A stretch of DNA of 64,000 nt from Candidatus Gastranaerophilales bacterium (GTDB lineage: Bacteria; Cyanobacteriota; Vampirovibrionia; Gastranaerophilales; Gastranaerophilaceae): contig CALVED010000001.1 of NCBI GenBank assembly GCA_944326485.1, forward strand, positions 124,001 through 188,000, given 5' to 3'. The notes beneath the pieces are model-generated. The model did no database searches and had not been told where the DNA came from. It worked only from the letters and a program-made list of their open reading frames with translations. Of the stretch, positions 1 to 64,000 are shown piece after piece. The translations under genes and the position numbers were made by a program. Positions within the stretch are counted from its first letter, which is position 1. Each line of letters begins with the position of its first letter.

Positions 1-863
1 TCAATAGATGCCCTTGTAACTCCAATTGTTACGGCTACATATTCATTATGATTATCTTCATTTGATTTTAGAACTCGTTCTAAAACACCTGATTTTACAG
101 ACTTAAAGACATCTTGTTTCTGAACTTGTGGATATACAATTTGTTCATTAACAATAGAACCAATAACCAATACTCCATTTGGAGACTGAGTTTTAACCTT
201 AACATCATATTCGTTTCCTGCAGGAACTAATTTAGGAGCAATTACTTCAATTGGCATTCCTTTCGTTTCGCCATATTTTAAAGCAACTTTTTCCGATTTT
301 ACATTTGTAGCAATTATCTTCCACTTATTATCCTCTTTTTTAAGATAATCGGTATAATACAAATCAGAGGAAACAAGACCATAATCATCTATTTCTTCTT
401 GTTTTTTAGCAGTAGTACCAATCGCAAATTCATGAATATCTACAACTGCATAATTTCCATCCGCTTCAATTTTTTCAATTGTTGTTGTATACTCTACATC
501 TTTATAAGCATCAGCTGCTTGAACGACCATTTTAAATATAGTATTCTTATTAAAACCATCGTTATTAACATAAGAATCTGAATATAAAGACTTAAGCTTA
601 TCTACTTCATTCTTTTCCGAATACTTATTAAAGTCATTATAAAAGCTTCTTATTTGAGCCTCAGGTGATCTTTGAAATTTATTTCTCAAACTAAAGCGAC
701 TAATAATTTCAGCTTCTTCATCTTTAATTTGATTTGAATCAACTTTAAATGAAGTTTTTTCAACTTTTTCCGTAACAGGAGCAACAGCAACTGCGGTTTG
801 AAGATTAATAATAAATATTGAAACAAATAAAATTAATAAATTTAAAACAAATTTTCTTTTCAT
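1..863 (-). CDS. Secreted hypothetical protein, C-terminus cut by window edge
   Basis: I translated this frame by hand. It opens at an ATG (863-861) with a classic signal peptide: MKRK, a hydrophobic stretch to about residue 24, then an Ala-Val-Ala region. The mature part has about 75 residues of linker, then an NTF2/SnoaL-like stretch (PEAQIRSFYNDF near residue 57, then a DNKWKIIATNVK segment). A beta-rich region begins at about residue 180 with the phrase GMPIEVIAPKLVPAGNEYDV. The frame is still open at base 1, so the C-terminus lies outside the window. Export to the periplasm or surface is likely. The function is not recognised. The NTF2-like reading rests on pattern only. Confidence 0.75.
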   Translation of the reverse strand, partial: MKRKFVLNLLILFVSIFIINLQTAVAVAPVTEKVEKTSFKVDSNQIKDEEAEIISRFSLRNKFQRSPEAQIRSFYNDFNKYSEKNEVDKLKSLYSDSYVNNDGFNKNTIFKMVVQAADAYKDVEYTTTIEKIEADGNYAVVDIHEFAIGTTAKKQEEIDDYGLVSSDLYYTDYLKKEDNKWKIIATNVKSEKVALKYGETKGMPIEVIAPKLVPAGNEYDVKVKTQSPNGVLVIGSIVNEQIVYPQVQKQDVFKSVKSGVLERVLKSNEDNHNEYVAVTIGVTRASI

Positions 864-871
864 ATTATTCC

Positions 872-1171
872 TTATTTATTCTCTTGTCTGTTTCTATATA
901 TTATACAGAAAGTAAAATCAGTTCCTACTAAAATTAAGTTTACAACATATAACCAAAAAACAATATCCACAGAATTAAGTATTTTATTAATCATACCGCA
1001 AATATATCCTAATATTATCAAAGTAAGAAATAAACGACTTTTACCTTTTACAGATTTTGATTTATATGTTTTTATGACCGCAAAAGGCCAACTTGCACCA
1101 AAACAAATTAACATTGCTGCTTCAAAAAAACTCATCGATTTAACTTGAAAACTTTGTATCAAAAAATCCAA
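872..1171 (-). CDS. Small three-helix membrane protein, PQ-loop/SemiSWEET-like
   Basis: This 99-residue protein has about three hydrophobic segments (roughly 15-32, 47-66 and 71-92). The first helix ends in SWPFAVIKTYKSKSVKG, which resembles the PQ-loop boundary P-Q-x-x-K-x-x-K-x-K-S-x-x-G of SemiSWEET/PQ-loop transporters, with Pro-Phe in place of Pro-Gln. Such half-size proteins dimerise to form a small-solute transporter, so that role is possible here but inferred. The start is a TTG. An AGGAG sits about ten bases upstream; the first ATG lies 12 codons inside and has no such site. It stands alone between the secreted protein and coaX, which is divergent. Confidence 0.6.
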   Translation of the reverse strand: MDFLIQSFQVKSMSFFEAAMLICFGASWPFAVIKTYKSKSVKGKSRLFLTLIILGYICGMINKILNSVDIVFWLYVVNLILVGTDFTFCIIYRNRQENK

Positions 1172-1283
1172 TATATTTATTCTCCTAAAGGCACTATATC
1201 TATATTCACAATAATCTTAGCATAAATATAAATAATTATATTAAAAGATTTTTTTTTGATAGAATAAAAAAAAAGGAAAATAA

Positions 1284-2048
1284 ATGTTATTAACAATTGA
1301 TATAGGCAATACAAATATAACTCTTGGTGTATTTGAAGGGAACTCAATAATTCATTCATGGCGTTTATCAACAGAAATAACAAGAACAGAAGATGAATAT
1401 GGAGTTTTTCTAAAAAATCTGTTAAAAGAAACCAATATGGATAAAAAAATAACAAATGCAGTAATATCAAGTGTTGTTGTTCAACTCACAGAAAAGATAG
1501 AAATTGCTTTAAAAAAATATTTAGATATTAATTCTTTTATTATTTCTCACAAAGTAAAAACAAATGTTATATTGAAAACAGATGATAAATCTCAAATTGG
1601 TGCAGATAGAATCGCAAATGCTTGTGCAGTAACTAAACTATATAAAATACCTGCAATAGTAGTAGATTTTGGAACCGCAACAACATTTGATATAGTAAAT
1701 GGTAATAATGAATTTATTGGCGGAATAATAACTGCCGGCATGAAAATTCAAGCTGAAGCTTTAAGTTCAAAAACATCAAAATTGCCGAAATTAAATATAG
1801 AAGCGTCTAAAGATGTCATTGGTAAAAATACAATCGACGCAATGTTATCAGGTATTGTAAGAGGACATGCGGCAATGATTGAAGGTCTGCTTTCAGATTG
1901 CGAAAAAGAATTAGGACAAAAAGCAACAATTATAGCAACCGGAGGATATTCATCAGTAATAAGTTCTTATCTAAAAAGAAAATTTGATTATATCAATCCG
2001 GATTTAACTTTAATTGGCGCAAAAATACTATTTGACTTAAACAGATAA
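1284..2048 (+). CDS. coaX: Type III pantothenate kinase
   Basis: CoaX phosphorylates pantothenate in the first step of coenzyme A synthesis in the cytoplasm. The 254-residue length is normal for the type III (ASKHA-fold) family. Diagnostic pieces are the N-terminal phosphate-binding loop IDIGNTNITLGVF (residues 5-17), the GADRIANACA block near residue 107, the DFGTATTFD block near 127 and the late ATGGYSS near 213. A run of A followed by AGGAAA precedes the ATG. The 3' end overlaps the convergent kdsC by 12 bases. Type III enzymes are not inhibited by CoA and need a monovalent cation; that is family knowledge. Confidence 0.95.
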   Translation: MLLTIDIGNTNITLGVFEGNSIIHSWRLSTEITRTEDEYGVFLKNLLKETNMDKKITNAVISSVVVQLTEKIEIALKKYLDINSFIISHKVKTNVILKTDDKSQIGADRIANACAVTKLYKIPAIVVDFGTATTFDIVNGNNEFIGGIITAGMKIQAEALSSKTSKLPKLNIEASKDVIGKNTIDAMLSGIVRGHAAMIEGLLSDCEKELGQKATIIATGGYSSVISSYLKRKFDYINPDLTLIGAKILFDLNR

Positions 2049-2543
2049 CTTTTGAACTTTATAAATCAAATCAGTTAATTCTCTTACAGCTCCTCTACCG
2101 CCTCTTTTGGATGATATAAAATGACAAATATCTTTTACTTCACCAACAGCATCACTTGGACAACAAGCCAAGCCAACCTCTCGTAATACACAAATATCCG
2201 GTAAATCATCTCCCATATATGCTACTTGTGAAAAATCTAAATTATATTCGGACAATAATTCTTTCATTGCAATAATCTTATTTTTTTGTCCCATATATAA
2301 CTTTGTCATTCCAAGATTATTGAAACGATGCTTAACAGTGGCATTTTCTCTTGCTGTTATTATTGCAGTAATAATACCTGCCTTTGTTAGCATCACAATA
2401 CCTTGCCCATCTTTTGCATTAAAAGTTTTGTATTCTACTCCATTTTCATCATAGGTAATACTACCATCTGTCATAACACCATCAACATCGAAAACAACCA
2501 TTTTGATTTTCAAAGCTTTATTTCTAAGTTCTATATTAAACAT
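2037..2543 (-). CDS. kdsC: 3-deoxy-D-manno-octulosonate 8-phosphate phosphatase
   Basis: KdsC dephosphorylates Kdo-8-phosphate to Kdo, the inner-core sugar of lipopolysaccharide. At 168 residues it is a typical capless HAD phosphatase. Motif I is FDVDGVMTDG (residues 18-27) with the two catalytic Asp. A Thr in IITAR and Lys in GQKNK follow, then the acidic motif YMGDDLPD near residue 114. The start codon shares one base with the stop of kdsD upstream (TAATG), which implies translational coupling. The gene is evidence for a Gram-negative envelope in this organism. Confidence 0.93.
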   Translation of the reverse strand: MFNIELRNKALKIKMVVFDVDGVMTDGSITYDENGVEYKTFNAKDGQGIVMLTKAGIITAIITARENATVKHRFNNLGMTKLYMGQKNKIIAMKELLSEYNLDFSQVAYMGDDLPDICVLREVGLACCPSDAVGEVKDICHFISSKRGGRGAVRELTDLIYKVQKLSV

Positions 2544-3526
2544 TATGCTACTCCAGCTCTCAACAAATCATGAATATGAATCATTCCAATTGGAACATTA
2601 TTATCATCACAAACAGCTAGTGATGTTATAGAATATCTTTCCATTAAAGCAAGTGCTTTAGTTGCCATAGAATCTTGTGAAACTGTCTTTGGATTTAAAG
2701 TCATTACATCTTTTGTTTTTAGGACCGAAACATCAGGATATCGTAATAATATTCTTCTTATATCTCCATCAGTTAAAACTCCTGAAAGTTTACCGTCATT
2801 ACTAATAATTAAGGCACAACCAAGTCTTTTTTTAGTAATTAAATCTACAGTTTCTAAGAATGTATCATCTTCATGAGCTATTGGTAAAAGATTTTTATCT
2901 TTCAACATTAAATCTTTAACCATATACAATATACCTTTACCTAAGGTACCAGATGGATGATACAAAAGAAAATCTTCCTTTGAAAAACCTCTTCTTTTTA
3001 ACAAGCAAACAGCAAGAGCATCACCCATTGCTAAAGTTGCAGTAGTACTTGCTGTTGGAGCTTTTCCCAAAGGACAAGCTTCTTTTTCTACAGAAATATC
3101 AAAATATATATCAGCCATTTTGCCTAAAGTTGAATTTTTATTTCCGGCAAATACAATTAAAGGTACTTCAAATCTTTTTATTAAAGGTAATAAATTTAAT
3201 AACTCTATTGTTTCTCCACTATTAGATATTGCAATAACAACATCTTCTCTGGTTATAATACCAGAATCACCATGTGTGCTTTCCGCCGGATGTAGGAAAT
3301 ATGCAGGCGTACCAGTTGAAGATAAAGTTGCTGCTATTTTTCTTGCTATTAAACCAGATTTACCCATGCCTGTAACAATAACCCTTCCTTTTGAAGAAAT
3401 TATTGTTGAAATTGCATTTTCTAAATTATCATTTAATCTTTCTTTTAATTTTAAGATTGAATCAGCTTCTATTTGAAAAACTTCTTTTGCAAGTTCTTTC
3501 ATTTCTTTTTGTTCTATTACTTCCAC
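2543..3526 (-). CDS. kdsD: Arabinose-5-phosphate isomerase (SIS plus two CBS domains)
   Basis: KdsD converts ribulose-5-phosphate to arabinose-5-phosphate, the first committed precursor of Kdo. The 327-residue protein has an N-terminal SIS domain (about 30-190) with VTGMGKSGLIARKIAATLSS and the STHGDSGII loop. Two CBS motifs follow (about 205-325, for example VLTDGDIRRI and MIHIHDLLRAG). The start is a GTG behind a strong GAGGAAGG site. It is first in a two-gene kdsD-kdsC operon with a one-base overlap. GutQ is a paralogous alternative, but the partner gene favours KdsD. Confidence 0.93.
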   Translation of the reverse strand: MEVIEQKEMKELAKEVFQIEADSILKLKERLNDNLENAISTIISSKGRVIVTGMGKSGLIARKIAATLSSTGTPAYFLHPAESTHGDSGIITREDVVIAISNSGETIELLNLLPLIKRFEVPLIVFAGNKNSTLGKMADIYFDISVEKEACPLGKAPTASTTATLAMGDALAVCLLKRRGFSKEDFLLYHPSGTLGKGILYMVKDLMLKDKNLLPIAHEDDTFLETVDLITKKRLGCALIISNDGKLSGVLTDGDIRRILLRYPDVSVLKTKDVMTLNPKTVSQDSMATKALALMERYSITSLAVCDDNNVPIGMIHIHDLLRAGVA

Positions 3527-3615
3527 TTTTTACCTTCCTCGGTTACAATATAAATTATACAATAAGAAAAAATAATAAAAAATAAAAATTTAGTGTAAAA
3601 TATAATGTAGGTATT

Positions 3616-5421
3616 ATGAAAAAGCAACAGATTAAAAAGAAAAATATTCTATTTAATATTAATATAGTAATAACTATTTTTGTTTTTATTGCAAATATTA
3701 TTGCTTTTATTTTGTCAGATACAAGTAAAAGTAATTACATAATTATAAGTTTCTTTTTAAATGTATATATTTTATTTTTACATTGGTACTTACTTGCAAA
3801 ACAATTAAAAAAGAATGTTAATGAGATAAAAAAAGAAGCATTATATATAAATTATCCTGTAAATATAGGTACTTTCTTCTTTTGTTTACTTCTTGTATTA
3901 ATTGCAAGTGCAATTGTATTATTTGTTGTAAATAAAGAAGCATTTGTTCCTGCATTTATATTTACATTCTTTATGAGTATTATATCAATGTTATTTCCTT
4001 CAATTTTATTATTGGTATATATATTCTTTATAGTACCTGCATTCATTGTACCAAGCTTCAGAAGCAATAGAACAAACAGAAGTGATTCTACTGAATTTCT
4101 TGTAATTTTATTAATATTATTTTCACTTTTTACAATATATAAAGTAACAACATTTTCTATAAGAGCAGTAAATATAGAAAAACAAGAAAAATATAAAATA
4201 ATAACTCTGCCAATACAATATTCAACAAAATATTTAAAGCTAACAGATATAAGTCCATATGCAAAAAAGAAGTTAAGTCAATCAAAAGTAACGATGCCTT
4301 ATGTATATACAGCAGAATCTTTTAGTTATAAAGATTATAATGCCGCTAAAATATTTTGTTCTTCTTTAGGTGCAAGAGTTCCTAACTATTTAGAAGCATA
4401 TAATATAGTGTTTAACAGATTTGATACCTTTGGAGAAAAATATTACTGGACAAGTAACAGAGATGGAAGGACTCCGTTAGTTATTCATTTCAAAAATATG
4501 TCATATACTGTAGAAAAATATAATGGAAAAGTAAAACCTTTATTGTATTGCGTTGCAGATGGTGAAAGAAGAAACGATTCTTATAAAGTTGATTATTTTT
4601 ACAAAGACATTCAAAAAGAAAGCACTGATACTCTAAAAGATATTATGTCAAAATCATTTGATGAAAAGTCATTGATAGACATACTTGATGAAGACTATGA
4701 TCCAAGTATTGCAGAACAACAAGATATCATTAAAGAAGAAAAGAAACATGTTAATTTCAGTGTAAAAGAAGTAAGTGCTGATATAATGGATGAACTTATC
4801 AAAAAGGGTTATGTTTATAATAAAGATTTAAAAATAAATTCAGATTATGAAACAAATGAAGTAAAAATTAATAATCAAATAAATAGAGATCCGAATAAAA
4901 AAATAATAAGATTATGTGATTATCCATTTACTGATTATGGCAATTTGAGTATCTTTAATGAATCACAAATATGGAAGCAAAGTTTTTGTTCACCTGCCTT
5001 TGAACTTATTTCACCAAATCCGGTTAAAACAACCAAAAATGATAAAGACTCATACTGTGCTTCACAAGGAGGAAGACTACCTAATATTCCTGAATTAAAT
5101 GGAATTTTAAGAAGTTTATATATAAATAATATTGGAACAAAATTCTGGACAAATAACAAAATTATTGATCATTCTACAAATGCAGCACAACCAATTCTTG
5201 TATATTATAAAGATTCAAGATTTCTAAAGATTGAAGCTTTATACCCTAATGAAAATGATACTGCATATACATTCTGTATAAGAAAAGCACAAAATCCTTC
5301 AAAAATTATAGTTAATTATAAATCCAAATTTAAAGGTATGGAAGGAGCTTCTTACGCAAGAGCAATTTGCCCAAGTTGTGAATATTATGAAGTCCCTGAC
5401 ACAATCTTATTAAGATACTAA
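3616..5421 (+). CDS. Membrane protein with two tandem lectin-like (Lcl/FGE-type) modules
   Basis: The first 190 residues hold about five or six hydrophobic helices. The rest is probably extracytoplasmic. Two modules share a pattern. One (about 235-320) reads AAKIFCSSLGARVPNYLEA, then YYWTSN, then LLYCVAD. The other (about 475-565) reads DSYCASQGGRLPNIPEL, then KFWTNN, then YTFCIRK. The C...G-x-R-x-P-x...W-T-x-N...C layout is that of C-type-lectin-fold domains such as Lcl/DUF1566 and FGE-like proteins. A polar linker of about 150 residues separates the modules. Binding or structural roles at the surface are possible; no catalytic residues are evident. The last codons are duplicated downstream as a 24-base tandem repeat. 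Confidence 0.7.
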   Translation: MKKQQIKKKNILFNINIVITIFVFIANIIAFILSDTSKSNYIIISFFLNVYILFLHWYLLAKQLKKNVNEIKKEALYINYPVNIGTFFFCLLLVLIASAIVLFVVNKEAFVPAFIFTFFMSIISMLFPSILLLVYIFFIVPAFIVPSFRSNRTNRSDSTEFLVILLILFSLFTIYKVTTFSIRAVNIEKQEKYKIITLPIQYSTKYLKLTDISPYAKKKLSQSKVTMPYVYTAESFSYKDYNAAKIFCSSLGARVPNYLEAYNIVFNRFDTFGEKYYWTSNRDGRTPLVIHFKNMSYTVEKYNGKVKPLLYCVADGERRNDSYKVDYFYKDIQKESTDTLKDIMSKSFDEKSLIDILDEDYDPSIAEQQDIIKEEKKHVNFSVKEVSADIMDELIKKGYVYNKDLKINSDYETNEVKINNQINRDPNKKIIRLCDYPFTDYGNLSIFNESQIWKQSFCSPAFELISPNPVKTTKNDKDSYCASQGGRLPNIPELNGILRSLYINNIGTKFWTNNKIIDHSTNAAQPILVYYKDSRFLKIEALYPNENDTAYTFCIRKAQNPSKIIVNYKSKFKGMEGASYARAICPSCEYYEVPDTILLRY

Positions 5422-5448
5422 TACACAATCTTATTAAGATACTAATAA
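5401..5448 (+). repeat. 24-bp tandem duplication spanning a stop codon
   Basis: The 24 bases at 5401-5424 (ending with the stop codon of the lectin-like membrane protein) recur directly at 5425-5448, differing only at the end of the unit. This looks like a recent slippage or unequal-exchange duplication. It does not alter the protein because the first copy keeps the stop. Confidence 0.85.
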
Positions 5449-5526
5449 ACTATTTGTATTATTGTTTATAAAGAATTAATCTTGTATTATTACAGAAAAG
5501 TGAATACAAATGCAAGGGAGTTTATT

Positions 5527-7260
5527 ATGAATTTTGAATTAAATTTAACAATAGAAGAACTGGAGAAAAGAACAAATAAAGATTTTCTAATAAGAAAACC
5601 TATGTTAAATATAGATTCAAAAGAATACAATGAATTAAATACAGGAGATAAAGAGGCATTAAAACATCTGGTAAAAGCTGCTCAATATGCAAATACAATA
5701 TATATGAAACAAGATAATGAATTGAATATTCCTTTTCTTCATTTTTTAGAAGAAGAAATAAAAAAAGGGAATAAACAGGCAGAATTAACAAAAATATTAT
5801 TTGATGCACAACTTGGGATAATAGGAATTGATTCTGAATCAAAGAAAGTTATTTTATTAAAAGATGCAAAAGAACTTGAAGGAAAAGCTTTTTATCCTTC
5901 TGATTTAAAAAAAGAAGAACTACACAATATATTAAAAACAATGCTAAAAAATGGAGAGAAATCAGAAGTAGAAAAGATATTAAATCAAAGAACAATTGTA
6001 AAAAGAGATAATGAGAAATTAAAAGCAGTTGATTATACTCAAGAGTTTAAAGAAGAATTTAATAAAATTGCAGATGAACTTATAAAAGCATCTGAAGTAT
6101 CAACAAATAAAGACTTTAATGAATATCTAATACTTCAAGCAGAAGCCCTACGAAAGAATGATCCAATGTTAGATGCCAAAGCAGATAAGAAATGGGCATC
6201 TCTTCAAGATACTCCATTAGAATTTACAATATCACGAGAACAATATGCAGACTTACTTACTGGTAGTGTTATCGAAGATGAAGAGTTAAAAAATTTACTT
6301 GAACAAGAAGGTATAACTGCTATTTCTAAAGATTCTATAGGAATAAGAGTAGGAATAGTAAATAATAAAGGAACACAAGATTTATTAAAAGTAAAAAAAT
6401 ATCTTCCTATAATGGCAGAAAATATGCCATATAAAGAGAAATATGAACAAAATATATCTTCAGAAGAAGATAATCTACAAACAATGGTAGATGTAGATAT
6501 AGTTTCTTTAAGAGGAGATGAAGGATCTTATAGAGGAGGCATTACAATAGCTCAAAATCTTCCTAATAATGACAAATTGTCACTAACTATAGGTGGAGGA
6601 AGAAGAAATGTATATCATAGACAAGTAAGAACAAATAATTCAGAAGAAGCTATTGAAAGAAGAAAGAAAAGACTGAATGCAACATTAAAAGAATCACTAC
6701 ATAAATTTTATAACCCTGAAGCAGATCATTGGTTTACTATAGGTCATGAAAATGTACACTCTCTCGGACCAAAAAATGGAACAGAAGCTTTAGGCAAATA
6801 TAAAAACATTATTGAAGAGAACAAGGCAGATATGGGTTCTATTGCTCTATTGGATTGTCTTGTAAAACAAGGTGTATATACAGAAGAAGAGAAAAAACAA
6901 ATTTTAGTAACTTTTGCAGCGAACTGCTTTTTAAAAGCTAAGCCGGAACTTTCTCAAGCACATAGGGTAAGAACTGTAATGCAAGCATTCTACTTTATAA
7001 AAGAAAAAGCAATAAGAATTGATGAAAATGGTATTATTGATATAGATATAGAAAAAATGATTCCAACCGCATATAAAATGTTAAGTGAAATAATAGAAGT
7101 CCAACTTTCAAAAGATTTTAACTGCGGTGAAAAATTCATAAATGACTATTTCCATTGGACCGATGAAATTAATAAAGTATCAATAAAGTTAAAGGAAATT
7201 GATAAATCACTAAATGGAATGATAATAACTCCACTTGCAGATTACTTGATTAAAGAATAA
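5527..7260 (+). CDS. M49 (dipeptidyl peptidase III)-like metallopeptidase
   Basis: From the ATG at 5527 the protein is 577 residues. An AGGGAG lies eight bases upstream, and the frame upstream of this ATG has no comparable site. The key motif is GHENVHSLGP (HENVH at 407-411), followed about 20 residues later by EENKADMGS, which would supply the third zinc ligand. This pairing of HExxH-x-LGP with E-E-x-K-A-D is the pattern of bacterial M49-related (Nudix-linked DPP III-like) peptidases. There is no signal peptide, so the enzyme is probably cytoplasmic. An intergenic repeat follows. The substrate is unknown, and the family call rests on motifs only. Confidence 0.65.
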   Translation: MNFELNLTIEELEKRTNKDFLIRKPMLNIDSKEYNELNTGDKEALKHLVKAAQYANTIYMKQDNELNIPFLHFLEEEIKKGNKQAELTKILFDAQLGIIGIDSESKKVILLKDAKELEGKAFYPSDLKKEELHNILKTMLKNGEKSEVEKILNQRTIVKRDNEKLKAVDYTQEFKEEFNKIADELIKASEVSTNKDFNEYLILQAEALRKNDPMLDAKADKKWASLQDTPLEFTISREQYADLLTGSVIEDEELKNLLEQEGITAISKDSIGIRVGIVNNKGTQDLLKVKKYLPIMAENMPYKEKYEQNISSEEDNLQTMVDVDIVSLRGDEGSYRGGITIAQNLPNNDKLSLTIGGGRRNVYHRQVRTNNSEEAIERRKKRLNATLKESLHKFYNPEADHWFTIGHENVHSLGPKNGTEALGKYKNIIEENKADMGSIALLDCLVKQGVYTEEEKKQILVTFAANCFLKAKPELSQAHRVRTVMQAFYFIKEKAIRIDENGIIDIDIEKMIPTAYKMLSEIIEVQLSKDFNCGEKFINDYFHWTDEINKVSIKLKEIDKSLNGMIITPLADYLIKE

Positions 7261-7263
7261 GAA

Positions 7264-7447
7264 TGTCCGAGAAAAAATTAACGATAAGCTGAAAGAGTTA
7301 GTGAATTTTTTTACAAAACGAACCAAAAAATTTGTTTTTGAGTAAGCCTTTATTCATAGTGAAACGAAGGTGAACAAAGTTTTCAAAAGATGAGTACTTT
7401 GTTAGCGAGGATTACTCGGTAACAAAGTGCGATATTAAATTAAATTG
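7264..7447 (+). repeat. Intergenic hairpin repeat, copy A
   Basis: It starts TGTCCGAGAAAAAATT and contains ACGATAAGCTGAAAG, then a T-rich run, then the GTACTTTGTTAGCGAG...TCGGTAACAAAGTGC inverted repeat, ending GATATTAAATTAAATT. The same order of blocks is seen at 39224, 45405 and 61288. This repeat fills most of the 312-base gap between the M49-like gene and the next small gene; I see no gene in it. Confidence 0.85.
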
Positions 7448-7572
7448 TAATCAAAAAAGTAAGTTAAATTTTTTCAAATAAAATTATAAAATATAGCCAA
7501 ATATAACAGTTGAAATTAGAAAATGACTGTGATACGATTTTGTGGTGGATAAATATATTAAGGGGTGATGTC

Positions 7573-7812
7573 ATGAAAATACAAGCTTTAAATTCTGCGA
7601 TACCGGTACAAAGCTGCCAACCTATAAAACAAGTAGAATTTGCAAAGCGACGTAGTCCAATTGAAATAAAAGACCCTTTAGGCGATGAAGATATATATAC
7701 ACCGCAAGACCCTGCGACTATGGAACAAAAATATGATTTGGCATGCCGTTTAGCTGCATATTACAAAACTCAATATGAAAATTTATTAAAAAATGGTAGT
7801 GTTGTAGCATAA
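7573..7812 (+). CDS. Small hypothetical protein, 79 residues
   Basis: An ATG at 7573 follows AAGGGGTGATG, a good ribosome binding site; the open frame upstream of it has none. The 79-residue product starts MKIQALNSAIPVQSCQPIKQ and carries an acidic, proline-containing middle (DPLGDEDIYTPQDP), then a predicted helix (MEQKYDLACRLAAYYKTQYENLL). No signal peptide or membrane helix is visible. I do not recognise it. The short Q/S-rich N-terminus followed by a helix looks like the small lineage-specific proteins elsewhere in this window, but without the F-S-G motif. It sits just upstream of dprA and could be co-transcribed with it. Confidence 0.65.
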   Translation: MKIQALNSAIPVQSCQPIKQVEFAKRRSPIEIKDPLGDEDIYTPQDPATMEQKYDLACRLAAYYKTQYENLLKNGSVVA

Positions 7813-7858
7813 AATTATGAGATTAAATATATAATTTATCAGTAATATTTATTAATTT

Positions 7859-8965
7859 ATGGAAGAAAAAGATAAGTATTGGTGTGCTTTTGCAAGAATA
7901 AATCAAATTAGTTCCAGCTTTGTAAACAAAGTTTATGAGTATTTTGGTTCAATAGAAAGAGCATGGTTCGCTGAAAAAATTGACTTATATAATATTAACG
8001 GTATACAAAAATCTTCCATCGAAAATTTTATAAAAGAGCGAGTTAAAATCAATCCTCAAGAATGTTATGAATATTTAAAAGAACGTGAAATTGATTTTAT
8101 ACATCCAGAAGATGAAAGATATCCATTCTTACTAAGGAACATAGATAATCCCCCTACCGGGTTATTTATGCTGGGTGATATAAACTTATGTAATCTTAAT
8201 CGAACTCTTGCTGTTGTAGGGTCAAGAAAAGCAAGTGAAAATTCAAAAAGTATATTAAGAAACATCCTTTCCGATTTTGCAAATACAGATATTTGTATAG
8301 TATCTGGTTTGGCTGAAGGTATTGATACTGTAGCACATACAAGTGCTATTGATAATAATATAAAAACAATAGCAGTAATCGGTGGAGGTTTTGATAAATT
8401 ATATCCGCAATCAAATATTAAATTATTCAATAGAATTATAAAAGAAGAAAGAGGAGCAATTTTAACAGAATATTGGCCTGATGTTGATGCTATAAGTTGG
8501 CATTTCCCTGTTAGAAACAGAATTGTATCAGGATTATCAAAAGGAGTTCTAATAGCAGAAGCAGCGATAAAATCAGGTGCAATGATTACAGGAAAATTAG
8601 CACTTGAACAAGGCAGAGAGTTAATGTGTATTCCTGGACTAATATCAAATCCAAATACAAAGGGAATCTATAAATTACTAAAAGAAGGAGCAGGAATTGT
8701 CACTTCATCACAAGATATTCTGGACATTATGAATTGGAAAATAGAAAATAATCCCATTAAAACAAGTAGTAAAAAAAATAATTTAAAGCTATCTGATGAA
8801 GAAATGTCTGTATTAAACTATATAAAACTTGATTCTTTAACAATAGATGAACTAAATATAAAAACTAACTTGAATATTAATAATTTAATGGTAATATTAA
8901 CAAAGTTAGAATTGGAAGGATTAATTTCTCAAACACACGGAGAAAAATATATATTGGTAGAGTAA
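7859..8965 (+). CDS. dprA: DNA-processing protein DprA
   Basis: DprA binds single-stranded DNA taken up during natural transformation and loads RecA on it. The 368-residue protein has an N-terminal helical (SAM-like) region, then the Rossmann core beginning near residue 119 with VVGSRKAS, IVSGLAEGID, AVIGGGFDKLYP and the FPVRNRIVSGLS block. A C-terminal winged-helix (DML1-like) domain runs from about 305 to the end. No Shine-Dalgarno sequence is visible before the ATG. The stop is three bases from topA, so dprA-topA-aroE probably form one transcript. Its presence makes competence possible but does not prove it. Confidence 0.95.
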   Translation: MEEKDKYWCAFARINQISSSFVNKVYEYFGSIERAWFAEKIDLYNINGIQKSSIENFIKERVKINPQECYEYLKEREIDFIHPEDERYPFLLRNIDNPPTGLFMLGDINLCNLNRTLAVVGSRKASENSKSILRNILSDFANTDICIVSGLAEGIDTVAHTSAIDNNIKTIAVIGGGFDKLYPQSNIKLFNRIIKEERGAILTEYWPDVDAISWHFPVRNRIVSGLSKGVLIAEAAIKSGAMITGKLALEQGRELMCIPGLISNPNTKGIYKLLKEGAGIVTSSQDILDIMNWKIENNPIKTSSKKNNLKLSDEEMSVLNYIKLDSLTIDELNIKTNLNINNLMVILTKLELEGLISQTHGEKYILVE

Positions 8966-8968
8966 AGC

Positions 8969-11209
8969 ATGGCGAAACAAAAAGAGCATATATTAGTAAT
9001 AGTCGAATCACCTGCTAAATCAAAAACAATAAAAAAGATACTTGGCAGTTCTTATGATATTGAAGCCAGTTATGGACACATAAGAGATTTTCCTCCCAAA
9101 GTCCTGGGATTTGATGTAAAAAACAACTTTACACCATCTTTTGAGATTATTCCAGAAAAAAAAGCAATAGTAAAAAAACTCAATGATTTAGCACAAAAAG
9201 CCGATAAAGTATATTTAGCATCCGACCCGGACAGAGAAGGAGAGGCTATTGCTTGGCATGTTAGGCAAGTAATAGATGTACCTGATAATAAAGTTTTTAG
9301 AATCGAATTTAATGAAATAACACCGAAAGCTGTAACATATGCTGTTGAACATTCAAGACAAATTGACATGCAACGAGTAAAAGCACAACAAACAAGACAA
9401 ATTTTAGACAGATTAGTAGGATATAAAATTAGTCCGGTTCTATGGGAAAAAATGAGAAATTATCATTTATCAGCAGGAAGAGTGCAAAGTGTTGCACTAA
9501 AAATGATATGTGAAAGAGAAGAAGAAATAAATGCATTTACCCCGGTTGAATACTGGAGTATTACTGCCGACTTATTAAAAGATAAAGCTAAATTCTCTGC
9601 AGAACTTGTAAAATATAAAAATTCTAAAATTGATATAAAAAATGAAAAAGAAGCAATTGAAATAGTTGAATATCTAAATAAAGAAGAAAGAAAATTTAAA
9701 GTATCAAAAATTTCAACAAGAAATTCTCAAAGAAAGCCAACAGCTCCATTTATAACATCTACGTTGCAAAGAGAAGCAAGTACGAAGCTTGGCTATGGTG
9801 TATCAAAAACAATGCAAATAGCACAAAAACTATATGAAGGTATTGATATTGGCAGCGACGGCCCTGTTGGTTTAATTACTTATATGAGAACTGATTCTGT
9901 TCGTATATCAGAGGATGCACAAAGCGCAGCAAAAGATTTTATCTTAAATAATTATGGAGAGAAATATTACCCTAAAACAGCAAATAATTATGTAAAAAAA
10001 TCAAAAAATGTACAAGATGCACATGAAGCTATAAGACCATCTTATGTTGATAAAACACCTGACAGCATAAAACAATACTTAACAAATGAGCAATATCAAT
10101 TATATAAATTAATATGGAGTAAATTTGTAGCCTCTCAAATGGAAAATGCTTCTGTAAAAAATACAACAATTGATATTGAAGCAGATGAATGTTTGTTTAA
10201 AACAGGTATGAGTAAAATAATATTTGACGGATACTTAAAAGTATATAATGATGATGAGGAAGAAAAAGAAAATTCTTCAAAGCTACCTGACTTAAAAGAA
10301 GGAGATAGTTTAAAATTAAAAGAAATACTTCCAAAACAACATTTTACGAGTCCACCCCCAAGGTATACAGAAGCATCATTAGTTAAGGCGCTTGAAGAGC
10401 ACGGTATAGGACGTCCTAGTACTTATGCTCCTATAATTTCTAAAATACAGCAGAAAAATTATGTAGAAAAAATAGACAAAGCACTTGCGCCTACAAAATT
10501 AGGTATGACTTTATGTAAACAATTAGTTGAATATTTTAAAGATATAATGAATTATGAATTTACTGCAAATATGGAACGTAAATTAGATGATATTGCAGAA
10601 AATAAATTAGAATGGAGTAACGTAATAAAAGATTTTTATACTCCATTTATAGAAACAGTTACAAAAGCAAAACAAAATATGCAAAAAGTATTAATCGAAA
10701 GTGATGTAACATGTCCTAATTGCGGAAGCAAGATGGTAGTAAGAACGAGTAGATTCGGAACACAGTTTTTAGGATGCTCAAAGTATCCTGAATGTAAAAC
10801 AATGCTCCCATTAAATTCCGACGGACAAACAATTGAGCAAAATAAAGAAACTGAAGAAAAATGTGAAAAATGTGGTTCTTCAATGCTTCAAAAGACCGGT
10901 CCTTATGGTCCATATCTTGAATGCAGCAATGAAAACTGTAAAAATAGGAAAAAAATTATAAAATCAACAGGGGTAAAATGTCCTAAATGCGGTAAAGGTG
11001 AAATTATATTCAAAAAATCAAAATATGGTAAAGTATTTTTTGGTTGCAGTAATTATCCTGATTGTGATTTTGTATCTTGGAATGAACCAGTTAATGAAAA
11101 ATGTCCTGAATGTGGCAATATTTTAGTAAAGAAAATTACAAAAAAAGAAAAAAAACTTATATGCAGTAATAAGAATTGCTCATTTTCAAAAGAGATGAAA
11201 GAAGAATAG
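8969..11209 (+). CDS. topA: DNA topoisomerase I
   Basis: TopA relaxes negative supercoils by single-strand passage. The 746-residue protein opens with the TOPRIM domain (VESPAKSKTIKKILG, residues about 12-26, and the acidic SDPDREGEAIAWH). The catalytic tyrosine lies in GLITYMRTDSVRIS near residue 305. The C-terminus carries four successive four-cysteine zinc modules (each CPxCG... or CEKCG... and ending CS-x-Y/N-x-x-C) from about 582 to 740. The zinc tail is longer than in many bacteria, where three is common. It lies directly downstream of dprA and upstream of aroE with only three-base gaps. Confidence 0.97.
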   Translation: MAKQKEHILVIVESPAKSKTIKKILGSSYDIEASYGHIRDFPPKVLGFDVKNNFTPSFEIIPEKKAIVKKLNDLAQKADKVYLASDPDREGEAIAWHVRQVIDVPDNKVFRIEFNEITPKAVTYAVEHSRQIDMQRVKAQQTRQILDRLVGYKISPVLWEKMRNYHLSAGRVQSVALKMICEREEEINAFTPVEYWSITADLLKDKAKFSAELVKYKNSKIDIKNEKEAIEIVEYLNKEERKFKVSKISTRNSQRKPTAPFITSTLQREASTKLGYGVSKTMQIAQKLYEGIDIGSDGPVGLITYMRTDSVRISEDAQSAAKDFILNNYGEKYYPKTANNYVKKSKNVQDAHEAIRPSYVDKTPDSIKQYLTNEQYQLYKLIWSKFVASQMENASVKNTTIDIEADECLFKTGMSKIIFDGYLKVYNDDEEEKENSSKLPDLKEGDSLKLKEILPKQHFTSPPPRYTEASLVKALEEHGIGRPSTYAPIISKIQQKNYVEKIDKALAPTKLGMTLCKQLVEYFKDIMNYEFTANMERKLDDIAENKLEWSNVIKDFYTPFIETVTKAKQNMQKVLIESDVTCPNCGSKMVVRTSRFGTQFLGCSKYPECKTMLPLNSDGQTIEQNKETEEKCEKCGSSMLQKTGPYGPYLECSNENCKNRKKIIKSTGVKCPKCGKGEIIFKKSKYGKVFFGCSNYPDCDFVSWNEPVNEKCPECGNILVKKITKKEKKLICSNKNCSFSKEMKEE

Positions 11210-11212
11210 TAT

Positions 11213-12064
11213 ATGTATAAATTTGGTCTAATAGGTTATCCTCTATCACATTCAATGTCAAAAACAATACAAGAAGCAGCTTTTAAGTCTATAGGTGTTG
11301 AAGGCACGTATGAAATAATGGAAACAGAGCAGGAAGAGCTTGTATCAAGACTAAAATATTTAAGAGCAAACGGATTTCAAGGTTTCAATGTGACTATACC
11401 GTTAAAAGTACCTATTACTTTATTTTTATCAGGAGTAGATAATGTCGCAAATGTCGCAGGAAGTGCAAATACAATAAAAATATTAGAAGATTCTTCGATG
11501 TATGGATATAATACAGATGTATATGGCTTTGTAGAAGCTATGCCTGAAAATTTTAGAAAAGAGCTTGAAGGGGAAAATGCAGCTGTTTTAGGTAATGGCG
11601 GAGCAGCAAGAGCAATTGGAGTAGGTTTATCTATCCTCAAAGTTAAAAAAATTGATTTTTATGTAAGAAATATAATAAATGCTTCTGAAATGGTTGAAAC
11701 TTTAAGAAGAAACTTTAATAATGTAGAGATGAACTGTAGACAAATAGAAAGTCTAAAAGATTTATCACAATATAAAATTTTAGTAAATACCACTCCTATA
11801 GGAATGAGAAGTAAAGCAATGGGAATTTCACCAGTTGAAGAAGAATCAATAAAAACAATGGATAAATCAGCAGTAGTATATGATATAGTATACAACCCAT
11901 TAAATACAGAACTTATAAAAACTGCAAAAAAATATAATATTAAAACAATACAAGGTCTTGATATGTTAATATATCAAGGTGCAAAAGCTTTTGAAATTTG
12001 GACTGGAAAAAAACCTGATATACTAAAGATGAAAATAGCTGCGCTTGAAGCAATGGTTGAATAA
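11213..12064 (+). CDS. aroE: Shikimate dehydrogenase
   Basis: AroE reduces 3-dehydroshikimate to shikimate with NADPH in aromatic amino acid synthesis. The 283-residue protein shows the substrate-binding block YPLSHSMSK (about 8-16), the catalytic lysine loop NVTIPLK (about 59-65) and the NADP-binding GNGGAARAIG (about 128-137). NTTPIGM and the late GLDMLIYQGAKAFEIWTG block follow. It is the last gene of the dprA-topA-aroE run. Quinate/shikimate dehydrogenase is an alternative, but length and motifs fit AroE. Confidence 0.95.
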   Translation: MYKFGLIGYPLSHSMSKTIQEAAFKSIGVEGTYEIMETEQEELVSRLKYLRANGFQGFNVTIPLKVPITLFLSGVDNVANVAGSANTIKILEDSSMYGYNTDVYGFVEAMPENFRKELEGENAAVLGNGGAARAIGVGLSILKVKKIDFYVRNIINASEMVETLRRNFNNVEMNCRQIESLKDLSQYKILVNTTPIGMRSKAMGISPVEEESIKTMDKSAVVYDIVYNPLNTELIKTAKKYNIKTIQGLDMLIYQGAKAFEIWTGKKPDILKMKIAALEAMVE

Positions 12065-12147
12065 AATTAATTATCCAATTATATCCAATTTTTCATAAGG
12101 TATACCATTTTTAAATACCACAGTCCTCTTCTGATTACCTTCATGTT

Positions 12148-12417
12148 CTATCTTTTCAATAATTCACCAGTTTTTGAATATATAGATTTATACTTATTTC
12201 CATCAATATATTCTGTATATTCTCTCAATTTATCACCAATAAAACGTGATATCATTTTTGCACGACCATCGTGTTGTTTTACAACAAAACCCTTTGTATC
12301 TTCCAATACAGAAGTAACTTCTTCATATAGTAAACTATTTTTTATTTTTGGATCTAATGATATTTGGGGCACACTATAAAATTTCCCACTAAAAGTTATT
12401 GAATTATTAATTTTCAT
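12148..12417 (-). CDS. Small protein with N-terminal TFSGK motif; C-terminal tail frameshifted
   Basis: The ATG at 12417 follows GAGGG. The 89-residue product begins MKINNSITFSGKFYSVPQ, with an F-S-G-K motif at residues 9-12, then a charged mixed alpha/beta region. The frame stops after KTGELLKR. In the adjacent frame the next bases read on without a break to a stop at 12071-12073 as IEHEGNQKRTVVFKNG and about ten further residues. That tail looks like real coding sequence continuing the same repeat-like style (YIDGNKYKSIYSKTGELL). One missing A in the run near 12150 would explain it. The ancestral gene is probably 12071-12417. Function unknown. Confidence 0.6.
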   Translation of the reverse strand: MKINNSITFSGKFYSVPQISLDPKIKNSLLYEEVTSVLEDTKGFVVKQHDGRAKMISRFIGDKLREYTEYIDGNKYKSIYSKTGELLKR

Positions 12418-12488
12418 ATAAATCCCTCATCTTTGAAATAAAAATACACAATGAATTATAGTAAAAAAAATTATCTATTCAAGTATTT

Positions 12489-13838
12489 TTATATATCAAC
12501 ATCTTTCATCATGGAAATAAGAGTAGATATTGTTGTTTCCATCGATACACTATCAGAAATTCTTTGTTGAAGAAAAGCATTAATTTGCGGCATAAGCTCA
12601 ATTGCAATATCTAACTTAGGGTTAGAACCTGCATTATACATTCCAACATCAATTAAATCTTTATTTTCTCGATATAAAGCCATTAGTTTACGCATTTTAT
12701 AAGCAGCTTGTTTATGCTCTTCAGTAACAATTTCAGTAAATAAACGACTAATACTTCCAAGAACATCGATAGCCGGATAATGATTCATTTCTGCAATTTT
12801 TCTTGATAGAAATATATGTCCGTCAACAATACCTCTAACCGTATCAACAACAGGGTCATTAATATCATCACCTTCCATCAAAACAGTATATAATGCAGTA
12901 ATAGAACCTTTTGGACTATTCCCGCTTCTTTCTAAAGCTCTTTGAAGCCAAGAAAAAATAGAAGGCGGATAACCTTTAATTGTTGGAGGTTCACCAATTG
13001 AAAGACCTACTTCTCTTCCAGCCATAGCACAACGAGTAACAGTATCTGTCATTAAAAATACTTTTTTACCCTGATCTCTAAAATATTCACAAACAGCCGT
13101 AGCTGACATCAAACATTTTTGTCTTATTAAAGGAGGTTGGTCACCTGTTGAGCAAACAATAACGGATTTTTTCATACCTTCTTCACCTAAAGAATTTTCA
13201 ATAAATTCTTTAACTTCTCTTCCACGTTCACCAATCAAAGCTACAACATTAACATCTGCATCAGAGTTTCTTGCTATCATACCAAGCATAGTACTTTTAC
13301 CAACACCGGAACCTGCAAACAACCCCATACGCTGACCAGCACCTAAAGTAAGCATAGAATCAATAGCTCTTACACCTGTAGAAAACATTGTTTTTATAAT
13401 TGGCCTATCAAACGCGCTAGGAGGGGGATTATCAATATTTACCCACTGTGCACCTCTCGTATCTAAAGGTTTTCCATCAATTGGCTCACCTAAAGGACTT
13501 ATTAATCTTCCTAATAAAAAATCTCCAACAGGTATACTTATTGCCATTCCTGTCGTTTCAACAAGACTTCCCTGTCCTATTCCGGCTCCATCATATAATA
13601 AAAGCAGTTGTGCACTTTCCCCTTTAAAAGCAACTACTTCAGCAGGTTTTCTTTCTCCTTCATATGTTTCTATAAAACATAAATCACCTATCTTTAATCC
13701 TGGAAGTTTTACTTCTACAGTTAAACCTAAAAGTTTTGAAACAGAACCCTTATAAGAATATAACTTCGTCGAATTAATTATCTCAAAAGCTTGTTTCTTT
13801 ACAAATTCTATTGATTTTTCTCTTGATTGTTCTAACAT
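12489..13838 (-). CDS. fliI: Flagellum-specific ATPase FliI
   Basis: FliI is the hexameric ATPase of the flagellar type III export apparatus at the inner membrane. The 449-residue protein has the Walker A loop GLFAGSGVGKST (about 171-182), a GERGREVKEFIE block and the FLMTDTVTRCAMAGREVG Walker B region. SIGEPPTIKGYPPSIFS, typical of FliI/F1-beta relatives, follows. It is the last gene of the minus-strand flagellar operon, four bases after flhA. Next downstream is the small TFSGK protein, in the same direction. Confidence 0.96.
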   Translation of the reverse strand: MLEQSREKSIEFVKKQAFEIINSTKLYSYKGSVSKLLGLTVEVKLPGLKIGDLCFIETYEGERKPAEVVAFKGESAQLLLLYDGAGIGQGSLVETTGMAISIPVGDFLLGRLISPLGEPIDGKPLDTRGAQWVNIDNPPPSAFDRPIIKTMFSTGVRAIDSMLTLGAGQRMGLFAGSGVGKSTMLGMIARNSDADVNVVALIGERGREVKEFIENSLGEEGMKKSVIVCSTGDQPPLIRQKCLMSATAVCEYFRDQGKKVFLMTDTVTRCAMAGREVGLSIGEPPTIKGYPPSIFSWLQRALERSGNSPKGSITALYTVLMEGDDINDPVVDTVRGIVDGHIFLSRKIAEMNHYPAIDVLGSISRLFTEIVTEEHKQAAYKMRKLMALYRENKDLIDVGMYNAGSNPKLDIAIELMPQINAFLQQRISDSVSMETTISTLISMMKDVDI

Positions 13839-13842
13839 TTAC

Positions 13843-15942
13843 CTACTCAAAATTATAATTTACTGATTCCCCTATTGTATCAACTGCTTCAACTCTAATA
13901 TCAGTAATAAGTTCAGAATATGAAATTACAACAATTGTTGGAATATGACGTTCTAACAATTGATATAGAGGAAGTCTAATTCTTGGAGAACATAGAATTA
14001 CAGGTTGTACATTTATACTTTGATGAGCCCTTATTAAAGTAGAAGCAGCAGATTCAATAAGTTCTTGAACCTGAAGCGGATTTAATAAGAACATAGTACC
14101 GAGTTCTGTTCTTTGGCAGCTATCGTCAAGAGTTTTTTCCCACTCCGGAGAAAGAGTTAAAGCATATAAGATTTTATCAGGAGTACAATTTGCTAAGCAA
14201 ATTTGTCTTCCTAAAGCTGCCCTCAAACGTTCTGATAATATATCAGGTTCTTTTGAAAATCTTGCATAATCACATAATCTTTCAAAGATATATATAATAT
14301 CTTTTATAGAAACTTTTTCTCTTATTAAGTTAACAAATATTTTTCTTAAGTCACTTGTAGATATAATTGTAGGAACAAGGTCATTAACAAGTGTAGGATC
14401 CTGACTCTTAACAAGTTCCATCAGTTTAAGAACATCAGTTTTAGTCATTATTTCATCAACATATTTTCTTACACAATCTTGTAAATGAGTAATAATAACA
14501 TCAACAGAATCTACAGCTGTAACGTCTGTTTTATCTTTTAAGAAAGCAGTATCCATCCAATATGCTTGCGTTTGATAAGTAGGATCAAGCCCAATAATAG
14601 CGTCTTTAGGAACTTCTCTACCTGTAGCATCCCATTGATCAGCAATAACCATACTTTTTTTAGGATAAACTGTACCAGTTGCAACAGTATTTCCTCTAAC
14701 AGAAATCATATATTCATTTGCACCAATAGCAGATGAATCCATTATTCTTATATTAGGAATAATATAACCAAGTTCATCTGTTACTCTTTGTCTCAATGCA
14801 GCAATTTTAGGTAAAAGCATACCATCTTGATCAGGATCTGCTATTTCCAACAATCCAGTACCAACTTGTAAATTTAATACATCCACACCTAATCTTTCAT
14901 ACATTCTGTTTGGATTTGTCAAATCACTCATACTCTTTTTTACGGATTCTAATTGACCAAGTTGTGATTGAACATCCTTATTAACAGAAACAATTAAAAA
15001 TGCAGCTAAAATAAGCAATGCGTATGTAGTAAAAGTATACCAAGGCAAGCCTGTTATAAATCCTGTTACAGCAATTAACATAAGAAATATAACAGTAAAA
15101 ATTAGACTCGATGGTTTATTTAAAATCTGTCCTGCCAAATCACCACCTAATGATCCGCCTGCAGCAGTAGAACGGGTCATAACAATACCGGCAGAAACAG
15201 CCATTAATAATGATGGCAACTGTGCAGCCAATCCATCACCTACAGTCAATACTGTATATTTTTGAATAGCCTCGCCGGCCTGCATACCTTGTTGTAAGAT
15301 ACCTACAGCCAATCCACCAACGATATTTATTATTACAATGATGATACCAGCCATAGTATCACCTTTTACGAACTTCATTGCACCATCCATTGAACCATAT
15401 AAATTTGATTCTCTCTGTAAATCTTCTCTTCTCTTTATGGCTTCTTCAGGAGATATTAACCCTGCATTAAAGTCCGCATCAATTGTCATTTGTTTACCGG
15501 GCATAGCATCTAATGCAAATCTTGCAGCAACTTCTGCTATACGTTCAGAACCCTTAGTGATTACCAAAAATTGTACTATTGTAATTATTATAAATATTAC
15601 AAAACCTACTATTAAATTACCACCGGTAACAAAGTTTCCAAAAGCATCAATTACTTCACCGGCTTCCCCTTTCGCCAATATTAATCTTGTAGAAGCAATT
15701 GATAATACCAATCTAAACATTGTACCTATCAATATTATTGAAGGAAATGATGATAATTCTAAAGGTCTTTGTATATACAAAGATATCATTAATAATAAAA
15801 TACCAAGTGTAATATTAAAGCTTATTGCAAAGTTAACTACCCAAGGCGGAAGTTCAATAATCAACAATACAATTAACAGTATTACAAATACCGCTAAAAA
15901 TATTTCACTTACTATTGATTTATTGCCTTGTGCCTGTGCCAC
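13843..15942 (-). CDS. flhA: Flagellar biosynthesis protein FlhA
   Basis: FlhA is the major export-gate subunit, with a membrane half and a cytoplasmic substrate-docking half. The 699 residues match the family. About eight hydrophobic helices occupy residues 15-320, interrupted by the conserved cytoplasmic loop AARFALDAMPGKQMTIDADFNAGLI (FHIPEP signature region). The soluble C-terminal domain (about 350-699) includes the LVNDLVPTIISTSDLRKIFVNL stretch. It lies between fliH and fliI in the export operon. Confidence 0.96.
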   Translation of the reverse strand: MAQAQGNKSIVSEIFLAVFVILLIVLLIIELPPWVVNFAISFNITLGILLLMISLYIQRPLELSSFPSIILIGTMFRLVLSIASTRLILAKGEAGEVIDAFGNFVTGGNLIVGFVIFIIITIVQFLVITKGSERIAEVAARFALDAMPGKQMTIDADFNAGLISPEEAIKRREDLQRESNLYGSMDGAMKFVKGDTMAGIIIVIINIVGGLAVGILQQGMQAGEAIQKYTVLTVGDGLAAQLPSLLMAVSAGIVMTRSTAAGGSLGGDLAGQILNKPSSLIFTVIFLMLIAVTGFITGLPWYTFTTYALLILAAFLIVSVNKDVQSQLGQLESVKKSMSDLTNPNRMYERLGVDVLNLQVGTGLLEIADPDQDGMLLPKIAALRQRVTDELGYIIPNIRIMDSSAIGANEYMISVRGNTVATGTVYPKKSMVIADQWDATGREVPKDAIIGLDPTYQTQAYWMDTAFLKDKTDVTAVDSVDVIITHLQDCVRKYVDEIMTKTDVLKLMELVKSQDPTLVNDLVPTIISTSDLRKIFVNLIREKVSIKDIIYIFERLCDYARFSKEPDILSERLRAALGRQICLANCTPDKILYALTLSPEWEKTLDDSCQRTELGTMFLLNPLQVQELIESAASTLIRAHQSINVQPVILCSPRIRLPLYQLLERHIPTIVVISYSELITDIRVEAVDTIGESVNYNFE

Positions 15943-15946
15943 TTTG

Positions 15947-16783
15947 TTAACTTTCTTCTTTTGTCTTTAAAGCTTTCTCAATTATTGCCAATTGCGTCGC
16001 TATTGTTGCATCTATTATCCCATTTGAGGTTTCTACAATTACCCCACCGTCTTTTATATTATTATCTGGAACTACTAATATTTTAGCCTCATAATAATCA
16101 CCTGAAAACAATTCAGGCAACTTATCTCTAACTAATTCTACATCTTTAGGCATAACTTTTAATGTTATTTTGTCTTCTGTTTTATTTACTTCTTCGACAA
16201 CTCCTTTTATTATTGAAATGATAGCATTCTTATCTGTCTCTATTTCCTTATTAATTATTTTTTTTGCTATTTCAACAGAAATATCCATAATACACTCTGA
16301 AACCTTTTGAAAAACTTCATCTTTATAATTATAAAATTCTGAAAATTTTTCTCTTAAATCTTCAATATCTTTTTTTGCCTGATTTAATCCTTCATTATAA
16401 CCTTCTTGTTTAGCAACTTCTTTTATAGACTGTGCATCTTTTTGCGCTCTTGAAACTATATTTCTATCTTGTGTCCTTCTATAGCCTCTTCTTCTTGAGC
16501 CTTCTCTTCTTTCTTCTCTTTGTTCAAAAGTTATATTGTCTAGAGATAAATCAAAATCATTTTTTTTTGATTTTTCTTCTTTATCGTTTTTAGAACTTAA
16601 ATTATCTGACTCTTTATGTTCTTGCAATTCTTTATTCAATTCTGAAGAATTATTTAATACTTCATTATTCACTATTTTTGCAGAATCTAAATCATCCTGA
16701 AATTCCTTAACTTCAGAAGAAATGATATCATTATCTTCATCTATTTTTCTTTTTATTGTTGTATATTTCTTCTTAATAATCAT
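15947..16783 (-). CDS. fliH: Flagellar assembly protein FliH
   Basis: FliH regulates the FliI ATPase and tethers it to the C-ring. The 278-residue protein has a low-complexity acidic N-terminal half (about 1-90), an Arg-rich patch (REERREGSRRRGYRR), a coiled coil (about 115-150) and the conserved C-terminal domain. That domain includes ISVEIAKKIINKEIETDKNAI and GGVIVETSNGIIDATIATQLAIIEKAL. The C-terminus resembles the V/F-ATPase stator fold. The start overlaps the end of the upstream gene by 11 bases. The identity rests on the C-terminal domain and on the position between the fliG candidate and flhA. Confidence 0.85.
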   Translation of the reverse strand: MIIKKKYTTIKRKIDEDNDIISSEVKEFQDDLDSAKIVNNEVLNNSSELNKELQEHKESDNLSSKNDKEEKSKKNDFDLSLDNITFEQREERREGSRRRGYRRTQDRNIVSRAQKDAQSIKEVAKQEGYNEGLNQAKKDIEDLREKFSEFYNYKDEVFQKVSECIMDISVEIAKKIINKEIETDKNAIISIIKGVVEEVNKTEDKITLKVMPKDVELVRDKLPELFSGDYYEAKILVVPDNNIKDGGVIVETSNGIIDATIATQLAIIEKALKTKEES

Positions 16784-17768
16784 TGAGTTTATCTTCTATA
16801 CTGCTCACTAAAGATTGAATAACAAAAGGTGAAAAAACATCTTTTGCCGGAAACTTATAATCCAAAATAAAATCTCTTACAGCTTCCCTCTCATTCAATG
16901 CCACTTTACTTAATATTTCCGGCGAGGCATTTTTTATTGTTTTATAATGTTTTTTTAATAATTTATCAGTATTTATATAATCTGATTCCGGTAAAATTTT
17001 TTTTATCTCTTCTAATGATTTTATTATAATTTTATGATCAATCTTGCTTTCTATGTCGCTCATTTTCATATAATTTATTACATGTTGAACATCATGTTTA
17101 TCTAAAGAATTTAATATTTCATTTGCTTTTTGTTCAGGGAGCTTTTTTAAAACTATCGCAAGAGCAGCAAGTTTTAAAACCTTTTTATCATTTGGTGTAG
17201 CACTATTTTTATCTTTATTTTGAACTTTTTCTAAATTTGCCTGATCCTCAGTTTTTTGAACCATATCATTCAAATTAGAAAGATTAACAGCAATATTATA
17301 TTGACTTTGAGATAACACACCTTTTTTTACAAGTTTTTGTAGTTCATCTGTATAAACCTGCTTAACTTTATCTTCTACAAGATTAATTAAAGCATCTTGC
17401 GGCATATTTTTTATAATAGCTAATTTAGCAGTATTAAAAATATTTGCAGCAATAACTTGTAATATGGTATCTCTGTTTTGAGGGGGAATTTTCCCTCTCA
17501 TTAAATCTATAGATTTATGGAATGTCCATTCTCCAATAAATTGAGTAACTAAACTTGCCTGTTCAGCATTAAATTTCAACTGAGCATCGTTACTTAATGC
17601 CTCACCTGCCATAAAACAAAACTTTTTTACAGTTTCTATTATTATTTTCTTATCTTGAGGAGTAAGCGTATCAGGTGCAGCATTTGATCCTGGCTGGTTT
17701 AATACCCCCATTGCCTGCTGTGCAAGATCGATTGCGAATGCTTTATAATCAAATCCTTCAATTGGCAT
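16773..17768 (-). CDS. Divergent FliG-like protein in the fliG position
   Basis: This 331-residue protein lies between fliF and fliH, exactly where fliG is found in most flagellar operons, and has FliG length. A helical middle segment (about 195-260: KLAALAIVLKKLPEQKANEILNSLDKHDVQHVINYM) recalls the FliG armadillo-type repeat (AALLLLSLGEEVAAEVLKHL). However, the canonical C-terminal charged torque helix and the EHPQ motif are not recognisable. The N-terminal 190 residues look unlike any FliG I know. It could be a highly diverged switch protein or a lineage-specific substitute. Symbol withheld. Confidence 0.55.
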   Translation of the reverse strand: MPIEGFDYKAFAIDLAQQAMGVLNQPGSNAAPDTLTPQDKKIIIETVKKFCFMAGEALSNDAQLKFNAEQASLVTQFIGEWTFHKSIDLMRGKIPPQNRDTILQVIAANIFNTAKLAIIKNMPQDALINLVEDKVKQVYTDELQKLVKKGVLSQSQYNIAVNLSNLNDMVQKTEDQANLEKVQNKDKNSATPNDKKVLKLAALAIVLKKLPEQKANEILNSLDKHDVQHVINYMKMSDIESKIDHKIIIKSLEEIKKILPESDYINTDKLLKKHYKTIKNASPEILSKVALNEREAVRDFILDYKFPAKDVFSPFVIQSLVSSIEDKLNDY

Positions 17769-17779
17769 TTCTCACTCCA

Positions 17780-19447
17780 CTATGATTTTTCAATCCAACT
17801 CTTAAGCCCTTTAAGAGTTTTTTCACTATCACCATGTGCAATATCAGAAGAAACTTCATCTAATACTTCATCTAAAGACGTATCTGTCTCTGATTTCTTT
17901 TCTAATTGCAGTTGTTTTTGATGTTCTAAAAGCTCCTGAGTTAATATTGTTTGTTTTTCAATCAATTCTGCAGCTTTAAGATTTACATCTACTATTTGTT
18001 TTTCTTGTTCTGATGTTTTTTCTTTTAATTTTTTAAGTTCTTCTTCTTGTTCAGATGAAGAGTCTTTTAATTTTTTATGTACAAATACAAAACCAACAAA
18101 TAAACCTGCAACAATAAGAACAAGAGCTAACCACCAAGGATTGCCTGAAGATTCCGGAACAGGTAAATTTACAGGTCTATCTGAGGCCAAATAAGGATCT
18201 ATTGTTTCAACATAAGCTATTGAAACATCATCTGGAGAAACATTTGGTGATGCAGAATTTGCAATCAAAGTTTTAAACTCAAGTTCAGTCATATTAGCAG
18301 GCATTGCATTAGCATCAATAGTAACTGCTATTGAAATTTTTTCAATAGTACCTGCACGTTTTACCTTTGTTCTGTGAGTTTTTCCTACACCATAAGTAAC
18401 TTCGGTTGCTTGTCTTTCATAATTTTTATTTTGAGTTGAAGAAGATGAGGAATTTTGAAGACCATTTGGCAAATATACACTAACGGCATCAGATCCTTTG
18501 TTTGAATCTTCAGATTTATCGCCCAATCCTTCTTTAAATGTTTGTTCTGTTATAGATGTTTTTTCTTCGGGATTATATATAATACTTGTTTCTTCGGTAG
18601 GAATTTGATTTAAAAAAGTACTCACTGTTACAACATAATTACCTTGACCAACAAGCCTGTCTAATTGAGCCGATACCTTGTTCTTCATATATTGGTCAAA
18701 TTCTTGAACTTTTGAAATTTGATCATCTATTGATTTAACCAAACTGTTATATACATTTCCATTAGTATCTGTAATAGAAATATTTTCAGCACTTAAACCG
18801 CTTACACTACCTAGAAGTAAGCTTTTTATTGCCCTTATAACAGAATCATCCATCCTTACAGGATATTTTTCATTTTGTTCAACTGTTAAAACTACAGTAG
18901 CACTAATCGGCTTTTTGTCAGCTTTAAACATTGTATTCTCTGGAATGCTTACAAGTACAGATGCATTTTCTACTCTTGGCATCCTTCTTATTAACCTTGA
19001 AAGCTCACCATTTACAGCCCTTGCTAATTTAATTCTTTTGTCTTCTCTTGTAGACGTAAAATCATTTTTATCAAATATTTCCAAACCTACATTTTGATCA
19101 ACGAGACCACTCTTAACTATTTCAATTAAAGCCCTGTCTCTTTGTACATTTGTATATTTACCGCCTTCTAAAAATACTGTTGTTTTAGATCCTGTAGATG
19201 TACTTTTTGTTTCTATATTACTTCTTGCTAATAAAGTTTGTATTTCAAGAGCTTTTCCTGGGTTATCAGTTGTAATTATATTAAAAGACTCTTTTTGAAT
19301 TTTTTCTACAGGTTTTCCTGGGATTGCTGAAGATTTACCCCCTACAGAAATTGCAATAGTTAATATTATAATAAATATAAGCAAAGCAACACCGCCGATA
19401 ACGGAATATAATATAGTTTTATTTTGTAGTAATTCTTTTATATTCAT
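17780..19447 (-). CDS. fliF: Flagellar MS-ring protein FliF
   Basis: FliF forms the MS-ring in the inner membrane, the base on which the flagellum is built. The 555-residue protein has a first membrane helix at about 13-35 and a periplasmic part with ring-building motifs. These include EIQTLLARSNIETK, KIKLARAVNGELSRLIRRMPRVENASV in shortened form, and ISITDTNGNV. A low-complexity Ser-rich loop lies near 325-350, a second helix near 437-458 and a coiled-coil cytoplasmic tail at the end. A separate promoter-like element lies upstream (19482-19511). The C-terminal tail would bind FliG. Confidence 0.93.
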   Translation of the reverse strand: MNIKELLQNKTILYSVIGGVALLIFIIILTIAISVGGKSSAIPGKPVEKIQKESFNIITTDNPGKALEIQTLLARSNIETKSTSTGSKTTVFLEGGKYTNVQRDRALIEIVKSGLVDQNVGLEIFDKNDFTSTREDKRIKLARAVNGELSRLIRRMPRVENASVLVSIPENTMFKADKKPISATVVLTVEQNEKYPVRMDDSVIRAIKSLLLGSVSGLSAENISITDTNGNVYNSLVKSIDDQISKVQEFDQYMKNKVSAQLDRLVGQGNYVVTVSTFLNQIPTEETSIIYNPEEKTSITEQTFKEGLGDKSEDSNKGSDAVSVYLPNGLQNSSSSSTQNKNYERQATEVTYGVGKTHRTKVKRAGTIEKISIAVTIDANAMPANMTELEFKTLIANSASPNVSPDDVSIAYVETIDPYLASDRPVNLPVPESSGNPWWLALVLIVAGLFVGFVFVHKKLKDSSSEQEEELKKLKEKTSEQEKQIVDVNLKAAELIEKQTILTQELLEHQKQLQLEKKSETDTSLDEVLDEVSSDIAHGDSEKTLKGLKSWIEKS

Positions 19448-19481
19448 AAATCCCTAATCTTTACACATCTATTTACTTTGT

Positions 19482-19511
19482 ATTATACTATTTTTTTCAT
19501 ATATTGGTAAA
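19482..19511 (-). promoter_or_regulatory. Putative sigma70-type promoter before fliF
   Basis: On the minus strand, TTTACC (19511-19506) and TATAAT (19487-19482) are separated by 18 bases, about 35 bases before the fliF start. The 114-base fliE-fliF gap is the largest inside the flagellar operon, so a second internal promoter is plausible. Confidence 0.45.
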
Positions 19512-19561
19512 TTCTTAACACTATTTAGTATTAATAATACAAACTTATTTTAAATTGCAAT

Positions 19562-19903
19562 TTATATAGAAATATTCATAACAGTATTATAAGCTGTTAC
19601 AACTTTGGAAGTAACTTGTGTTGCAAGTGTAACACCAATTTCAGCTTTTGCTATAGCTGTCATTACATCATGAATATCAACATCAGGATTACCCATCATT
19701 TGCTCATTGAGTAACTGATCAGGTTTTTCAACTTCATTGTTTAAATTAGTTACTAATCCGGATAAAACTGTTTTAAAATCAGTCGAACCTGATTCTTTCA
19801 ATGCACTTGTACCAAAGCCTTTCTGCGAAAATTCATCAATTGGCATAGAAGAAAGTGAATTTGAGAATATATTAATATTGGGAACCAATCTGTTTTCAAT
19901 CAT
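19562..19903 (-). CDS. fliE: Flagellar hook-basal body complex protein FliE
   Basis: FliE is the small rod adapter that joins the MS-ring to the axial rod and is the first rod subunit exported. The 113-residue protein has the typical disordered N-terminal half and the conserved C-terminal helix pair MGNPDVDIHDVMTAIAKAEI and LATQVTSKVVTAYNTVMNI. It follows the lytic transglycosylase gene after 16 bases. Its usual neighbours flgB and flgC are in the same operon here. Confidence 0.92.
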   Translation of the reverse strand: MIENRLVPNINIFSNSLSSMPIDEFSQKGFGTSALKESGSTDFKTVLSGLVTNLNNEVEKPDQLLNEQMMGNPDVDIHDVMTAIAKAEIGVTLATQVTSKVVTAYNTVMNISI

Positions 19904-19919
19904 ATTTCTACCTTTCTAT

Positions 19920-20612
19920 TTATAGATAATTTGAAAGTATATTCTTTACATAATTTTGAGTTTCTCTAAACGGTGGCACACCTCCATATTTATCAACATT
20001 TCCAGGTCCGGCATTATATGCAGCAAGTGCCAGAACTAAATTTCCATTATATTTATCTAACATATTTTTTAAATATCTTACTCCTCCATCTACATTTTGA
20101 GCTGCATTATATGGGTCAGTAACACCTAATGCTTTAGCTGTAGATGGCATTAATTGCATTAATCCTTGAGCTCCAGCTGAAGATTTTGCCTTTGGATTAT
20201 AACCTGATTCTTGTCTTATTACCGCATTAACAAGCTTCTCATCAACACCATGTTTTTTTGAAATTTTTGCAATTAAATCTTTTATATGTGATTTTTCAGA
20301 TGTTTTAGAAACAGGAATATATGGTAATTCTTTTTCTTCTGAAACTTTATAATTTTCAACTCTTTCAGCACTAACATTTTTTGTTGTTAAAGTACCAAAT
20401 TTTATAGAATTTGCAGGTTTGTTCACATTAAATCTTGTATGAACATTTAAAGAAGATTTCATAACATCTTCAAATGTTTTAAATTCAGCTGTTTCAGGAA
20501 ATTCTTGAATACCTGATTCTCTTTGCACATAATTACTTATCTGCTGTGCACGTTTTATGGCAGCTTCCTGTCCAGATGTATTTAATAAATTTTGAATCAT
20601 ACCTGTAAACAA
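19920..20612 (-). CDS. Flagellar-operon lytic transglycosylase (SLT domain)
   Basis: The C-terminal half (about 110-228) is a family 1 SLT lysozyme-like domain. It includes the catalytic Glu in [19 protein letters not shown], then [15 protein letters not shown] and [18 protein letters not shown]. The N-terminal 100 residues are low-complexity with no signal peptide, so export may go through the flagellar apparatus. Encoded between flgC and fliE, it probably opens peptidoglycan for rod assembly, the job of the muramidase half of FlgJ in Proteobacteria. No FlgJ-like protein is visible in the window. Confidence 0.88.
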
Positions 20613-20634
20613 AACACATTATCCCCTATTATTT

Positions 20635-21078
20635 TTAACTACCTATTGTTGCCGCTTTATCTGCCATAGATTTCGATAAAGTAATTATTGCCAAACTTGC
20701 TTCATAAGCTCTTTGTGCCATTATTGCATCTGTAATTTCAACTAAAGGATCTACATTTGAAGCTCTTATATATCCATTCTCATCAGCATCTGGGTGTCCC
20801 GGTTTATATATTTTATCTCCTAATGTGGGATCTTCCACTACACCTGCCATAGCAACACTACCTGTAGAATATGGCAGAGTACCTGCTCCAAAAGTTGATT
20901 CCTTCATTTGATTCATTACACTTATAAATGAACTCCTGTCTGTTGAAACAACAAGCGGAATTTTTCTTACATAATTTGGAGTATCAAGATTAGCTATATT
21001 TTTTGATGTTATATCTAATCTCATTCCATGTACTTTTAGGCCGTCACAGCCTATATTCATTGCACTAAATACACCCAT
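20635..21078 (-). CDS. flgC: Flagellar basal-body rod protein FlgC
   Basis: FlgC is a proximal rod subunit. The 147-residue protein shows the N-terminal axial motif (GMRLDITSKNIANLDTPNYVRK, about 18-39) and the C-terminal DPLVEITDAIMAQRAYEASLAIITLSKSM helix. Both ends form the coiled-coil of axial proteins. The start overlaps the flgB stop by a base, giving a coupled pair. It has the usual length of about 140-150 residues. Confidence 0.95.
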   Translation of the reverse strand: MGVFSAMNIGCDGLKVHGMRLDITSKNIANLDTPNYVRKIPLVVSTDRSSFISVMNQMKESTFGAGTLPYSTGSVAMAGVVEDPTLGDKIYKPGHPDADENGYIRASNVDPLVEITDAIMAQRAYEASLAIITLSKSMADKAATIGS

Positions 21079-21428
21079 TAGCCGTTACCCATATTTATAA
21101 CTGTTTTCATTTCTGTAATTAGATTTGTCATTCTCCTTGTTGCTACAGTATATAACAAGGAGTTCTTTTGGATTTCTGATAATTCTGTAGCCGGATTAAC
21201 TTTCTCATTTGTTGTTTCCATTGTTACAGGAGAAGGACCCATTTTTGAAGCCAACTCAGTTTCTAATGGATTTGCACATCCTCCTAAATATTGTGAAAAT
21301 GATATATCTTTTCTCTTATAATTAGGAGTATCCATATTAGCAAGATTTGATGATAATGCCTTATGTCTCTCGGCTATTAAGTCAAGAGCGTGAAGTGTTC
21401 TTCCCATTGAATTATTTTCTATTATCAT
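21078..21428 (-). CDS. flgB: Flagellar basal-body rod protein FlgB
   Basis: FlgB is the most proximal rod subunit and contacts FliE. The 116-residue protein carries AERHKALSSNLANMDTPNYKRKDISF (shortened consensus at about 19-44) and the C-terminal SLLYTVATRRMTNLITEMKTVI helix. The middle domain is short, as usual for FlgB. It lies 13 bases after the second FlgG-like gene in the operon. Confidence 0.95.
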   Translation of the reverse strand: MIIENNSMGRTLHALDLIAERHKALSSNLANMDTPNYKRKDISFSQYLGGCANPLETELASKMGPSPVTMETTNEKVNPATELSEIQKNSLLYTVATRRMTNLITEMKTVINMGNG

Positions 21429-21441
21429 TTACTCTCCTAAT

Positions 21442-22155
21442 CTATTGATTTAGTTGTAGTGTTTTTGAATACATATCATTTATTGTTTGCATTACTTTAA
21501 AACTAGCCAGCATAGAAGCATTTAACCTTAATATTGTGTTAACCTCCGTTAACATATCTATATTTGTAACTTCAATACTACCTTGTTTAAATTTTGAATG
21601 ATTTTTTACCAGAACCGGTTCTCCTGATTCTGCTGTCAAATAAAATTTATTATTATCTGCTTTTTTCAATCCTTCAGGATTCTGAAAATTAACAAGAGGG
21701 ATTGTACCTAATAATTCTCTTTGAGTTCCGTCATTAGAGAAGACCTCAACATCTCCATTTGATTTTATCTGTAAATTATCATAATTAATAGGTATTTGTA
21801 TTCCATCTCCTACTAAATATCCGTCATTTGTTATCAAATAACCATCTTTGTCTAATCTGAAAGATCCTTCTCTTGTATATGTTACATCTCCGTTCGGTGA
21901 TGTAACAGGAATAAAGCCTGTACCTTGAATTGCCACATCAAATTCTCTCGCAGTTCTTTGAACAGCACCTTGAGAAAAATCAGTCCTTTCATAACCTTTT
22001 AAATAACCATTTTCATCAAGCATCTGCTCAAATCTGACAGTTTTATATCCATTTGTATTATAATTTGACACATTTGTTGATACATAACCCATTTTTTCAA
22101 ATTGAAGTTCTGCATTAACTACACCTTTATTTATTATACCGTGTATTGTAGCCAT
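21442..22155 (-). CDS. Flagellar rod protein, FlgG/FlgF family
   Basis: This 237-residue axial protein has an N-terminal helix with VSTNVSNYNTNGYKTVRFEQ (about 25-44) and the FDVAIQGTGFIPV and YTREGSFRLDKDGYLITNDGYLV blocks of the FlgG/FlgF/FlgE family. The C-terminal MLTEVNTILRLNASMLASFKVMQTIND helix is also present. It is shorter than typical FlgG (about 260). It is the second of two such genes in tandem, so one is probably the proximal (FlgF) and one the distal (FlgG) rod protein. I cannot say which. Confidence 0.88.
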   Translation of the reverse strand: MATIHGIINKGVVNAELQFEKMGYVSTNVSNYNTNGYKTVRFEQMLDENGYLKGYERTDFSQGAVQRTAREFDVAIQGTGFIPVTSPNGDVTYTREGSFRLDKDGYLITNDGYLVGDGIQIPINYDNLQIKSNGDVEVFSNDGTQRELLGTIPLVNFQNPEGLKKADNNKFYLTAESGEPVLVKNHSKFKQGSIEVTNIDMLTEVNTILRLNASMLASFKVMQTINDMYSKTLQLNQ

Positions 22156-22166
22156 CTATAACCTTT

Positions 22167-22859
22167 CTAACTGCCTAATGAAGAAATAACTCTTTGTAAA
22201 TTTGAATTTTGTATTTGATACAATTGTCTATTCGCTTCAAATGTTTTTGGATACATCATTGCTTCCATAAATTCAGACTGTAAATTTACATTTGAATATT
22301 CATTGTATCCTTGTCTTACATTTGGATTTAACACTGCTAAACCATCTTGTGTAACAACAGATAGCGTACCTGCTGTTTCAAATTTTCTTGTTTTACTATT
22401 TAATACTCTTACAACACCATCTAAATCAATTGTAATATCTTCTAGTTTTTCTGGAACTACCGGCAAAACTAATGGCGTTCCCATATTAGTAAGAATTTTA
22501 TTATCATCTAGAGATAGAATTTCTCCATTTTTATTCATCTTGAATCTGCCATCTCTGGTAAGTTTAATTCCGTCTTTTGTTAAAACTTGAAAATAACCTT
22601 TTCCAGCCAATGCAATATCTAAAGGATTTTCAGTCATTCCTAGTCTTCCTACCGTATCATCTACTGTTGTAGAAATTGCATCTTCTCCTATAAATTCGGC
22701 AAATGATGATACAATAGGAATTTTTCTTTGATATCCGATTTTATCAAAGCCTATTACATTTTCATTTGTAATAGCCATCAATTTTGTCTGCATTCTCATA
22801 GCACGGATATTCTGAACTATTCCTCTGTCATCATAATTTATTCCGCCGATTATTGTCAT
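22167..22859 (-). CDS. Flagellar rod protein, FlgF/FlgG family
   Basis: First gene of the flagellar operon, 230 residues. It has the central PLDIALAGKGYFQV and IKLTRDGRFKMNKNGEI blocks of the FlgF/FlgG family. The C-terminal LQSEFMEAMMYPKTFEANRQLYQIQNSNLQRVI helix is also typical. The N-terminal axial motif is degenerate: ITNENVIGFDKIGYQRKIP replaces the usual NNLANxxTxGFK, so the position is kept but the N-A-N-T residues are changed. It probably forms the rod together with its downstream paralogue. A 230-base divergent intergenic region with the operon promoter lies upstream. Confidence 0.85.
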   Translation of the reverse strand: MTIIGGINYDDRGIVQNIRAMRMQTKLMAITNENVIGFDKIGYQRKIPIVSSFAEFIGEDAISTTVDDTVGRLGMTENPLDIALAGKGYFQVLTKDGIKLTRDGRFKMNKNGEILSLDDNKILTNMGTPLVLPVVPEKLEDITIDLDGVVRVLNSKTRKFETAGTLSVVTQDGLAVLNPNVRQGYNEYSNVNLQSEFMEAMMYPKTFEANRQLYQIQNSNLQRVISSLGS

Positions 22860-23092
22860 ACAACTTACCCTTTTTACTTATGTTTAAAAAACATATTCTT
22901 AATTTATGAGAATATATCTCACTTTCACTATTTAATGATAAACTATTAAAAGTCAAAAGTAGTCGTATTTATGGTTGAAATATAGGATTTTATCATGCAC
23001 TTTCTACTCTGTTTGGAGTAATTTTTTTTCTTTGTAATTTTTATATGTTATTATGTTGTAAGTTCAATAATATTTAAGTTTAGGGTATGTTA

Positions 23093-23956
23093 GTGAAAAA
23101 AATATTTTTGACCTTTTTAATTATATTTCTATTTTCATTAAGAGCTGAAGCTATAAAAATCGGATTACAAACAAATGTAAAAGAAGTAAAATTAGCCTCT
23201 TCAGTTTCTGCTGAAATATATGATTCTCTGCAAAACAAATTACTATATGAAATAAGACCTATGAAGGTTTATGAATTTAGACCTTCCGGAAGAGAATTAA
23301 CAGTTATTATTAATAGAAAACCTATTGGTTTAGGTACAAATCAAATTACAATAAGAACGAAACAACCAGGATTTTTATGTTCCAAAAGAGCTTGGTACAG
23401 AGGTAATTTCGTAATAAATAATTGGGGAAATTCTCTTACTCTAATTAATGATGTCCAATTAGAAGAATATTTAAAAGGAGTTGTACCTTCTGAAATGCCA
23501 TCAAAATGGAATCCGGAAGCATTAAAAGCTCAAGCAATTGCGGCAAGAAGTTATGCTGTTGCAACAAAAACAGCCGGCAAACATGCATCTAAAGGTTATG
23601 ACCTTGTAGATACTACAGCAGATCAAGCCTATGGCGGGGCAAGTGCAGAAAAATATTCAACTTCCAAAGCAGTAGATGATACAAAAGGAATTGTTCTTGT
23701 TCAAAACAGTAAAGTTATTCCAACATACTATCATGCGAGTTCCGGCGGAAAGACAAAAGTATGGAGTTCAGGCAGTTCTTTTCTACAATCAGTTCCATCT
23801 TTTGATGAAGGAACAAAGAAGAACGGACACGGTGTGGGAATGAGTCAACACGGAGCTAACAATCTTGCTGCTCAAGGATATAATGCTTATCAAATCCTAA
23901 ATTATTTCTATAAAGATTTTAAATTTGCAAAATTAAGCGAAAATTGGGATTTATAA
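23093..23956 (+). CDS. SpoIID/LytB-domain secreted protein
   Basis: I place the start at GTG 23093, seven bases after AGGG; an ATG two codons earlier abuts the site too closely. The N-terminus is a clear signal peptide (KKIFLTFLIIFLFSLRAEA). The SpoIID domain covers about 115-280, with LEEYLKGVVPSEMPSKWNPEALKAQAIAARSYA in consensus form and TYYHASSGGKT near residue 215. HGVGMSQHGANNLAAQGYNAYQILNYFY is close to the end. SpoIID enzymes are lytic transglycosylases on denuded glycan strands. Cyanobacteria-related diderms carry them without sporulating, so a septal or wall-remodelling role is likely. Confidence 0.88.
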   Translation: MKKIFLTFLIIFLFSLRAEAIKIGLQTNVKEVKLASSVSAEIYDSLQNKLLYEIRPMKVYEFRPSGRELTVIINRKPIGLGTNQITIRTKQPGFLCSKRAWYRGNFVINNWGNSLTLINDVQLEEYLKGVVPSEMPSKWNPEALKAQAIAARSYAVATKTAGKHASKGYDLVDTTADQAYGGASAEKYSTSKAVDDTKGIVLVQNSKVIPTYYHASSGGKTKVWSSGSSFLQSVPSFDEGTKKNGHGVGMSQHGANNLAAQGYNAYQILNYFYKDFKFAKLSENWDL

Positions 23957-23968
23957 ATTAATAAATTA

Positions 23969-24298
23969 TTATTTTTGTTTTCTTAATTCTTTGGGAATAT
24001 ATTTTATCCAATCTTTTTCTAATTTATCAATAAAATGATGTGCATCTAATACATCATCATAACTTATTGGTAAAGGACAATCTTGAATAGTAAGAGCATC
24101 ATCTTCCTGCTTTACAGATATTGAACTTGTACCTAATAGAGCAAGACCAAAACTCTTACCACACTCTGAACATATTATTTGTAATACCAACAAGTCTTTC
24201 TCTTCACGTTTTATAAATATTGATTTTTCATCAAAATCATGCCCGCATACACTGCAGCATAATCCTGAAAATAGTTTCTCTAATGTTGTTTTATCCAT
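23969..24298 (-). CDS. Zinc-ribbon-like small protein
   Basis: This 109-residue soluble protein has two CxxC pairs (CSVCGHDF near residue 16 and CSECGKSF near 39). They would form a single zinc ribbon. A strand-rich segment and the C-terminal YDDVLDAHHFIDKLEKDWIKYIPKELRKQK follow. No other domain is recognised. It converges with the SpoIID-like gene after 12 bases. The zinc-binding role is inferred from the cysteines; the biological role is unknown. Confidence 0.7.
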   Translation of the reverse strand: MDKTTLEKLFSGLCCSVCGHDFDEKSIFIKREEKDLLVLQIICSECGKSFGLALLGTSSISVKQEDDALTIQDCPLPISYDDVLDAHHFIDKLEKDWIKYIPKELRKQK

Positions 24299-24383
24299 AT
24301 TACCTCTATTATATCTGAATGTTTAAAAAATAGTAAATTAGGGTACTGTACTTGTGTGTAGTTATAAAAAAGGAATCTGTGTT

Positions 24384-24479
24384 ATGGACGGTCTCTACTT
24401 ATTGTTGTTCGGTGCTCTAATGTATTTTCTATTGATTGCTCTGCCTTCTATTTTAGAAAGACACGGTAATGTTCATTAG
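24384..24479 (+). CDS. 31-residue single-pass membrane peptide
   Basis: An ATG at 24384 preceded by AAGGAA (eight bases) opens a 31-codon frame, MDGLYLLLFGALMYFLLIAL followed by PSILERHGNVH, ending at TAG 24479. A single hydrophobic helix covers about residues 4-22 and a short polar tail follows. A strong hairpin terminator lies 20 bases downstream. Ribosome binding site, helix and terminator together argue for a real monocistronic gene. It resembles in style the tiny subunits of membrane complexes (KdpF, CydX), but I recognise no specific family. Confidence 0.65.
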   Translation: MDGLYLLLFGALMYFLLIALPSILERHGNVH

Positions 24480-24499
24480 ATAAAACCATTTTTTAAACA

Positions 24500-24531
24500 G
24501 AACACGGCTATTTTAAGTCGTGTTCTTGTTT
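24500..24531 (+). terminator. Rho-independent terminator of the 31-residue peptide gene
   Basis: GAACACGGC (24500-24508) pairs with GTCGTGTTC (24517-24525), one G-U wobble, with an eight-base loop, followed by TTGTTTTAT. Confidence 0.75.
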
Positions 24532-24597
24532 TATCAACCTCCAAAAATCCTTATTACCATATTTATTTAGACCATTTTAATAAAAAAATGTTCCAAA

Positions 24598-26037
24598 TTA
24601 TTTTTCTTCCCAAACACAGCCTTCTTTTGTATCTTTTAATATAATAGATATTCTATCAAGCAATGTTCTTATTTTATCTGCTATAGGCCAATTTTTCTCT
24701 TTTCTTGCAGCATTTCTATATTCTATAATCTTTTCCATCAGTAAAAATGCACTTAAAGATTTATCTTCCTCTGAAAGAAAATCCATTTCATTTATAATAC
24801 TTTCCAATCGACTTTGAAGTTCGTCTTCAGAAAGCTTTTCTTTCTCAATTTTAAAACCTAATACCTGTGTTAATTGCATTATTATAGCAAGACATCTTTT
24901 TGCTTCTTGTTTATTATTTTCATTTTTTGCTTTATTTGCATTTGTTACTGTATCAAAAATAACGGCAAGTGCTTTTGATGTATTAAAATCATTATTCATT
25001 GCTTCTTTGAATTGTTCTACTTCATCTGACTTTGAAATGTCAGGCAGCTCTTCATCTCCTATATACTTTAATAATTCATTTACTGAATTTTGAATTCTTT
25101 TCCACCCGGATTTTGCACCATCTAGTGCAATATCAGAAAATTCAACAGGCATTCTATAATGATTTGTAAGAATAAATAATCTTATTGTATTTGCATCATA
25201 ATTTGAGAGTAAATCACCTATAGTAACAAAATTTTTCAAAGATTTGGACATCTTTTCTTTATTTATAGTTACAAATCCGTTATGAAGCCAATAATTAACA
25301 AACTTACATCCATTAGCACATTCACTTTGAGCTATTTCATTTTCATGATGAGGAAATATTAAATCAGCACCACCAGCGTGTATATCAATTGTTTTTCCAA
25401 GATGTTTTCTTGACATCGCACTACATTCAATATGCCACCCCGGTCTACCCTTACCCCAAGGGCTCGGATAGCCAAATTCTTCATCTTTTTTCCATAATGC
25501 GAAGTCCAATAAATCTTCTTTTATTGCTGATGCTTCTACTCTTGCTCCTGCAACCAAATCTTCAATCGGCTGTTTACTTAATTTTCCATAATCTTTAAAT
25601 TTTTTTACTCTAAAATATACATCACCATCTTTTTCGTATGCATATCCATTATTTATTAAATCTTTTATTATTGATATCATTTCCCCTATTGTTTTTGTTG
25701 CAAAAGGTTCAATATCTGGTTTCAAAACATTTAACTTATTCATAGAATCTGCAAATATTTCATAATATCTTTTTGATATCACCTCTGCTGTGGTATTTTC
25801 TTCTTTTGCTTTCTTTAATATTTTATCGTCCACATCTGTTATATTTCTACAATATTTAACATCGTAGCCAAGAAATTTTAAGTATCTATATACCATATCC
25901 CATGTTATATAGCATCTTGCATGTCCCAAATGAGGATAATCATAAACAGTTGGTCCGCAAACATACATTTTTACTTTATTTTCTTCTATTGGAATAAATT
26001 CTTCTATTGAATTTGTATATGTATTATGTATTTTCAT
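24598..26037 (-). CDS. cysS: Cysteinyl-tRNA synthetase
   Basis: CysS charges tRNA-Cys. The 479-residue class I synthetase has the zinc ligand and HIGH-equivalent region MYVCGPTVYDYPHLGHARCY (about 24-43) and the WHIECSAM block. HAGGADLIFPHHENEIAQSE (shortened) and the KMSKSLKN signature (about 264-271) follow. The C-terminal anticodon-binding helices follow. AAAGGA precedes the ATG. It stands downstream of, and in the same direction as, the GH13-like gene after a 107-base gap that contains no convincing T-box. Confidence 0.97.
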   Translation of the reverse strand: MKIHNTYTNSIEEFIPIEENKVKMYVCGPTVYDYPHLGHARCYITWDMVYRYLKFLGYDVKYCRNITDVDDKILKKAKEENTTAEVISKRYYEIFADSMNKLNVLKPDIEPFATKTIGEMISIIKDLINNGYAYEKDGDVYFRVKKFKDYGKLSKQPIEDLVAGARVEASAIKEDLLDFALWKKDEEFGYPSPWGKGRPGWHIECSAMSRKHLGKTIDIHAGGADLIFPHHENEIAQSECANGCKFVNYWLHNGFVTINKEKMSKSLKNFVTIGDLLSNYDANTIRLFILTNHYRMPVEFSDIALDGAKSGWKRIQNSVNELLKYIGDEELPDISKSDEVEQFKEAMNNDFNTSKALAVIFDTVTNANKAKNENNKQEAKRCLAIIMQLTQVLGFKIEKEKLSEDELQSRLESIINEMDFLSEEDKSLSAFLLMEKIIEYRNAARKEKNWPIADKIRTLLDRISIILKDTKEGCVWEEK

Positions 26038-26144
26038 ATCTAAAATCCTTTTTTATAATCTTACTATAAAACAATTGTTTAAAAAATAACAGATTTACAA
26101 AAAAGGATTTTTTTAATTATCATTAATTATTATTATCTATTTTA

Positions 26145-29100
26145 TTATGAAACTTTATGAAGAATTAAAGTATTGAAATCTTCAGGTTTTATAGTAATTG
26201 GTAATTCTCTTCCTTGAGAATCTTCTCTTCTTAAATAATAATAGTCTTTTCCATCTTTCTTCATCTTGGCAATTTTGTATATTGAAGTGTCAGAAGTTCT
26301 TTCATTTTGGAATTTTGTACCAAGTTTCATTCCATGTTTTAGCCCTTGTTTCGCATTTGCATTTTCTGCAGATAAAATAATTCTATTATTTAAGCTACCT
26401 TCTTTTATTGATGTTTTTGTTTCTTTTCTATTCATTGGAGATGTTAACGGAGTATTTGATCCTTCCATATCATGAAGCATAAGAACTACCGATCCATCAT
26501 TATTATATCTAATAACAGATTGTAATTTTTCGCTATTTTTTATTTGAACTTTTCCATCTTCATCTTTTTCATAAATTGAAACTGGTAATGTAGCAGTTGC
26601 ACCATCATTTAAAGCACTTAATTCTTTTTTAGACCTTAAACCTGCTATAGAATTCATATTATCATAGAATTTTTTAACAAATTTATACTTGTTATTTTCA
26701 TCATCATTCAACCATTCCCAATGTATTATATTTCTATTTTGTTGATGATAATTTTTTGCTTTTGTTTCATAGCCGGAAGCACCAACTCTGTCACCTGCAA
26801 AATCAGTTGGGCTGCCAGGAAGTGTTATTAACAATTTATATATAGAATAATATCTGTCATAAGCAGGTGTTAATATTGAATCTAGAACTTTTGCCTCTAT
26901 TTCTTCTCTATTTTCAATTTTTTCACCATTATATTCTACTTGATCTAATACACTTTTTATTGCAACCTCAAAAGGTCTTGTACCAAATGCAGTAGCATCA
27001 AAGTGTTTTCCTTTAAACTGACCTGATGCCAGTTCGCTTATTGCCTTTTCTACAAGTTTTTTACTGTCAGAATTTTTTAAAACATCTGAAAACGCAGTAT
27101 TTAATCTTGTTCCCATTGCAATTGCCATTGAATTTACTTTATCAAAATCTATCGATTTTATATCTTTCAATAAACATTTAGCCGCAGCAGCTTTATGTTC
27201 ATCACTTGAAAAATCAGAATTAAATAATCCCATATCTAAAGCTAAACAATGAATAACACGAGGTTTATCATGGTTGCCTACAAATGTGTATGAATTAACA
27301 ACTCCATCCTCAGGACTTTGGAATAAAAACCCTGGATTTGTTCCTGACCAACCTGTATCCATTTTATCCCTTAATTCAAAGTTTTTACCTTGCATTGCTC
27401 TCCAGCTGGAATCTCCATTTTCAAAACTATAGTTTGAAAATAAATCAGGCAATAAAGAGAAGAAATAATTATAATTTGCTACAGCAGTTATTCCGGTTGC
27501 TTCTAGGAATTTTCTTTCTGCATCTGCATCGCTTGTAAATATTGATTTATTCTCATCTTTAAATAAATCATATAAATCTGTAATTTCTGCCGTTGTATAT
27601 GCATGTGGATTTTCTTCCAATACAGTTTTATTGAAATTCTTCCAAAAATCCGTAACATTATTCCAAGCTTTTGTCATACTATCAACATCGGATCTTACAG
27701 AATCTATTGAAGCAATATCTTTTGCAGCGTCAATTCTCCAACCTTGACCTGCTTCTGTTCTATCTATAATCATTTCTGCAATCTTATAATCATTTAAATT
27801 TCTTAAAGCAAATCGTTTACTTATCTTATCTTTTAATAATTGCTTATCAACGTCAGAAATATTTTCTATTCCTTGCTTTAATAGATCTACGACTATTTGT
27901 GACTCTTCTTCTAAAGATTTACCGGAATATGGAATACCTAAACTTTGAAGTGTTACTTCACTTTCATCAACATTTGAGAAATCAATATTTCCTTTAACAT
28001 CTATTTTAATATCTGCATTTGGATTCAAAGCTTTAACAAATAAATATTTTGTTATTTCCGGAGCGATTTCTGATATAACATACTTTCCATAATCACTAAC
28101 CATTCCATCTTCTTCAATTCCTTTTACATCGGATATTATAGAACTGATAAATGGAACAATCTGTTCTTTATATAAGTTTTCAGCTTCTTCATATACTTTT
28201 AAATACTTTTCAGGAAGATTTGGATTTCCTGCTTTAGAAATATCATATCTTGATACACCAACTTCTTCTGATGTATTTGCCTTCTTTGCTATATAAGGCG
28301 ATGTCATTACTCCAAGCATATTCGTAGCAAATGGAAGTGTTTCTAATGGTAATTCCATTGATTTTCTTAGAATATAATCAGAAACTTTATAATCATTTCC
28401 ATAGCCTTCAGGATTTATATCCGCTCTCATATCTGCATCATCTAATCTTCTTAAATGGTAATTTCCATTAACTACATTATTTAATACTTCAATATCAATT
28501 TTATCTAATACAGATTTTGGAAGTTCACCTGCTGTAACTAACTTATTAATTACAGAATAATAATCTTCAGCTGTTTCAGCATAACCGCCAATTAAATTAG
28601 ATACATATTCTAATAAAGTATCAGAGGTCAATTTTGTCCAGTATCTGCCGGAATTTAGTGCATAATCTCTTACAGCTAAAGCACCTTTATCAAAATCTTC
28701 TATTGCTATATCTCTTGCGTCTGGTTCCAATTTAGAGAATCTTGCATCATCTTTATCGCATCTATAGAAATTAAGTTTTGCTATATCAACATTACCATCC
28801 CAAACTTCAAGACCTGCTGCATTACTTTTATTTACAACATTAAAATTTGTAAAATCAGAAACTTTTTTCATTACCTCTACATCAGATAAATCTAACTCTC
28901 CTTCATCGGCAACTACGTTTCTTACATTTCTTTCCAGTTCAACAGGGTTAACTTCAATTGGAAAAGGATATACTGCATCATCATGTCTTGTTATATCATA
29001 TATATTATCAGTATTTTTATTATCATAAGTTGTTAATCTGCTTGGTGAATCTGATTTTTTTTGTTCTTCACTTGCAAGTCTGTCATCATAAAATTGTATA

Positions 29101-30101
29101 TATGTTGGCTTATATGCTTTATAGTCAGCATTATCTTTCACTTCTCCATCTTTTGTAACAATAAATGGAGCATTAATTATTTTCATCCTTGTATAATCAC
29201 ATTTATCAGGAATTATTCCCAAAGAAACTTTTTCATCAGCTCTAAACATATTTTTTGAAAAAGAATCTTGACCTTTTCTTAAAAATTCAGATAAATGAAT
29301 ACCACCGAATCCTTCATTAACTAACGCTGCATCTGCAATCCAGTTTATGTCATGCTTAAATAATTCTTGCTGCATTATCTTAAAATCTTTTTCTGTCCCC
29401 AAATTTGGAGCTGGTTGGTATGCATTTTCTGTCCAATACAAATGAGAAGAAATTGTATCCTTAGTATAGGGAGTTCCTACTATTCTTTTAACACCTTCTT
29501 TTTCTAACTCCGGCAATCTTGCTATTATTCCATAGAAATTACCGCCAAGTTTATTAGCATGATTTCTTACAGATGTTAATGCCTTTGCTCGTAAGCTTTC
29601 ATTTAATTTCGGACTTCCATCTTTACCATCTATACCCGGATAATATTCATCCGGCATTATTAATTGCATAACACCATTTTTATTAATTATTGCTCTGTTA
29701 TTTAGTACTACATTATATTTATTATCAGTATTTTTTGTATCAAATATTCCAATTACACTACCATTATCAAACGCATAAGATGTTTCTTTTGTATTTTTAT
29801 CTGTTAATTTAAATCTATATGCAAATCCCATATTTGAATCAATCTCAGGACATTCTGCCATATCCACATTCACAGAAAACCCATCCATTGGAATAACTGC
29901 ATCCGGATTTGTTTGATTTAATACATTTAAATTTCCCTTTGAATCACGAATGATATTATAAAGTTCTACATTACAATCATATTTATCAGGATCATATAAA
30001 TAATAGAATTGCTGAACTTCATATCCTGTTTTATCTATTTTTTTATTGTGTCCTGAAAATGATACATTATTCGTACTAATTCTACTTTTTGGAATATTCA
30101 C
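26145..30101 (-). CDS. Giant cytoplasmic GH13 (alpha-amylase-like) protein with N-terminal SFSG motif
   Basis: The 1318-residue protein starts MNIPKSRISTNNVSFSGHNKK, with the SFSG motif at about 14-17 and no signal peptide. GH13 conserved regions are visible: an INWIADAALVNEGF block near 255 (region I-like), GWRIDAAKDI near 787 with the nucleophile Asp, TTAEITDLYD near 838 with the acid/base Glu, and FVGNHDKPR near 942. About 500 residues separate regions I and II, far more than usual. The C-terminal 200 residues look like a beta domain (VVLMLHDMEGSNTPLTSP). A glycogen- or oligosaccharide-active enzyme in the cytoplasm is likely; the specificity is unknown. Confidence 0.75.
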   Translation of the reverse strand: MNIPKSRISTNNVSFSGHNKKIDKTGYEVQQFYYLYDPDKYDCNVELYNIIRDSKGNLNVLNQTNPDAVIPMDGFSVNVDMAECPEIDSNMGFAYRFKLTDKNTKETSYAFDNGSVIGIFDTKNTDNKYNVVLNNRAIINKNGVMQLIMPDEYYPGIDGKDGSPKLNESLRAKALTSVRNHANKLGGNFYGIIARLPELEKEGVKRIVGTPYTKDTISSHLYWTENAYQPAPNLGTEKDFKIMQQELFKHDINWIADAALVNEGFGGIHLSEFLRKGQDSFSKNMFRADEKVSLGIIPDKCDYTRMKIINAPFIVTKDGEVKDNADYKAYKPTYIQFYDDRLASEEQKKSDSPSRLTTYDNKNTDNIYDITRHDDAVYPFPIEVNPVELERNVRNVVADEGELDLSDVEVMKKVSDFTNFNVVNKSNAAGLEVWDGNVDIAKLNFYRCDKDDARFSKLEPDARDIAIEDFDKGALAVRDYALNSGRYWTKLTSDTLLEYVSNLIGGYAETAEDYYSVINKLVTAGELPKSVLDKIDIEVLNNVVNGNYHLRRLDDADMRADINPEGYGNDYKVSDYILRKSMELPLETLPFATNMLGVMTSPYIAKKANTSEEVGVSRYDISKAGNPNLPEKYLKVYEEAENLYKEQIVPFISSIISDVKGIEEDGMVSDYGKYVISEIAPEITKYLFVKALNPNADIKIDVKGNIDFSNVDESEVTLQSLGIPYSGKSLEEESQIVVDLLKQGIENISDVDKQLLKDKISKRFALRNLNDYKIAEMIIDRTEAGQGWRIDAAKDIASIDSVRSDVDSMTKAWNNVTDFWKNFNKTVLEENPHAYTTAEITDLYDLFKDENKSIFTSDADAERKFLEATGITAVANYNYFFSLLPDLFSNYSFENGDSSWRAMQGKNFELRDKMDTGWSGTNPGFLFQSPEDGVVNSYTFVGNHDKPRVIHCLALDMGLFNSDFSSDEHKAAAAKCLLKDIKSIDFDKVNSMAIAMGTRLNTAFSDVLKNSDSKKLVEKAISELASGQFKGKHFDATAFGTRPFEVAIKSVLDQVEYNGEKIENREEIEAKVLDSILTPAYDRYYSIYKLLITLPGSPTDFAGDRVGASGYETKAKNYHQQNRNIIHWEWLNDDENNKYKFVKKFYDNMNSIAGLRSKKELSALNDGATATLPVSIYEKDEDGKVQIKNSEKLQSVIRYNNDGSVVLMLHDMEGSNTPLTSPMNRKETKTSIKEGSLNNRIILSAENANAKQGLKHGMKLGTKFQNERTSDTSIYKIAKMKKDGKDYYYLRREDSQGRELPITIKPEDFNTLILHKVS

Positions 30102-30296
30102 ACTGTGCTCCTTTTCACATGCAGAAATTTATACTAATTTAATTCTTCTAAATGCTTTTTCTTGCCTTTTTTTTTCTATTTCTTTAACAAATGTTTACAT
30201 TCTATTTTTGTTAAAAATTGTAAAAAAAATTGTTTATTACAATTTTTTAAGTCAATTATTTATATATTTATACATTAAAAATACAGCGGAGAAAAT

Positions 30297-30590
30297 ATGT
30301 CTAATATAATAAATTCCCAAATGAATATTAACAATAACTCAATTGCAGCAAAAAATCTTACTGATTCTTCTGTGCAACAAAGAAAAATTGGAGTAATCAG
30401 TGCACCGGAATCTCTTCCCAAATATTCCATTAATAAAGTCCTTCAAGAGAAAGACGAATTTAGGAAAACTACCATTTCTCAAAATTATATAAAAAGTGAA
30501 AATTCAAAAAAAAGAAAAAGTAATTTATTAAAACTTGGATTTATTCTTTCTGCTGTAGCCGGTTTCTTTATTCTAAAAAGAAAAGTATAA
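30297..30590 (+). CDS. Small tail-anchored membrane protein
   Basis: This 97-residue protein follows GCGGAGAAAAT. It is polar and Asn/Ser-rich for about 75 residues, then a basic patch (KKRKSNLLK) leads into one hydrophobic C-terminal helix (LGFILSAVAGFFIL) ending KRKV. That layout suggests a C-terminally anchored inner-membrane protein. It lies just upstream of the PHP-like gene, 31 bases apart, and is probably co-transcribed with it. It starts with a short polar N-terminus like other lineage-specific proteins here, but I recognise no family. Confidence 0.65.
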   Translation: MSNIINSQMNINNNSIAAKNLTDSSVQQRKIGVISAPESLPKYSINKVLQEKDEFRKTTISQNYIKSENSKKRKSNLLKLGFILSAVAGFFILKRKV

Positions 30591-30621
30591 TTAAGTTCTT
30601 TTAAATAAAATTGGAGAAAAA

Positions 30622-32082
30622 ATGAAAATAGAATTCTCTCAACCACAATTAAACAAATATCCATTTGCAATAAAACAAAACAAGAATACTTATAGTCAAA
30701 CTATAAATAATGACCGTTTTGAATCACATCAGAATACACCAGAAAAATTCAATATTTCTTTTGGCAAAGGATTTTTTGACAGAATTCTTGAAAAAATAGA
30801 TAGAAGAAATTCTACAAATTTTGATGAACTAAACGATAATGGCGAAGAACCTTCATTTTTTGCAAAAGAATTATCTGCAGGCATTAAAACGTTTTTAGAA
30901 AAAGAAATTCCAGCTAAAAATTTAAAAAGTATAATGACTCCTGATGAGTTTAGAGAAATATTGCCGACTCTTAATAAGGAAAATTTTAATTCCTCAAGAA
31001 AAAATAGAGAATCAGGGGTATATTGTGTTGATTTAGATTATCAAAGTAACTTTTCTAAGGGTAATGAAAATATATTTGACATTTTAGATAATGCAGCAAA
31101 ATATGCTGATGAGTACTATGCCAAAACAGGTAAACCATTTATTTTTGCACTAACTGACAGAGATACTCTTGACGGTGTAAAACATGCAATTAGAATCATA
31201 GGAGAAAATCCTGAAAAATATAAACATTTAAAATTTTTACCTGCAATTAAATTAACTTATGCTCATGAAGCACCTAATTCGCAACTTAAATATGAAAATA
31301 GTGATATGTTAATCTATGGTATTAATCCATTTTCAATAAATATATCAAATTTTGTTGAAACAACAATTGCAAAAAGGAAAAGAATGGTTATTAATTTCAT
31401 AAAACAAGTTAATCATTTATACCCTGAATTTGCATATAGCGTAATAGAATTTGCAGAACAAAACAGATTAAAATACAAAAAAGATTTCACCGTATCTAAC
31501 TTATATTGGAGAGCTAGAGAATACGCAGAAACTAAAGGTGACACAGCAATTAAAAGTATTAAATTAGTACCAGAAGATGTTATTTCTGAGGCAGAAGACA
31601 TTATAGATCAATTAGATCAAATTTTCGTTGGTTCTCAACAGGGTCCATATTCTGCATCCGGTTCTCAAATTATTAAAGATTCAGATGTAAACAAAAGTAT
31701 AAAAGAAGTATTTGAAGAATATTCAACACACCTTGACGAATCTCAAGGAAAAGTTGTTTCTTCCGCAGAAAATCTATACGATGACATGATAGATTGTCTT
31801 TCACTAGAAGCTTCTCCTCCTGTTATAGCTTTATCTGCGCCTTATTATCTTTCTCACTATTATGAAGAAAGTAACAGTTCAGAATTCCCTAATGTAGTAG
31901 AATTTATTAAAGATTTACAAGAACGCTCAGGCGGTTTACTTGTTGCTTTTGAATCAGTTGTCCCAAGCTATGATTTAGACTCTGCATTAACTCCTGAAAT
32001 AATCAAAAATTTCAATAATTATTTAAGAGAACATACTGACTTATATGAAGTAGGCGGAAGTTTTGCAAAACGCTATTTCTAA
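30622..32082 (+). CDS. PHP-domain-like protein with degenerate metal site
   Basis: The 486-residue protein carries FNISFGKGFF near residue 43, a variant of the motif in neighbouring lineage-specific proteins. From about 133 it reads VYCVDLDYQSNFSKG, then IFALTDRDTLDGVKHAI near 173. These match PHP motifs I (D-L-H-x-H-S-x-x-S-D-G) and II (A-L-T-D-H-D-T-x-x-G), but the metal-binding His are replaced by Asp, Gln and Arg and the Asp by Lys. A later VGSQQGPYSASGSQ loop and a C-terminal beta/alpha stretch follow. It is probably a catalytically dead or altered PHP fold. The AGGAGAAAAA-like site (TTGGAGAAAAAATG) fits the start. Confidence 0.6.
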   Translation: MKIEFSQPQLNKYPFAIKQNKNTYSQTINNDRFESHQNTPEKFNISFGKGFFDRILEKIDRRNSTNFDELNDNGEEPSFFAKELSAGIKTFLEKEIPAKNLKSIMTPDEFREILPTLNKENFNSSRKNRESGVYCVDLDYQSNFSKGNENIFDILDNAAKYADEYYAKTGKPFIFALTDRDTLDGVKHAIRIIGENPEKYKHLKFLPAIKLTYAHEAPNSQLKYENSDMLIYGINPFSINISNFVETTIAKRKRMVINFIKQVNHLYPEFAYSVIEFAEQNRLKYKKDFTVSNLYWRAREYAETKGDTAIKSIKLVPEDVISEAEDIIDQLDQIFVGSQQGPYSASGSQIIKDSDVNKSIKEVFEEYSTHLDESQGKVVSSAENLYDDMIDCLSLEASPPVIALSAPYYLSHYYEESNSSEFPNVVEFIKDLQERSGGLLVAFESVVPSYDLDSALTPEIIKNFNNYLREHTDLYEVGGSFAKRYF

Positions 32083-32083
32083 A

Positions 32084-32965
32084 TTATTTGCCACTTGATA
32101 AATTATATGTTAATACTACATCATTTCCTTGTTCTGATATATATAGAACATCATCCTTGATATATAAGAAATAAGGCTTTGATACTTTATTCATAAATAC
32201 ACTAACATTGCCATTTTTAGTAATTTTTAAAATATTATCAGCATCGAAATTAGCAACGTATATATTATCATACTTATCAATAGCCAAACCAACAGGTCCT
32301 TCTAATAATGAATTTTTAACAAATGGTATTTTATTTTTTTGTTTATCCACCTTAACTATAGAATTATCAGAATAACATGCTACAAAAATATTACCTTCTG
32401 AATCTACTACCATACCGGCTGGTGAATCAAACTTATCAATTAACACTCTTTTAGCCGCAGTAGCCTTAGAAACCTTAGAACGTTCTATTTGTTCTGTCTG
32501 CATATTAAACTGTTCCATTGCATCTCTATATAACTGCCTTGCAATATAGTATTTTTCATAATCATCAGGAATATACTTTAAATATTTTATTGTTAATGAA
32601 TAATTTTTTCTATTATATGAAATTTTAGCAGCCTGAAGAATTGCAGCATAATCTCTTGGATTTAAAGCAATTGCTTTTACATAATTATTATATGCTTCAT
32701 CATAATCTTTTTTTGCAACATAAATATTAGCAATATTATAATAAGCATCAGACATTTTTGGATTATACTTTAATGCTTCATTAAATGAAGTAAGTGCACC
32801 ATCGTAAGATTTCATCTTAACCATTTGCACACCTTTTTTATATGCGGAAACTGCTTTCTGCATATTTTGTTCAGATACACTAATGGCGTAAGAAATACTG
32901 CTTTGTAATAAACAACAAGCAATTCCAATTATAACAGCTAATTTTTTAATTTTATTCTTTTTCAT
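32084..32965 (-). CDS. Periplasmic TPR plus NHL/beta-propeller-like protein
   Basis: A signal peptide (MKKNKIKKLAVIIGIACCLLQ... ending SYA) leads into three TPR units at about 38-140. A typical one is YDGALTSFNEALKYNPKMSDAYYNIANIY in outline. From about 180, repeated FDSPAGMVVDSEGNIFVACYSDNSI and LEGPVGLAIDKYDNIYVANFDADNI segments are NHL/SMP-30-like blades. Only about three blades fit in the length, so a full propeller would need oligomers or is absent. The start overlaps the gatA stop (TAATG), which couples the two. Scaffold or sensor role inferred. Confidence 0.75.
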   Translation of the reverse strand: MKKNKIKKLAVIIGIACCLLQSSISYAISVSEQNMQKAVSAYKKGVQMVKMKSYDGALTSFNEALKYNPKMSDAYYNIANIYVAKKDYDEAYNNYVKAIALNPRDYAAILQAAKISYNRKNYSLTIKYLKYIPDDYEKYYIARQLYRDAMEQFNMQTEQIERSKVSKATAAKRVLIDKFDSPAGMVVDSEGNIFVACYSDNSIVKVDKQKNKIPFVKNSLLEGPVGLAIDKYDNIYVANFDADNILKITKNGNVSVFMNKVSKPYFLYIKDDVLYISEQGNDVVLTYNLSSGK

Positions 32966-34443
32966 TACACCAACGACATAGAAGGAATACTATAATTAAA
33001 TTGTACAGCTTCTTCTAACTTAAAGGCAACATTTAACAATTTTGTTTCATTTAAAGAATTAGCTTGAAGCTGTATACCAATTGGCATTCCATCAGAATCT
33101 AAGCCTACGGGTATATTCATAGCAGGAATTCCAGCTAAATTAGCCGTAATTGTTGCTATGTCAGTCAAGTACATGCTTAATGGATCTTCAACTTTGGAAC
33201 CAATATCAAAAGCTGTATGAGGACAAGTTGGAGATATTAAAACATCTACTTTACTAAATGCAGTATCAAAATCTTGTTTTATTAATCTTCTTAATTGTTG
33301 TGCTTTTTTATAATATGCATCATAATATCCTGAACTTAGTGCGTAAGTACCAAGCATTATTCTTCTTTTAACTTCATCACCAAAACCTTCTGCTCTTGTT
33401 TTTACATACATATCATATAAATTTTCAGGATTCTTTGTTCTATAGCCATATTTTACACCGTCAAAACGTGCCAAATTTGAGCTTGCTTCGGCAGTTGCAA
33501 CTATATAGTAAACAGCTATTGAATATTTAATTAAAGGAAGTGAAATTTCAACAATTTCAGCACCCATTGATTTATACTTTTCCAATGAATTTTGAATTGC
33601 TTTTGCAACATCTTCAGAAAGTCCTTCTGAACATAATTCTTTAATATAACCTATTTTTACTCCTTTTAAATCATTATGAATATCTTTTGTAAAATCTGGA
33701 GCTATCATATTTAAAGAAGTTGAATCTTTCTCATCATGTCCTGCAATAGCATTTAATAATAGTGCAGCGTCTTCAACCGTTCTTGTTATTGGTCCTATTT
33801 GATCTAAAGAAGATGCAAATGCAATTAAACCATATCTTGAAACTCTACCGTATGTGGGTTTTAAACCAACCAATCCGCAGTAACTGGCAGGTAGTCTAAT
33901 ACTACCACCGGTATCGGAGCCCAAAGCAAAAGTAGCTTCTCCTGCAGCAACTGCAGCAGCACTACCGCCAGAACTTCCTCCTGGTACTTTTTTTAGATTC
34001 CATGGGTTTCTTACTATTTTGAATGCGGAATTTTCATTACTTGATCCCATTGCAAATTCATCTAAATTTGCTTTACCTATAATCGGAATCATATTTGATT
34101 TTAATTTTTTAGTAACTGTTGCATCATAAGGAGATACAAAATTAGCCAATATCTTACTTGAGGCAGTTGTTGGATATCCTTTTAAATTAATATTATCTTT
34201 AAGCGCTAGAGGTATACCTGCTAAAGGAGGTAATTCTTCTCCTTTTCTTATCTTTTCATCAACTTTTTTTGCTGTTTCTATAGCAAAATCTTTAGTTAAA
34301 GAATTATATGCACCTATTTCTTTATCTACTGTTTCTACTTTTTTATAAACTTCATTTACTAATTCCTCAGAACTTACTTCTTTATTTAATAATGCTTTTC
34401 TTTGTTCTGATGAAGATTTTGTTATTAATTCCTGTATATCCAA
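32965..34443 (-). CDS. gatA: Asp-tRNA(Asn)/Glu-tRNA(Gln) amidotransferase subunit A
   Basis: GatA hydrolyses glutamine to supply ammonia for converting Glu-tRNA(Gln) and Asp-tRNA(Asn). The 492-residue amidase has the catalytic Lys in ALKDNINLKGYPTTASS (about 81-97) and the cis-Ser/nucleophile block GGSSGGSAAAVAAGEATFALGSD (shown here in outline, about 151-178). DTGGSIRLPAS and the PVGLDSDGMPIGIQL end follow. GatB and GatC are not in the window. The tRNA-Gln genes here would use this pathway if no GlnRS exists. Confidence 0.96.
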   Translation of the reverse strand: MDIQELITKSSSEQRKALLNKEVSSEELVNEVYKKVETVDKEIGAYNSLTKDFAIETAKKVDEKIRKGEELPPLAGIPLALKDNINLKGYPTTASSKILANFVSPYDATVTKKLKSNMIPIIGKANLDEFAMGSSNENSAFKIVRNPWNLKKVPGGSSGGSAAAVAAGEATFALGSDTGGSIRLPASYCGLVGLKPTYGRVSRYGLIAFASSLDQIGPITRTVEDAALLLNAIAGHDEKDSTSLNMIAPDFTKDIHNDLKGVKIGYIKELCSEGLSEDVAKAIQNSLEKYKSMGAEIVEISLPLIKYSIAVYYIVATAEASSNLARFDGVKYGYRTKNPENLYDMYVKTRAEGFGDEVKRRIMLGTYALSSGYYDAYYKKAQQLRRLIKQDFDTAFSKVDVLISPTCPHTAFDIGSKVEDPLSMYLTDIATITANLAGIPAMNIPVGLDSDGMPIGIQLQANSLNETKLLNVAFKLEEAVQFNYSIPSMSLV

Positions 34444-34583
34444 CTTAAATACCTCTCATGTTCTATTAATAATATTATAAATTAAAGAATATATTTTAGT
34501 AAAAAAAATAAGAAAATTTTACGTTTTTTACCTTTTAATTTTCTAATGCTATTATATTTAAAGAAACGAAAGGCATATTTTAA

Positions 34584-35642
34584 ATGGCAATTATTTCAGA
34601 TGATGAAAATTACAAATTTGAAAAAATAAAAAATGAAGATACAACTTCAGAACAAACAACTTATGATATGTCTTTTGAAACAAACATAAGACCTAAATAT
34701 TTTGAAGATTATGTCGGACAAACGACATTAAAATCAACATTGAAAATTTCAATTGAAGCTGCAAAGAAAAGAGAATTACCGCTGGATCATATACTTTTTT
34801 ACGGTCCTCCTGGTTTAGGAAAAACAACTTTAGCTTCTGTTATTGCTAATGAAATGAATACAAATATAAAAATAACTTCTGCGCCTGCTCTTGAAAGGCC
34901 AAGAGATATTATAGGAATTTTAATGTCTTTAAAAGCCGGTGATATTTTATTTATAGATGAAATTCACAGACTTAATAAAATTTCAGAAGAAATTTTATAT
35001 CCTGCAATGGAAGATTTTTATCTTGATATGACAACAGGTAAATCACAAACATTAAAATCGATAAGAATTCCCATTCCAAAATTTACACTAATAGGAGCAA
35101 CAACAAAAGCAGGCTCTTTATCAAGTCCATTAAGAGACAGGTTTGGAATAATACATCGTCTTGAATTTTATACAGAAGAAGAACTTACTAAAGTTATTCA
35201 AAGAACAGCAAAAATTCTTGATATCGAGATAGAAGAAAATGGCGCTACAGCCATTGCAAAGCGTTCGAGGGGAACTCCAAGAATAGCGAACAGACTTGTT
35301 AAAAGAGTTAGAGATTATGCTATTGTTAAATCTGACGGATTAATTAATGACAAAACAGCGAATAAAGCTCTTGATATTCTTCAAATTGATAAATTCGGGC
35401 TTGATAATACCGATAGATGCCTACTAAACATTATTGCAGATAAATACAATGGCGGACCTGTCGGTATTGAAACTTTAGCAACAGCACTCGGAGAAGACGT
35501 TAAAACAATTGAAGATGTATATGAACCGTATTTAGTTCAAAAAGGATTTATTCAAAGAACCCCAAGGGGTAGAAAATTAACACCTTTTGCCTGCAAATGT
35601 TTTAATTTACACAACATTGATATTCAGCAGCAGTTATTCTAA
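34584..35642 (+). CDS. ruvB: Holliday junction branch migration helicase RuvB
   Basis: RuvB is the hexameric AAA+ motor that moves Holliday junctions with RuvA. The 352-residue protein has [13 protein letters not shown] (Walker A about 74-82) and LFIDEIHRL (Walker B). [18 protein letters not shown] (sensor 1/arginine-finger region) and the C-terminal winged helix with [10 protein letters not shown] follow. An N-terminal extension of about 25 residues precedes the core. AAAGGC lies before the ATG. It ends adjacent to the stop of the convergent small secreted protein. Confidence 0.97.
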
Positions 35643-35852
35643 TTAACCGCCGCCGCATACTTTACAAGGGACTCCGCCTCTTGCTTTTGCCTTCTTTTTA
35701 TCAACAACAATGCAGTTTTTTGTACATTTTTTCGCCCACTGACAACTTGGATGATGATATTTTAATGTTTTTTGATTAAATACAACATCTTGTGCATTAG
35801 CACTTAAACATATAAAACATATTGTTATAAATAATAAAAAATATTTTTTCAT
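35643..35852 (-). CDS. Small secreted Cys-rich protein, Ada-zinc-like
   Basis: A signal peptide (about 1-20, ending SANA) precedes a 49-residue mature part. It has YHHPSCQWAKKCTKNC and G-G-V-P-C-K-V-C near the C-terminus. The pattern Y-H-x-P-x-C-x-x-A...G-x-x-P-C-x-x-C is that of Ada-type metal-binding modules, which also occur alone or fused to secreted nucleases. One zinc via four cysteines is likely. It is free-standing and convergent with ruvB. Function unknown. Confidence 0.7.
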   Translation of the reverse strand: MKKYFLLFITICFICLSANAQDVVFNQKTLKYHHPSCQWAKKCTKNCIVVDKKKAKARGGVPCKVCGGG

Positions 35853-35930
35853 AAAATATTAATCCTTTTTTTAATTATAACATTTTACAAAAAAATATTT
35901 TTTACTTTAACTCAAATTTAATTTAAAAAT

Positions 35931-36893
35931 TTAATTTAGAACATCTTTTATAGCAGAATAAACAATATTAAAAGCTGTTTTAGCCGGTTTTGTATCGGAT
36001 ATTGCATTTAACATCATAAAATCGTGGATAGCACCAATAATTCTAACGCAAGCAACATCAACATTTGCATTATTTAACTTATCTGCAAAATTTTCACCTT
36101 CATTTCTAAGCACATCATTTTCTGCTGTTATAATGAGGGTTTTAGGTAATCCATTTAAAACATCATTTGGAGCAATTAAAGGTTGAGCATAATAATTTTT
36201 AATTTGTTCTTTATCTTGAATATATGCATTCCAAAACCATTCCATGGCCTTTTTTGTAAGCCAGGGGCCGTCTTTAAATTTCTTATAAGACTTTGTATCC
36301 ATTTCATAGCTAAGTGCCGGATATAATAATATCTGCAATAAAATATCAGGTCCTTTTTCTTCTTTTGCCCTAATAGCAGCTGCTGATATCATATTTGCAC
36401 CTGCGCTATCACCAGCCAATATTATTTTATTTGAATCAATATTATAATCATCAGGATTATTATATAGAAAATCCAATGCCGCATATATTTGATTAAACGC
36501 AACAGGAAAAGCCGCTTTCGGAGAATGAGGATATTTTACAAAAGCAACTGCACAATTTGTATTAATTGCTAATTTTTTAATTAATTCATCATGAGTTGTC
36601 TCATCCCCCATAACCCATCCGCCGCCATGAGCATATATTATTAATGGCAATTTAATACCTTTTGTATTATTTGGACGGACAAACCTTAATGAGACATTCC
36701 CATCTAATGGAGTTATTATTTCAGTATCACAAATTTCAGCTGGTATATTTTTATAATCTTTTTCTTGAATAGTTCTTAAAAAGTTTTTAGCCTCATCAAA
36801 AGTTAAATCGTATATTGGTTTAGTGTTTACAGAATTTAATTTCTCAATAAATTGAGCAATTTCGCCATATAAATTATATTTATTATTTTTCAT
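35931..36893 (-). CDS. Alpha/beta hydrolase of the HSL (acetyl-esterase) family
   Basis: The 320-residue cytoplasmic enzyme has the oxyanion-hole motif IYAHGGGWVMGD (near residue 90), the nucleophile elbow ILAGDSAGANM (near 158), an Asp in ITAENDVLRNEG and the catalytic His in GAIHDF near the C-terminus. This set defines the hormone-sensitive-lipase-like carboxylesterase family, which cleaves short-chain esters. Its natural substrate is not predictable. It stands alone, with nothing co-directional next to it. The start has a weak GGAGAAAAT site. Confidence 0.88.
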   Translation of the reverse strand: MKNNKYNLYGEIAQFIEKLNSVNTKPIYDLTFDEAKNFLRTIQEKDYKNIPAEICDTEIITPLDGNVSLRFVRPNNTKGIKLPLIIYAHGGGWVMGDETTHDELIKKLAINTNCAVAFVKYPHSPKAAFPVAFNQIYAALDFLYNNPDDYNIDSNKIILAGDSAGANMISAAAIRAKEEKGPDILLQILLYPALSYEMDTKSYKKFKDGPWLTKKAMEWFWNAYIQDKEQIKNYYAQPLIAPNDVLNGLPKTLIITAENDVLRNEGENFADKLNNANVDVACVRIIGAIHDFMMLNAISDTKPAKTAFNIVYSAIKDVLN

Positions 36894-36999
36894 ATTTTCT
36901 CCAATAATATATTGATTGACGTAAATATATTAATAGAAAGTAATAGAAATGAAATCACCAACAGAAGTATAAGAAATAATATATTTTAAAATTATATAC

Positions 37000-37028
37000 T
37001 TGAATAAAACAATATATTTATGTTAATA
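37000..37028 (+). promoter_or_regulatory. Putative promoter of tRNA-Ser
   Basis: TTGAAT (37000-37005) and TTAATA (37023-37028) are 17 bases apart and end 16 bases before the tRNA. Confidence 0.45.
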
Positions 37029-37044
37029 TTGGAATACTTTGGAA

Positions 37045-37134
37045 GGAGAAGTGGCCGAGTAGGTTTAAGGCGGCACCCTGCTAAGGTGTTGTGTGGAGTA
37101 ATCTGCACCGTGGGTTCGAATCCCACCTTCTCCG
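37045..37134 (+). tRNA. tRNA-Ser (GCT anticodon)
   Basis: The acceptor stem is GGAGAAG (37045-37051) with CTTCTCC (37127-37133) and discriminator G. The anticodon loop CTGCTAA gives GCT. A long variable arm (TTGTGTGGAGTAATCTGCA region) and the T-loop GGTTCGAATCC mark it as a class II serine tRNA. A T-run follows immediately and probably ends the transcript. Confidence 0.95.
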
Positions 37135-37290
37135 TTTTTTATTGCGGTTTTTGATTTTTTCTAATGGTGGAAAGAGAACCCTACAAAACGAAGTTTTGTT
37201 TTAGGTTCGGCGCAAGTGAGCAGAGGCTGTAATAACGGAGGCGTTGAGCCTTCGACATGTAATGCCGTTTATCGCGAACGAGCAAGGAAA

Positions 37291-37331
37291 TCCCACCTTT
37301 TCCGTTTTTTATTGTGCTTTTCGATTTTTAT
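37291..37331 (+). repeat. Partial copy of the tRNA-Ser 3' end and flank
   Basis: TCCCACCTTTTCCGTTTTTTATTG (37291-37314) repeats the tRNA 3' end and its downstream flank at 37121-37144 with one mismatch, 170 bases away. The similarity extends into the following T-rich sequence. The 146 bases between hold a GC-richer stretch (37160-37290) with short inverted pieces but no gene. Confidence 0.8.
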
Positions 37332-37443
37332 AATACAAGCATCAATAACTTTAATAATATTTAATTATTTCGATTTTAATTTAGAACTATTGATTTTTTT
37401 CTTTGATAGAGTAAAAATAAACATATAAAATAAAGGAACTTTC

Positions 37444-37518
37444 ATGTATAGTCAAAACTCAAAAAATCAAGCTTGGTGGAACCTGTTCAAAGGAACAGGC
37501 GTTTTGAGTTGGCGTTAA
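37444..37518 (+). CDS. 24-codon micro-ORF, Trp-rich, YqzL-like or leader peptide
   Basis: AAAGGAACTTTC precedes the ATG. The peptide reads MYSQNSKNQAWWNLFKGTGV plus LSWR. The W-x-x-F-x-x-T-G core resembles the YqzL small-protein family. The same DNA can form a hairpin (37482-37488 with 37493-37499) inside the frame, and a terminator follows at 37545-37574. It may be a genuine small protein with its own terminator, or a leader peptide in an attenuator before the gene at 37604. The evidence is the frame, the ribosome binding site and the hairpins only. Confidence 0.55.
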   Translation: MYSQNSKNQAWWNLFKGTGVLSWR

Positions 37519-37544
37519 TTTGAATAACTTAAAATTTATGTTTA

Positions 37545-37574
37545 GCCTGTTTCTTATGAAGCAGGCTATTTTTT
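37545..37574 (+). terminator. Rho-independent terminator after the micro-ORF
   Basis: GCCTGTTTC (37545-37553) pairs with GAAGCAGGC (37558-37566), loop TTAT, followed by TATTTTTT. It lies 30 bases before the start of the next gene. Confidence 0.8.
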
Positions 37575-37603
37575 GTATTCAGATTAATTAAGAGGAAAAA
37601 ACA

Positions 37604-38839
37604 ATGAAAGTAGAAAATATAGGATTAGGATTAAACCTTGCAAAAAAATTTATATCATTACAAGAAGGCGGTGCAGGATTATCGCACATGCGATTTATTC
37701 AAGACAGTGCAACAGGGCTTTTACCAAAAGCTATTTTTGCACGTTCTAAAGCAGATTTAGTTGAAAACAGTTTTCTTGAACTTGCAGAATCTGCACTTGT
37801 ATATTATGGCCCCGGTCTTCTTGGCGAAGGAATTTTTCGTAAAATATACAGTAAAAACCTTCCGAATAATTTAAAAAATAAAATAGCTACACCTGCTGTT
37901 GATTTACTAAAAAACAAATCTGTTGATAATAAAAAAATTCTTCCCATAAAAGCAGCAATTGCTCTAAGTAGTTTATCTATTCCACTTGTTGAATATTCAC
38001 TAAATTACATAAAAAATTTATTAACACTAAAAATGTTCAAACAAGGTGATTTTAATGACATAGCAAAACTTGATAAAAATAAAGCTGTTAATACAAAGAA
38101 AAATGCCGATGTAGAAAAAAGTGCAAAAAAGCATATTATTGCTTCATCTGCTATTTTTGCAGCCTGCCTTGGTGCAAGCGCTTTATTATATAAAAAAGGC
38201 GAAAATTCAAAAGCACTCCAGAATTTTTCAGAATTCATCCTAGCACCTGGAAACAAACTAAAAAATCAGAAATTAAAAGATTTTACAAACAAATATTTTA
38301 GTATTGATTTTGCAAACAATAATAACAAGCTTACAATGAGTAAAGGTCAATTAACCTCTTGCGTAGCAATAGGAGCTCTTGGTTATTTTGGCGCGGCGAA
38401 AGACAGAGGCAAGCAAAATTTTCTTGAAGTTCTATACAGAATGCCAATTGTTGGATTTTACATTATTTGCGGTAACGAATTGTTGGAAAAAGGATTTAAA
38501 AAAATGCTTGTAAAAGCAGGAAAATGCAAAGAAACTATTGGAAAAAATCTTGAAGTACCGGCTTTAAAAGATTTAGGTGCATTAGCCGAAAAACTGCAAA
38601 AAGAAAAAGGCGGTAATTATAATGATATTTATAAAAAATTACTTAAACAAAAAACCTTAATTTCAGGTGTACCTTTTCTTTTTGGTATTGGAGTAATGGG
38701 ATTTTTTGTTGCGGCCGTTTCAAGATACTTCACACAATACAGATATGATAAAGATAAAAAGAATAATAATGAAGAAAAGCAAAACTCTAACTTTTTTATA
38801 AATAATGATACTCCTGAAATTTTTAATAGTTTTTCATAG
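37604..38839 (+). CDS. Hypothetical membrane protein, 411 residues
   Basis: An AGAGGAAAAAAC site precedes the ATG. About four hydrophobic stretches are visible (around 118-135, 180-195, 250-262 with 280-295, and 352-375), separated by long Lys/Asn-rich loops. The C-terminal 30 residues are hydrophilic and Asn-rich (KNNNEEKQNSNFF). I do not recognise the family; its style (small-residue helices, basic loops) fits an inner-membrane protein of unknown role. The upstream micro-ORF and hairpins may control it. A DUF4186 gene follows after 15 bases. Confidence 0.75.
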   Translation: MKVENIGLGLNLAKKFISLQEGGAGLSHMRFIQDSATGLLPKAIFARSKADLVENSFLELAESALVYYGPGLLGEGIFRKIYSKNLPNNLKNKIATPAVDLLKNKSVDNKKILPIKAAIALSSLSIPLVEYSLNYIKNLLTLKMFKQGDFNDIAKLDKNKAVNTKKNADVEKSAKKHIIASSAIFAACLGASALLYKKGENSKALQNFSEFILAPGNKLKNQKLKDFTNKYFSIDFANNNNKLTMSKGQLTSCVAIGALGYFGAAKDRGKQNFLEVLYRMPIVGFYIICGNELLEKGFKKMLVKAGKCKETIGKNLEVPALKDLGALAEKLQKEKGGNYNDIYKKLLKQKTLISGVPFLFGIGVMGFFVAAVSRYFTQYRYDKDKKNNNEEKQNSNFFINNDTPEIFNSFS

Positions 38840-38854
38840 GTATATAATTTATTT

Positions 38855-39196
38855 ATGGATATATTTGATAAACTTTCAAAATCAAAATTTCGAGCTAAAT
38901 TTAAGCTAACACCTAAAGATATTGAGTACATAAAAAATAAAGGACTTGATAAAATTTATTCACATGCCTGCGATTTTATAAGAAAAAGGGTATCTGCAGC
39001 AAATATTGAAAATGACGGAAAACAAACCCCAATGCGAGGACATCCTGTTTTTATAGCACAACACGCAACGGCAACTTGCTGCCGAGGATGTATAGAAAAA
39101 TGGCATAAAATAAAAAGAGGAACAGAACTAACACAAGCACAACAACAATATCTGGTTTCTATAATTATGGAATGGATAAAAAGACAAATGAAATAA
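38855..39196 (+). CDS. DUF4186 family protein
   Basis: The 113-residue protein carries the strongly conserved DGKQTPMRGHPVFIAQHATA block followed by TCCRGCIEKWH, as in the DUF4186 family. It has paired cysteines and several histidines that could bind a metal. The N-terminal helix (LTPKDIEYIKNKGLDKIYSHACDFIRKR) is also typical. No function is established for the family to my knowledge. It is probably co-transcribed with the membrane protein upstream. An intergenic hairpin repeat follows directly. Confidence 0.9.
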   Translation: MDIFDKLSKSKFRAKFKLTPKDIEYIKNKGLDKIYSHACDFIRKRVSAANIENDGKQTPMRGHPVFIAQHATATCCRGCIEKWHKIKRGTELTQAQQQYLVSIIMEWIKRQMK

Positions 39197-39223
39197 TATT
39201 ATAAAACAATAATAATATTATAT

Positions 39224-39405
39224 TGTCCGAGGAAAAATTCACTATAAACTGAAAGTTTGAGTGAATTTTTTTTATAAAACCAACCACAAACCTTGTTTTT
39301 GAGTGAGTTTGTATCCCTAGTAAAACAAAGATGAGCAGTGCTTTTAAAAAGTGAGTACTTTGTTAGCGAGGATGGCTCGCTAACAAAGTACGATACTAGA
39401 TTAAA
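39224..39405 (+). repeat. Intergenic hairpin repeat, copy B
   Basis: This copy shows both structures best. AAAAATTCACT (39233-39243) pairs with AGTGAATTTTT (39260-39270) and is followed by a T-run. GTACTTTGTTAGCGAG (39355-39370) pairs perfectly with CTCGCTAACAAAGTAC (39376-39391) around a five-base loop. Its right end reaches the stop codon of the adjacent radical SAM gene. Confidence 0.9.
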
Positions 39406-40795
39406 TATTTTCATAATATTTTATAATCTCAGAAAAACTAACTTTTAAATCTTCCTGCTCTTTAAAAAATTTGATTACCCTTTTTATAGAATCTATTTTC
39501 ACATCAATCTCATTTTTTGTTCTATATAAATCTATTTCTATATCTTTAATAAAATATTGTTTACACTTTAAAACTAAAGCATTCAGTTCATCTACACTAT
39601 CATTTATACCTTGCATAATCTTATATTGAATTATTATTTTTGAAGAAGATATAGTATCCTTGTTAACTAATTTAGAATATTTTTCTATGTTCCTCCATAT
39701 ATCATTAAACATATCTGTATTTGTTATTTTTTTGTATGTATTTTCTAATGCTGAAAATAAAATAATTTTCAAAATAGTATTACCGTTTTTTAACGATTGT
39801 TCTATATCAGAAGAATATATTTTTGCAGAAGTTTTTATTTCATAACTTTTTTGGATTAGTTCAGTACTTATTTTCTTATTATTAAGGTTTTCTATATAAT
39901 TGAATAATTTTATTGAATTTATGTGTTTATCCTTATAAATTTTATCTTCTATCAACATCCAATTATAATCAAAATTAACGTAAATATTATCACAACCTAC
40001 CTCATCACACTTTTTTAAGAAAGCATTAAATTCATCTATATTATCATTAATACCATCCAAAATTATGTATTTTAAATATACTTTTGCCAGTGGATTAGCT
40101 TTTGCAACTTTTATATACTTTTTTATATTGGACCATACTTTATCATAATATTTAACTCTTTTTATTTTTTCATAAGTTTCTTTTGTTCCAGAATCTACAG
40201 ATATTGTTAAATTAGAATCATATTTTTTTAAAGCATGTTCAATTTCCTTTGAATAAAACATACCGGAACTAGGAAAATCAATATGAAAATTATTTTCTTT
40301 TGCATAATCAACAATCCACCTTAACTCGTGAGAAGGATATTCACTACAATCTCCACCTTCTAAATATATTGTGCCATTTTGTTTTAGTAGTTTTTTTTCC
40401 GCTAATGTTTCTAATAATGGTCTTATATCATATATTTTTCTGGCATTAAGTTCTTTGCGTTTGTTTAAATCACCTTTAGTTGCAACACAATATATACAAT
40501 TACAAGAACATTTTGATCTATTCGCAATTACTATATAATCTATACCAACACTTTCATCCCATTCATCTTCTTTGAAAAAAACACACTTAATACATTGTTC
40601 AGGAATATTTTTATCTGTCTTACAATTTTTTATAAAATCTTCTCTGGCATTTAAATAAACATCTACAAAATCTTTTTCACCATTGTAATCATTATAAAAG
40701 GATTGTTTGGAGCCAACTAGACAATAACAAAATGATAAAGAATTATTTATAACCATTAAGGAAGATATAGCACTTTTACAACACTTAAATCTCAT
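39401..40795 (-). CDS. Radical SAM protein with duplicated half-barrel, paralogue 1
   Basis: I use the ATG at 40795, giving 464 residues and the same MRFKCC start as its neighbour; a TTG two codons earlier is possible. The CSCNCIYC block (96-103) supplies the cluster cysteines C96, C100 and C103 of a CX3CX2C radical SAM site. A GGD (neighbour: GGE) sits near 149. Extra cysteines at 5-6, 23, 25, 58, 68 and 71 suggest an N-terminal auxiliary-cluster domain, SPASM-like but at the wrong end. The segment at about 184-279 recurs in weaker form at 331-425. A peptide-modifying role is inferred from the adjacent YcaO gene. The right end of repeat B overlaps the stop. Confidence 0.8.
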   Translation of the reverse strand: MRFKCCKSAISSLMVINNSLSFCYCLVGSKQSFYNDYNGEKDFVDVYLNAREDFIKNCKTDKNIPEQCIKCVFFKEDEWDESVGIDYIVIANRSKCSCNCIYCVATKGDLNKRKELNARKIYDIRPLLETLAEKKLLKQNGTIYLEGGDCSEYPSHELRWIVDYAKENNFHIDFPSSGMFYSKEIEHALKKYDSNLTISVDSGTKETYEKIKRVKYYDKVWSNIKKYIKVAKANPLAKVYLKYIILDGINDNIDEFNAFLKKCDEVGCDNIYVNFDYNWMLIEDKIYKDKHINSIKLFNYIENLNNKKISTELIQKSYEIKTSAKIYSSDIEQSLKNGNTILKIILFSALENTYKKITNTDMFNDIWRNIEKYSKLVNKDTISSSKIIIQYKIMQGINDSVDELNALVLKCKQYFIKDIEIDLYRTKNEIDVKIDSIKRVIKFFKEQEDLKVSFSEIIKYYENI

Positions 40796-40854
40796 TTTCA
40801 ACTAAATCCTATTCTAAATGTATATTATACAATATTTTTTTATTTAAAAATGCA

Positions 40855-42249
40855 TTATAAATCAATCAATGATGATATTTCTTTAGAAAAATATATATTT
40901 ATGTCATCTTGTCTTTTTAAAAACTTTATATCTTCAATTAGTTTTTTTATTTTTTCATTATCTAAAGTTTCCTGACTATATATATCAATTTCAATATCTT
41001 TTATACTTAAAGATTTACATTTTTCTAATAATGAATTTAATTCAGATTCACTATCATTAATACCCGGCATTAATTTATAAAGAATTTTTATTTGAGAGTA
41101 TGAAGTAGTAACTTTTCCTACAAAATTAGAATATTTCTGAATATTATTCCATATTTCATCATATAAATTGGTATTTGTAATTTTTTGATAAGTACTTTCT
41201 AATCCTGCAAACAAAATAATATAAACAATTGTATTACCTAACTTCAAATCTTCTTCTATATTTTTTGAATATACCCTGGCCGATGTTTTTTTCTCTTGTA
41301 TTTGTAAAAAGACATCTGAATATATTCTTTTATCGTTTAAAGATTGAATATAAAACAATAAATCAGAAACAGCTTTAGGAATCTGATTTATTCTACCCCC
41401 ATCATCTTGAAGCCAATCTAAATCAACAGAAATATCAATATGATTACAATTTATACTATTACATTTATCCATAAATGCTTTAAATTCATCAATATTATCA
41501 TTTACACCACTCAAAATAATATATTTTGCACATACTTTTGCATCCGGATTTTCTTTAGATACTTCAATATAATTTGCAATATTTGACCAAACTTTATCAA
41601 AATATTTAACTCTTTTTATTTTTTCATACATTTCTTTAGTCCCAGAATCAGGAGAAATTAGAATAGAAGCTTTACCTGTTTTAAGTGCATTAGCTATTTC
41701 ATCGGAGAAAAACATACCTGAACTTGCAAATTCAATTTCCCACCCATGTCCAAATGCAAAATTAATTAACCAATTTAATTCCTCTTTCGGATATTCACTA
41801 CATTCACCGCCAGCTACGAAAATTTTGCCATTATCTTTTAATAATTTATTTTCATCTAATTCTTTTAAAACAGGTATTACATCCCAAATTTCTTGTTTAT
41901 TTAAATTTTTTCTTTTTTCAATATTTCCATCCGAAACAACACAGTATATACAATTACAAGAACAATGAGTTCTATTCGCAATTCCGATTAAATCAATACC
42001 TATGTCTACATTCCAATCCGCATCTACGACCAAAGAACAATTTTGACATTGAAAAGGTATATTTACGCCATTTTGACAATTTGCAATAAATTCTTTTCGA
42101 GCTTTAATATATTTTTCTATAAAATTATTTTCACCTTTGTAATTTTGCCAAAACGCAAATTTTCTTTCAGATAATTTAGGGCAAAAAGATAACGCAGTAT
42201 CTGTAATCATAAATGAAGAAATTGAATGTTGACAACATTTAAATCGCAT
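40855..42249 (-). CDS. Radical SAM protein with duplicated half-barrel, paralogue 2
   Basis: This 464-residue paralogue lies 60 bases upstream of the first. It has CSCNCIYC at 96-103 (CX3CX2C: C96, C100, C103) and AGGEC at 146-150 for SAM binding. An N-terminal Cys-rich segment (C5, C6, C23, C58, C68, C71) comes first. ILISPDSGTKEMYEKIKRVK (197-216) with KYIILSGVNDNIDEF in the first unit is echoed by IILFAGLESTYQKITNTNLY (344-363) with YKLMPGINDSESEL in the second, so the second half of the barrel is duplicated. The start has only a weak ribosome binding site. The gene is divergent from the ycaO-like gene after about 150 bases, with a TATAAT in between. Confidence 0.8.
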   Translation of the reverse strand: MRFKCCQHSISSFMITDTALSFCPKLSERKFAFWQNYKGENNFIEKYIKARKEFIANCQNGVNIPFQCQNCSLVVDADWNVDIGIDLIGIANRTHCSCNCIYCVVSDGNIEKRKNLNKQEIWDVIPVLKELDENKLLKDNGKIFVAGGECSEYPKEELNWLINFAFGHGWEIEFASSGMFFSDEIANALKTGKASILISPDSGTKEMYEKIKRVKYFDKVWSNIANYIEVSKENPDAKVCAKYIILSGVNDNIDEFKAFMDKCNSINCNHIDISVDLDWLQDDGGRINQIPKAVSDLLFYIQSLNDKRIYSDVFLQIQEKKTSARVYSKNIEEDLKLGNTIVYIILFAGLESTYQKITNTNLYDEIWNNIQKYSNFVGKVTTSYSQIKILYKLMPGINDSESELNSLLEKCKSLSIKDIEIDIYSQETLDNEKIKKLIEDIKFLKRQDDINIYFSKEISSLIDL

Positions 42250-42343
42250 TTTACTTTAGTTTCTAATTCTACTCCAGTAATTATATCTTAATTTCTACCA
42301 ATTTAAAAGTTATACAATAAAATTAGTCGTCATTCGAAATTTA

Positions 42344-42372
42344 TTGACTTTTATAAAGTGTTCTGATTAAAT
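42344..42372 (+). promoter_or_regulatory. Putative promoter of the ycaO-like gene
   Basis: TTGACT (42344-42349) and TTAAAT (42367-42372) are 17 bases apart, about 32 bases before the ATG at 42404. Confidence 0.5.
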
Positions 42373-42403
42373 CAAATTGTAATAAATATTGGTTGGACAC
42401 AAA

Positions 42404-44152
42404 ATGATATATGATAAGAAAAAAGATTTAACTCCACAGAATACAGTTGAAAATATAAAATCAATTTTACAAGATATAGGTATTCCTCCACTTGAAGAAA
42501 TGTGTATGGAAAGAATCATAAATGATCACGTAACTGAATCTATATTTCTAAAACTTCCTAATGACATGACAGTAACAGCAAATGGGAAAGGAACAAATTA
42601 TGAATATGCATTAGCCAGTGCATATGGCGAATTTATGGAAAGACTAGAAGTTGGCAACTTATTCCCAATAACCCCGCCTGATCAAATTAAAATAACACCT
42701 AAAGAACTTATAAGTAAAGGTTACTTAAATTTTTGGTTCAATGAAGACTTAAAGAAAGTAGAAAAATATGTAAATATTGCAGTAGATGTATGTTGTAATT
42801 ATACAAACTATATTAATAAAGAAGAAAAAACAGCAGAGTTGTTGCCATTCTATCACGTAAATAAAGATGAAATATCCTATATTTCTCCTAATTTGTTACA
42901 ATATACAGGAGGATTCACAGGTAGTTGCGCAGGAAATACGCCATATGAAGCACTTGTGGAAGGTCTTTCTGAAGTATTTGAAAGACACATCATTAGAAAG
43001 GCAATAAAAGAACCTATATCTTTCCCTGACATACCTGAAGAATTTTATTTAAAATATGAATCAATAAAAAGAATTATTGAATATTGCAGGAAATTAGGAT
43101 TTAAAGTTGTTGTAAAAGATGCATCATTAGGCAAAAAATATCCTGTTGCCTGTGCTGTTTTATTGGATGAAAAGACAAATGGATATTACGTTTGGTTTGG
43201 GGCACATCCTTCACTTCCGATTGCAATAGAAAGATGTTTCACTGAAATTTTCCAAGGCGCTGATTTTAGTAATAAAAATTATGTTAATGCTTTATTCAAG
43301 TTTTCCGGAAGAAGAGATAATATAATTCCTGATGCACGTATGGATAATGCTTTCAATCATAGATTCTTAGAGGTAAATGCTGTGTTCTTCTCTAAAAAAC
43401 CGGACTATTTATTTTCATACGACGATTGGAAAGAAAATGAATCAATATCAAATAAAGATTTATTTAAAAATATGATTAAGATATTAACAGATAAAAAAAT
43501 AGATGTATTTATTAGAGATATATCTTTTTTAAATTTTCCTGCATATATAATATGTGTACCAAAATTAATAAGCACATTAAATAATATAGATATATCCTCA
43601 GGAATAGACATAAGAAATAACTATTATAAAACAGTAAGAGTCATTGGGGAAAACATCCCTATAAATTTAACTCCTCAAGAAGTTCTTGACTTTTTTGAGT
43701 ATGCTTTCCACCTACAAATGCTTATGAAAAATGATTATAAAAATTTTGAATTGGTTTATATAATTACCTTACTAAAAACAAAACAATATCAAAAAATATT
43801 AAATATCATTACTCCGTTAAAAAATTCATTTAAGTATTCAAAATATAAAAAGATGTTCTTGTTCTTAAATGATTACATAAATGCAAAATTCCAAAATATT
43901 TACAATATAGAATATGAAAATAATTTATACAAAAAATACGGAAAACATTTTGTTAAAAAACTAATAGAAATATTCGATACGGATGACTCTTTCCAAAATG
44001 CTATTAATATGCTTAAAAAACATAAATTCTATTATTTAAAACATATAACAGAAGAAAATATTAACAGAAAAAAATATATAAGTGAAAAAATCCTTAAAAA
44101 GTATAAAGAAAATACTCCAAATCAAAAATTAGTAAAAAATTTATTTAATTAA
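42404..44152 (+). CDS. YcaO-domain ATPase, E. coli YcaO-like
   Basis: From the ATG at 42404 the protein is 582 residues (a TTG five codons earlier is the alternative). The YcaO core has GKG (61-63), ASAYGEFMERLE (71-82), CAGNT (175-179), EGLSEVFERH (186-195), FGAHPS (265-270) and AIERCFTEIFQG (274-285). These are the ATP- and magnesium-binding elements. The length and the C-terminal helical extension (about 420-582) match E. coli YcaO rather than the azoline cyclodehydratases, and there is no C-terminal PxPxP. YcaO enzymes activate amide backbones with ATP. No E1-like, ocin-ThiF or TfuA partner is adjacent. Divergent to the radical SAM pair. Confidence 0.88.
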   Translation: MIYDKKKDLTPQNTVENIKSILQDIGIPPLEEMCMERIINDHVTESIFLKLPNDMTVTANGKGTNYEYALASAYGEFMERLEVGNLFPITPPDQIKITPKELISKGYLNFWFNEDLKKVEKYVNIAVDVCCNYTNYINKEEKTAELLPFYHVNKDEISYISPNLLQYTGGFTGSCAGNTPYEALVEGLSEVFERHIIRKAIKEPISFPDIPEEFYLKYESIKRIIEYCRKLGFKVVVKDASLGKKYPVACAVLLDEKTNGYYVWFGAHPSLPIAIERCFTEIFQGADFSNKNYVNALFKFSGRRDNIIPDARMDNAFNHRFLEVNAVFFSKKPDYLFSYDDWKENESISNKDLFKNMIKILTDKKIDVFIRDISFLNFPAYIICVPKLISTLNNIDISSGIDIRNNYYKTVRVIGENIPINLTPQEVLDFFEYAFHLQMLMKNDYKNFELVYIITLLKTKQYQKILNIITPLKNSFKYSKYKKMFLFLNDYINAKFQNIYNIEYENNLYKKYGKHFVKKLIEIFDTDDSFQNAINMLKKHKFYYLKHITEENINRKKYISEKILKKYKENTPNQKLVKNLFN

Positions 44153-45337
44153 CTAAACAATACCTCGGAGTATAGAATATATATCATTTAATACAATCAA
44201 TAAAAATATAATATTAAATGAAGAAAAAGTAATTTTCATAATTTTTTCCATTGTACTCCTTTTTACTGATTTTTTAAATAAATCTCCAGATAAAATAATT
44301 AAAAATTTTCCACCATCAAAAACAGGAATTGGAAATAAATTTATTAATGCCATATTAAGAGATAAAAAAGACATTAACCATAACATTCGAGCACAGCTAC
44401 CATAAAATCCCAGATCTGCACTTATTTTAATTATAGAAAAAATACCTCTAACATCTGTAATACTTATGCTCCCTGTAATTAATTCTTTTAGATAGAAAAA
44501 TAAAATATAAAACTGATTAAATATACCTTTCAAACTATTTTTCACTAGTATAGGAAAAGAACTTATCTTTTCATATTTTTCTTTTACATAAACATTGATA
44601 CCAAGAGAACCATTTTCATTTACATTTATATTATCAATTGATACCTTTTCATTATCCCTTATTACAACAACTTCATTTGAATCTTTTATATCATTAACAT
44701 ATATATCCGGTAAAAATATCAATAATTGATTATTATTGTGACTTAATAATTGTTTATTTCCATTTCTGTATTTTTTTATAGAAGGTTGATATACCCTAAA
44801 ATACTCTTGTAATGCGATTATATCATTAATTCTTTTATTATTTATAGAATATATAATGTCACCTTGTTTTAATTGCTGATTTTTAACATCTATATGTTTC
44901 TGATTTTTAAAAGAATCAATTACAACTTCATAATTATTTAATGGAATGAACTTACAAAATATACCAATAAGTAAAAGGATGAGAAATGAAACACAAATAT
45001 TCATAAAAATTCCCGCTAAAGTAATAAAGGATTTTTGGAAAGAAGTTTTATTTAAAAATCTTTTAGATGAATTCATAGGAAGATCACATTTTGGATTACT
45101 TTCAGGATAGGCAATATAGCCACCAAAAAAGAACAACAAATGTACAATAAACTCTGTATCAAATATTTTCTTTCTAAAAATAATCGGACCACATAGAGGA
45201 AGACCAAATGCAAAACGTTCAACCCTAACACCAAAAAGTTTTGCCGCACAAAAATGTCCTACTTCATGGAATAATATTATTAAACCAATAAAAAATATAG
45301 TTAATAAAATATATAAAAAGAAATGCAAAACTTCCAT
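44153..45337 (-). CDS. M50 site-2 protease-like membrane metallopeptidase
   Basis: The ATG at 45337 gives 394 residues; a TTG seven codons upstream lies closer to GGAG and could be used. The first helix carries the zinc site LFHEVGHFCAAKLFG (HEVGH 24-28). A PDZ-like region runs about 135-235 (QGDIIYSINNKRIN). The second motif near the C-terminus is INLFPIPVFDGGKFL, giving the Asp ligand. Four hydrophobic segments are visible. It resembles RseP/MmpA but is diverged around the GP-N and PDZ parts. It converges with the ycaO-like gene with no gap. It may process a peptide or anti-sigma substrate, or be the housekeeping enzyme. Confidence 0.82.
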   Translation of the reverse strand: MEVLHFFLYILLTIFFIGLIILFHEVGHFCAAKLFGVRVERFAFGLPLCGPIIFRKKIFDTEFIVHLLFFFGGYIAYPESNPKCDLPMNSSKRFLNKTSFQKSFITLAGIFMNICVSFLILLLIGIFCKFIPLNNYEVVIDSFKNQKHIDVKNQQLKQGDIIYSINNKRINDIIALQEYFRVYQPSIKKYRNGNKQLLSHNNNQLLIFLPDIYVNDIKDSNEVVVIRDNEKVSIDNINVNENGSLGINVYVKEKYEKISSFPILVKNSLKGIFNQFYILFFYLKELITGSISITDVRGIFSIIKISADLGFYGSCARMLWLMSFLSLNMALINLFPIPVFDGGKFLIILSGDLFKKSVKRSTMEKIMKITFSSFNIIFLLIVLNDIYSILRGIV

Positions 45338-45404
45338 ATATAAATTCTTTCTCCACAAATCACATAAATAATTATCTCATAAATTATTAATATATAAAAT
45401 TGTC

Positions 45405-45581
45405 TGTCCGAGAAAAAATTCAAGATAAGCTGAAAGTGTGCGTATTTTTTTATAAAATGAACTAAAAACTTTGTTTTTGAGTGAGCTTGTATCCGTAGTT
45501 AAACGAAAGTGAGTGATGTTTTAAAAATGTGAATACTTTGTTAACGAGGATGACACGGTAAGAAAGTTTAATACGAGATTA
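45405..45581 (+). repeat. Intergenic hairpin repeat, copy C
   Basis: TGTCCGAGAAAAAATTC, GATAAGCTGAAAGTG, the TTTTTTTATAAAATGAACTAA run and TACTTTGTTAACGAGGATGACACGGTAAGAAAGTTTAATACGAG (in outline) occur in the family order. The second hairpin is more eroded than in copy B. It separates the protease gene from the small peptide gene. Confidence 0.8.
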
Positions 45582-45593
45582 GTTTATAAAAAA

Positions 45594-45620
45594 AAGAAAC
45601 CAGTGAAATACTGGTTTCTT
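45594..45620 (-). terminator. Terminator of the 60-residue peptide gene
   Basis: AAGAAACCAGT (45594-45604) pairs perfectly with ACTGGTTTCTT (45610-45620). On the minus strand it is followed by a run of eight T. It lies 24 bases after the peptide stop. Confidence 0.85.
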
Positions 45621-45643
45621 TTATCAATATAATAAACTAAGCT

Positions 45644-45826
45644 TTATAGTCCTATTCCATATATAGTAACACCATATACAGATGAACCCCATTTGGCAAT
45701 TAGGTAATTATTAACATCTACTTGATCACCATCAACACCAAATAGAAATATATCGTCTGAATTATCTGAATTATTAGTATCTACTGATTTTAAATTTTTT
45801 ATATCTTCTGGATTTATATCATACAT
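45644..45826 (-). CDS. 60-residue peptide, candidate modified-peptide precursor
   Basis: An ideal AAAGGAGA lies nine bases before the ATG. The peptide has an acidic, helix-capable first 40 residues (MYDINPEDIKNLKSVD, then NSDDIFLF) and a sharply different last 20: YLIAKWGSSVYGVTIYGIGL, rich in Gly, aromatic, Ser/Thr and beta-branched residues with no cysteine. That leader/core contrast, the monocistronic layout and the strong terminator fit a RiPP precursor. Its neighbours (YcaO, two radical SAM proteins, M50 protease) could modify or process it. No double-glycine cleavage motif precedes the core. An ordinary small protein is the alternative. Confidence 0.6.
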   Translation of the reverse strand: MYDINPEDIKNLKSVDTNNSDNSDDIFLFGVDGDQVDVNNYLIAKWGSSVYGVTIYGIGL

Positions 45827-45943
45827 AATTAAATCTCCTTTTACCTTATAATAACATATTTCCCTAAATTTAACAATAAATCTAGGTTTTATATATAATA
45901 TTTAATAAAATTTTACAACAAATAATAGTTATAAAAAGCTAAT

Positions 45944-46600
45944 TTAAATACAAACAGACATATTTTTTATAACTCTTCCAATAACCTTAAAATCTATTTT
46001 TTTAAGATCTGATAAGTTATATAATATTTCTTCATAATTTTTATTCATATAAAAGAATTTAACAGAACCATCAATATTTTGCTTTATTCCATTAACAAAG
46101 ATAAAATTATCATTTCTTGTAGTATAAGCATATATACCACTTAACATTATATTATTTTCTGATAAATCAAGGACTAACATATCTTGATTTCTAATTGGTT
46201 CAATTCCACCATCCATAGAATCACCCGTCATTTGCATTATTCTCAAATCATTTTCATTTTTTTTCCATATATCGTGAACCAATATACTATCAAGCCATAT
46301 GCTTAAAAATCTAGGATTTTTTATGGAGGAAATAAGATTAGGATTTTCATAATGTTTAATTTCAACAGTATCAACGACAGAATGACTGTCTGTATTTATA
46401 AACATATTTCCCTCACCGGTCAATAACCAATTAATATTTACATTCATATTTTCATATAATTTTATAAAGAAATCAGCAGAAGGTTTATTTTCACCTCTTT
46501 CATACTTACTGAGCTGCTGTTGTAAAATACCCATTTTACTTGCAAATTCGCCTTGTTGCATATCTAAAGCTGCTCTTATTTGTTTTAATCGATTTTTCAT
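45944..46600 (-). CDS. CI/LexA-like repressor: HTH_XRE plus S24 domain
   Basis: The N-terminal HTH (LKQIRAALDMQQGEFASKMG, then LSKYERGENKPSADF, about 5-45) and WLLTGEGNMF are classic CI-type. The C-terminal S24 domain shows QMTGDSMDGGIEPIRNQDML (Ser near 129). The position of the catalytic lysine (usually V-K-R) reads V-N-G, so self-cleavage may be lost. Two ATG codons lie in tandem; I chose the one at 46600 because AGGTGA abuts the other. It probably binds the palindrome inside the promoter just upstream, which faces the NarL-type gene. Confidence 0.82.
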   Translation of the reverse strand: MKNRLKQIRAALDMQQGEFASKMGILQQQLSKYERGENKPSADFFIKLYENMNVNINWLLTGEGNMFINTDSHSVVDTVEIKHYENPNLISSIKNPRFLSIWLDSILVHDIWKKNENDLRIMQMTGDSMDGGIEPIRNQDMLVLDLSENNIMLSGIYAYTTRNDNFIFVNGIKQNIDGSVKFFYMNKNYEEILYNLSDLKKIDFKVIGRVIKNMSVCI

Positions 46601-46625
46601 CATTCACCTATCTTTATAAAAAGTA

Positions 46626-46654
46626 TTGACTTAAAAACTAATTAGTTGTATATT
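46626..46654 (+). promoter_or_regulatory. Promoter with palindromic operator in the spacer
   Basis: TTGACT (46626-46631), a 17-base spacer and TATATT (46649-46654) form a good sigma70-type promoter facing the response-regulator gene. The spacer contains the perfect palindrome AACTAATTAGTT (46636-46647), placed 35 bases upstream of the repressor start. A further inverted repeat, TTAAAATTAAA/TTTAATTTTAA, lies at 46770-46795 in the 5' leader. Confidence 0.55.
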
Positions 46655-46866
46655 ACATAATATAATATTAAACGGTTTGTTTTAAATTAACTATCCGGAA
46701 TAAATAACATAACAAAATATAATATTTACACTACTCCAATTTAATCATGTTGGTTTAAAAGCTATGTGGTTAAAATTAAATTTGTTTAATTTTAAACTAA
46801 TGTTACTAAAAATAAATAATATATGCAAGGATTTAACAAACTATTTATTATGCAGAGAGAGAAATA

Positions 46867-47556
46867 ATGATTGAATATAATGAACCCTGCAAAGAAATTA
46901 GAACACTAATAGTACAAAAATATACATTTGAAAGACTTGGGTTAAAAAATACGTTAAAAAACTATTCGTTTATAAATGTTATAGGGGATACTTCCAGCGG
47001 TACAGAAGCAATCAAAATAATTTTACAAAAACAACCTGATATTGTAATAATGGATTTATTTATTGAAAAGAAAGAAAGAATAAATCTTATAAAACAAATA
47101 AAATATAAATTTAAAAATATAAAAATAATAATACTTACAGATCATACACAACCTGAAGATATAATTTTAGCAACAAATTCCGGAGTTAGTGCATATTGTA
47201 TTAAGAATATAGCACCAAAAACTCTTTCTAGTGTAATAAAGAATGTTGCAATGGGCGCTAATTGGATTGATCCATATATTTCATTAGGTGCATTAAATTT
47301 TATAAATAATTCTAAAAAGAATATTATAGAGAACAATAAATCAGAAGAAAAATATACAAATATAAATTTAACTGAAAGAGAACTTGAGGTTTTAAAACAT
47401 CTTGTTTCAGGCAAAAGTAACTCTGAAATTGCAAAAGCATTAATAGTTAGTGTTCATACAGCAAAAGCACATGTATGTAATATTTTTCAAAAAATGTGCG
47501 TAGAAGATAGAGTTCAAGCAGCAGTAAAAGCAATTAGAGAACATATAGTAAATTAA
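46867..47556 (+). CDS. NarL/FixJ-type response regulator with altered acidic pocket
   Basis: The receiver domain (about 10-128) keeps the phospho-Asp in IVIMDLF (D63), the Thr/Ser position (T91) and the Lys in YCIKN (K113). The usual acidic pair after the first strand is replaced by Gln17-Lys18 (LIVQKYTF). The LuxR-type HTH (about 165-228) is well preserved: LTERELEVLKHLVSGKSNSEIAKAL and VHTAKAHVCNIFQKM. Loss of the Mg-binding acids suggests it may not be controlled by normal phosphorylation. GAGAGAG precedes the ATG. No histidine kinase is nearby. It has an unusually long leader from the promoter at 46626. Confidence 0.88.
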   Translation: MIEYNEPCKEIRTLIVQKYTFERLGLKNTLKNYSFINVIGDTSSGTEAIKIILQKQPDIVIMDLFIEKKERINLIKQIKYKFKNIKIIILTDHTQPEDIILATNSGVSAYCIKNIAPKTLSSVIKNVAMGANWIDPYISLGALNFINNSKKNIIENNKSEEKYTNINLTERELEVLKHLVSGKSNSEIAKALIVSVHTAKAHVCNIFQKMCVEDRVQAAVKAIREHIVN

Positions 47557-47590
47557 AAAGAGTATTTATTAAAAAATAAATACTCTTTTT
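47555..47590 (+). terminator. Terminator after the response regulator
   Basis: AAAAAGAGTATTTATT (47555-47570) pairs perfectly with AATAAATACTCTTTTT (47575-47590). The hairpin overlaps the stop codon and ends with its own T-run, so it can act on both strands and also ends any transcript from the tRNA-Gln side. Confidence 0.85.
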
Positions 47591-47595
47591 AAAAT

Positions 47596-47668
47596 CTGGG
47601 ACGGAAGGATTCGAACCTCCGAGATGCCTGGACCAAAACCAGGTGCCTTACCACTTGGCGACGTCCCA
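47596..47668 (-). tRNA. tRNA-Gln (TTG anticodon)
   Basis: On the minus strand the acceptor TGGGACG (47668-47662) pairs with CGTCCCA (47603-47597). The anticodon stem-loop CCTGG-TTTTGGT-CCAGG gives TTG. The T-arm GGAGGTTCGAATCCTTC and the D-arm are normal. Length is 73 bases. Confidence 0.95.
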
Positions 47669-47807
47669 ACATTAACTCTTATATCTTATTAAGAGCAAAG
47701 TTAAAAGTCAAGTTATTTTATATCATTTTATTATTTTTAACTATACTTTTATTTATTTTTATGGGTTAATTATATTATAAGTTTATGATTATAAAAGGAA
47801 ATTTAAT

Positions 47808-48464
47808 ATGCAAGCAAGACGTGCTGCCAGAGAACTAGCCCTAATTCTTTTTTCGCAAATGGATACAATACAGAACTTGAACAAATGGGATTTTCAAGAC
47901 ATAGTATTAAAGTCAGTAAGAACGCTTACCAATAATGCTACGGATGAATTAAAATCTTCAACAGTTGAAATTTTAAAGATGAAAGAATATATAGAAGAAT
48001 ATGAATCTAATCATCCTAAAAATTTAGAAAGACCAATTGATGTTTCAAATATACCTGTTCCAATTCCAATGACATCCGATATGCAAGGACGGTTAGATGA
48101 ATTACTAAATATAGCAGAAAAAACTATGCTTGCAATTGAAATAGCAGAAATGGCAACACTGGAAGAAAATTCCGACGTTAAAGAATATATTGTTAAAATA
48201 GCTAATGCATATAAAGAAAATAAAGCTGCAATAGATGAACAAATCAAAAAATTTGCTTTTGGTTGGGATATAAATAGACTTGTAAAGATGGATAAAGATA
48301 TTCTACGAATAGCAATATGCGAACTTTTATTTGTTAAAGATGCACCATTAAAAGTTATTATAGATGAAGCTGTTGAGCTTGCAAAAAAATATTCAACAGA
48401 AGATTCTTCATCTTTTGTTAATGGTATTCTTGGAAAAGTTGTCATTGAAAACAATTTAAAATAA
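47808..48464 (+). CDS. nusB: Transcription antitermination factor NusB
   Basis: NusB acts with NusE in antitermination on rRNA operons. The C-terminal part is canonical: FGWDINRLVKMDKDILRIAICELLF, PLKVIIDEAVELAKKYSTEDSSSFVNGILGKV (in outline). The N-terminal RRAARELALILFSQMD is also standard. At 218 residues it is about 75 longer than most NusB because of a helical insertion (about 30-125), as in cyanobacterial NusB. AAAAGGA precedes the ATG. It is 12 bases from ftsY, so the two are co-transcribed. Confidence 0.93.
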   Translation: MQARRAARELALILFSQMDTIQNLNKWDFQDIVLKSVRTLTNNATDELKSSTVEILKMKEYIEEYESNHPKNLERPIDVSNIPVPIPMTSDMQGRLDELLNIAEKTMLAIEIAEMATLEENSDVKEYIVKIANAYKENKAAIDEQIKKFAFGWDINRLVKMDKDILRIAICELLFVKDAPLKVIIDEAVELAKKYSTEDSSSFVNGILGKVVIENNLK

Positions 48465-48476
48465 TTCGGTTATTCT

Positions 48477-49460
48477 ATGTTTAATTTCTTCAAAAAAAAT
48501 GATACGGAAAATATAAGCAATGAACAAAAAGAAGAAAATAAAAATAAACCTTTTTGGAATTTCACCTTTGAAGGTTTAAAAAAAACGATTTCTAATACAA
48601 CTCAAAATCTTGTTGATAATGTTGTAGCCGCTGTTGAAGAAGAAGAAGAATTTGATGATTTTATATTAGATGATATGGAAGATTTATTAATAAAAGCCGA
48701 TTTAGGAGTAAGTATAGCATCATCAATTACAGACAAACTAAGGAAACAAACAAAAGTAAAACCATCTGAAATAAAGAAATTTTTAAAAGAAGAATTTTCA
48801 TCCATATTAAATTCAACCGGTTCATCTGATTTAAATTTGGATGAAAATGGTTTAAATATATTTTTTATAACGGGAGTCAATGGAGCAGGAAAAACGACAC
48901 TAATTGCTAAACTTGCATATAAATTTAAGCTATCAGGCAAAAAAGTTTTGCTTGCCGCAGCAGATACATTTAGAGCAGCAGCAGAAGAACAGCTTGATAT
49001 CTGGGCTCAAAGAGCAGGTGTTGATATATATAGAAAAGATGGTATTGATTCAGCCGCGGTAGTTTTTGATGCTATAAAAAAGGCTCAAAGTGAAAATTAT
49101 GATATTCTATTAATTGATACGGCAGGAAGACTACACAATAAAAGAAATTTAATGGAAGAATTAAATAAGGTTAAATCTGTAATAGATAAATTAGCGCCCG
49201 GGTCTTTAAAAGAAAGTATGCTTGTTCTTGATGCCAATACAGGGCAAAATGGGCTTAGCCAAGCAAAATTATTTTCTGAAGCTGTAAATTTAACATCCGT
49301 TGCTCTTACAAAACTGGATGGCAGTGCAAAAGGCGGTATTATAATAGCAATTGCAAAAGAATTCAATCTTCCTGTTAAATTAATTGGTGTCGGAGAAAAA
49401 TTAGAAGACTTAAAATTATTTAGTCCTTCTGATTTTATAGATGCTTTATTTGAAAAATAA
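48477..49460 (+). CDS. ftsY: Signal recognition particle receptor FtsY
   Basis: FtsY is the SRP receptor GTPase at the inner membrane. The 327-residue protein has a short acidic N-terminal region and the NG domain. G1 is FITGVNGAGKTTLIAKLA (about 131-148), followed by ADTFRAAAEEQLDIW, LIDTAGRLHNKRNLM and TKLDGSAKGG, then the closing GVGEKLEDLKLFSP. The N-terminal acidic domain is short compared with E. coli. Co-transcribed with nusB. Confidence 0.97.
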   Translation: MFNFFKKNDTENISNEQKEENKNKPFWNFTFEGLKKTISNTTQNLVDNVVAAVEEEEEFDDFILDDMEDLLIKADLGVSIASSITDKLRKQTKVKPSEIKKFLKEEFSSILNSTGSSDLNLDENGLNIFFITGVNGAGKTTLIAKLAYKFKLSGKKVLLAAADTFRAAAEEQLDIWAQRAGVDIYRKDGIDSAAVVFDAIKKAQSENYDILLIDTAGRLHNKRNLMEELNKVKSVIDKLAPGSLKESMLVLDANTGQNGLSQAKLFSEAVNLTSVALTKLDGSAKGGIIIAIAKEFNLPVKLIGVGEKLEDLKLFSPSDFIDALFEK

Positions 49461-49462
49461 AA

Positions 49463-50131
49463 CTAAAAAATTGAAATACATATAGCTGTTGTTAATAAAC
49501 CTATAATAATAAGTGCCAAAGTTGACATAACAACTTGTTTTTCTTTCTTTTTTTCAATACAGCTTGAAGTACCCAATACATGACTTGATGCACCTATAGC
49601 AAGTCCTATTGCAATATCACTTTTTATATGAAGCCATTTTAAAATTCTATGACCAAATATAGCACCATATATGCCGGTAATAACAACAATACAAGCTGTA
49701 AGTTCGGGTATTCCACCTATTGATTTTGATATTTCAACCGCAATTGGAGTCGTTACTGATTTAGGAAGTAAAGAGTAAATAAGATTCCAATCCGAATGAA
49801 AAATTTTACCTATAAAAAAAGTCGTAACAATAGCCGTAAATGTAGCAATAATAAATCCAAAATATACTGCTCTTTTATTTTTTGTAAGAAGTTTAATATT
49901 CTCAACTAAAGGAAATGCCAGAGCAATTGTAGCAGGCCCCAATAACAAAGTATAGAAACACGCTGATTTATTATAACTTTCATAACTTATATGCAATTCT
50001 TTTATTATAAAAATTAAAATTAAACCAGATAACATCATTGGTGGTAATTTTCTTAAAAGTTTTATATGCTTCAATCTTTTTGAACATTCATAAACTATGA
50101 ATGTTAAAATAAAACCCCATAAATTAATCAT
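49463..50131 (-). CDS. lrgB: LrgB-like membrane protein
   Basis: LrgB/CidB proteins work with LrgA/CidA in holin-like control of murein hydrolase activity or as export proteins for small organic acids. The 222-residue protein has about six to eight hydrophobic helices and the family block SLLPKSVTTPIAVEISKSIGG (near 92-112). A later GASSHVLGTSSCIE block follows. The start overlaps the end of lrgA by eight bases, confirming the usual lrgAB pair. The stop is close to that of ftsY on the other strand. Confidence 0.9.
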   Translation of the reverse strand: MINLWGFILTFIVYECSKRLKHIKLLRKLPPMMLSGLILIFIIKELHISYESYNKSACFYTLLLGPATIALAFPLVENIKLLTKNKRAVYFGFIIATFTAIVTTFFIGKIFHSDWNLIYSLLPKSVTTPIAVEISKSIGGIPELTACIVVITGIYGAIFGHRILKWLHIKSDIAIGLAIGASSHVLGTSSCIEKKKEKQVVMSTLALIIIGLLTTAICISIF

Positions 50132-50516
50132 TATGTATCTTCCTTATTTTATGAAGTCTTACATGTTTTATAACATTTTCTACAAAAATTGCAGTAATAA
50201 TTAAAGTTAAAGTCGTTGTTAATATAACATTCAATAATATTGGCAGAATATTCTTTTCTATTAATCCATAATAAGAAATTATTCCGACAAACAGAGGAAC
50301 AAATAAAAGCGGCATATACTTTAACAGTAAATTACAAATATCTCTAACCCACTCTTTTTTAATTATTTTGAATTGAAGAAGAAAAGCAAAAACAATTATA
50401 CCAAGTATTGGCGAAGGCAATGCTAAACGTAATTTTTGCACAATCATATTACAAAAGAATTGCACTAAACATAAAATACAAAATCCAAATATAATTTTTG
50501 ATAATCGGCTAATCAT
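50124..50516 (-). CDS. lrgA: LrgA/CidA-like holin family protein
   Basis: The 130-residue membrane protein has four hydrophobic helices and the family features LALPSPILGIIVFAFLLQ (about 32-49) and LLKYMPLLFVPLFVGIISYYGLI. It is the first gene of an overlapping lrgAB pair. The two are thought to modulate wall hydrolysis or pyruvate/small-acid movement; which applies here is unknown. An AT-rich upstream region with a terminator hairpin separates it from the SIMPL gene. Confidence 0.9.
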   Translation of the reverse strand: MISRLSKIIFGFCILCLVQFFCNMIVQKLRLALPSPILGIIVFAFLLQFKIIKKEWVRDICNLLLKYMPLLFVPLFVGIISYYGLIEKNILPILLNVILTTTLTLIITAIFVENVIKHVRLHKIRKIHND

Positions 50517-50539
50517 AAAAAAATATTAACATAAAGAAA

Positions 50540-50562
50540 GAGAGAGATTAATCTCTCTCTCT
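50540..50562 (-). terminator. Terminator between the SIMPL gene and lrgAB
   Basis: A nearly perfect GAGAGAGATTAATCTCTCTC hairpin lies 20 bases after the SIMPL stop on the minus strand and is followed by TTCTTTATGTT, a moderate T-run. Confidence 0.6.
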
Positions 50563-50579
50563 TCTTAAGATATAAATTT

Positions 50580-51317
50580 TTATTTTACAGTAAATGTTGC
50601 ACTAACAGTAGCTACTACTTTCTTCTCTATTGATGAAGTATCGTTATAGCCATAATCTGACACTTCAGTTGAATCGACAGGAACTATTTGAAAAACGCCC
50701 ATTTTAGCACTATTAATAGTTCCTATTTTCCCATTTGTTGCTTTTACCATGCTTTTAGCACGTTCTTGTGCATTTTTAGTAGCTTCTCCAACCATTTTAA
50801 CTTTTATATCATCTAAATTAGAAACATAATATTGAATATTTTCTGTATTCAAATTAATATCTTGGTTTACAAGCTCATCAATTTTTTTAGACAACTTAGT
50901 TAATGTATCAGTGTCATTAGCCTTAACAGTAACACTTTGGTATACACTATAACTATCAAGCTCGTTTGTAGTAGAACCATTTGCGGTTCTCTTATAATTT
51001 TCATAACTACCTATAGAAGAAAAATTAATATTTTTTTCTTCTATTCCGTTTGCAAGAAGGAATTCTTTTATTTTTGCAGCATCAGAATTTAACTTTGAAT
51101 AACCTTCTTTTAATGTTAATGTTTTAGTCCTAAAATTTATAACCCAAGATGAAGAATCAGATGTAACATTCTGACTTGCGCTTCCTGTTACTCTTATTGT
51201 TTGATTTTGAAGTTTTTGAAATTCAACAATAGCGTTAGATAAAATATAAGTCGAGAAAACACACCCTAAAGCAATAATTATACCAAGAACAATAACCTGA
51301 TAATCTTTAATCTGCAT
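50580..51317 (-). CDS. SIMPL-domain (DUF541) protein
   Basis: The N-terminal hydrophobic helix (about 7-27) anchors or exports the protein. The DUF541/SIMPL domain follows: IRVTGSASQNVTSDSSSWVINF (about 41-62), KEFLLANGIEEKNINF, then VKMVGEATKNAQERAKSMVKATNGKIG and the final KKVVATVSATFTVK. Family members are periplasmic or secreted proteins of oligomeric beta fold with ill-defined stress roles. An AAGGAGTTTT site precedes the ATG. A tRNA-Gln gene lies just upstream in the same direction. Confidence 0.9.
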   Translation of the reverse strand: MQIKDYQVIVLGIIIALGCVFSTYILSNAIVEFQKLQNQTIRVTGSASQNVTSDSSSWVINFRTKTLTLKEGYSKLNSDAAKIKEFLLANGIEEKNINFSSIGSYENYKRTANGSTTNELDSYSVYQSVTVKANDTDTLTKLSKKIDELVNQDINLNTENIQYYVSNLDDIKVKMVGEATKNAQERAKSMVKATNGKIGTINSAKMGVFQIVPVDSTEVSDYGYNDTSSIEKKVVATVSATFTVK

Positions 51318-51343
51318 AAAAAACTCCTTATTAATAAATTAAA

Positions 51344-51414
51344 CTCCCCCTCAAGGATTCGAACCTCGATAGCAACATCCAGAGTGTTGCGTCCTACCAT
51401 TAGACGAAAGGGGA
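51344..51414 (-). tRNA. tRNA-Gln (CTG anticodon)
   Basis: On the minus strand TCCCCTT (51414-51408) pairs with AGGGGGA (51351-51345), with one G-U pair. The anticodon stem-loop CAACA-CTCTGGA-TGTTG gives CTG. The T-arm is CGAGGTTCGAATCCTTG. With the TTG isoacceptor at 47596 both Gln codons are covered by dedicated tRNAs. Length is 71 bases. Confidence 0.92.
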
Positions 51415-51460
51415 CTATTAAACTAAATATATTTTACTACAAAAAATTTGTTTTTAATAT

Positions 51461-54217
51461 CTATTTTATCTTTTTAAGTGAAGATATAAAGTTATTATGT
51501 TCAACATCACCATCAACTTTAGTTAAAAATACCTGACAGTCTTTTTCTTCAGCATCAATAGCCGGTAATTGTGATAATTCAGCAGCATAATAATTAGAAT
51601 CATTTCTACTATTTAAAGGTATTCTATTCGCCAAACTATTCAACGAGAAATTTCTTAAGAAACCTGCAAATCCTTTATTTTTATTTGAGAATTTTGTATA
51701 AATTCTTAAAATTGCATCACTATTTTCTAAATTATATCTTCCTATAATAAATGCACTTAATTGAGGAGAATAAGATTTTATTTTCAGCATCTCTATTACA
51801 TTATTTTTTAATATTAAATCTCCTGTAATTTTATCAAAATTGCCTTCTGGAATATTTATCAAATCCGAAAATACAGAAGGACTAATCATCGCAAGAGGAT
51901 TTCTAAATAATGCAGCAAATTTTAATACATACTCAACCAATCCTATTTTTTGTATAGTTCCATTTTTCACTACAAATTTTATAACACCATTTAACTTTAG
52001 ACTTTCATCTGTATTTAAATTTATATAACCGCTTGCTTTACCGGATATTTCTCTTTTTAAATTCAGAATTGCAGTTGACATAATATCAGAATTTACATCT
52101 TTTATACCAAGTTTTATACTATATTTCTGATTTTTTAAATCGCAATTTACTTCTGCAGATGAATGACCTTCTGCGATTTCAAATCTGTTAGAATGCATTT
52201 TAAATATAGAATTTTTATCTAAAGACATATTAGCTTCTATATTAGAGAAATTTATTTCTTTGTATTTCCCATTTAAAATTTTAACAATACATTCTTCAAT
52301 AATTAAATTTTTAATATCAAAAGCCAAAGCATCATTAGTATCATCGTCATCAATTTCTTCTTTTGTATAATCTGCCTGTTGAACAGGAGAATTCATAGCT
52401 CTCATAATTCTTTCAACATCAACATTATCAAGAGTTAAAGTTATATTTCTTACTAAAATAGGGAATATTATAGCATTACCAATTTTACCTTTGAAATCAT
52501 ACTGACAGCGTCTAAATCTGCCTTGAGCAAAAATATTTAATGATTTATCCGCAGTTACGACCTTTCCTTTTTTGAGGAAAAGTCTTTGAGACGGTATTGC
52601 AACACCTTCTGCCTCAAGATTAGCTTTAATAATAGGAAACTTACCGAGATCAACATATTGCATATTGCCGCTAAATTTTCCTTTTCTAAACATTTTTTTA
52701 CCAACAATAACATTTAAGAATTCACTGGGGAGAGGATTTGGTATATCAAATCCAAAGTCATAAACTTTTCCGCTAACAATATTAACATTACCATTTAATG
52801 TTAATATTGGTTTTATACCCTTACTGGCTTTTGTAATTTCTTTAGCTATATAATAATTTATTGTTTCTATATTAAGATTATCACCAATCAAATGCAAATC
52901 AGCTTTTAATGCCCTATCATAACCCACAGGGCTAAAAGAATTACCTTCAAGAAGAATATCATTACCTTTTGCTATTTTACCCATCAAAGTAATATCAAAT
53001 TTATTACCTTTAGACTTAACTATAATTTTAGATCTGCTATCGCCAACAAGTGAAAGCGAAACGCCTGCAACTTTAGATAAATAATTCTGAGCAAATTCAT
53101 TAGTTAAAACAGCACTCATATCAATAGTTGTATCTGCTGTTTTTAGATAATCTTTTACACTTCCGTTAAAGCTAAAATCATTATTTTTATTACTTCCATA
53201 AAAACCTTTAAAGTTTTTAAGAATCAAATCATTACCTTTTAAAGCAACAATTCCTGAACTTACCTTAAAAGGCAAATTATTTAAAGGTATTATTTTTGCA
53301 GATATTCTGTTGAAAACAATATCACCAGTCATATCTTTATTTGTTATTCTAAATTTGAAATCAAAATCACCATGCAAATCTTTTATCATTGCTAACTGTT
53401 CATCAATATTGTTTTCAATAATATTAGTTCTTAGAAGTTTAATAATATCAAGAATGAAAAATCTTTTTGCAAAAACAATTACTTCAAAATTTTTATTCCT
53501 ATCTGCCCAAGCATTAAAAAACATTTTTGAATAATTGATAATAAGGGGACAATTATTAACAAAAATTTGTTTTTCTTTTATAACTACTTTATTATCGTCT
53601 TTTATCGCAATTTTTACAGTTTTTCCACCTTTGATAATATCTGCATTAAAATTAAAATGAACATATCTTTCTATTTTTTGAGTATTATCTATTTTTAAAT
53701 CGGAAGCATTTAATTTAATAAATGTGTCTTTTACTGGTGTATATAAAATAGTAGAATTATTTAAATAAAGAATTGAGTCAAATAAATCAATATCAAATGA
53801 AGATTTTGTTTCTTTTTTTTCTTTTGAAGCAGGCAATAATTTCATTATTTTATCTGCATCAACAAAAAGATTATCAGCACCAAACCTGTCTATAATTATA
53901 GATTTTTTTAATATATTTCTTATATCAATCTGAGAATCCAACTCGCTAACATATAGTATTCTATCAGCAGCTTCACTTACCGATAAAGAAATAACTTTAA
54001 ATTCAATTTTAGGGAAATTTTTTGTAACTAATATTGGTTTTTCTATATCAACATATAAATTTGTATAATTATTTACTAAATTTTCTGAAAAAGAAATTAC
54101 TTTTTCATTGGAAACAGCAAAAGGTAATACCTTAAAATAAATAAATATACAAGCACAAGCAAGTATAATAAATACCAAAATAAACCAAAATAAAATTTTA
54201 AAAATTAATTTCAACAT
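51461..54217 (-). CDS. AsmA/YhdP-like envelope protein
   Basis: The 918-residue protein has a single N-terminal membrane helix (about 4-30) and a very long beta-strand-rich remainder. An AsmA-like N-terminal block (KPILVTKNFPKIEFKVISLS) and the C-terminal AsmA_2-like segment (GDLILKNNVIEMLKIKSYSPQ, NSDAILRIYTKF, NPLAMISPSVFSDLINIPEG) are visible. Proteins of this repeating-beta-groove class bridge the inner and outer membranes and move phospholipids. That role is inferred and fits the diderm envelope. No operon partner: the WG-repeat gene is divergent. Confidence 0.75.
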   Translation of the reverse strand: MLKLIFKILFWFILVFIILACACIFIYFKVLPFAVSNEKVISFSENLVNNYTNLYVDIEKPILVTKNFPKIEFKVISLSVSEAADRILYVSELDSQIDIRNILKKSIIIDRFGADNLFVDADKIMKLLPASKEKKETKSSFDIDLFDSILYLNNSTILYTPVKDTFIKLNASDLKIDNTQKIERYVHFNFNADIIKGGKTVKIAIKDDNKVVIKEKQIFVNNCPLIINYSKMFFNAWADRNKNFEVIVFAKRFFILDIIKLLRTNIIENNIDEQLAMIKDLHGDFDFKFRITNKDMTGDIVFNRISAKIIPLNNLPFKVSSGIVALKGNDLILKNFKGFYGSNKNNDFSFNGSVKDYLKTADTTIDMSAVLTNEFAQNYLSKVAGVSLSLVGDSRSKIIVKSKGNKFDITLMGKIAKGNDILLEGNSFSPVGYDRALKADLHLIGDNLNIETINYYIAKEITKASKGIKPILTLNGNVNIVSGKVYDFGFDIPNPLPSEFLNVIVGKKMFRKGKFSGNMQYVDLGKFPIIKANLEAEGVAIPSQRLFLKKGKVVTADKSLNIFAQGRFRRCQYDFKGKIGNAIIFPILVRNITLTLDNVDVERIMRAMNSPVQQADYTKEEIDDDDTNDALAFDIKNLIIEECIVKILNGKYKEINFSNIEANMSLDKNSIFKMHSNRFEIAEGHSSAEVNCDLKNQKYSIKLGIKDVNSDIMSTAILNLKREISGKASGYINLNTDESLKLNGVIKFVVKNGTIQKIGLVEYVLKFAALFRNPLAMISPSVFSDLINIPEGNFDKITGDLILKNNVIEMLKIKSYSPQLSAFIIGRYNLENSDAILRIYTKFSNKNKGFAGFLRNFSLNSLANRIPLNSRNDSNYYAAELSQLPAIDAEEKDCQVFLTKVDGDVEHNNFISSLKKIK

Positions 54218-54243
54218 AACATCACTATGATATAATAAAAATC

Positions 54244-55125
54244 ATGAAAAAGTTATTATTTTTAATTTGCACTACATTTTTTTTAATACAAAATTCTTCA
54301 CTGGGACAAATATGTATATACAGTGAAGATAATAAATTCGGTATAAAAAACGATAAACAAGAAGTTGTTGTTAAACCTATATATAATAAAATTATTAGAT
54401 TATCAGATGAATCTTTTATTGTTCAAAAGAAAAATAAATTTGGAATTATAAATAAAGACGGAGATATTCTGGTTCCAATAAAGTACAGGCATGTTGAAAG
54501 AGTATTAGGCAAATATGCTAAGCTTGGAAATTATGGTGACTTTGGATTATATGATGGAACAGGCTTTGCAGTTATTCCTCCAATATATGATTCTATCGAT
54601 TTATTATTTGGCGGCATGCTCTTAACATATAAAGATTATAAATATGGTATAAGTGATTTTAACGGAAAAGTTATTTTAGAAAATATATTTGATGATATAT
54701 ATATGCCTAAACCAAATATCATGAGAATAGAATATAACGGACAATGGTACGAAATAGAACAGGTTACATCTGACACTTTAAAGCTTCCGGATGACATAAG
54801 AACAGTAAAGACAAGTTCTGATTTTAAAGTTACAAATATAGTTGTTAACACAGGTGTTGTATCAGGATATTCTGTATTAACATTTACTGACTATATAATA
54901 AAAATGATATCTTCCATATCTCCTGCTCATGAAGACACTATTGATGAATTAATGTTGTCTCAAGGTGCGGAAACAGTATCAATATTTATTAAACTAACTT
55001 GGCTACCAAGATACCCTTTTAGTTATGCAAGAAATTATTATAAATATATAAGAAATCCAAATAATGGACCTTTAACATCTATAAGAAAGAAATTATTAAG
55101 GAAAATGAATAAAACGACCCCATAA
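54244..55125 (+). CDS. Secreted WG-repeat protein
   Basis: A signal peptide (about 1-21: MKKLLFLICTTFFLIQNSSL) precedes four WG-type beta repeats at about 24-175. Typical phrases are KFGIINKDGDILVPIKY, DFGLYDGTGFAVIPPIYD and KYGISDFNGKVILENIFD. The C-terminal third is helical and unrelated. WG repeats are binding modules of unknown ligand. There is no Shine-Dalgarno sequence: TATAAT lies eight bases before the ATG, which suggests a nearly leaderless mRNA. A strong terminator follows. Confidence 0.82.
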   Translation: MKKLLFLICTTFFLIQNSSLGQICIYSEDNKFGIKNDKQEVVVKPIYNKIIRLSDESFIVQKKNKFGIINKDGDILVPIKYRHVERVLGKYAKLGNYGDFGLYDGTGFAVIPPIYDSIDLLFGGMLLTYKDYKYGISDFNGKVILENIFDDIYMPKPNIMRIEYNGQWYEIEQVTSDTLKLPDDIRTVKTSSDFKVTNIVVNTGVVSGYSVLTFTDYIIKMISSISPAHEDTIDELMLSQGAETVSIFIKLTWLPRYPFSYARNYYKYIRNPNNGPLTSIRKKLLRKMNKTTP

Positions 55126-55137
55126 AGAGGTCGTTTT
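55111..55137 (+). terminator. Terminator after the WG-repeat gene
   Basis: AAAACGACC (55111-55119) pairs with GGTCGTTTT (55129-55137), then ATTTTTG follows. It begins inside the last codons of the gene. Confidence 0.85.
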
Positions 55138-55202
55138 ATTTTTGTATTAAACTTCTCTAGCAAAGCAACAACAATAATGAAGTTTTCACATTTAAAACTA
55201 TT

Positions 55203-56432
55203 TTATTCAACAGTTTCTTCTTGATTATCACCATCTTCGAAAGAAGCAATATCTTCTTCATCCATAGCATATTCTTCCTGTTCACGGATTTCTTCAGCTA
55301 TTTCGTCAACTTCGTCTTCAACCGGTTCTTCAACTTGTTCATCAACATGTGCTTGATGATGATTATAATCCATTTTTTCTGCTTGAGATTGACTTTTAAT
55401 ATCAATTTTCCAACCAGTTAATTTATGAGCCAATCTAACATTTTGACCATCACGACCAATAGCTAAACTTAATTGATCATCAGGAACAATAACAAAAGCT
55501 TCTTTTGAATATTCATCATCAGCCAAAATATCAACAGAAACAATTCTTGCCGGAGATAAAGCATTAACAATATATTCAACAGGATTATCAGAATATCTTA
55601 CTATATCTATTTTTTCATTTTTTAATTCACCAATAATTGTTTGTATTCTGCTTCCTCTAGGTCCAATACAAGCACCAACTGAATCTACATCAGGGTCATT
55701 ACTTGCAACAGCAATTTTTGTTCTGTATCCTGCTTCTCTTGAAATAGATTTAATTTCAACAATACCATCTTCTATTTCTGGAACTTCAAGTTCAAATAAT
55801 TCTCTAACAATTTCAGGATGAGCATGTGAAACAATTACTTGAGGAAGTCTTGAAGTTTCTTTAACATTAAGAACAAAAACCCTTATTCTTGTGCCTGGTT
55901 TATAATATTCGCCAGGTATTTGTTCTTTTTGAGGCATAATAGCATCTGTTTTGCCTATATTAACAATTACATTTCTATTTTCAACTCTTTGAATAATACC
56001 TGTAGTTAAAGTACCTTTCTTTTCCATAAATTCATCAAGAACTAATTTTCTTTCAGCTTCACGTATTCTTTGAGTAATAACCTGCTTAGCACTTTGTGCT
56101 GCAATACGACCAAAATTTTCAGGGGTAACTTCTATTTTCACTTCATCTTCAAGTTCAACTTCATCATCTATTTCTTTAGCATCTTCTAAAGATATTTCAA
56201 GATTAGGATCTTCAACTTTTTCAACAACTACTTTTGTTCTAAAAACACCGATTTCTCCAGTTTGTTCATCTAATATAGCTTCTACATTAGGAACATCCTT
56301 TTGTTTTAAATGTTTTTTATATGCAGTTACCATTGCATCACATAAAGAAGCAATTATAACATCTTTAGAAATTCCTTTTTCTCTTTCTAATTCTTCACAA
56401 GCTTCAAATAAAGCTGTTCCTATTTTTATCAT
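55203..56432 (-). CDS. nusA: Transcription termination/antitermination factor NusA
   Basis: NusA binds RNA polymerase and modulates pausing. The 409-residue protein has the N-terminal polymerase-binding domain (about 1-125), an S1 domain (GIIQRVENRNVIVNIGKTDAIMP, in outline), and two KH domains (SVGACIGPRGSRIQTII near 245 and LAIGRDGQNVRLAHKLTGWKI near 325). A Glu-rich acidic tail follows from about 350. It lacks the E. coli C-terminal repeats, as in cyanobacteria and many Gram-positives. Co-transcribed with rimP upstream (11-base gap). Confidence 0.96.
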   Translation of the reverse strand: MIKIGTALFEACEELEREKGISKDVIIASLCDAMVTAYKKHLKQKDVPNVEAILDEQTGEIGVFRTKVVVEKVEDPNLEISLEDAKEIDDEVELEDEVKIEVTPENFGRIAAQSAKQVITQRIREAERKLVLDEFMEKKGTLTTGIIQRVENRNVIVNIGKTDAIMPQKEQIPGEYYKPGTRIRVFVLNVKETSRLPQVIVSHAHPEIVRELFELEVPEIEDGIVEIKSISREAGYRTKIAVASNDPDVDSVGACIGPRGSRIQTIIGELKNEKIDIVRYSDNPVEYIVNALSPARIVSVDILADDEYSKEAFVIVPDDQLSLAIGRDGQNVRLAHKLTGWKIDIKSQSQAEKMDYNHHQAHVDEQVEEPVEDEVDEIAEEIREQEEYAMDEEDIASFEDGDNQEETVE

Positions 56433-56443
56433 AGTACTTTCTC

Positions 56444-56977
56444 CTATATTTCACTCGAATATAATCTTGCAGATATAATATTATCTTTTTTTATTAATAT
56501 ATTTTTTTTATCTTTATAAGCAAAAACAGTCAGTCCTTCATTTTCATCAAAGTCCTCAATTTTTGCAACAAATTGTTTTTCACCGGAATCATCAACGGGT
56601 TGTTTTAACTTTAAATTTATATCTTTTCCTTTAAAAATAAGATATTCTTTATCAGATTTTATTTTTCTCTCTATTCCCGGAGAACTAACCTCTAAGTAAT
56701 ATTTAAAAGGGATTAACTCTTCCAAGAAATCAGAAAGACTTCTTGAAACATTTTCACAATCATCAATATTTACTTCTCTATCATTAGAATAAATATAAAT
56801 TCTTAGAAACCATCTATGATTTTCTTTAACCAGTTCAACTTCAACAGGAATAAGACCAAAACGCATTAAAGTATTATCAATTAACGGCTCTATCTTCTCC
56901 ATTAATTCACGTTTATTAACGTACTCAAATTGAGAATTATTATTTGATTGAGATTTATTAAACTTATCTCTTGTCAA
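56444..56977 (-). CDS. rimP: Ribosome maturation factor RimP
   Basis: RimP assists 30S subunit maturation. The 177-residue protein contains the conserved blocks LVKENHRWFLRIYIYSNDREVNIDDCENVSRSLSDFLEE (in outline) and YYLEVSSPGIERKI near residue 100. The start is a TTG seven bases after AGGAG; no ATG fits. It is the first gene of rimP-nusA, the usual pair. A terminator-like hairpin lies about 47 bases upstream in the leader, see findings. Confidence 0.94.
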   Translation of the reverse strand: MTRDKFNKSQSNNNSQFEYVNKRELMEKIEPLIDNTLMRFGLIPVEVELVKENHRWFLRIYIYSNDREVNIDDCENVSRSLSDFLEELIPFKYYLEVSSPGIERKIKSDKEYLIFKGKDINLKLKQPVDDSGEKQFVAKIEDFDENEGLTVFAYKDKKNILIKKDNIISARLYSSEI

Positions 56978-57023
56978 TCTAAAACTCCTTTCCGTTACTA
57001 AACAACCACCAGTTAAATAAAAA

Positions 57024-57043
57024 AGAAACGGTTTTCCGTTTCT
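57024..57043 (-). terminator. Terminator-like hairpin upstream of rimP-nusA
   Basis: AGAAACGG and CCGTTTCT form a perfect eight-base stem with a four-base loop. On the minus strand a T-rich run (TTTTTTATTT) follows. No minus-strand gene precedes it, so it lies in the probable 5' leader of rimP-nusA. Confidence 0.6.
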
Positions 57044-57133
57044 CTAATCAACATAATTTAATGATAACATAATATAATTTATTTTAAAACAATCTTATAA
57101 GTTGTTTAATTAAAATTAACAATACATATAATT

Positions 57134-57172
57134 TGTCTGAGAAAAAATTAATTATAATCTAAAATTATGAGT
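57134..57172 (+). repeat. Fragment of the intergenic hairpin repeat (E)
   Basis: TTTGTCTGAGAAAAAATTAATTATAATCTAAAATTATGAGTGAATTT (in outline) matches the first 40 bases of the repeat family. It is truncated after the first hairpin. Confidence 0.6.
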
Positions 57173-57241
57173 GAATTTACCTCAGATAGATTTTATTTTT
57201 TGTCAAAATTGATTATAATTAATAGAAATAGGAACAACATT

Positions 57242-58048
57242 ATGAAATCAGTAAAAGAAGTAGCAACAGAATCAAAAATTATAGAAAAACTAAAAAATTA
57301 TCCAAAATGTACAGAAATGGTCAAATATTTATTTGCTGATATCGAGCTGCAAGAAATGCAAGATTATGCAAATAATGTTTCTATAAAAAGACTTGGATAT
57401 AACGACCACGGACCCGTACATATGCGACAAGTTGCTATAAATACAATAAAAATGCTTACTTTATTACACGAAGCAGGAATTAAAACTTCTATTGAAACAG
57501 AAGAAATAGGCTCATTTGAAGATAGTTTATGTGCAATTGTAATGGCAGCATTAATGCACGATTTAGGAATGATGATAGGAAGACAAGGACATGAAGAAAT
57601 GTCTGTTATACTTGCAATTCCTTTAATTGATAAAACATTAAATAAAGTATTTCCTGACGATATACATAAAAGAGTAGTAATAAAATCATTAGCCATAGAA
57701 GCTATAATTGGACATATGACATCAAGAAAAATACACTCTTTAGAAGCAGGGATTTTACTTATTGCAGATGGCTGCGATATGACAAAAGGAAGAGCCAGAA
57801 TACCTCTTGCTATACACAATGCACCAAAAGTAGGTGATATTCATAAATACAGTGCAAACGCAATTACAAGAGTCGTTATTCACCACGGCGAGAAAAAACC
57901 AATTCAAATAGATATAGAAATGTCATCAGAAGTAGGTTTCTTCCAAATTGAAGAAGTTCTTTTAACAAAAGTTGATGCAAGCACTGCAAAACAATATATT
58001 GAAATATATGCCGGAGTAACAGGTGAAGAGAAAAAATGTTACCTGTAA
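57242..58048 (+). CDS. HD-domain metal-dependent phosphohydrolase
   Basis: The start is the ATG at 57242, behind AGGAAC; the open frame upstream reads through a repeat fragment and is discarded. The 268-residue protein has the HD-superfamily pattern: an H in YNDHGPVHMRQVA (about 53-65) and ALMHDLGMMIGRQGHEEMS with the HD doublet near 107. A GHMTSRKIHSLEAGILLIADGCDMTKG block follows. It is related to HD phosphohydrolases such as cyclic-nucleotide or nucleotide phosphatases. The substrate is unknown. The stop is four bases from the mrnC stop on the opposite strand. Confidence 0.85.
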   Translation: MKSVKEVATESKIIEKLKNYPKCTEMVKYLFADIELQEMQDYANNVSIKRLGYNDHGPVHMRQVAINTIKMLTLLHEAGIKTSIETEEIGSFEDSLCAIVMAALMHDLGMMIGRQGHEEMSVILAIPLIDKTLNKVFPDDIHKRVVIKSLAIEAIIGHMTSRKIHSLEAGILLIADGCDMTKGRARIPLAIHNAPKVGDIHKYSANAITRVVIHHGEKKPIQIDIEMSSEVGFFQIEEVLLTKVDASTAKQYIEIYAGVTGEEKKCYL

Positions 58049-58051
58049 AGT

Positions 58052-58432
58052 TTAATTCATTTTAACAATATTGAAATCAATTAAATCATCCATTATTTTG
58101 CACAATTTAGAAAATCTTTCTTTGTTGTGAATATAGTTATATCCTAAAACAACTTCAAGAGATGTTGCGGTAGAATGCAAAGCTCTATTTATTTTTCTTG
58201 CTGTAGATGTTGGAATATTTCTTGCCCTTCTTGCCAATTCAATTTCTTGTTCAGTTAAATAAGGAGTGATTTTTTCCAATAACTCAGTTTGAAAACCTGC
58301 ATTTACGAAATAAACAGTATATTTATGAAGTCGTTTTAGATTAGATGTCATCATTATAGTTCTTTCTCTAATGAAAACCTCATAAACAGCATCACCTATA
58401 TGTGCATAATTTTTAATGTTTAATTCCTGCAA
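58052..58432 (-). CDS. mrnC: Mini-ribonuclease III
   Basis: This 126-residue RNase III catalytic domain without a double-strand-binding domain has IGDAVYEVFIRERTIM (catalytic Asp in the IGDAV block, about 12-27) and ARRARNIPTSTARKINRALHSTATSLEVVLGYNYI (in outline) as in MrnC. It matures 23S rRNA ends in Gram-positives and cyanobacteria-related lineages. The gene is usually near cysS, but here it lies 30 kb away from it. Confidence 0.9.
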   Translation of the reverse strand: MQELNIKNYAHIGDAVYEVFIRERTIMMTSNLKRLHKYTVYFVNAGFQTELLEKITPYLTEQEIELARRARNIPTSTARKINRALHSTATSLEVVLGYNYIHNKERFSKLCKIMDDLIDFNIVKMN

Positions 58433-58485
58433 AATTATAATCCTACATGTATATTTATAGACAATAATATAGTAATATTTATATT

Positions 58486-59628
58486 ATGAAAATACTTTTT
58501 GTCACAGATTTATATCCTCTTAATAATGAGAAAATAGCTAAAGCTTTATATTATTTTGTTGAAGAATGGAAAAAACAAGGAAATACAGTAGAAGTTATAA
58601 GGTGTAACTTCATATTGAACACAAAAATAAGAGGTAGAAAAATAGTAAAAGAAAAAATTTATAATGAAAATGGAATAAAAATATATAATTTAAATTTTCA
58701 CACTCCATTTTTATTCAATGTATACAATAAACTACCAAAAGATTTTTCACTAAAAAACTATGATGTAATAATTTCCCACATGCCTTGTGGTGCAATGATG
58801 GCTAACAAACTATTAAAGCGAGATAAAATCAAATATGTTTGTGCTGTACACTGTTCTGATATTTGTGTTTTAACAAAAAAATATTATTCAATATACTTTA
58901 AAAAAGAACTTGAAAAAGCATATATAAATGCCGATTTAATATCTGCAAGAAGTCCTGTATTAAAAACAAAATTAAGTGAATTAATACCAAGAGTAAAAGA
59001 AAAAATATTTATTGCATATTCCGGAATAGATGATGAACTTGTAGATAATATAGATGAATATAATGCTAAAAGTTTAGATTTTATTTATAATAAAGAGCTT
59101 AATATAATTGTTATAGCATCATTAATAAAGCGAAAGAATGTAGACATAATAATAAAAGGTTTAGCTGAATTAAAAGATAAAAATTTTTTCTTAAGAATTA
59201 TTGGCGATGGACCAGAAAAAAGTAATCTGCAAAAATTAACAAAAGAATTAGGGCTTGAAAAAAACATAAAGTTCATAGGTCAAATTACAAGAAAAGAAGT
59301 TTTTAATCATTTAAAGACATCATCAATTTTTGTATTATTAAGTGAAAACGAAACATTTGGATTAAGTTATTTAGAAGCTATGGCCACTCAAAATATTGTT
59401 ATAGCTTTAAAAAATGACGGAATAGATGGTATCTTAAAAGATGAAGAAAATTCTTTTTTAATATCAAACAATCCAAAAGAATTAAAAGAATGCATTGAAA
59501 AAATATTAGATTTGAAAAATATTGAATTGGAAAAATTATATAATAATATAAAAGAAACTATAAAAAGTTTAAAATCGAGCAATGCAGCCTATAATTACCT
59601 TAAGAATATTACAACAAATAACAATTAA
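58486..59628 (+). CDS. Family 4 glycosyltransferase
   Basis: The 380-residue GT-B enzyme has the N-terminal domain opening MKILFVTDLYPLNNEKIAKA. The GT4 donor-site blocks are ELNIIVIASLIKRKNVDIIIKG (about 204-225), IGDGPEKSNLQKL and SENETFGLSYLEAMATQN, which holds the E-x7-E motif near 287-295. It retains the anomeric configuration and uses a nucleotide-sugar donor, probably in envelope polysaccharide synthesis. No polysaccharide cluster surrounds it, so the acceptor is unknown. No Shine-Dalgarno sequence is seen. Confidence 0.9.
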   Translation: MKILFVTDLYPLNNEKIAKALYYFVEEWKKQGNTVEVIRCNFILNTKIRGRKIVKEKIYNENGIKIYNLNFHTPFLFNVYNKLPKDFSLKNYDVIISHMPCGAMMANKLLKRDKIKYVCAVHCSDICVLTKKYYSIYFKKELEKAYINADLISARSPVLKTKLSELIPRVKEKIFIAYSGIDDELVDNIDEYNAKSLDFIYNKELNIIVIASLIKRKNVDIIIKGLAELKDKNFFLRIIGDGPEKSNLQKLTKELGLEKNIKFIGQITRKEVFNHLKTSSIFVLLSENETFGLSYLEAMATQNIVIALKNDGIDGILKDEENSFLISNNPKELKECIEKILDLKNIELEKLYNNIKETIKSLKSSNAAYNYLKNITTNNN

Positions 59629-59690
59629 AATAGTAAAAAAACATGTTTGTTTTATAATAAACTAGGCTAAAAAAATAAGAATAAGGAATA

Positions 59691-61220
59691 ATGAAAAAAG
59701 ATACATTAGCTGTAATAAAAAATATGCTCAGTAAGAAATCAACTGATGCATTCATCGCTGAAAGTAAATCAACTGAATTAAAAAAGACTTTAAATATATT
59801 TGATTTATTAATACTAGGTATAAGTGCGGTCGTAGGCACAGGAATTTTCACAATAATAGGAAGTGCAATAGTCGGCAGTCAAGGAAGTGCAGGAGCAGGA
59901 ACGGCTGTAATTATATCAATGTTTATTGCAGCATTAGCAAGTTTATTTTCTGCTTTGGCATATTCAGAAATAGCAGCAATGATACCTGTAGCAGGAAGCG
60001 CATATACATTTACCTATGCTACAATGGGAGAATTTATGGCGTGGATGGTAGGCTGGGTGTTAATGCTTGAATACGCAATAGGAAACATCACAGTTGCAAC
60101 AGCTTGGACCGGATATCTAGGACAATTATTAAAAGGATTTAAACATATTTTACCTGATTTTATAGTAAATTTCCCATTATGGTTAAGAAATGATTTTCGT
60201 TCAATTTATATGATGTGTGAAAAATACGGATGGGATACACATGATAAAATGCCATATATTCATTTTCCGTTTGGAATAGAAATACCTATAGCAATAAATG
60301 TTCCAGCAATATTAATAGTATTGATTCTTACTATACTATTAATAAAAGGAGTCAAAGAATCAACAAGAGTTGCAGGTATAATGGTATTTGTAAATTTATC
60401 AATAATAATTTCATTTGTAGTTGTAGGAGCAAAATATGTAGCTCCAGAAAATTGGACACCATTTGCACCAAACGGATTAGAAGGTATTTTAGCCGGTACA
60501 TTCATAATATTTTTTGCATATATTGGATTTGATGCAATTTCTACAGCAGCAGAAGAAACAAAAAATCCTCAAAGAGATTTACCTATAGCTATTATCGGAA
60601 CTTTAATTCTATGTACAATTTTATATGTTTCCGTAGCTTTAGTTTTAACGGGAATTATTCCTTTAGGAAATATTGATACACAAGCACCGTTAGCACATGC
60701 AATGAGAGCAATAGGAAAAAATTGGTATGCAGGATGTATATCTGTAGGAGCATTATGTGCATTAACATCTGTTTTACTTGTTTATCAACTTGGTACAACA
60801 AGAATATTTTATGCAATAGCAAGAGATAATTTTTTACCTAAAAGTATAATGAAAATCCACAAAAAATTCAGAACACCGCATATTATAACTTGGATTTCAG
60901 GGCTAATAGTAATAATAGGTTCACTATTTATGGACTTGAATATTTCAGCCGAATTATGTAATTACGGGACATTTGCTTCATTTGTAATTATCTGTATAGA
61001 AGTATTAATACTAAGAAAAACAGAACCAAATAGACATAGACCTTTTAAAGTACCATTTTGTCCATTATTTCCGATACTAGGAATTATAATGTGCAGCTGT
61101 TTTATGATATATAAGAGCATTTCAGGAGGAGATTCATCTTTATACTTTTTATTATGGGTAATTATGGGACTTGCTATATACATATTTTATGGTTATAAAA
61201 ACAAAAGATTAAAAGGATAA
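59691..61220 (+). CDS. APC-superfamily amino acid permease
   Basis: The 509-residue protein has about 12 to 14 hydrophobic helices. The first membrane segment shows the substrate-binding ISAVVGTGIFTIIG turn (about 42-55), and helix 6 shows FIIFFAYIGFDAISTAAEETKNPQRDLP (in outline, about 271-298), both typical of the CAT/YfnA-type APC branch. It likely imports a cationic or neutral amino acid by proton symport. AAGGAATA precedes the ATG. The repeat copy D follows, so it is probably monocistronic. Confidence 0.93.
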   Translation: MKKDTLAVIKNMLSKKSTDAFIAESKSTELKKTLNIFDLLILGISAVVGTGIFTIIGSAIVGSQGSAGAGTAVIISMFIAALASLFSALAYSEIAAMIPVAGSAYTFTYATMGEFMAWMVGWVLMLEYAIGNITVATAWTGYLGQLLKGFKHILPDFIVNFPLWLRNDFRSIYMMCEKYGWDTHDKMPYIHFPFGIEIPIAINVPAILIVLILTILLIKGVKESTRVAGIMVFVNLSIIISFVVVGAKYVAPENWTPFAPNGLEGILAGTFIIFFAYIGFDAISTAAEETKNPQRDLPIAIIGTLILCTILYVSVALVLTGIIPLGNIDTQAPLAHAMRAIGKNWYAGCISVGALCALTSVLLVYQLGTTRIFYAIARDNFLPKSIMKIHKKFRTPHIITWISGLIVIIGSLFMDLNISAELCNYGTFASFVIICIEVLILRKTEPNRHRPFKVPFCPLFPILGIIMCSCFMIYKSISGGDSSLYFLLWVIMGLAIYIFYGYKNKRLKG

Positions 61221-61287
61221 AATAGAAATTTTTGAAAACAGAGTAAATGCTTAATAAAACATTGTTCGGTTTTCCATAATGATAAAT

Positions 61288-61419
61288 TGTCTGAGAAAAA
61301 ATTCACGATAAGCTGAAAGTGTGAGTGATTTTTTGGAGTGGCGTTTTCAAAAGGTGAGTACTTTGTTACCGAGTCATCCTCGCTAACAAAGTGCGATACT
61401 AGATTAAAATTTTCTCGGA
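61288..61419 (+). repeat. Intergenic hairpin repeat, copy D (internally deleted)
   Basis: It starts TGTCTGAGAAAAAATTCAC and ends AATTTTCTCGGA, so the ends form an inverted repeat. The middle about 50 bases are missing relative to copy B. The long hairpin is present as GTACTTTGTTACCGAG and CTCGCTAACAAAGTGC. Confidence 0.85.
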
Positions 61420-61476
61420 AAATATTTTAGATTTTTTATGTTTGCTTTACAATATACAAGAATAAAGGATATTAAA

Positions 61477-63069
61477 ATGAAACATACAAGATATTCAGCG
61501 GTTATTGTTGGTAGTGGTATTGCAGGATTATATGCCGCAATAAAACTTGAAAGAGAAGTAAATCTTCCAAATGGGTTATTGATAATAACAAAATCTCAAT
61601 TAATTGAATCAAATTCAAAATATGCACAAGGCGGAATGGTCTGTGTAATGCCGGAAAATAAACTAGACTCTTGCACACTTCATATTGAAGATACAATTAA
61701 GGCAGGAGCCGGTTTAACAGACAGAAAAGTAGCTGAATTTATATCTGAGAAAAGTGCGGAAGTAGTAAAAGAACTGCAAAATTTCGGCGTTGATTTTGAT
61801 AGAGATGAAAACAATAAATTAAAATTCACAAAAGAAGCAGCACATAGTGTAAACAGAATATTACATGCCGGCGGAGATGCAACCGGTTTTTGTATTGAAA
61901 ATGCATTAGTAAAATACATATTAAGTAAGAAGAACATAACAATATATGAACAAACTCTCGCTGTAGAAATATTAAAAGATTCAAAGAATATATCAAGAGG
62001 TTTAATTGCCTATAATTACAATGAAAACGAATATGAAGTAGTAGAAGCGCCTGCCGTTATATTAGCAACAGGCGGAATAGGCCAATTATATAAATATACA
62101 ACAAATCCTGATATTACAACAGGTGACGGAATTGCTTTAGCATATAGAGCCGGAGCTATAGTCAAAGATATGGAATTTGTTCAGTTTCATCCTACAGCAT
62201 TTGCTCTATCAGAAAAAGGAACAATGTTCTTAATCTCAGAAGCTGTAAGAGGAGAAGGTGCTAAACTTGTAAATAAAGACGGTCAAACTTTTATGGAGAA
62301 ATACGATAAAAGACTTGAGCTAGCACCAAGAGATATAGTAACAAGAGCAATCTATAATGAAATGAGACAAACAAAAACTCAAAATGTATATTTAGATGCA
62401 ACTCACATTCCGGAAGAAAAATTTGAAAAAAGGTTCCCAACGATTTATGCAACTTGCAAAGAATACAATATAAATCCTGCAAAAGATTATATTCCAGTAT
62501 CCCCATCTGCACATTACTTTATGGGTGGAGTAAAAACAAAAGTAAACGGAACTACATCGATAGAAGGCTTATATGCAATAGGTGAAGCAGCTTGTACAGG
62601 TTTACATGGAGCAAACAGACTTGCTTCGAATTCTATACTTGAATGTGCTGTTACTGCATATGAACTAGTAAATCATCTGAAGACAATAGATTTATCTAAA
62701 AATGAATTTAATGATAAAGAAATAATAAGACTTATTGATGCATACAAAAATGATAATTCTTTTAATCAAAAAGTTAATATAGATAATATGTTCAAAGAAT
62801 TAAAAGAATTAATGTGGTCTAATGTCGGAATAATCAGAAATAAGGAAAAATTAGAAAAAGCAAAAGAACAACTTGAAAAATTATCTCAAGAATTTTCATT
62901 ATCATATAAATGTAATACACGAAATGAATATGAAATGAGAAATATGCTAACAGTCGCAAAATTAATTGTAAATTTTGCATTAAACAGAAAAGAATCAAGA
63001 GGAGCACACTATAGAGAAGACTTCCCCGAAAAAGAAATGATAGCGAAATCACAACAATATTCACTCTAA
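61477..63069 (+). CDS. nadB: L-aspartate oxidase
   Basis: NadB oxidises aspartate to iminoaspartate in the first step of de novo NAD synthesis. I use the ATG at 61477, eight bases after AAGGAT, giving 530 residues. The FAD-binding VVGSGIAGLYAA-like motif (here VIVGSGIAGLYAAIKL, about 8-23) is at the N-terminus. SKYAQGGMV, GGDATGF, ATGGIGQLY and the HPTA/HGANRLASNSILEC blocks follow. NadA, the next enzyme, is not in the window. nadB-nadC are adjacent, 14 bases apart. Confidence 0.97.
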   Translation: MKHTRYSAVIVGSGIAGLYAAIKLEREVNLPNGLLIITKSQLIESNSKYAQGGMVCVMPENKLDSCTLHIEDTIKAGAGLTDRKVAEFISEKSAEVVKELQNFGVDFDRDENNKLKFTKEAAHSVNRILHAGGDATGFCIENALVKYILSKKNITIYEQTLAVEILKDSKNISRGLIAYNYNENEYEVVEAPAVILATGGIGQLYKYTTNPDITTGDGIALAYRAGAIVKDMEFVQFHPTAFALSEKGTMFLISEAVRGEGAKLVNKDGQTFMEKYDKRLELAPRDIVTRAIYNEMRQTKTQNVYLDATHIPEEKFEKRFPTIYATCKEYNINPAKDYIPVSPSAHYFMGGVKTKVNGTTSIEGLYAIGEAACTGLHGANRLASNSILECAVTAYELVNHLKTIDLSKNEFNDKEIIRLIDAYKNDNSFNQKVNIDNMFKELKELMWSNVGIIRNKEKLEKAKEQLEKLSQEFSLSYKCNTRNEYEMRNMLTVAKLIVNFALNRKESRGAHYREDFPEKEMIAKSQQYSL

Positions 63070-63083
63070 AAGGAGAAAAGAAA

Positions 63084-63926
63084 ATGCCAATTGTATTATT
63101 ACAAGACTTTATAGTTGAAGAACACGTAAAAAAAGCACTTGCAGAAGATATAGGCTTTGGAGACATTACAACAGATTGTCTTATTTCTGAAGACAAACAA
63201 ATAAAAGCGAAACTTAATACAAGACAAAACGGTGTATTATGCGGTATGAATATTGTTGAGATAGTATTTAAAACATTATCAAAAGATATAAAAATTACAA
63301 AATTTTATAAAGACGGTGATAGCATAAATGCAGGAGATACAATAGCTTTAATAGAAGGAAGTGCAAGAGCCATATTAAAAGGAGAAAGAACAGCATTAAA
63401 TTACATACAAAGATTAAGCGGTATTGCTACAGAAACCAAGAAATATCAAACTGCAATAGGAGATAATAAAGCTAGAATTACAGATACAAGAAAAACGACT
63501 CCTGGTTTTAGAATATTTGAAAAATATGCAGTATCAGTAGGCGGGGCAAGACTTCATAGGTTTAATTTATCAGATTGTGTAATGATAAAAGATAATCACA
63601 TTCAATTTGCCGGTTCAATTACCAAAGCAGTAAATATAATTAGAGAAAACCTTTCTCATACTCATAAAATTGAAGTAGAATGTGACACAATTGAACAAGT
63701 AAAAGAAGCCATTGACGCAAAAGCAGACATAATAATGCTTGATAATATGAATTGTGAAGAAATGAAAAAGTGTGTAGAATTAATAGGAAATAAAGCATTA
63801 ATTGAAGCAAGTGGGAATGTAACTATTGAAACAATAAAAGATATTGCAAAAACAGGGGTAGATGTTATTTCATCAAGTGCAATAGTTGCAAAAGCAAAAA
63901 CACTTGATATTGCTCTTGATATGTAA
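63084..63926 (+). CDS. nadC: Quinolinate phosphoribosyltransferase (decarboxylating)
   Basis: NadC joins quinolinate with PRPP and releases CO2 to form nicotinate mononucleotide. The 280-residue protein shows ALAEDIGFGDITTD (about 17-30), LNYIQRLSGIAT and TDTRKTTPGFR (about 133-143). The GGARLHRFNLSDCVMIKDNHI block and the closing DVISSSAIVAKAKTLDIALDM follow. AAAGGAGAAAAGAAA precedes the ATG, a strong site. It completes the nadB-nadC operon before an inverted repeat fragment. Confidence 0.97.
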   Translation: MPIVLLQDFIVEEHVKKALAEDIGFGDITTDCLISEDKQIKAKLNTRQNGVLCGMNIVEIVFKTLSKDIKITKFYKDGDSINAGDTIALIEGSARAILKGERTALNYIQRLSGIATETKKYQTAIGDNKARITDTRKTTPGFRIFEKYAVSVGGARLHRFNLSDCVMIKDNHIQFAGSITKAVNIIRENLSHTHKIEVECDTIEQVKEAIDAKADIIMLDNMNCEEMKKCVELIGNKALIEASGNVTIETIKDIAKTGVDVISSSAIVAKAKTLDIALDM

Positions 63927-63957
63927 TAATTTAATCAAGTATCGCACTTTGTTGCCG
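63927..63957 (-). repeat. Inverted fragment of the hairpin repeat (F), running to the window edge
   Basis: ATAATTTAATCAAGTATCGCACTTTGTTGCCG is the reverse complement of the end of copies A and D (CGGTAACAAAGTGCGATAC). It is cut or ends near the window edge, so its full length is unknown. Confidence 0.65.
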
Positions 63958-64000
63958 TCGAATAAAGTTGCACTTATATTATTTTTGTAGCAAAATATAC

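Follow-up and report, generated by a model that had tools for sequence, protein, structure and literature searches.

A candidate RiPP-type locus combining a short peptide gene, an E. coli-type YcaO and an M50 protease in a Gastranaerophilales genome

The question raised by this locus is whether the genes surrounding a YcaO gene in the window, the whole 64,000-nucleotide stretch of DNA analysed here, form one dedicated peptide-modification pathway, as a first-pass annotation had proposed. All genes named in that annotation were found in place with their ORFs as described, and domains were assigned to them with Pfam and NCBIfam. The features on which the argument rests are the following.

39208..39412, no strand: one copy of a dispersed repeat (approximately 200 bp), in the region of the left cargo border
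39401..40801, minus strand: radical SAM protein a, tandem paralogue (51%) of b
40855..42249, minus strand: radical SAM protein b, with four extra N-terminal Cys and a degenerate second half-barrel
42404..44152, plus strand: YcaO of 582 aa (pI 8.6) with the architecture of E. coli YcaO, predicted to use ATP for backbone modification
44153..45358, minus strand: M50 site-2-type protease, RseP-like (HEVGH, DGG), extra copy besides the housekeeping RseP
45386..45587, no strand: second dispersed-repeat copy, between the M50 and peptide genes
45587..45622, minus strand: intrinsic terminator of the peptide gene (-21.3 kcal/mol, z -6.2)
45644..45826, minus strand: candidate precursor peptide, 60 aa, acidic, Cys-free, with a homologue in genome G002 and a ribosome binding site
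45835..45840, minus strand: AAGGAG ribosome binding site, 8 nt before the ATG of the peptide gene
45944..46603, minus strand: CI-like regulator (HTH and S24 domains) that heads the exchangeable cargo, flanking it and not part of it
46867..47556, plus strand: NarL-type regulator paired divergently with the CI gene, likewise flanking

Gene content and limits of the locus

The YcaO ORF spans 42389-44152 on the plus strand, its real start probably being the ATG at 42404, and the M50 gene probably starts 7 codons downstream of a TTG. Since the YcaO gene lies on the strand opposite to the peptide and M50 genes, the trio is not one operon. The strong ribosome binding site and terminator first ascribed to the peptide gene are both present, no shuffled sequence giving an equally good terminator, and the peptide itself has no family match in Pfam or NCBIfam. 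Its leader would comprise approximately residues 1-42 (LFGVD..VDVNNYLI), followed by the candidate core AKWGSSVYGVTIYGIGL. The tandem radical SAM paralogues are also present, and both carry a degenerate second half-barrel that had gone unmentioned. As had been noted before, no E1-like or TfuA partner of azoline or thioamide clusters occurs among the scanned genes neighbouring the YcaO, nor does an ocin-ThiF or RRE partner, and neither an exporter nor an immunity gene was seen adjoining the locus.

The close relative G024 keeps the CI/NarL pair, and everything between this pair and DUF4186 is swapped there for a different cargo, so that peptide, YcaO and M50 genes are absent from the site while the CI gene stays; in G030 the pair occurs without any such cargo. 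This weakens the case for the two regulators as part of the pathway in which they had been included.

Recurrence of the peptide, YcaO and M50 genes

The window-type peptide is encoded in two of 41 congeneric genomes, namely the window genome (G000) and G002. The two peptides are 40% identical over 50 aa (E 2e-7; 0 of 2000 shuffles equally good), and because of this homologue we regard the 60-aa peptide as a real gene. In G002, as in the window genome, the peptide gene lies at most 2 kb from a YcaO gene and is accompanied by a converging extra M50 gene, at a site unrelated to that in the window; there the peptide gene is divergent from the YcaO gene and has no CI gene beside it. Both genomes possess the locus M50 besides an ordinary RseP (G021 has RseP only), and the G002-locus M50 scores 160 bits against the window M50 and 71 bits against the RseP of G002 itself; judged by these scores, the window M50 is the counterpart of the G002-locus enzyme. 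The G002 cluster also includes five consecutive B12-type radical SAM genes closest to RiPP C-methyltransferases, as well as SPASM proteins closest to RiPP maturases. Thus, a short candidate precursor gene recurs beside a modifying enzyme in both genomes, as in RiPP loci, and the claim of one dedicated pathway is upheld for the peptide, the YcaO and the extra M50, which recur as a trio amid RiPP-type enzymes. There are only two instances of this trio, and their YcaOs are not sisters in the tree (33% identity).

The neighbourhood survey also identified unrelated short-peptide candidates at six other YcaO loci of relatives (adjoining or near the YcaO gene in L054, L057, L063, L061 and L071); at most of these loci, radical SAM genes and TupA-like ATP-grasp genes are present too. 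In the YcaO tree, the three loci with Cys-containing peptides group together (support 98), as does the pair L061/L071 (99). A peptide-only search across the family gave only weak matches, nearly all within larger frames, and a peptide profile search of viral contigs gave no match. Homology between the window-type and 'FDDDFY'-type peptides was considered, and the comparison gave no support; a general rule matching basic YcaOs to acidic peptides electrostatically also fails, given that three Cys-containing peptides are basic as well.

As the trio recurs in a second species, it probably makes one modified peptide. We postulate that the acidic 60-aa peptide could be the precursor, that the stand-alone YcaO would phosphorylate an amide of the peptide backbone towards the C-terminus of this precursor, and that this amide would most likely be converted to a thioamide with external sulfide, an oxazoline or amidine being less likely. 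EpeP is thought to cut the leader from the product in epipeptides, and the membrane-embedded M50 may then separate leader and product in the same way. We consider it fairly probable that the three genes form a RiPP-type maturation unit working by this whole mechanism.

Radical SAM pair, YcaO chemistry and alternative readings

The original proposal was wider, and an extension of the trio reading to the full gene set would have the YcaO act on the peptide backbone, with side-chain modification or Tyr/Trp/Ile cross-linking of the same peptide falling to the radical SAM pair. The pair is divergent from the YcaO gene, 139 bp away and inside the exchangeable cargo, its extra half-barrel distinguishes it from nearly all other family members of the window genome, which are shorter and match its first two thirds only, and its fold is closest to those of SuiB, PFL-AE and SkfB; moreover, radical SAM maturases of other subfamilies are found at other YcaO loci. 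However, the window genome encodes 37 members of the pair's family, many in a sugar-nucleotide/glycosyltransferase region, and by a rough count over about 60 neighbour slots two of them are direct YcaO neighbours, against approximately one expected by chance. The other direct neighbour, located beside ribH, is kept in four relatives without a YcaO at that site and was discarded as evidence of a radical SAM-YcaO pairing, and no radical SAM pair of the window type adjoins the G002 trio. On balance we find the full-set pathway doubtful: a side-chain or C-C modification by the pair is at most possible, and the two proteins are not yet to be counted as pathway members.

Returning to the trio, the nature of the YcaO product is narrowed by the peptides themselves. 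Both homologous peptides are Cys-free, which excludes thiazolines and sactionine bridges and leaves a thioamide, an oxazoline or an amidine. That the unit makes an oxazoline or methyloxazoline, or an amidine, and no thioamide, is somewhat unlikely in our judgement: both cores contain Ser and Thr (WGSSVYGVT; SKGIYGIT) and an amidine-forming YcaO, ItfB, is known from radical SAM clusters of Bacteroidales (PMC10352776), but the scanned neighbourhood holds no E1-like partner and the closest fold is that of the thioamide-forming E. coli YcaO. The nearest structures are 4q84-86, with a full-length fold common to both proteins. The window YcaO keeps the equivalents of E. coli K9, E75, E78, N187, E191, E199, E202, R203, R286 and E290, with Thr in place of S16, all of which we take to be ATP/Mg ligands, and its active site is thus conserved, as would be expected of a modifying enzyme in a RiPP locus.

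The native role of E. coli YcaO, previously described as poorly known, is now assigned to thioamidation of uL16-Met82, and non-acidic members of its group are placed in RiPP contexts (PMC13063428). The window YcaO lacks the strongly acidic character of the uL16-type group (pI 8.6 against 4.4), scores 207 bits against the NF040716 equivalog, below its cut-off of 700, and is not generally present in the lineage, being found in 18 of 147 relatives and 15 of 383 genomes in the order. Its basic pI and patchy distribution argue against its being the uL16-thioamidating housekeeping enzyme. A different possibility is that the YcaO gene moves horizontally on its own and has its neighbours by coincidence, the target of the enzyme, uL16 or another protein or peptide, being encoded elsewhere. 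Consistent with such mobility, a sister YcaO in the window genome is a clean 1.76-kb single-gene insertion by a probable tRNA gene, and the third lies between nrdG and gltX as part of an insertion of 5.4 kb, both without a candidate peptide; G297 carries four YcaOs nearly in tandem, and many YcaOs of the genus are solo insertions, most without a nearby peptide candidate. Nevertheless, the peptide and extra M50 genes accompany the YcaO at two unrelated sites, which makes a solo role here quite improbable, and the pI and distribution count against uL16 as its target. The nrdDG genes were rejected as functional partners of the third YcaO, given that nrdG and gltX are adjacent in G024 and G014 and the YcaO insert is clean. 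Searches of phages and plasmids returned chromosomal-type YcaOs only. One contig with phage-like genes (L196) carries a YcaO of 32% identity.

Finally, we regard as very improbable a reading in which the YcaO is unrelated and the M50 cleaves the peptide as part of an RseP-like signalling circuit involving the CI-like repressor, the peptide acting as a small regulator, a toxin or a signal of membrane stress. The M50 is RseP-like and the peptide gene follows the CI gene in the same orientation, but the G002 arrangement and the cargo exchange in G024 both separate the peptide from the CI gene.

Comparison with known systems and significance

With E. coli YcaO (4q84-4q86) the window enzyme has in common the full-length architecture with the C-terminal helical domain, the ATP/Mg residues and the lack of an RRE or TfuA partner; it differs in sequence (22% identity, 114 of 509 aligned positions), in pI, and in being sporadic and adjoining a peptide gene and an M50 gene. 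Epipeptide loci (epeXEPAB: peptide, radical SAM epimerase, M50 EpeP and ABC transporter) also bring together a short peptide, an M50 and radical SAM proteins, whereas the window locus has a YcaO, radical SAM proteins of another subfamily and a peptide without a family match, and the scan of its neighbouring genes showed no ABC gene. The Bacteroidales clusters of the ItfB type (PMC10352776) share the combination of YcaO, radical SAM and a peptide of about 60 aa, but in the window no PCAT exporter or GG leader was seen, an M50 is present instead and the YcaO is of the E. coli type. Thioamitides and other TfuA-type thioamidated RiPPs could share a YcaO-made backbone thioamide, and differ in their TfuA, of which the genes scanned around the window YcaO showed none; azol(in)e RiPPs (LAP/TOMM) differ in their E1-like/ocin-ThiF partner, likewise not seen among those genes, and thiazole-type azolines and sactipeptides in their precursor Cys. 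Pearlins, with the M50 proteases TglG and TmoG (PMC10885120), offer an analogy for an M50 that may act on a modified peptide, and are set apart by the YcaO of the window locus, where no aminoacyl-tRNA ligase-type enzyme was seen. The window trio is best described as a putative variant of a RiPP-type locus, its chemistry being predicted from its enzymes.

Literature searches for a YcaO with an M50, or for YcaOs in Melainabacteria, returned nothing specific, and none for described RiPPs from this gut lineage found any. Only tentatively do we propose that non-photosynthetic gut relatives of cyanobacteria possess a new class of RiPPs. In this class, a basic YcaO of the E. coli type, standing alone with neither RRE nor TfuA, would modify the backbone of an acidic peptide devoid of Cys, a dedicated M50 would release the product, and related YcaOs moving as single genes may work in trans on peptides of this kind. 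The peptide, YcaO and M50 genes provide a simple three-gene set for testing partner-free backbone modification and, if the proposal is true, the trio would be a candidate source of modified peptides in this gut lineage. A substrate has been linked to E. coli-type YcaOs only recently, and it is one ribosomal protein; the same architecture would here have moved to short, fast-changing peptides, which would show a backbone-modifying enzyme passing between protein and peptide substrates.

Peptide, YcaO and M50 protease genes of the locus

The first-pass annotation had read this locus as one dedicated pathway of seven genes, whose positions and families were all borne out. They are listed here together with two copies of a dispersed repeat:

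39208-39412, dispersed repeat (about 170-200 bp)
39401-40801, minus strand, radical SAM protein
40855-42249, minus strand, radical SAM protein
42404-44152, plus strand, YcaO
44153-45358, minus strand, M50 protease
45386-45587, dispersed repeat (about 170-200 bp)
45644-45826, minus strand, 60-residue peptide
45944-46603, minus strand, CI-like HTH/S24 regulator
46867-47556, plus strand, NarL-type regulator

A good ribosome binding site precedes the peptide gene, and its terminator is equalled by none of the shuffled sequences. A comparison of every called gene in the YcaO loci fetched from relatives with the window genes gave a single match to the peptide, one of 62 residues in the related genome G002 (locus L059), 40% identical across 50 residues (E 2e-7); the alignment scored 81, shuffled sequences 28 on average, and none of 2000 shuffles equalled it. 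The G002 peptide gene adjoins a YcaO gene on which an M50 gene converges, as in the window. A two-sequence profile gave no convincing third copy in 41 congeneric genomes.

The window occupies C1:124001-188000 of its genome, G000, a 1.9-Mb assembly. Both G000 and G002 possess this M50 protease besides the ordinary RseP of 460 residues; a further relative, G021, has RseP alone. HExxH and DGG are retained in the two locus proteases, each of which is shorter than RseP; that of G002 scores 160 bits to its window counterpart versus 71 bits to the RseP of its own genome. The window trio lies upstream of nusB, and in G002 nusB is on a different contig, preceded by other genes; the two sites are unrelated. 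Judged from sequence, the peptide gene is a real gene that travels with YcaO and M50, and the best reading is that the three probably form one maturation unit. Recurrence in G002 thus upholds this part of the dedicated pathway, and neither the radical SAM pair nor the regulators were supported as members.

YcaO enzyme and candidate chemistry

Among YcaOs, that of E. coli is the best match for the predicted structure of the window enzyme (mean pLDDT 84), and the match spans the full length. Equivalents of the residues that bind ATP and Mg in E. coli YcaO are conserved in nearly all 29 sequences, the exception being Ser16, replaced by Thr. E. coli YcaO thioamidates uL16 without an RRE and without TfuA nearby (Rice et al. 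2026, PMC13063428), and belongs to a strongly acidic group whose few non-acidic members are found in RiPP-like contexts (PMC13063428). The window YcaO is basic (pI 8.6 versus 4.4 for E. coli YcaO), scores far under the E. coli-type equivalog cut-off and belongs to a sparsely distributed family (18 of 147 relatives; 15 of 383 genomes across the order), and for these reasons we place it outside the uL16 group; the earlier description as E. coli-YcaO-like holds for the overall build only.

Because the window and G002 peptides are both Cys-free, thiazoline and intra-peptide thioether bridges are excluded. The fold and the absence of partner proteins make a thioamide the first guess, and if the maturation-unit reading holds, this product would have a slightly less than even chance; an oxazoline or amidine may be formed instead.

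Radical SAM pair and exchangeable regulatory site

Both radical SAM proteins contain CxxxCxxC, four more Cys towards the N-terminus that are also invariant (C6, C23, C68, C71) and, at the C-terminus, a repeated second half-barrel in which the Cys motif is absent. In structure comparison the closest folds were SuiB, PFL-activating enzyme and SkfB, with similarity mostly across the barrel. Relatives of the pair occur in two named records, one a Gastranaerophilales MAG and the other labelled as a 'Cyanobacteria bacterium' MAG; the host is accordingly most likely a gut-dwelling, non-photosynthetic relative of cyanobacteria. This family has 37 members in the 1.9-Mb G000 genome, many of them in tandem arrays within a region with glycosyltransferase/sugar-nucleotide genes, assigned by eye (L038-L040, L044, L045); about nine members lie within 11 kb in a related MAG (L036). 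The sister YcaO on contig 3 of G000 touches another member, which follows ribH in four relatives that have no YcaO at that site. Given the 37 copies and this ribH-linked member, nearness to YcaO is weak evidence; in the neighbourhood survey proposed earlier, it was peptide, YcaO and M50 that recurred together. That the pair takes part in the pathway is possible but rather doubtful.

In the relative G024, proteins flanking the site are 94-98% identical to those of the window, and DNA identity ends with the DUF4186 stop codon (39196) and resumes with that of the CI gene (45942), so that window 39197-45941 and L135 3712-12938 represent an exact swap of biosynthetic cargo between near-identical flanks. 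The five window genes are replaced by a decarboxylase-like gene, four B12-type radical SAM genes (one of the four assigned by Pfam), a GNAT-like gene, one further gene and a methyltransferase. The CI/NarL pair, more diverged than the flanks, is kept at the right side of this cargo, and a similar pair occurs in G030 without cargo of such kind, which weakens its assignment to the dedicated pathway. These regulators may control the genes behind them, but are not specific to the window pathway. The dispersed repeat has about 40 copies or more in G000 and likewise in G024; none was found in G002.

Mobile YcaO genes and other candidate precursors

Relative to G024, the contig-3 YcaO of G000 (L042 8904-10667) is a clean one-gene insertion of 1.76 kb next to a tRNA-like sequence, about 8 bp being common to both borders (L188 3946-3953). 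A clean insertion of 5.4 kb separates nrdG from gltX on contig 2 and contains the YcaO of that contig along with ADP-ribosylation genes, the same two families being found by Pfam at L065. The nrdG-gltX interval is an insertion hot spot (L043, L065, L058, L060, L066, L067, L072) holding YcaO, ADP-ribosyltransferase with ADP-ribosylglycohydrolase, or other genes, and at L065 and L072 a stray gltX 5' fragment adjoins YcaO. Genome G297 (L117 4775-13043) has four YcaO genes nearly in tandem, with a single housekeeping gene between (kdsA-like, by eye). YcaO thus moves by itself, and many of these YcaOs lack a substrate gene in cis. Because of such solo insertions the association in the window weighs less, though still some, and support comes from recurrence of the trio.

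A viral contig that carries phage-like genes also has a 608-residue YcaO (32%) at its edge (L196 1-1827). In E. coli, ycaO is found upstream of focA-pflB (L130), encoding a glycyl radical enzyme, and several of the YcaOs surveyed adjoin nrdDG, also for a glycyl radical enzyme; the sites are empty in G024 and G014, which suggests coincidence.

Around the G002 trio there are five tandem B12-type radical SAM genes (L059 3-8062), similar to each other, the tested one being closest to RiPP C-methyltransferases, two SPASM genes closest to RiPP maturases, an aminotransferase and a TupA-like ATP-grasp. At L054, L057 and L063, whose YcaOs group together in the YcaO tree (98), Cys-containing short peptide genes unlike that of the window lie beside or near YcaO, and AlbA, the subtilosin maturase, is one of the proteins to which the SPASM radical SAM proteins there show good scores. 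L068 has an acidic Cys-rich short peptide gene flanked by ATP-grasp and radical SAM genes. The Cys-free peptides of L061 (7966-8148) and L071 (2838-3014), from two genera, are homologous (score 159 versus 29 shuffled), end in TYS[ND]AG[RK]Y[FY]FTYK and lie near YcaO (grouped, 99), TupA-like ATP-grasp and B12-type radical SAM genes; by sequence they constitute a putative separate precursor family. A TupA-like ATP-grasp was found within five genes at 7 of 8 peptide-candidate loci, the window locus being the exception, versus 0 of 17 others (Fisher 1.7e-5, for sets chosen post hoc and including several loci that end at contig edges).

RiPP loci that combine YcaO with radical SAM enzymes (PMC10352776) and M50 proteases in RiPPs (PMC10885120) are already known, and YcaOs of the E. 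coli type have been reported from RiPP contexts (PMC13063428); as far as the literature searched shows, what is new is the gene combination, the lineage and the families of peptides.

Follow-up and report, generated by a model that had tools for sequence, protein, structure and literature searches.

Eep-type M50 proteases release pheromones, and in daptides a short precursor goes together with an M50-like intramembrane protease, as it does at the locus considered here. M50 proteases also process epipeptides and pearlins (PMC10885120). Among the YcaO enzymes, that of E. coli thioamidates the ribosomal protein uL16 without TfuA; the E. coli-type group is acidic (pI 4.4 for E. coli), an acidity complementary to uL16, and its non-acidic members sit in RiPP-like contexts (PMC13063428). 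In thioamitides and the YcaO-TfuA RiPPs, YcaO is found beside a short precursor, and thioamides do not need Cys in the core (PMC8120280, PMC6511847). The motif XYG, finally, is that of tyramine excision by a splicease (PMC10533398).

Here, we analyse a peptide gene in a 64,000-nucleotide stretch of DNA (the window) from an uncultured, gut-dwelling, non-photosynthetic member of the Gastranaerophilales, a cyanobacterial relative, with a genome of 1.9 Mb that is 97% complete. We will show that the peptide gene is linked as one block with genes for a YcaO, an M50 protease and two radical SAM proteins, and that the combination of peptide, YcaO and M50 recurs in a second genome. A short precursor recurrently linked to tailoring enzyme genes, a trait by which RiPP loci are recognised, is found here. 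The context of the homologue and the shared, exchanged cassette largely support the original prediction, and we put at about three in four the probability that the ORF encodes a RiPP precursor that is modified by the YcaO and radical SAM enzymes of its cassette and cut by the M50 protease.

The peptide gene and the enzymes of its cassette

The peptide is encoded by 60 codons on the minus strand, at positions 45644–45826 of the window, with an ATG start at 45824–45826. As originally predicted, the gene has its own Shine-Dalgarno sequence, AAAGGAG at 45835–45841(−), 8 nt 5′ of the ATG, and its own intrinsic terminator at 45592–45622(−), where a 13-bp stem is followed by a T-run; two terminator-like sites were observed in the region, with 0.2 expected. 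The promoter-like element TTGTTA-17-TATTAT, with TG before the −10 (45848–45876, minus strand), is a weak call, since such sites are not enriched (17 counted vs 14.3 in shuffles). When the intergenic region 45360–45943 was shuffled with its dinucleotides preserved, some 60-aa ORF appeared in 9% of the cases, and an ATG ORF of at least 60 aa with a Shine-Dalgarno of at least 6 nt in none of 2000. The codon score is +25 bits in the frame of the peptide and negative in the other two sense frames. As no shuffle equals it and, among the sense frames, the score is positive in its own alone, the ORF is more than a chance occurrence, and it is confirmed as a real gene.

The predicted contrast between leader and core is borne out by the composition, with ten acidic and two basic residues at positions 1–40 and no acidic residue, a single Lys and no Cys at positions 41–60. 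This last part, a nearly uncharged, hydrophobic C-terminus, has two Ser and one Thr. Residues 28–43 (LFGVDGDQVDVNNYLI) form a candidate recognition stretch, and residues about 44–60 (AKWGSSVYGVTIYGIGL) a candidate core. The peptide has no family match in Pfam or NCBIfam and no double-Gly site, and nothing in its 60 residues looks like a signal peptide or a long hydrophobic helix. That the gene is monocistronic, as was also claimed, can fairly be inferred from the terminator that precedes the M50 gene; on the other side, the M50 gene lies directly downstream in the same direction, with only this terminator and a 178-bp repeat intervening.

The YcaO of the cassette (42404–44152, plus strand; an alternative TTG start is possible at 42389) has the E. 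coli-type architecture (PF02624, 140 bits); a PDB search retrieves E. coli YcaO at 8.9e-32. Its ATP-binding motifs are kept, being invariant columns in the alignment of YcaO sequences that includes it. The SagD/TOMM model TIGR03604 scores 29.5 bits, with a cut-off of 219. Within the cassette, neither an E1-like partner gene nor a PqqD/RRE-like domain was recognised with Pfam or NCBIfam, and there is no exporter gene. A search of the entire genome (97% complete) gave no TfuA (PF07812), while a control search detects it in Methanosarcina.

The protease, encoded at 44153–45337(−), is a second, cassette-type M50 intramembrane metalloprotease (PF02163, 133.6 bits; TIGR00054, 157.9 bits). It carries the features by which the M50 family is recognised, namely HEVGH as the HExxH motif and a C-terminal PIPVFDGG with the DG motif. 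The housekeeping RseP of the same genome is separate, on another contig, and an M50 search of the genus gave one RseP-type match in most genomes.

Two radical SAM proteins, 50% identical to each other, are encoded on the minus strand at 40855–42249 (protein 1, CX3CX2C; PF04055, 3.7e-13) and 39401–40795 (protein 2; PF04055, 1.1e-9). A structure model of protein 1, with a mean pLDDT of 73 and an alignment of five sequences, resembles PFL-AE (pyruvate formate-lyase activase), SuiB and SkfB. The modelled likeness to the peptide maturases SuiB and SkfB fits peptide chemistry, although it is no proof of it. Protein 1 has a repeated stretch in its C-terminal half; over the tandem pair (39404–42249) part of the barrel recurs in the C-terminal half, and the DNA contains four 48-nt repeats spaced 444/1010/444.

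A second locus and an exchanged block

A homologue of the peptide is present in the genome G289 (L094:9084–9272, minus strand). It is 62 aa long, 40% identical over 50 residues, and has its own Shine-Dalgarno sequence, GGAGG. The original prediction had called for a search for homologues next to YcaO and radical SAM genes, and the sole convincing one among 383 family genomes is indeed so placed, 161 bp from a YcaO gene, with an extra M50 gene and several radical SAM genes nearby, although the radical SAM family of the window was not seen directly beside it. Homologues occurring apart from these enzymes, named in the prediction as the case against it, were not seen, the comparison covering this one homologue.

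It is worth noting how this locus was found. It was first retrieved by YcaO and M50 protein searches of the genus, after which the neighbourhoods were read; since it was thus found via YcaO and not via the peptide, the score of the homologue is not a product of selection. With phmmer the homologue scores 24.1 bits (E 9.6e-5) among 37,287 six-frame fragments, whereas the best of 20 shuffled queries reaches 13.6 bits. An initial single-sequence search with the peptide in 288 family genomes had given weak matches alone, and a two-sequence profile run on 383 family and 383 order genomes, two samples that largely overlap, yielded no third convincing member; in the retrieved DNA surrounding two weak profile matches (L109, L121) no YcaO gene is seen. 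In viral contigs, neither the peptide nor the YcaO was confirmed. The similar peptide next to a YcaO and an M50 in this distant relative suggests a small and new family, so far of two sequences, whose peptides are probably modified, in these little-studied gut bacteria.

The two peptides have in common the stretch LFG[VI]D...VDxxNYxI and the core pattern [VI]-YG-[VI]-T-[IL]. Before the core 10 of 19 positions are identical, as against 3 of 17 within it, so that the conserved leader and variable C-terminus anticipated in the prediction are only suggested, by a comparison of two sequences.

The homologue also bears on two doubts about the ORF, namely that it might not be a true gene or that it might be the remnant of a gene for a pilin-like protein. 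Residues 9–60 do give weak tblastn matches to pilin-like proteins of about 218 aa (E 0.0035 or worse per genome), but these are the best loci picked out of 288 genomes, and the G289 homologue is without pilin similarity; the pilin-fragment idea was dropped on these two grounds. A spurious ORF is at odds with the Shine-Dalgarno sequence, the terminator and the coding score, and is refuted by the homologue in matching context. The probability of either is close to negligible.

Among about 30 YcaO loci of the family, those of the window and G289 are the only ones seen with an extra M50 gene beside YcaO, and it is at these two that the peptide occurs; neither was found at the other YcaO loci. The two extra proteases are 33% identical (160 bits), compared to 25% (60 bits) between the G289 protease and RseP, and in the M50 tree they stand apart from RseP, but on two long branches. 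The gene order is YcaO(+), M50(−), peptide(−) in the window and peptide(−), YcaO(+), M50(−) in G289, with YcaO and M50 convergent in both.

The YcaO tree places the window enzyme as sister to a paralogue on contig C3 and not to the G289 enzyme, which groups with YcaOs of another precursor type. Since the two are not sisters, two YcaO lineages accompany the pair of peptide and M50, and either the pair has moved or the YcaO has been replaced. This counts against the RiPP reading, as the YcaO might be there incidentally or be exchangeable for another. Further points do so as well: the linkage between radical SAM and YcaO genes is loose, as seen at the C3 locus of the same genome, whose counterpart in the sister species has retained a related radical SAM gene but has no YcaO, and the terminator sits between the peptide and M50 genes. 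The small number of members (two), the lack of a recognised RRE-type domain, of an exporter gene in the cassette and of a double-Gly site, and the many YcaO loci of the order with no recognised precursor weigh on the same side. By analogy with the M50-processed peptides (PMC10885120), the protease might alternatively be the main partner of the peptide.

On a rival reading, the product could be a small signal or membrane peptide outside the RiPPs. The M50 protease would set free its hydrophobic C-terminus, much as Eep-type proteases do with pheromones, and the targets of the YcaO and radical SAM proteins would be others. The joint presence of peptide and extra M50 at both loci, next to YcaOs from different branches, would agree with this, as would the uncharged, hydrophobic C-terminus and the regulators that adjoin the cassette. 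A YcaO gene is nevertheless adjacent at both loci, YcaO and peptide differ between species as a single block, and the 60 residues have no apparent signal peptide or long hydrophobic helix. We consider this scenario unlikely.

The variation as a block is seen in the comparison with the nearest species found, G210. The flanking DNA is about 93% identical up to position 39196, the end of a DUF4186 gene, and the alignment resumes at 45942. The segment in between (39197–45941; blastn junctions of the window vs L229) contains the two radical SAM genes, YcaO, M50 and the peptide. At the same chromosomal site, G210 has an unrelated block (L229:6282–15362) with genes for a methyltransferase, four radical SAM-like proteins, a GNAT-like protein and a PLP decarboxylase; the two radical SAM-like proteins that were scanned have radical SAM and B12-binding domains, and no precursor ORF was recognised in this block. 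Two regulators are kept at the border in both species: an HTH_3/peptidase-S24-like protein, a candidate regulator (45944–46603, minus strand; 74% identity), and a NarL-type response regulator (46867–47556, plus strand; 76% identity). As the whole segment is replaced while the regulators stay, the peptide, YcaO, M50 and radical SAM genes constitute one swapped unit. The simplest reading of these alignments would be that biosynthetic cassettes are swapped as blocks beside fixed regulators.

An interspersed repeat of about 180 bp has one copy at the left border of the cassette (39208–39403, plus strand) and a direct copy (45405–45582, plus strand) that separates the M50 gene from the peptide terminator. 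Further copies lie at 7264–7442 and 61276–61406 of the window, and genome-wide there are at least 40, with 77–87% identity, one of which adjoins a YcaO gene on contig C2. The repeat has no Rfam match in the region searched, where Rfam gave only tRNAs nearby. A part of these repeats in the exchange of cassettes would be speculation.

Proposed maturation and comparison with known systems

We infer that the peptide is the substrate of the cassette enzymes; its chemistry, its cleavage and its biological role are to be read in the same conditional sense. In the proposed mechanism, the basic YcaO (pI 8.58 in the window, 8.22 in G289) would bind the acidic leader, perhaps via the shared stretch LFG[VI]D...VDxxNYxI, and would activate, at the expense of ATP, amides of the backbone within the Cys-free core [VI]-YG-[VI]-T-[IL]. 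Further tailoring of the core may fall to one of the radical SAM proteins or to both; at the membrane, the hydrophobic C-terminal core would then be cut or released by the M50 protease. The cassette itself is swapped as a whole at a site which the two regulators border. The electrostatic match between basic YcaO and acidic leader is no general argument, as three other YcaO-linked peptides are basic.

The most likely chemistry would be a TfuA-independent thioamidation of the core, as that of E. coli YcaO on uL16. It is favoured because the searches gave no E1-like partner gene in the cassette and no TfuA in the genome, and it is preferred over heterocycles because neither such a partner nor a SagD-type match was detected and Cys is absent. 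The Ser and Thr residues proposed as modification targets in the original prediction are there, but their conversion to heterocycles finds little support, given the missing E1-like partner and a SagD/TOMM score far below the cut-off. Amidine formation or YcaO proteolysis are conceivable as alternative chemistries. Still more specifically, the locus could represent a new RiPP class of gut Gastranaerophilales, in which an E. coli-type YcaO with neither TfuA nor an E1-like partner thioamidates a Cys-free YG core, M50 frees the product at the membrane and the cassettes are swapped; we hold this view only tentatively and regard it as less likely than not.

With the E. coli-type uL16 thioamidase (PMC13063428), the window YcaO shares the architecture with its C-terminal helical region, the ATP-binding motifs and the absence of TfuA, but it is linked to a short peptide and an M50 gene. 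As another rival reading, the YcaO might modify a cellular protein, as happens to uL16 in E. coli, with the peptide as an unrelated neighbour. In line with this, the best NCBIfam match of the enzyme is YcaO_for_S12 (NF040716), but its 207 bits are far below the curated cut-off of 700. Also in its favour, several YcaO paralogues in the order adjoin nrdG/gltX-like genes, with no recognised peptide, and the lone YcaO at C3 differs between species. Against this, the window enzyme is basic, with a pI of 8.6 compared to 4.4, whereas the uL16 enzymes are acidic; its presence is sporadic (20 of 383 genomes), and the peptide homologue likewise lies beside a YcaO. A cellular target is in our judgement quite improbable. 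A housekeeping reading of YcaO and M50 together was dropped in view of the separate RseP, the sporadic YcaO and the basic pI.

Returning to the RiPP reading, the locus resembles the thioamitides and YcaO-TfuA RiPPs (PMC8120280, PMC6511847) in having YcaO beside a short precursor, but TfuA was not found in the genome and the precursor is unrelated. Like the epipeptides and pearlins (PMC10885120), it has a membrane M50 in the cluster and a linear precursor without double-Gly; unlike them, it has a YcaO, and no epipeptide-type or LanB-like enzyme was matched in the cassette. It differs from daptides in that the daptide_HExxH model, with its cut-off at 300 bits, gives only 15 and no other daptide genes were recognised in the cassette, and from the azol(in)e RiPPs (TOMM/LAP) in that the cassette showed neither an E1-like partner gene nor a SagD-type match for its YcaO, and the core is not rich in Cys, Ser or Thr. 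The window core has the XYG motif twice, as VYG and IYG, and the homologue has IYG, as in the spliceotides (PlpXY splicease). These YG motifs would fit splicease chemistry (PMC10533398), but the radical SAM proteins of the window appear unlike that maturase type. No PlpY/RRE was seen. The nif11-class maturase model, which we take to cover PlpX, has no match among the window radical SAM proteins.

A literature search found no paper joining YcaO with Melainabacteria, and the papers with Gastranaerophilales and 'RiPP' seemed off-topic, judged by title. If true, the RiPP reading would provide an uncultured lineage of the gut with an additional precursor family, with YcaO paired with an M50 protease, and would offer a testable YcaO peptide chemistry without a TfuA or E1-like partner, near the ribosome-thioamidating enzyme type of E. 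coli. The swapped-cassette site would be a natural experiment on pathway exchange under fixed regulators.

Other YcaO loci in the order and beyond

Elsewhere in the order, short precursor-like ORFs of other kinds, with Shine-Dalgarno sequences, are found near YcaO genes; at most YcaO loci of the order no precursor was recognised. A second acidic precursor-like family, of 58–60 aa and ending in FTYK, has a YcaO and a TupA-like ATP-grasp gene as neighbours (L096 and L211, 50% identical); its members are at L096:7966–8148, L141:10246–10428 and L211:2838–3014, and the L096/L211 type has no detectable similarity to the window peptide. Short Cys-containing precursor-like ORFs are found near YcaO at L091:7034–7168, L098:7243–7413, L089:5060–5215 and L103:6585–6764. 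Taken together, they suggest that RiPP loci centred on a YcaO recur in the order.

Several of the Cys-containing ORFs have an ATP-grasp or a radical SAM gene next to them. As for the second acidic family, G159 holds an identical copy of the ORF in a duplicated segment about 10.7 kb off, with a truncated YcaO. On contig C3, the lone YcaO (L088:8909–10654 vs L239) is a clean single-gene presence/absence difference between sister species, adjoining the conserved radical SAM gene. In Clostridia and relatives (L152, L153, L157, L215), odd short ORFs near YcaO encode LLFFFLLLVVLF peptides as well as Met-rich repeats (MNSMNTMM, KSMDSC), possibly another kind of precursor. YcaO-adjacent precursor-like ORFs are also seen at L159, L160, L170 and L185; they include Cys-x-Cys peptides followed by Gly/Ser-rich tails in Vallitalea, Clostridia and Thermotoga, and Ala/Val-rich ORFs in Endomicrobium.
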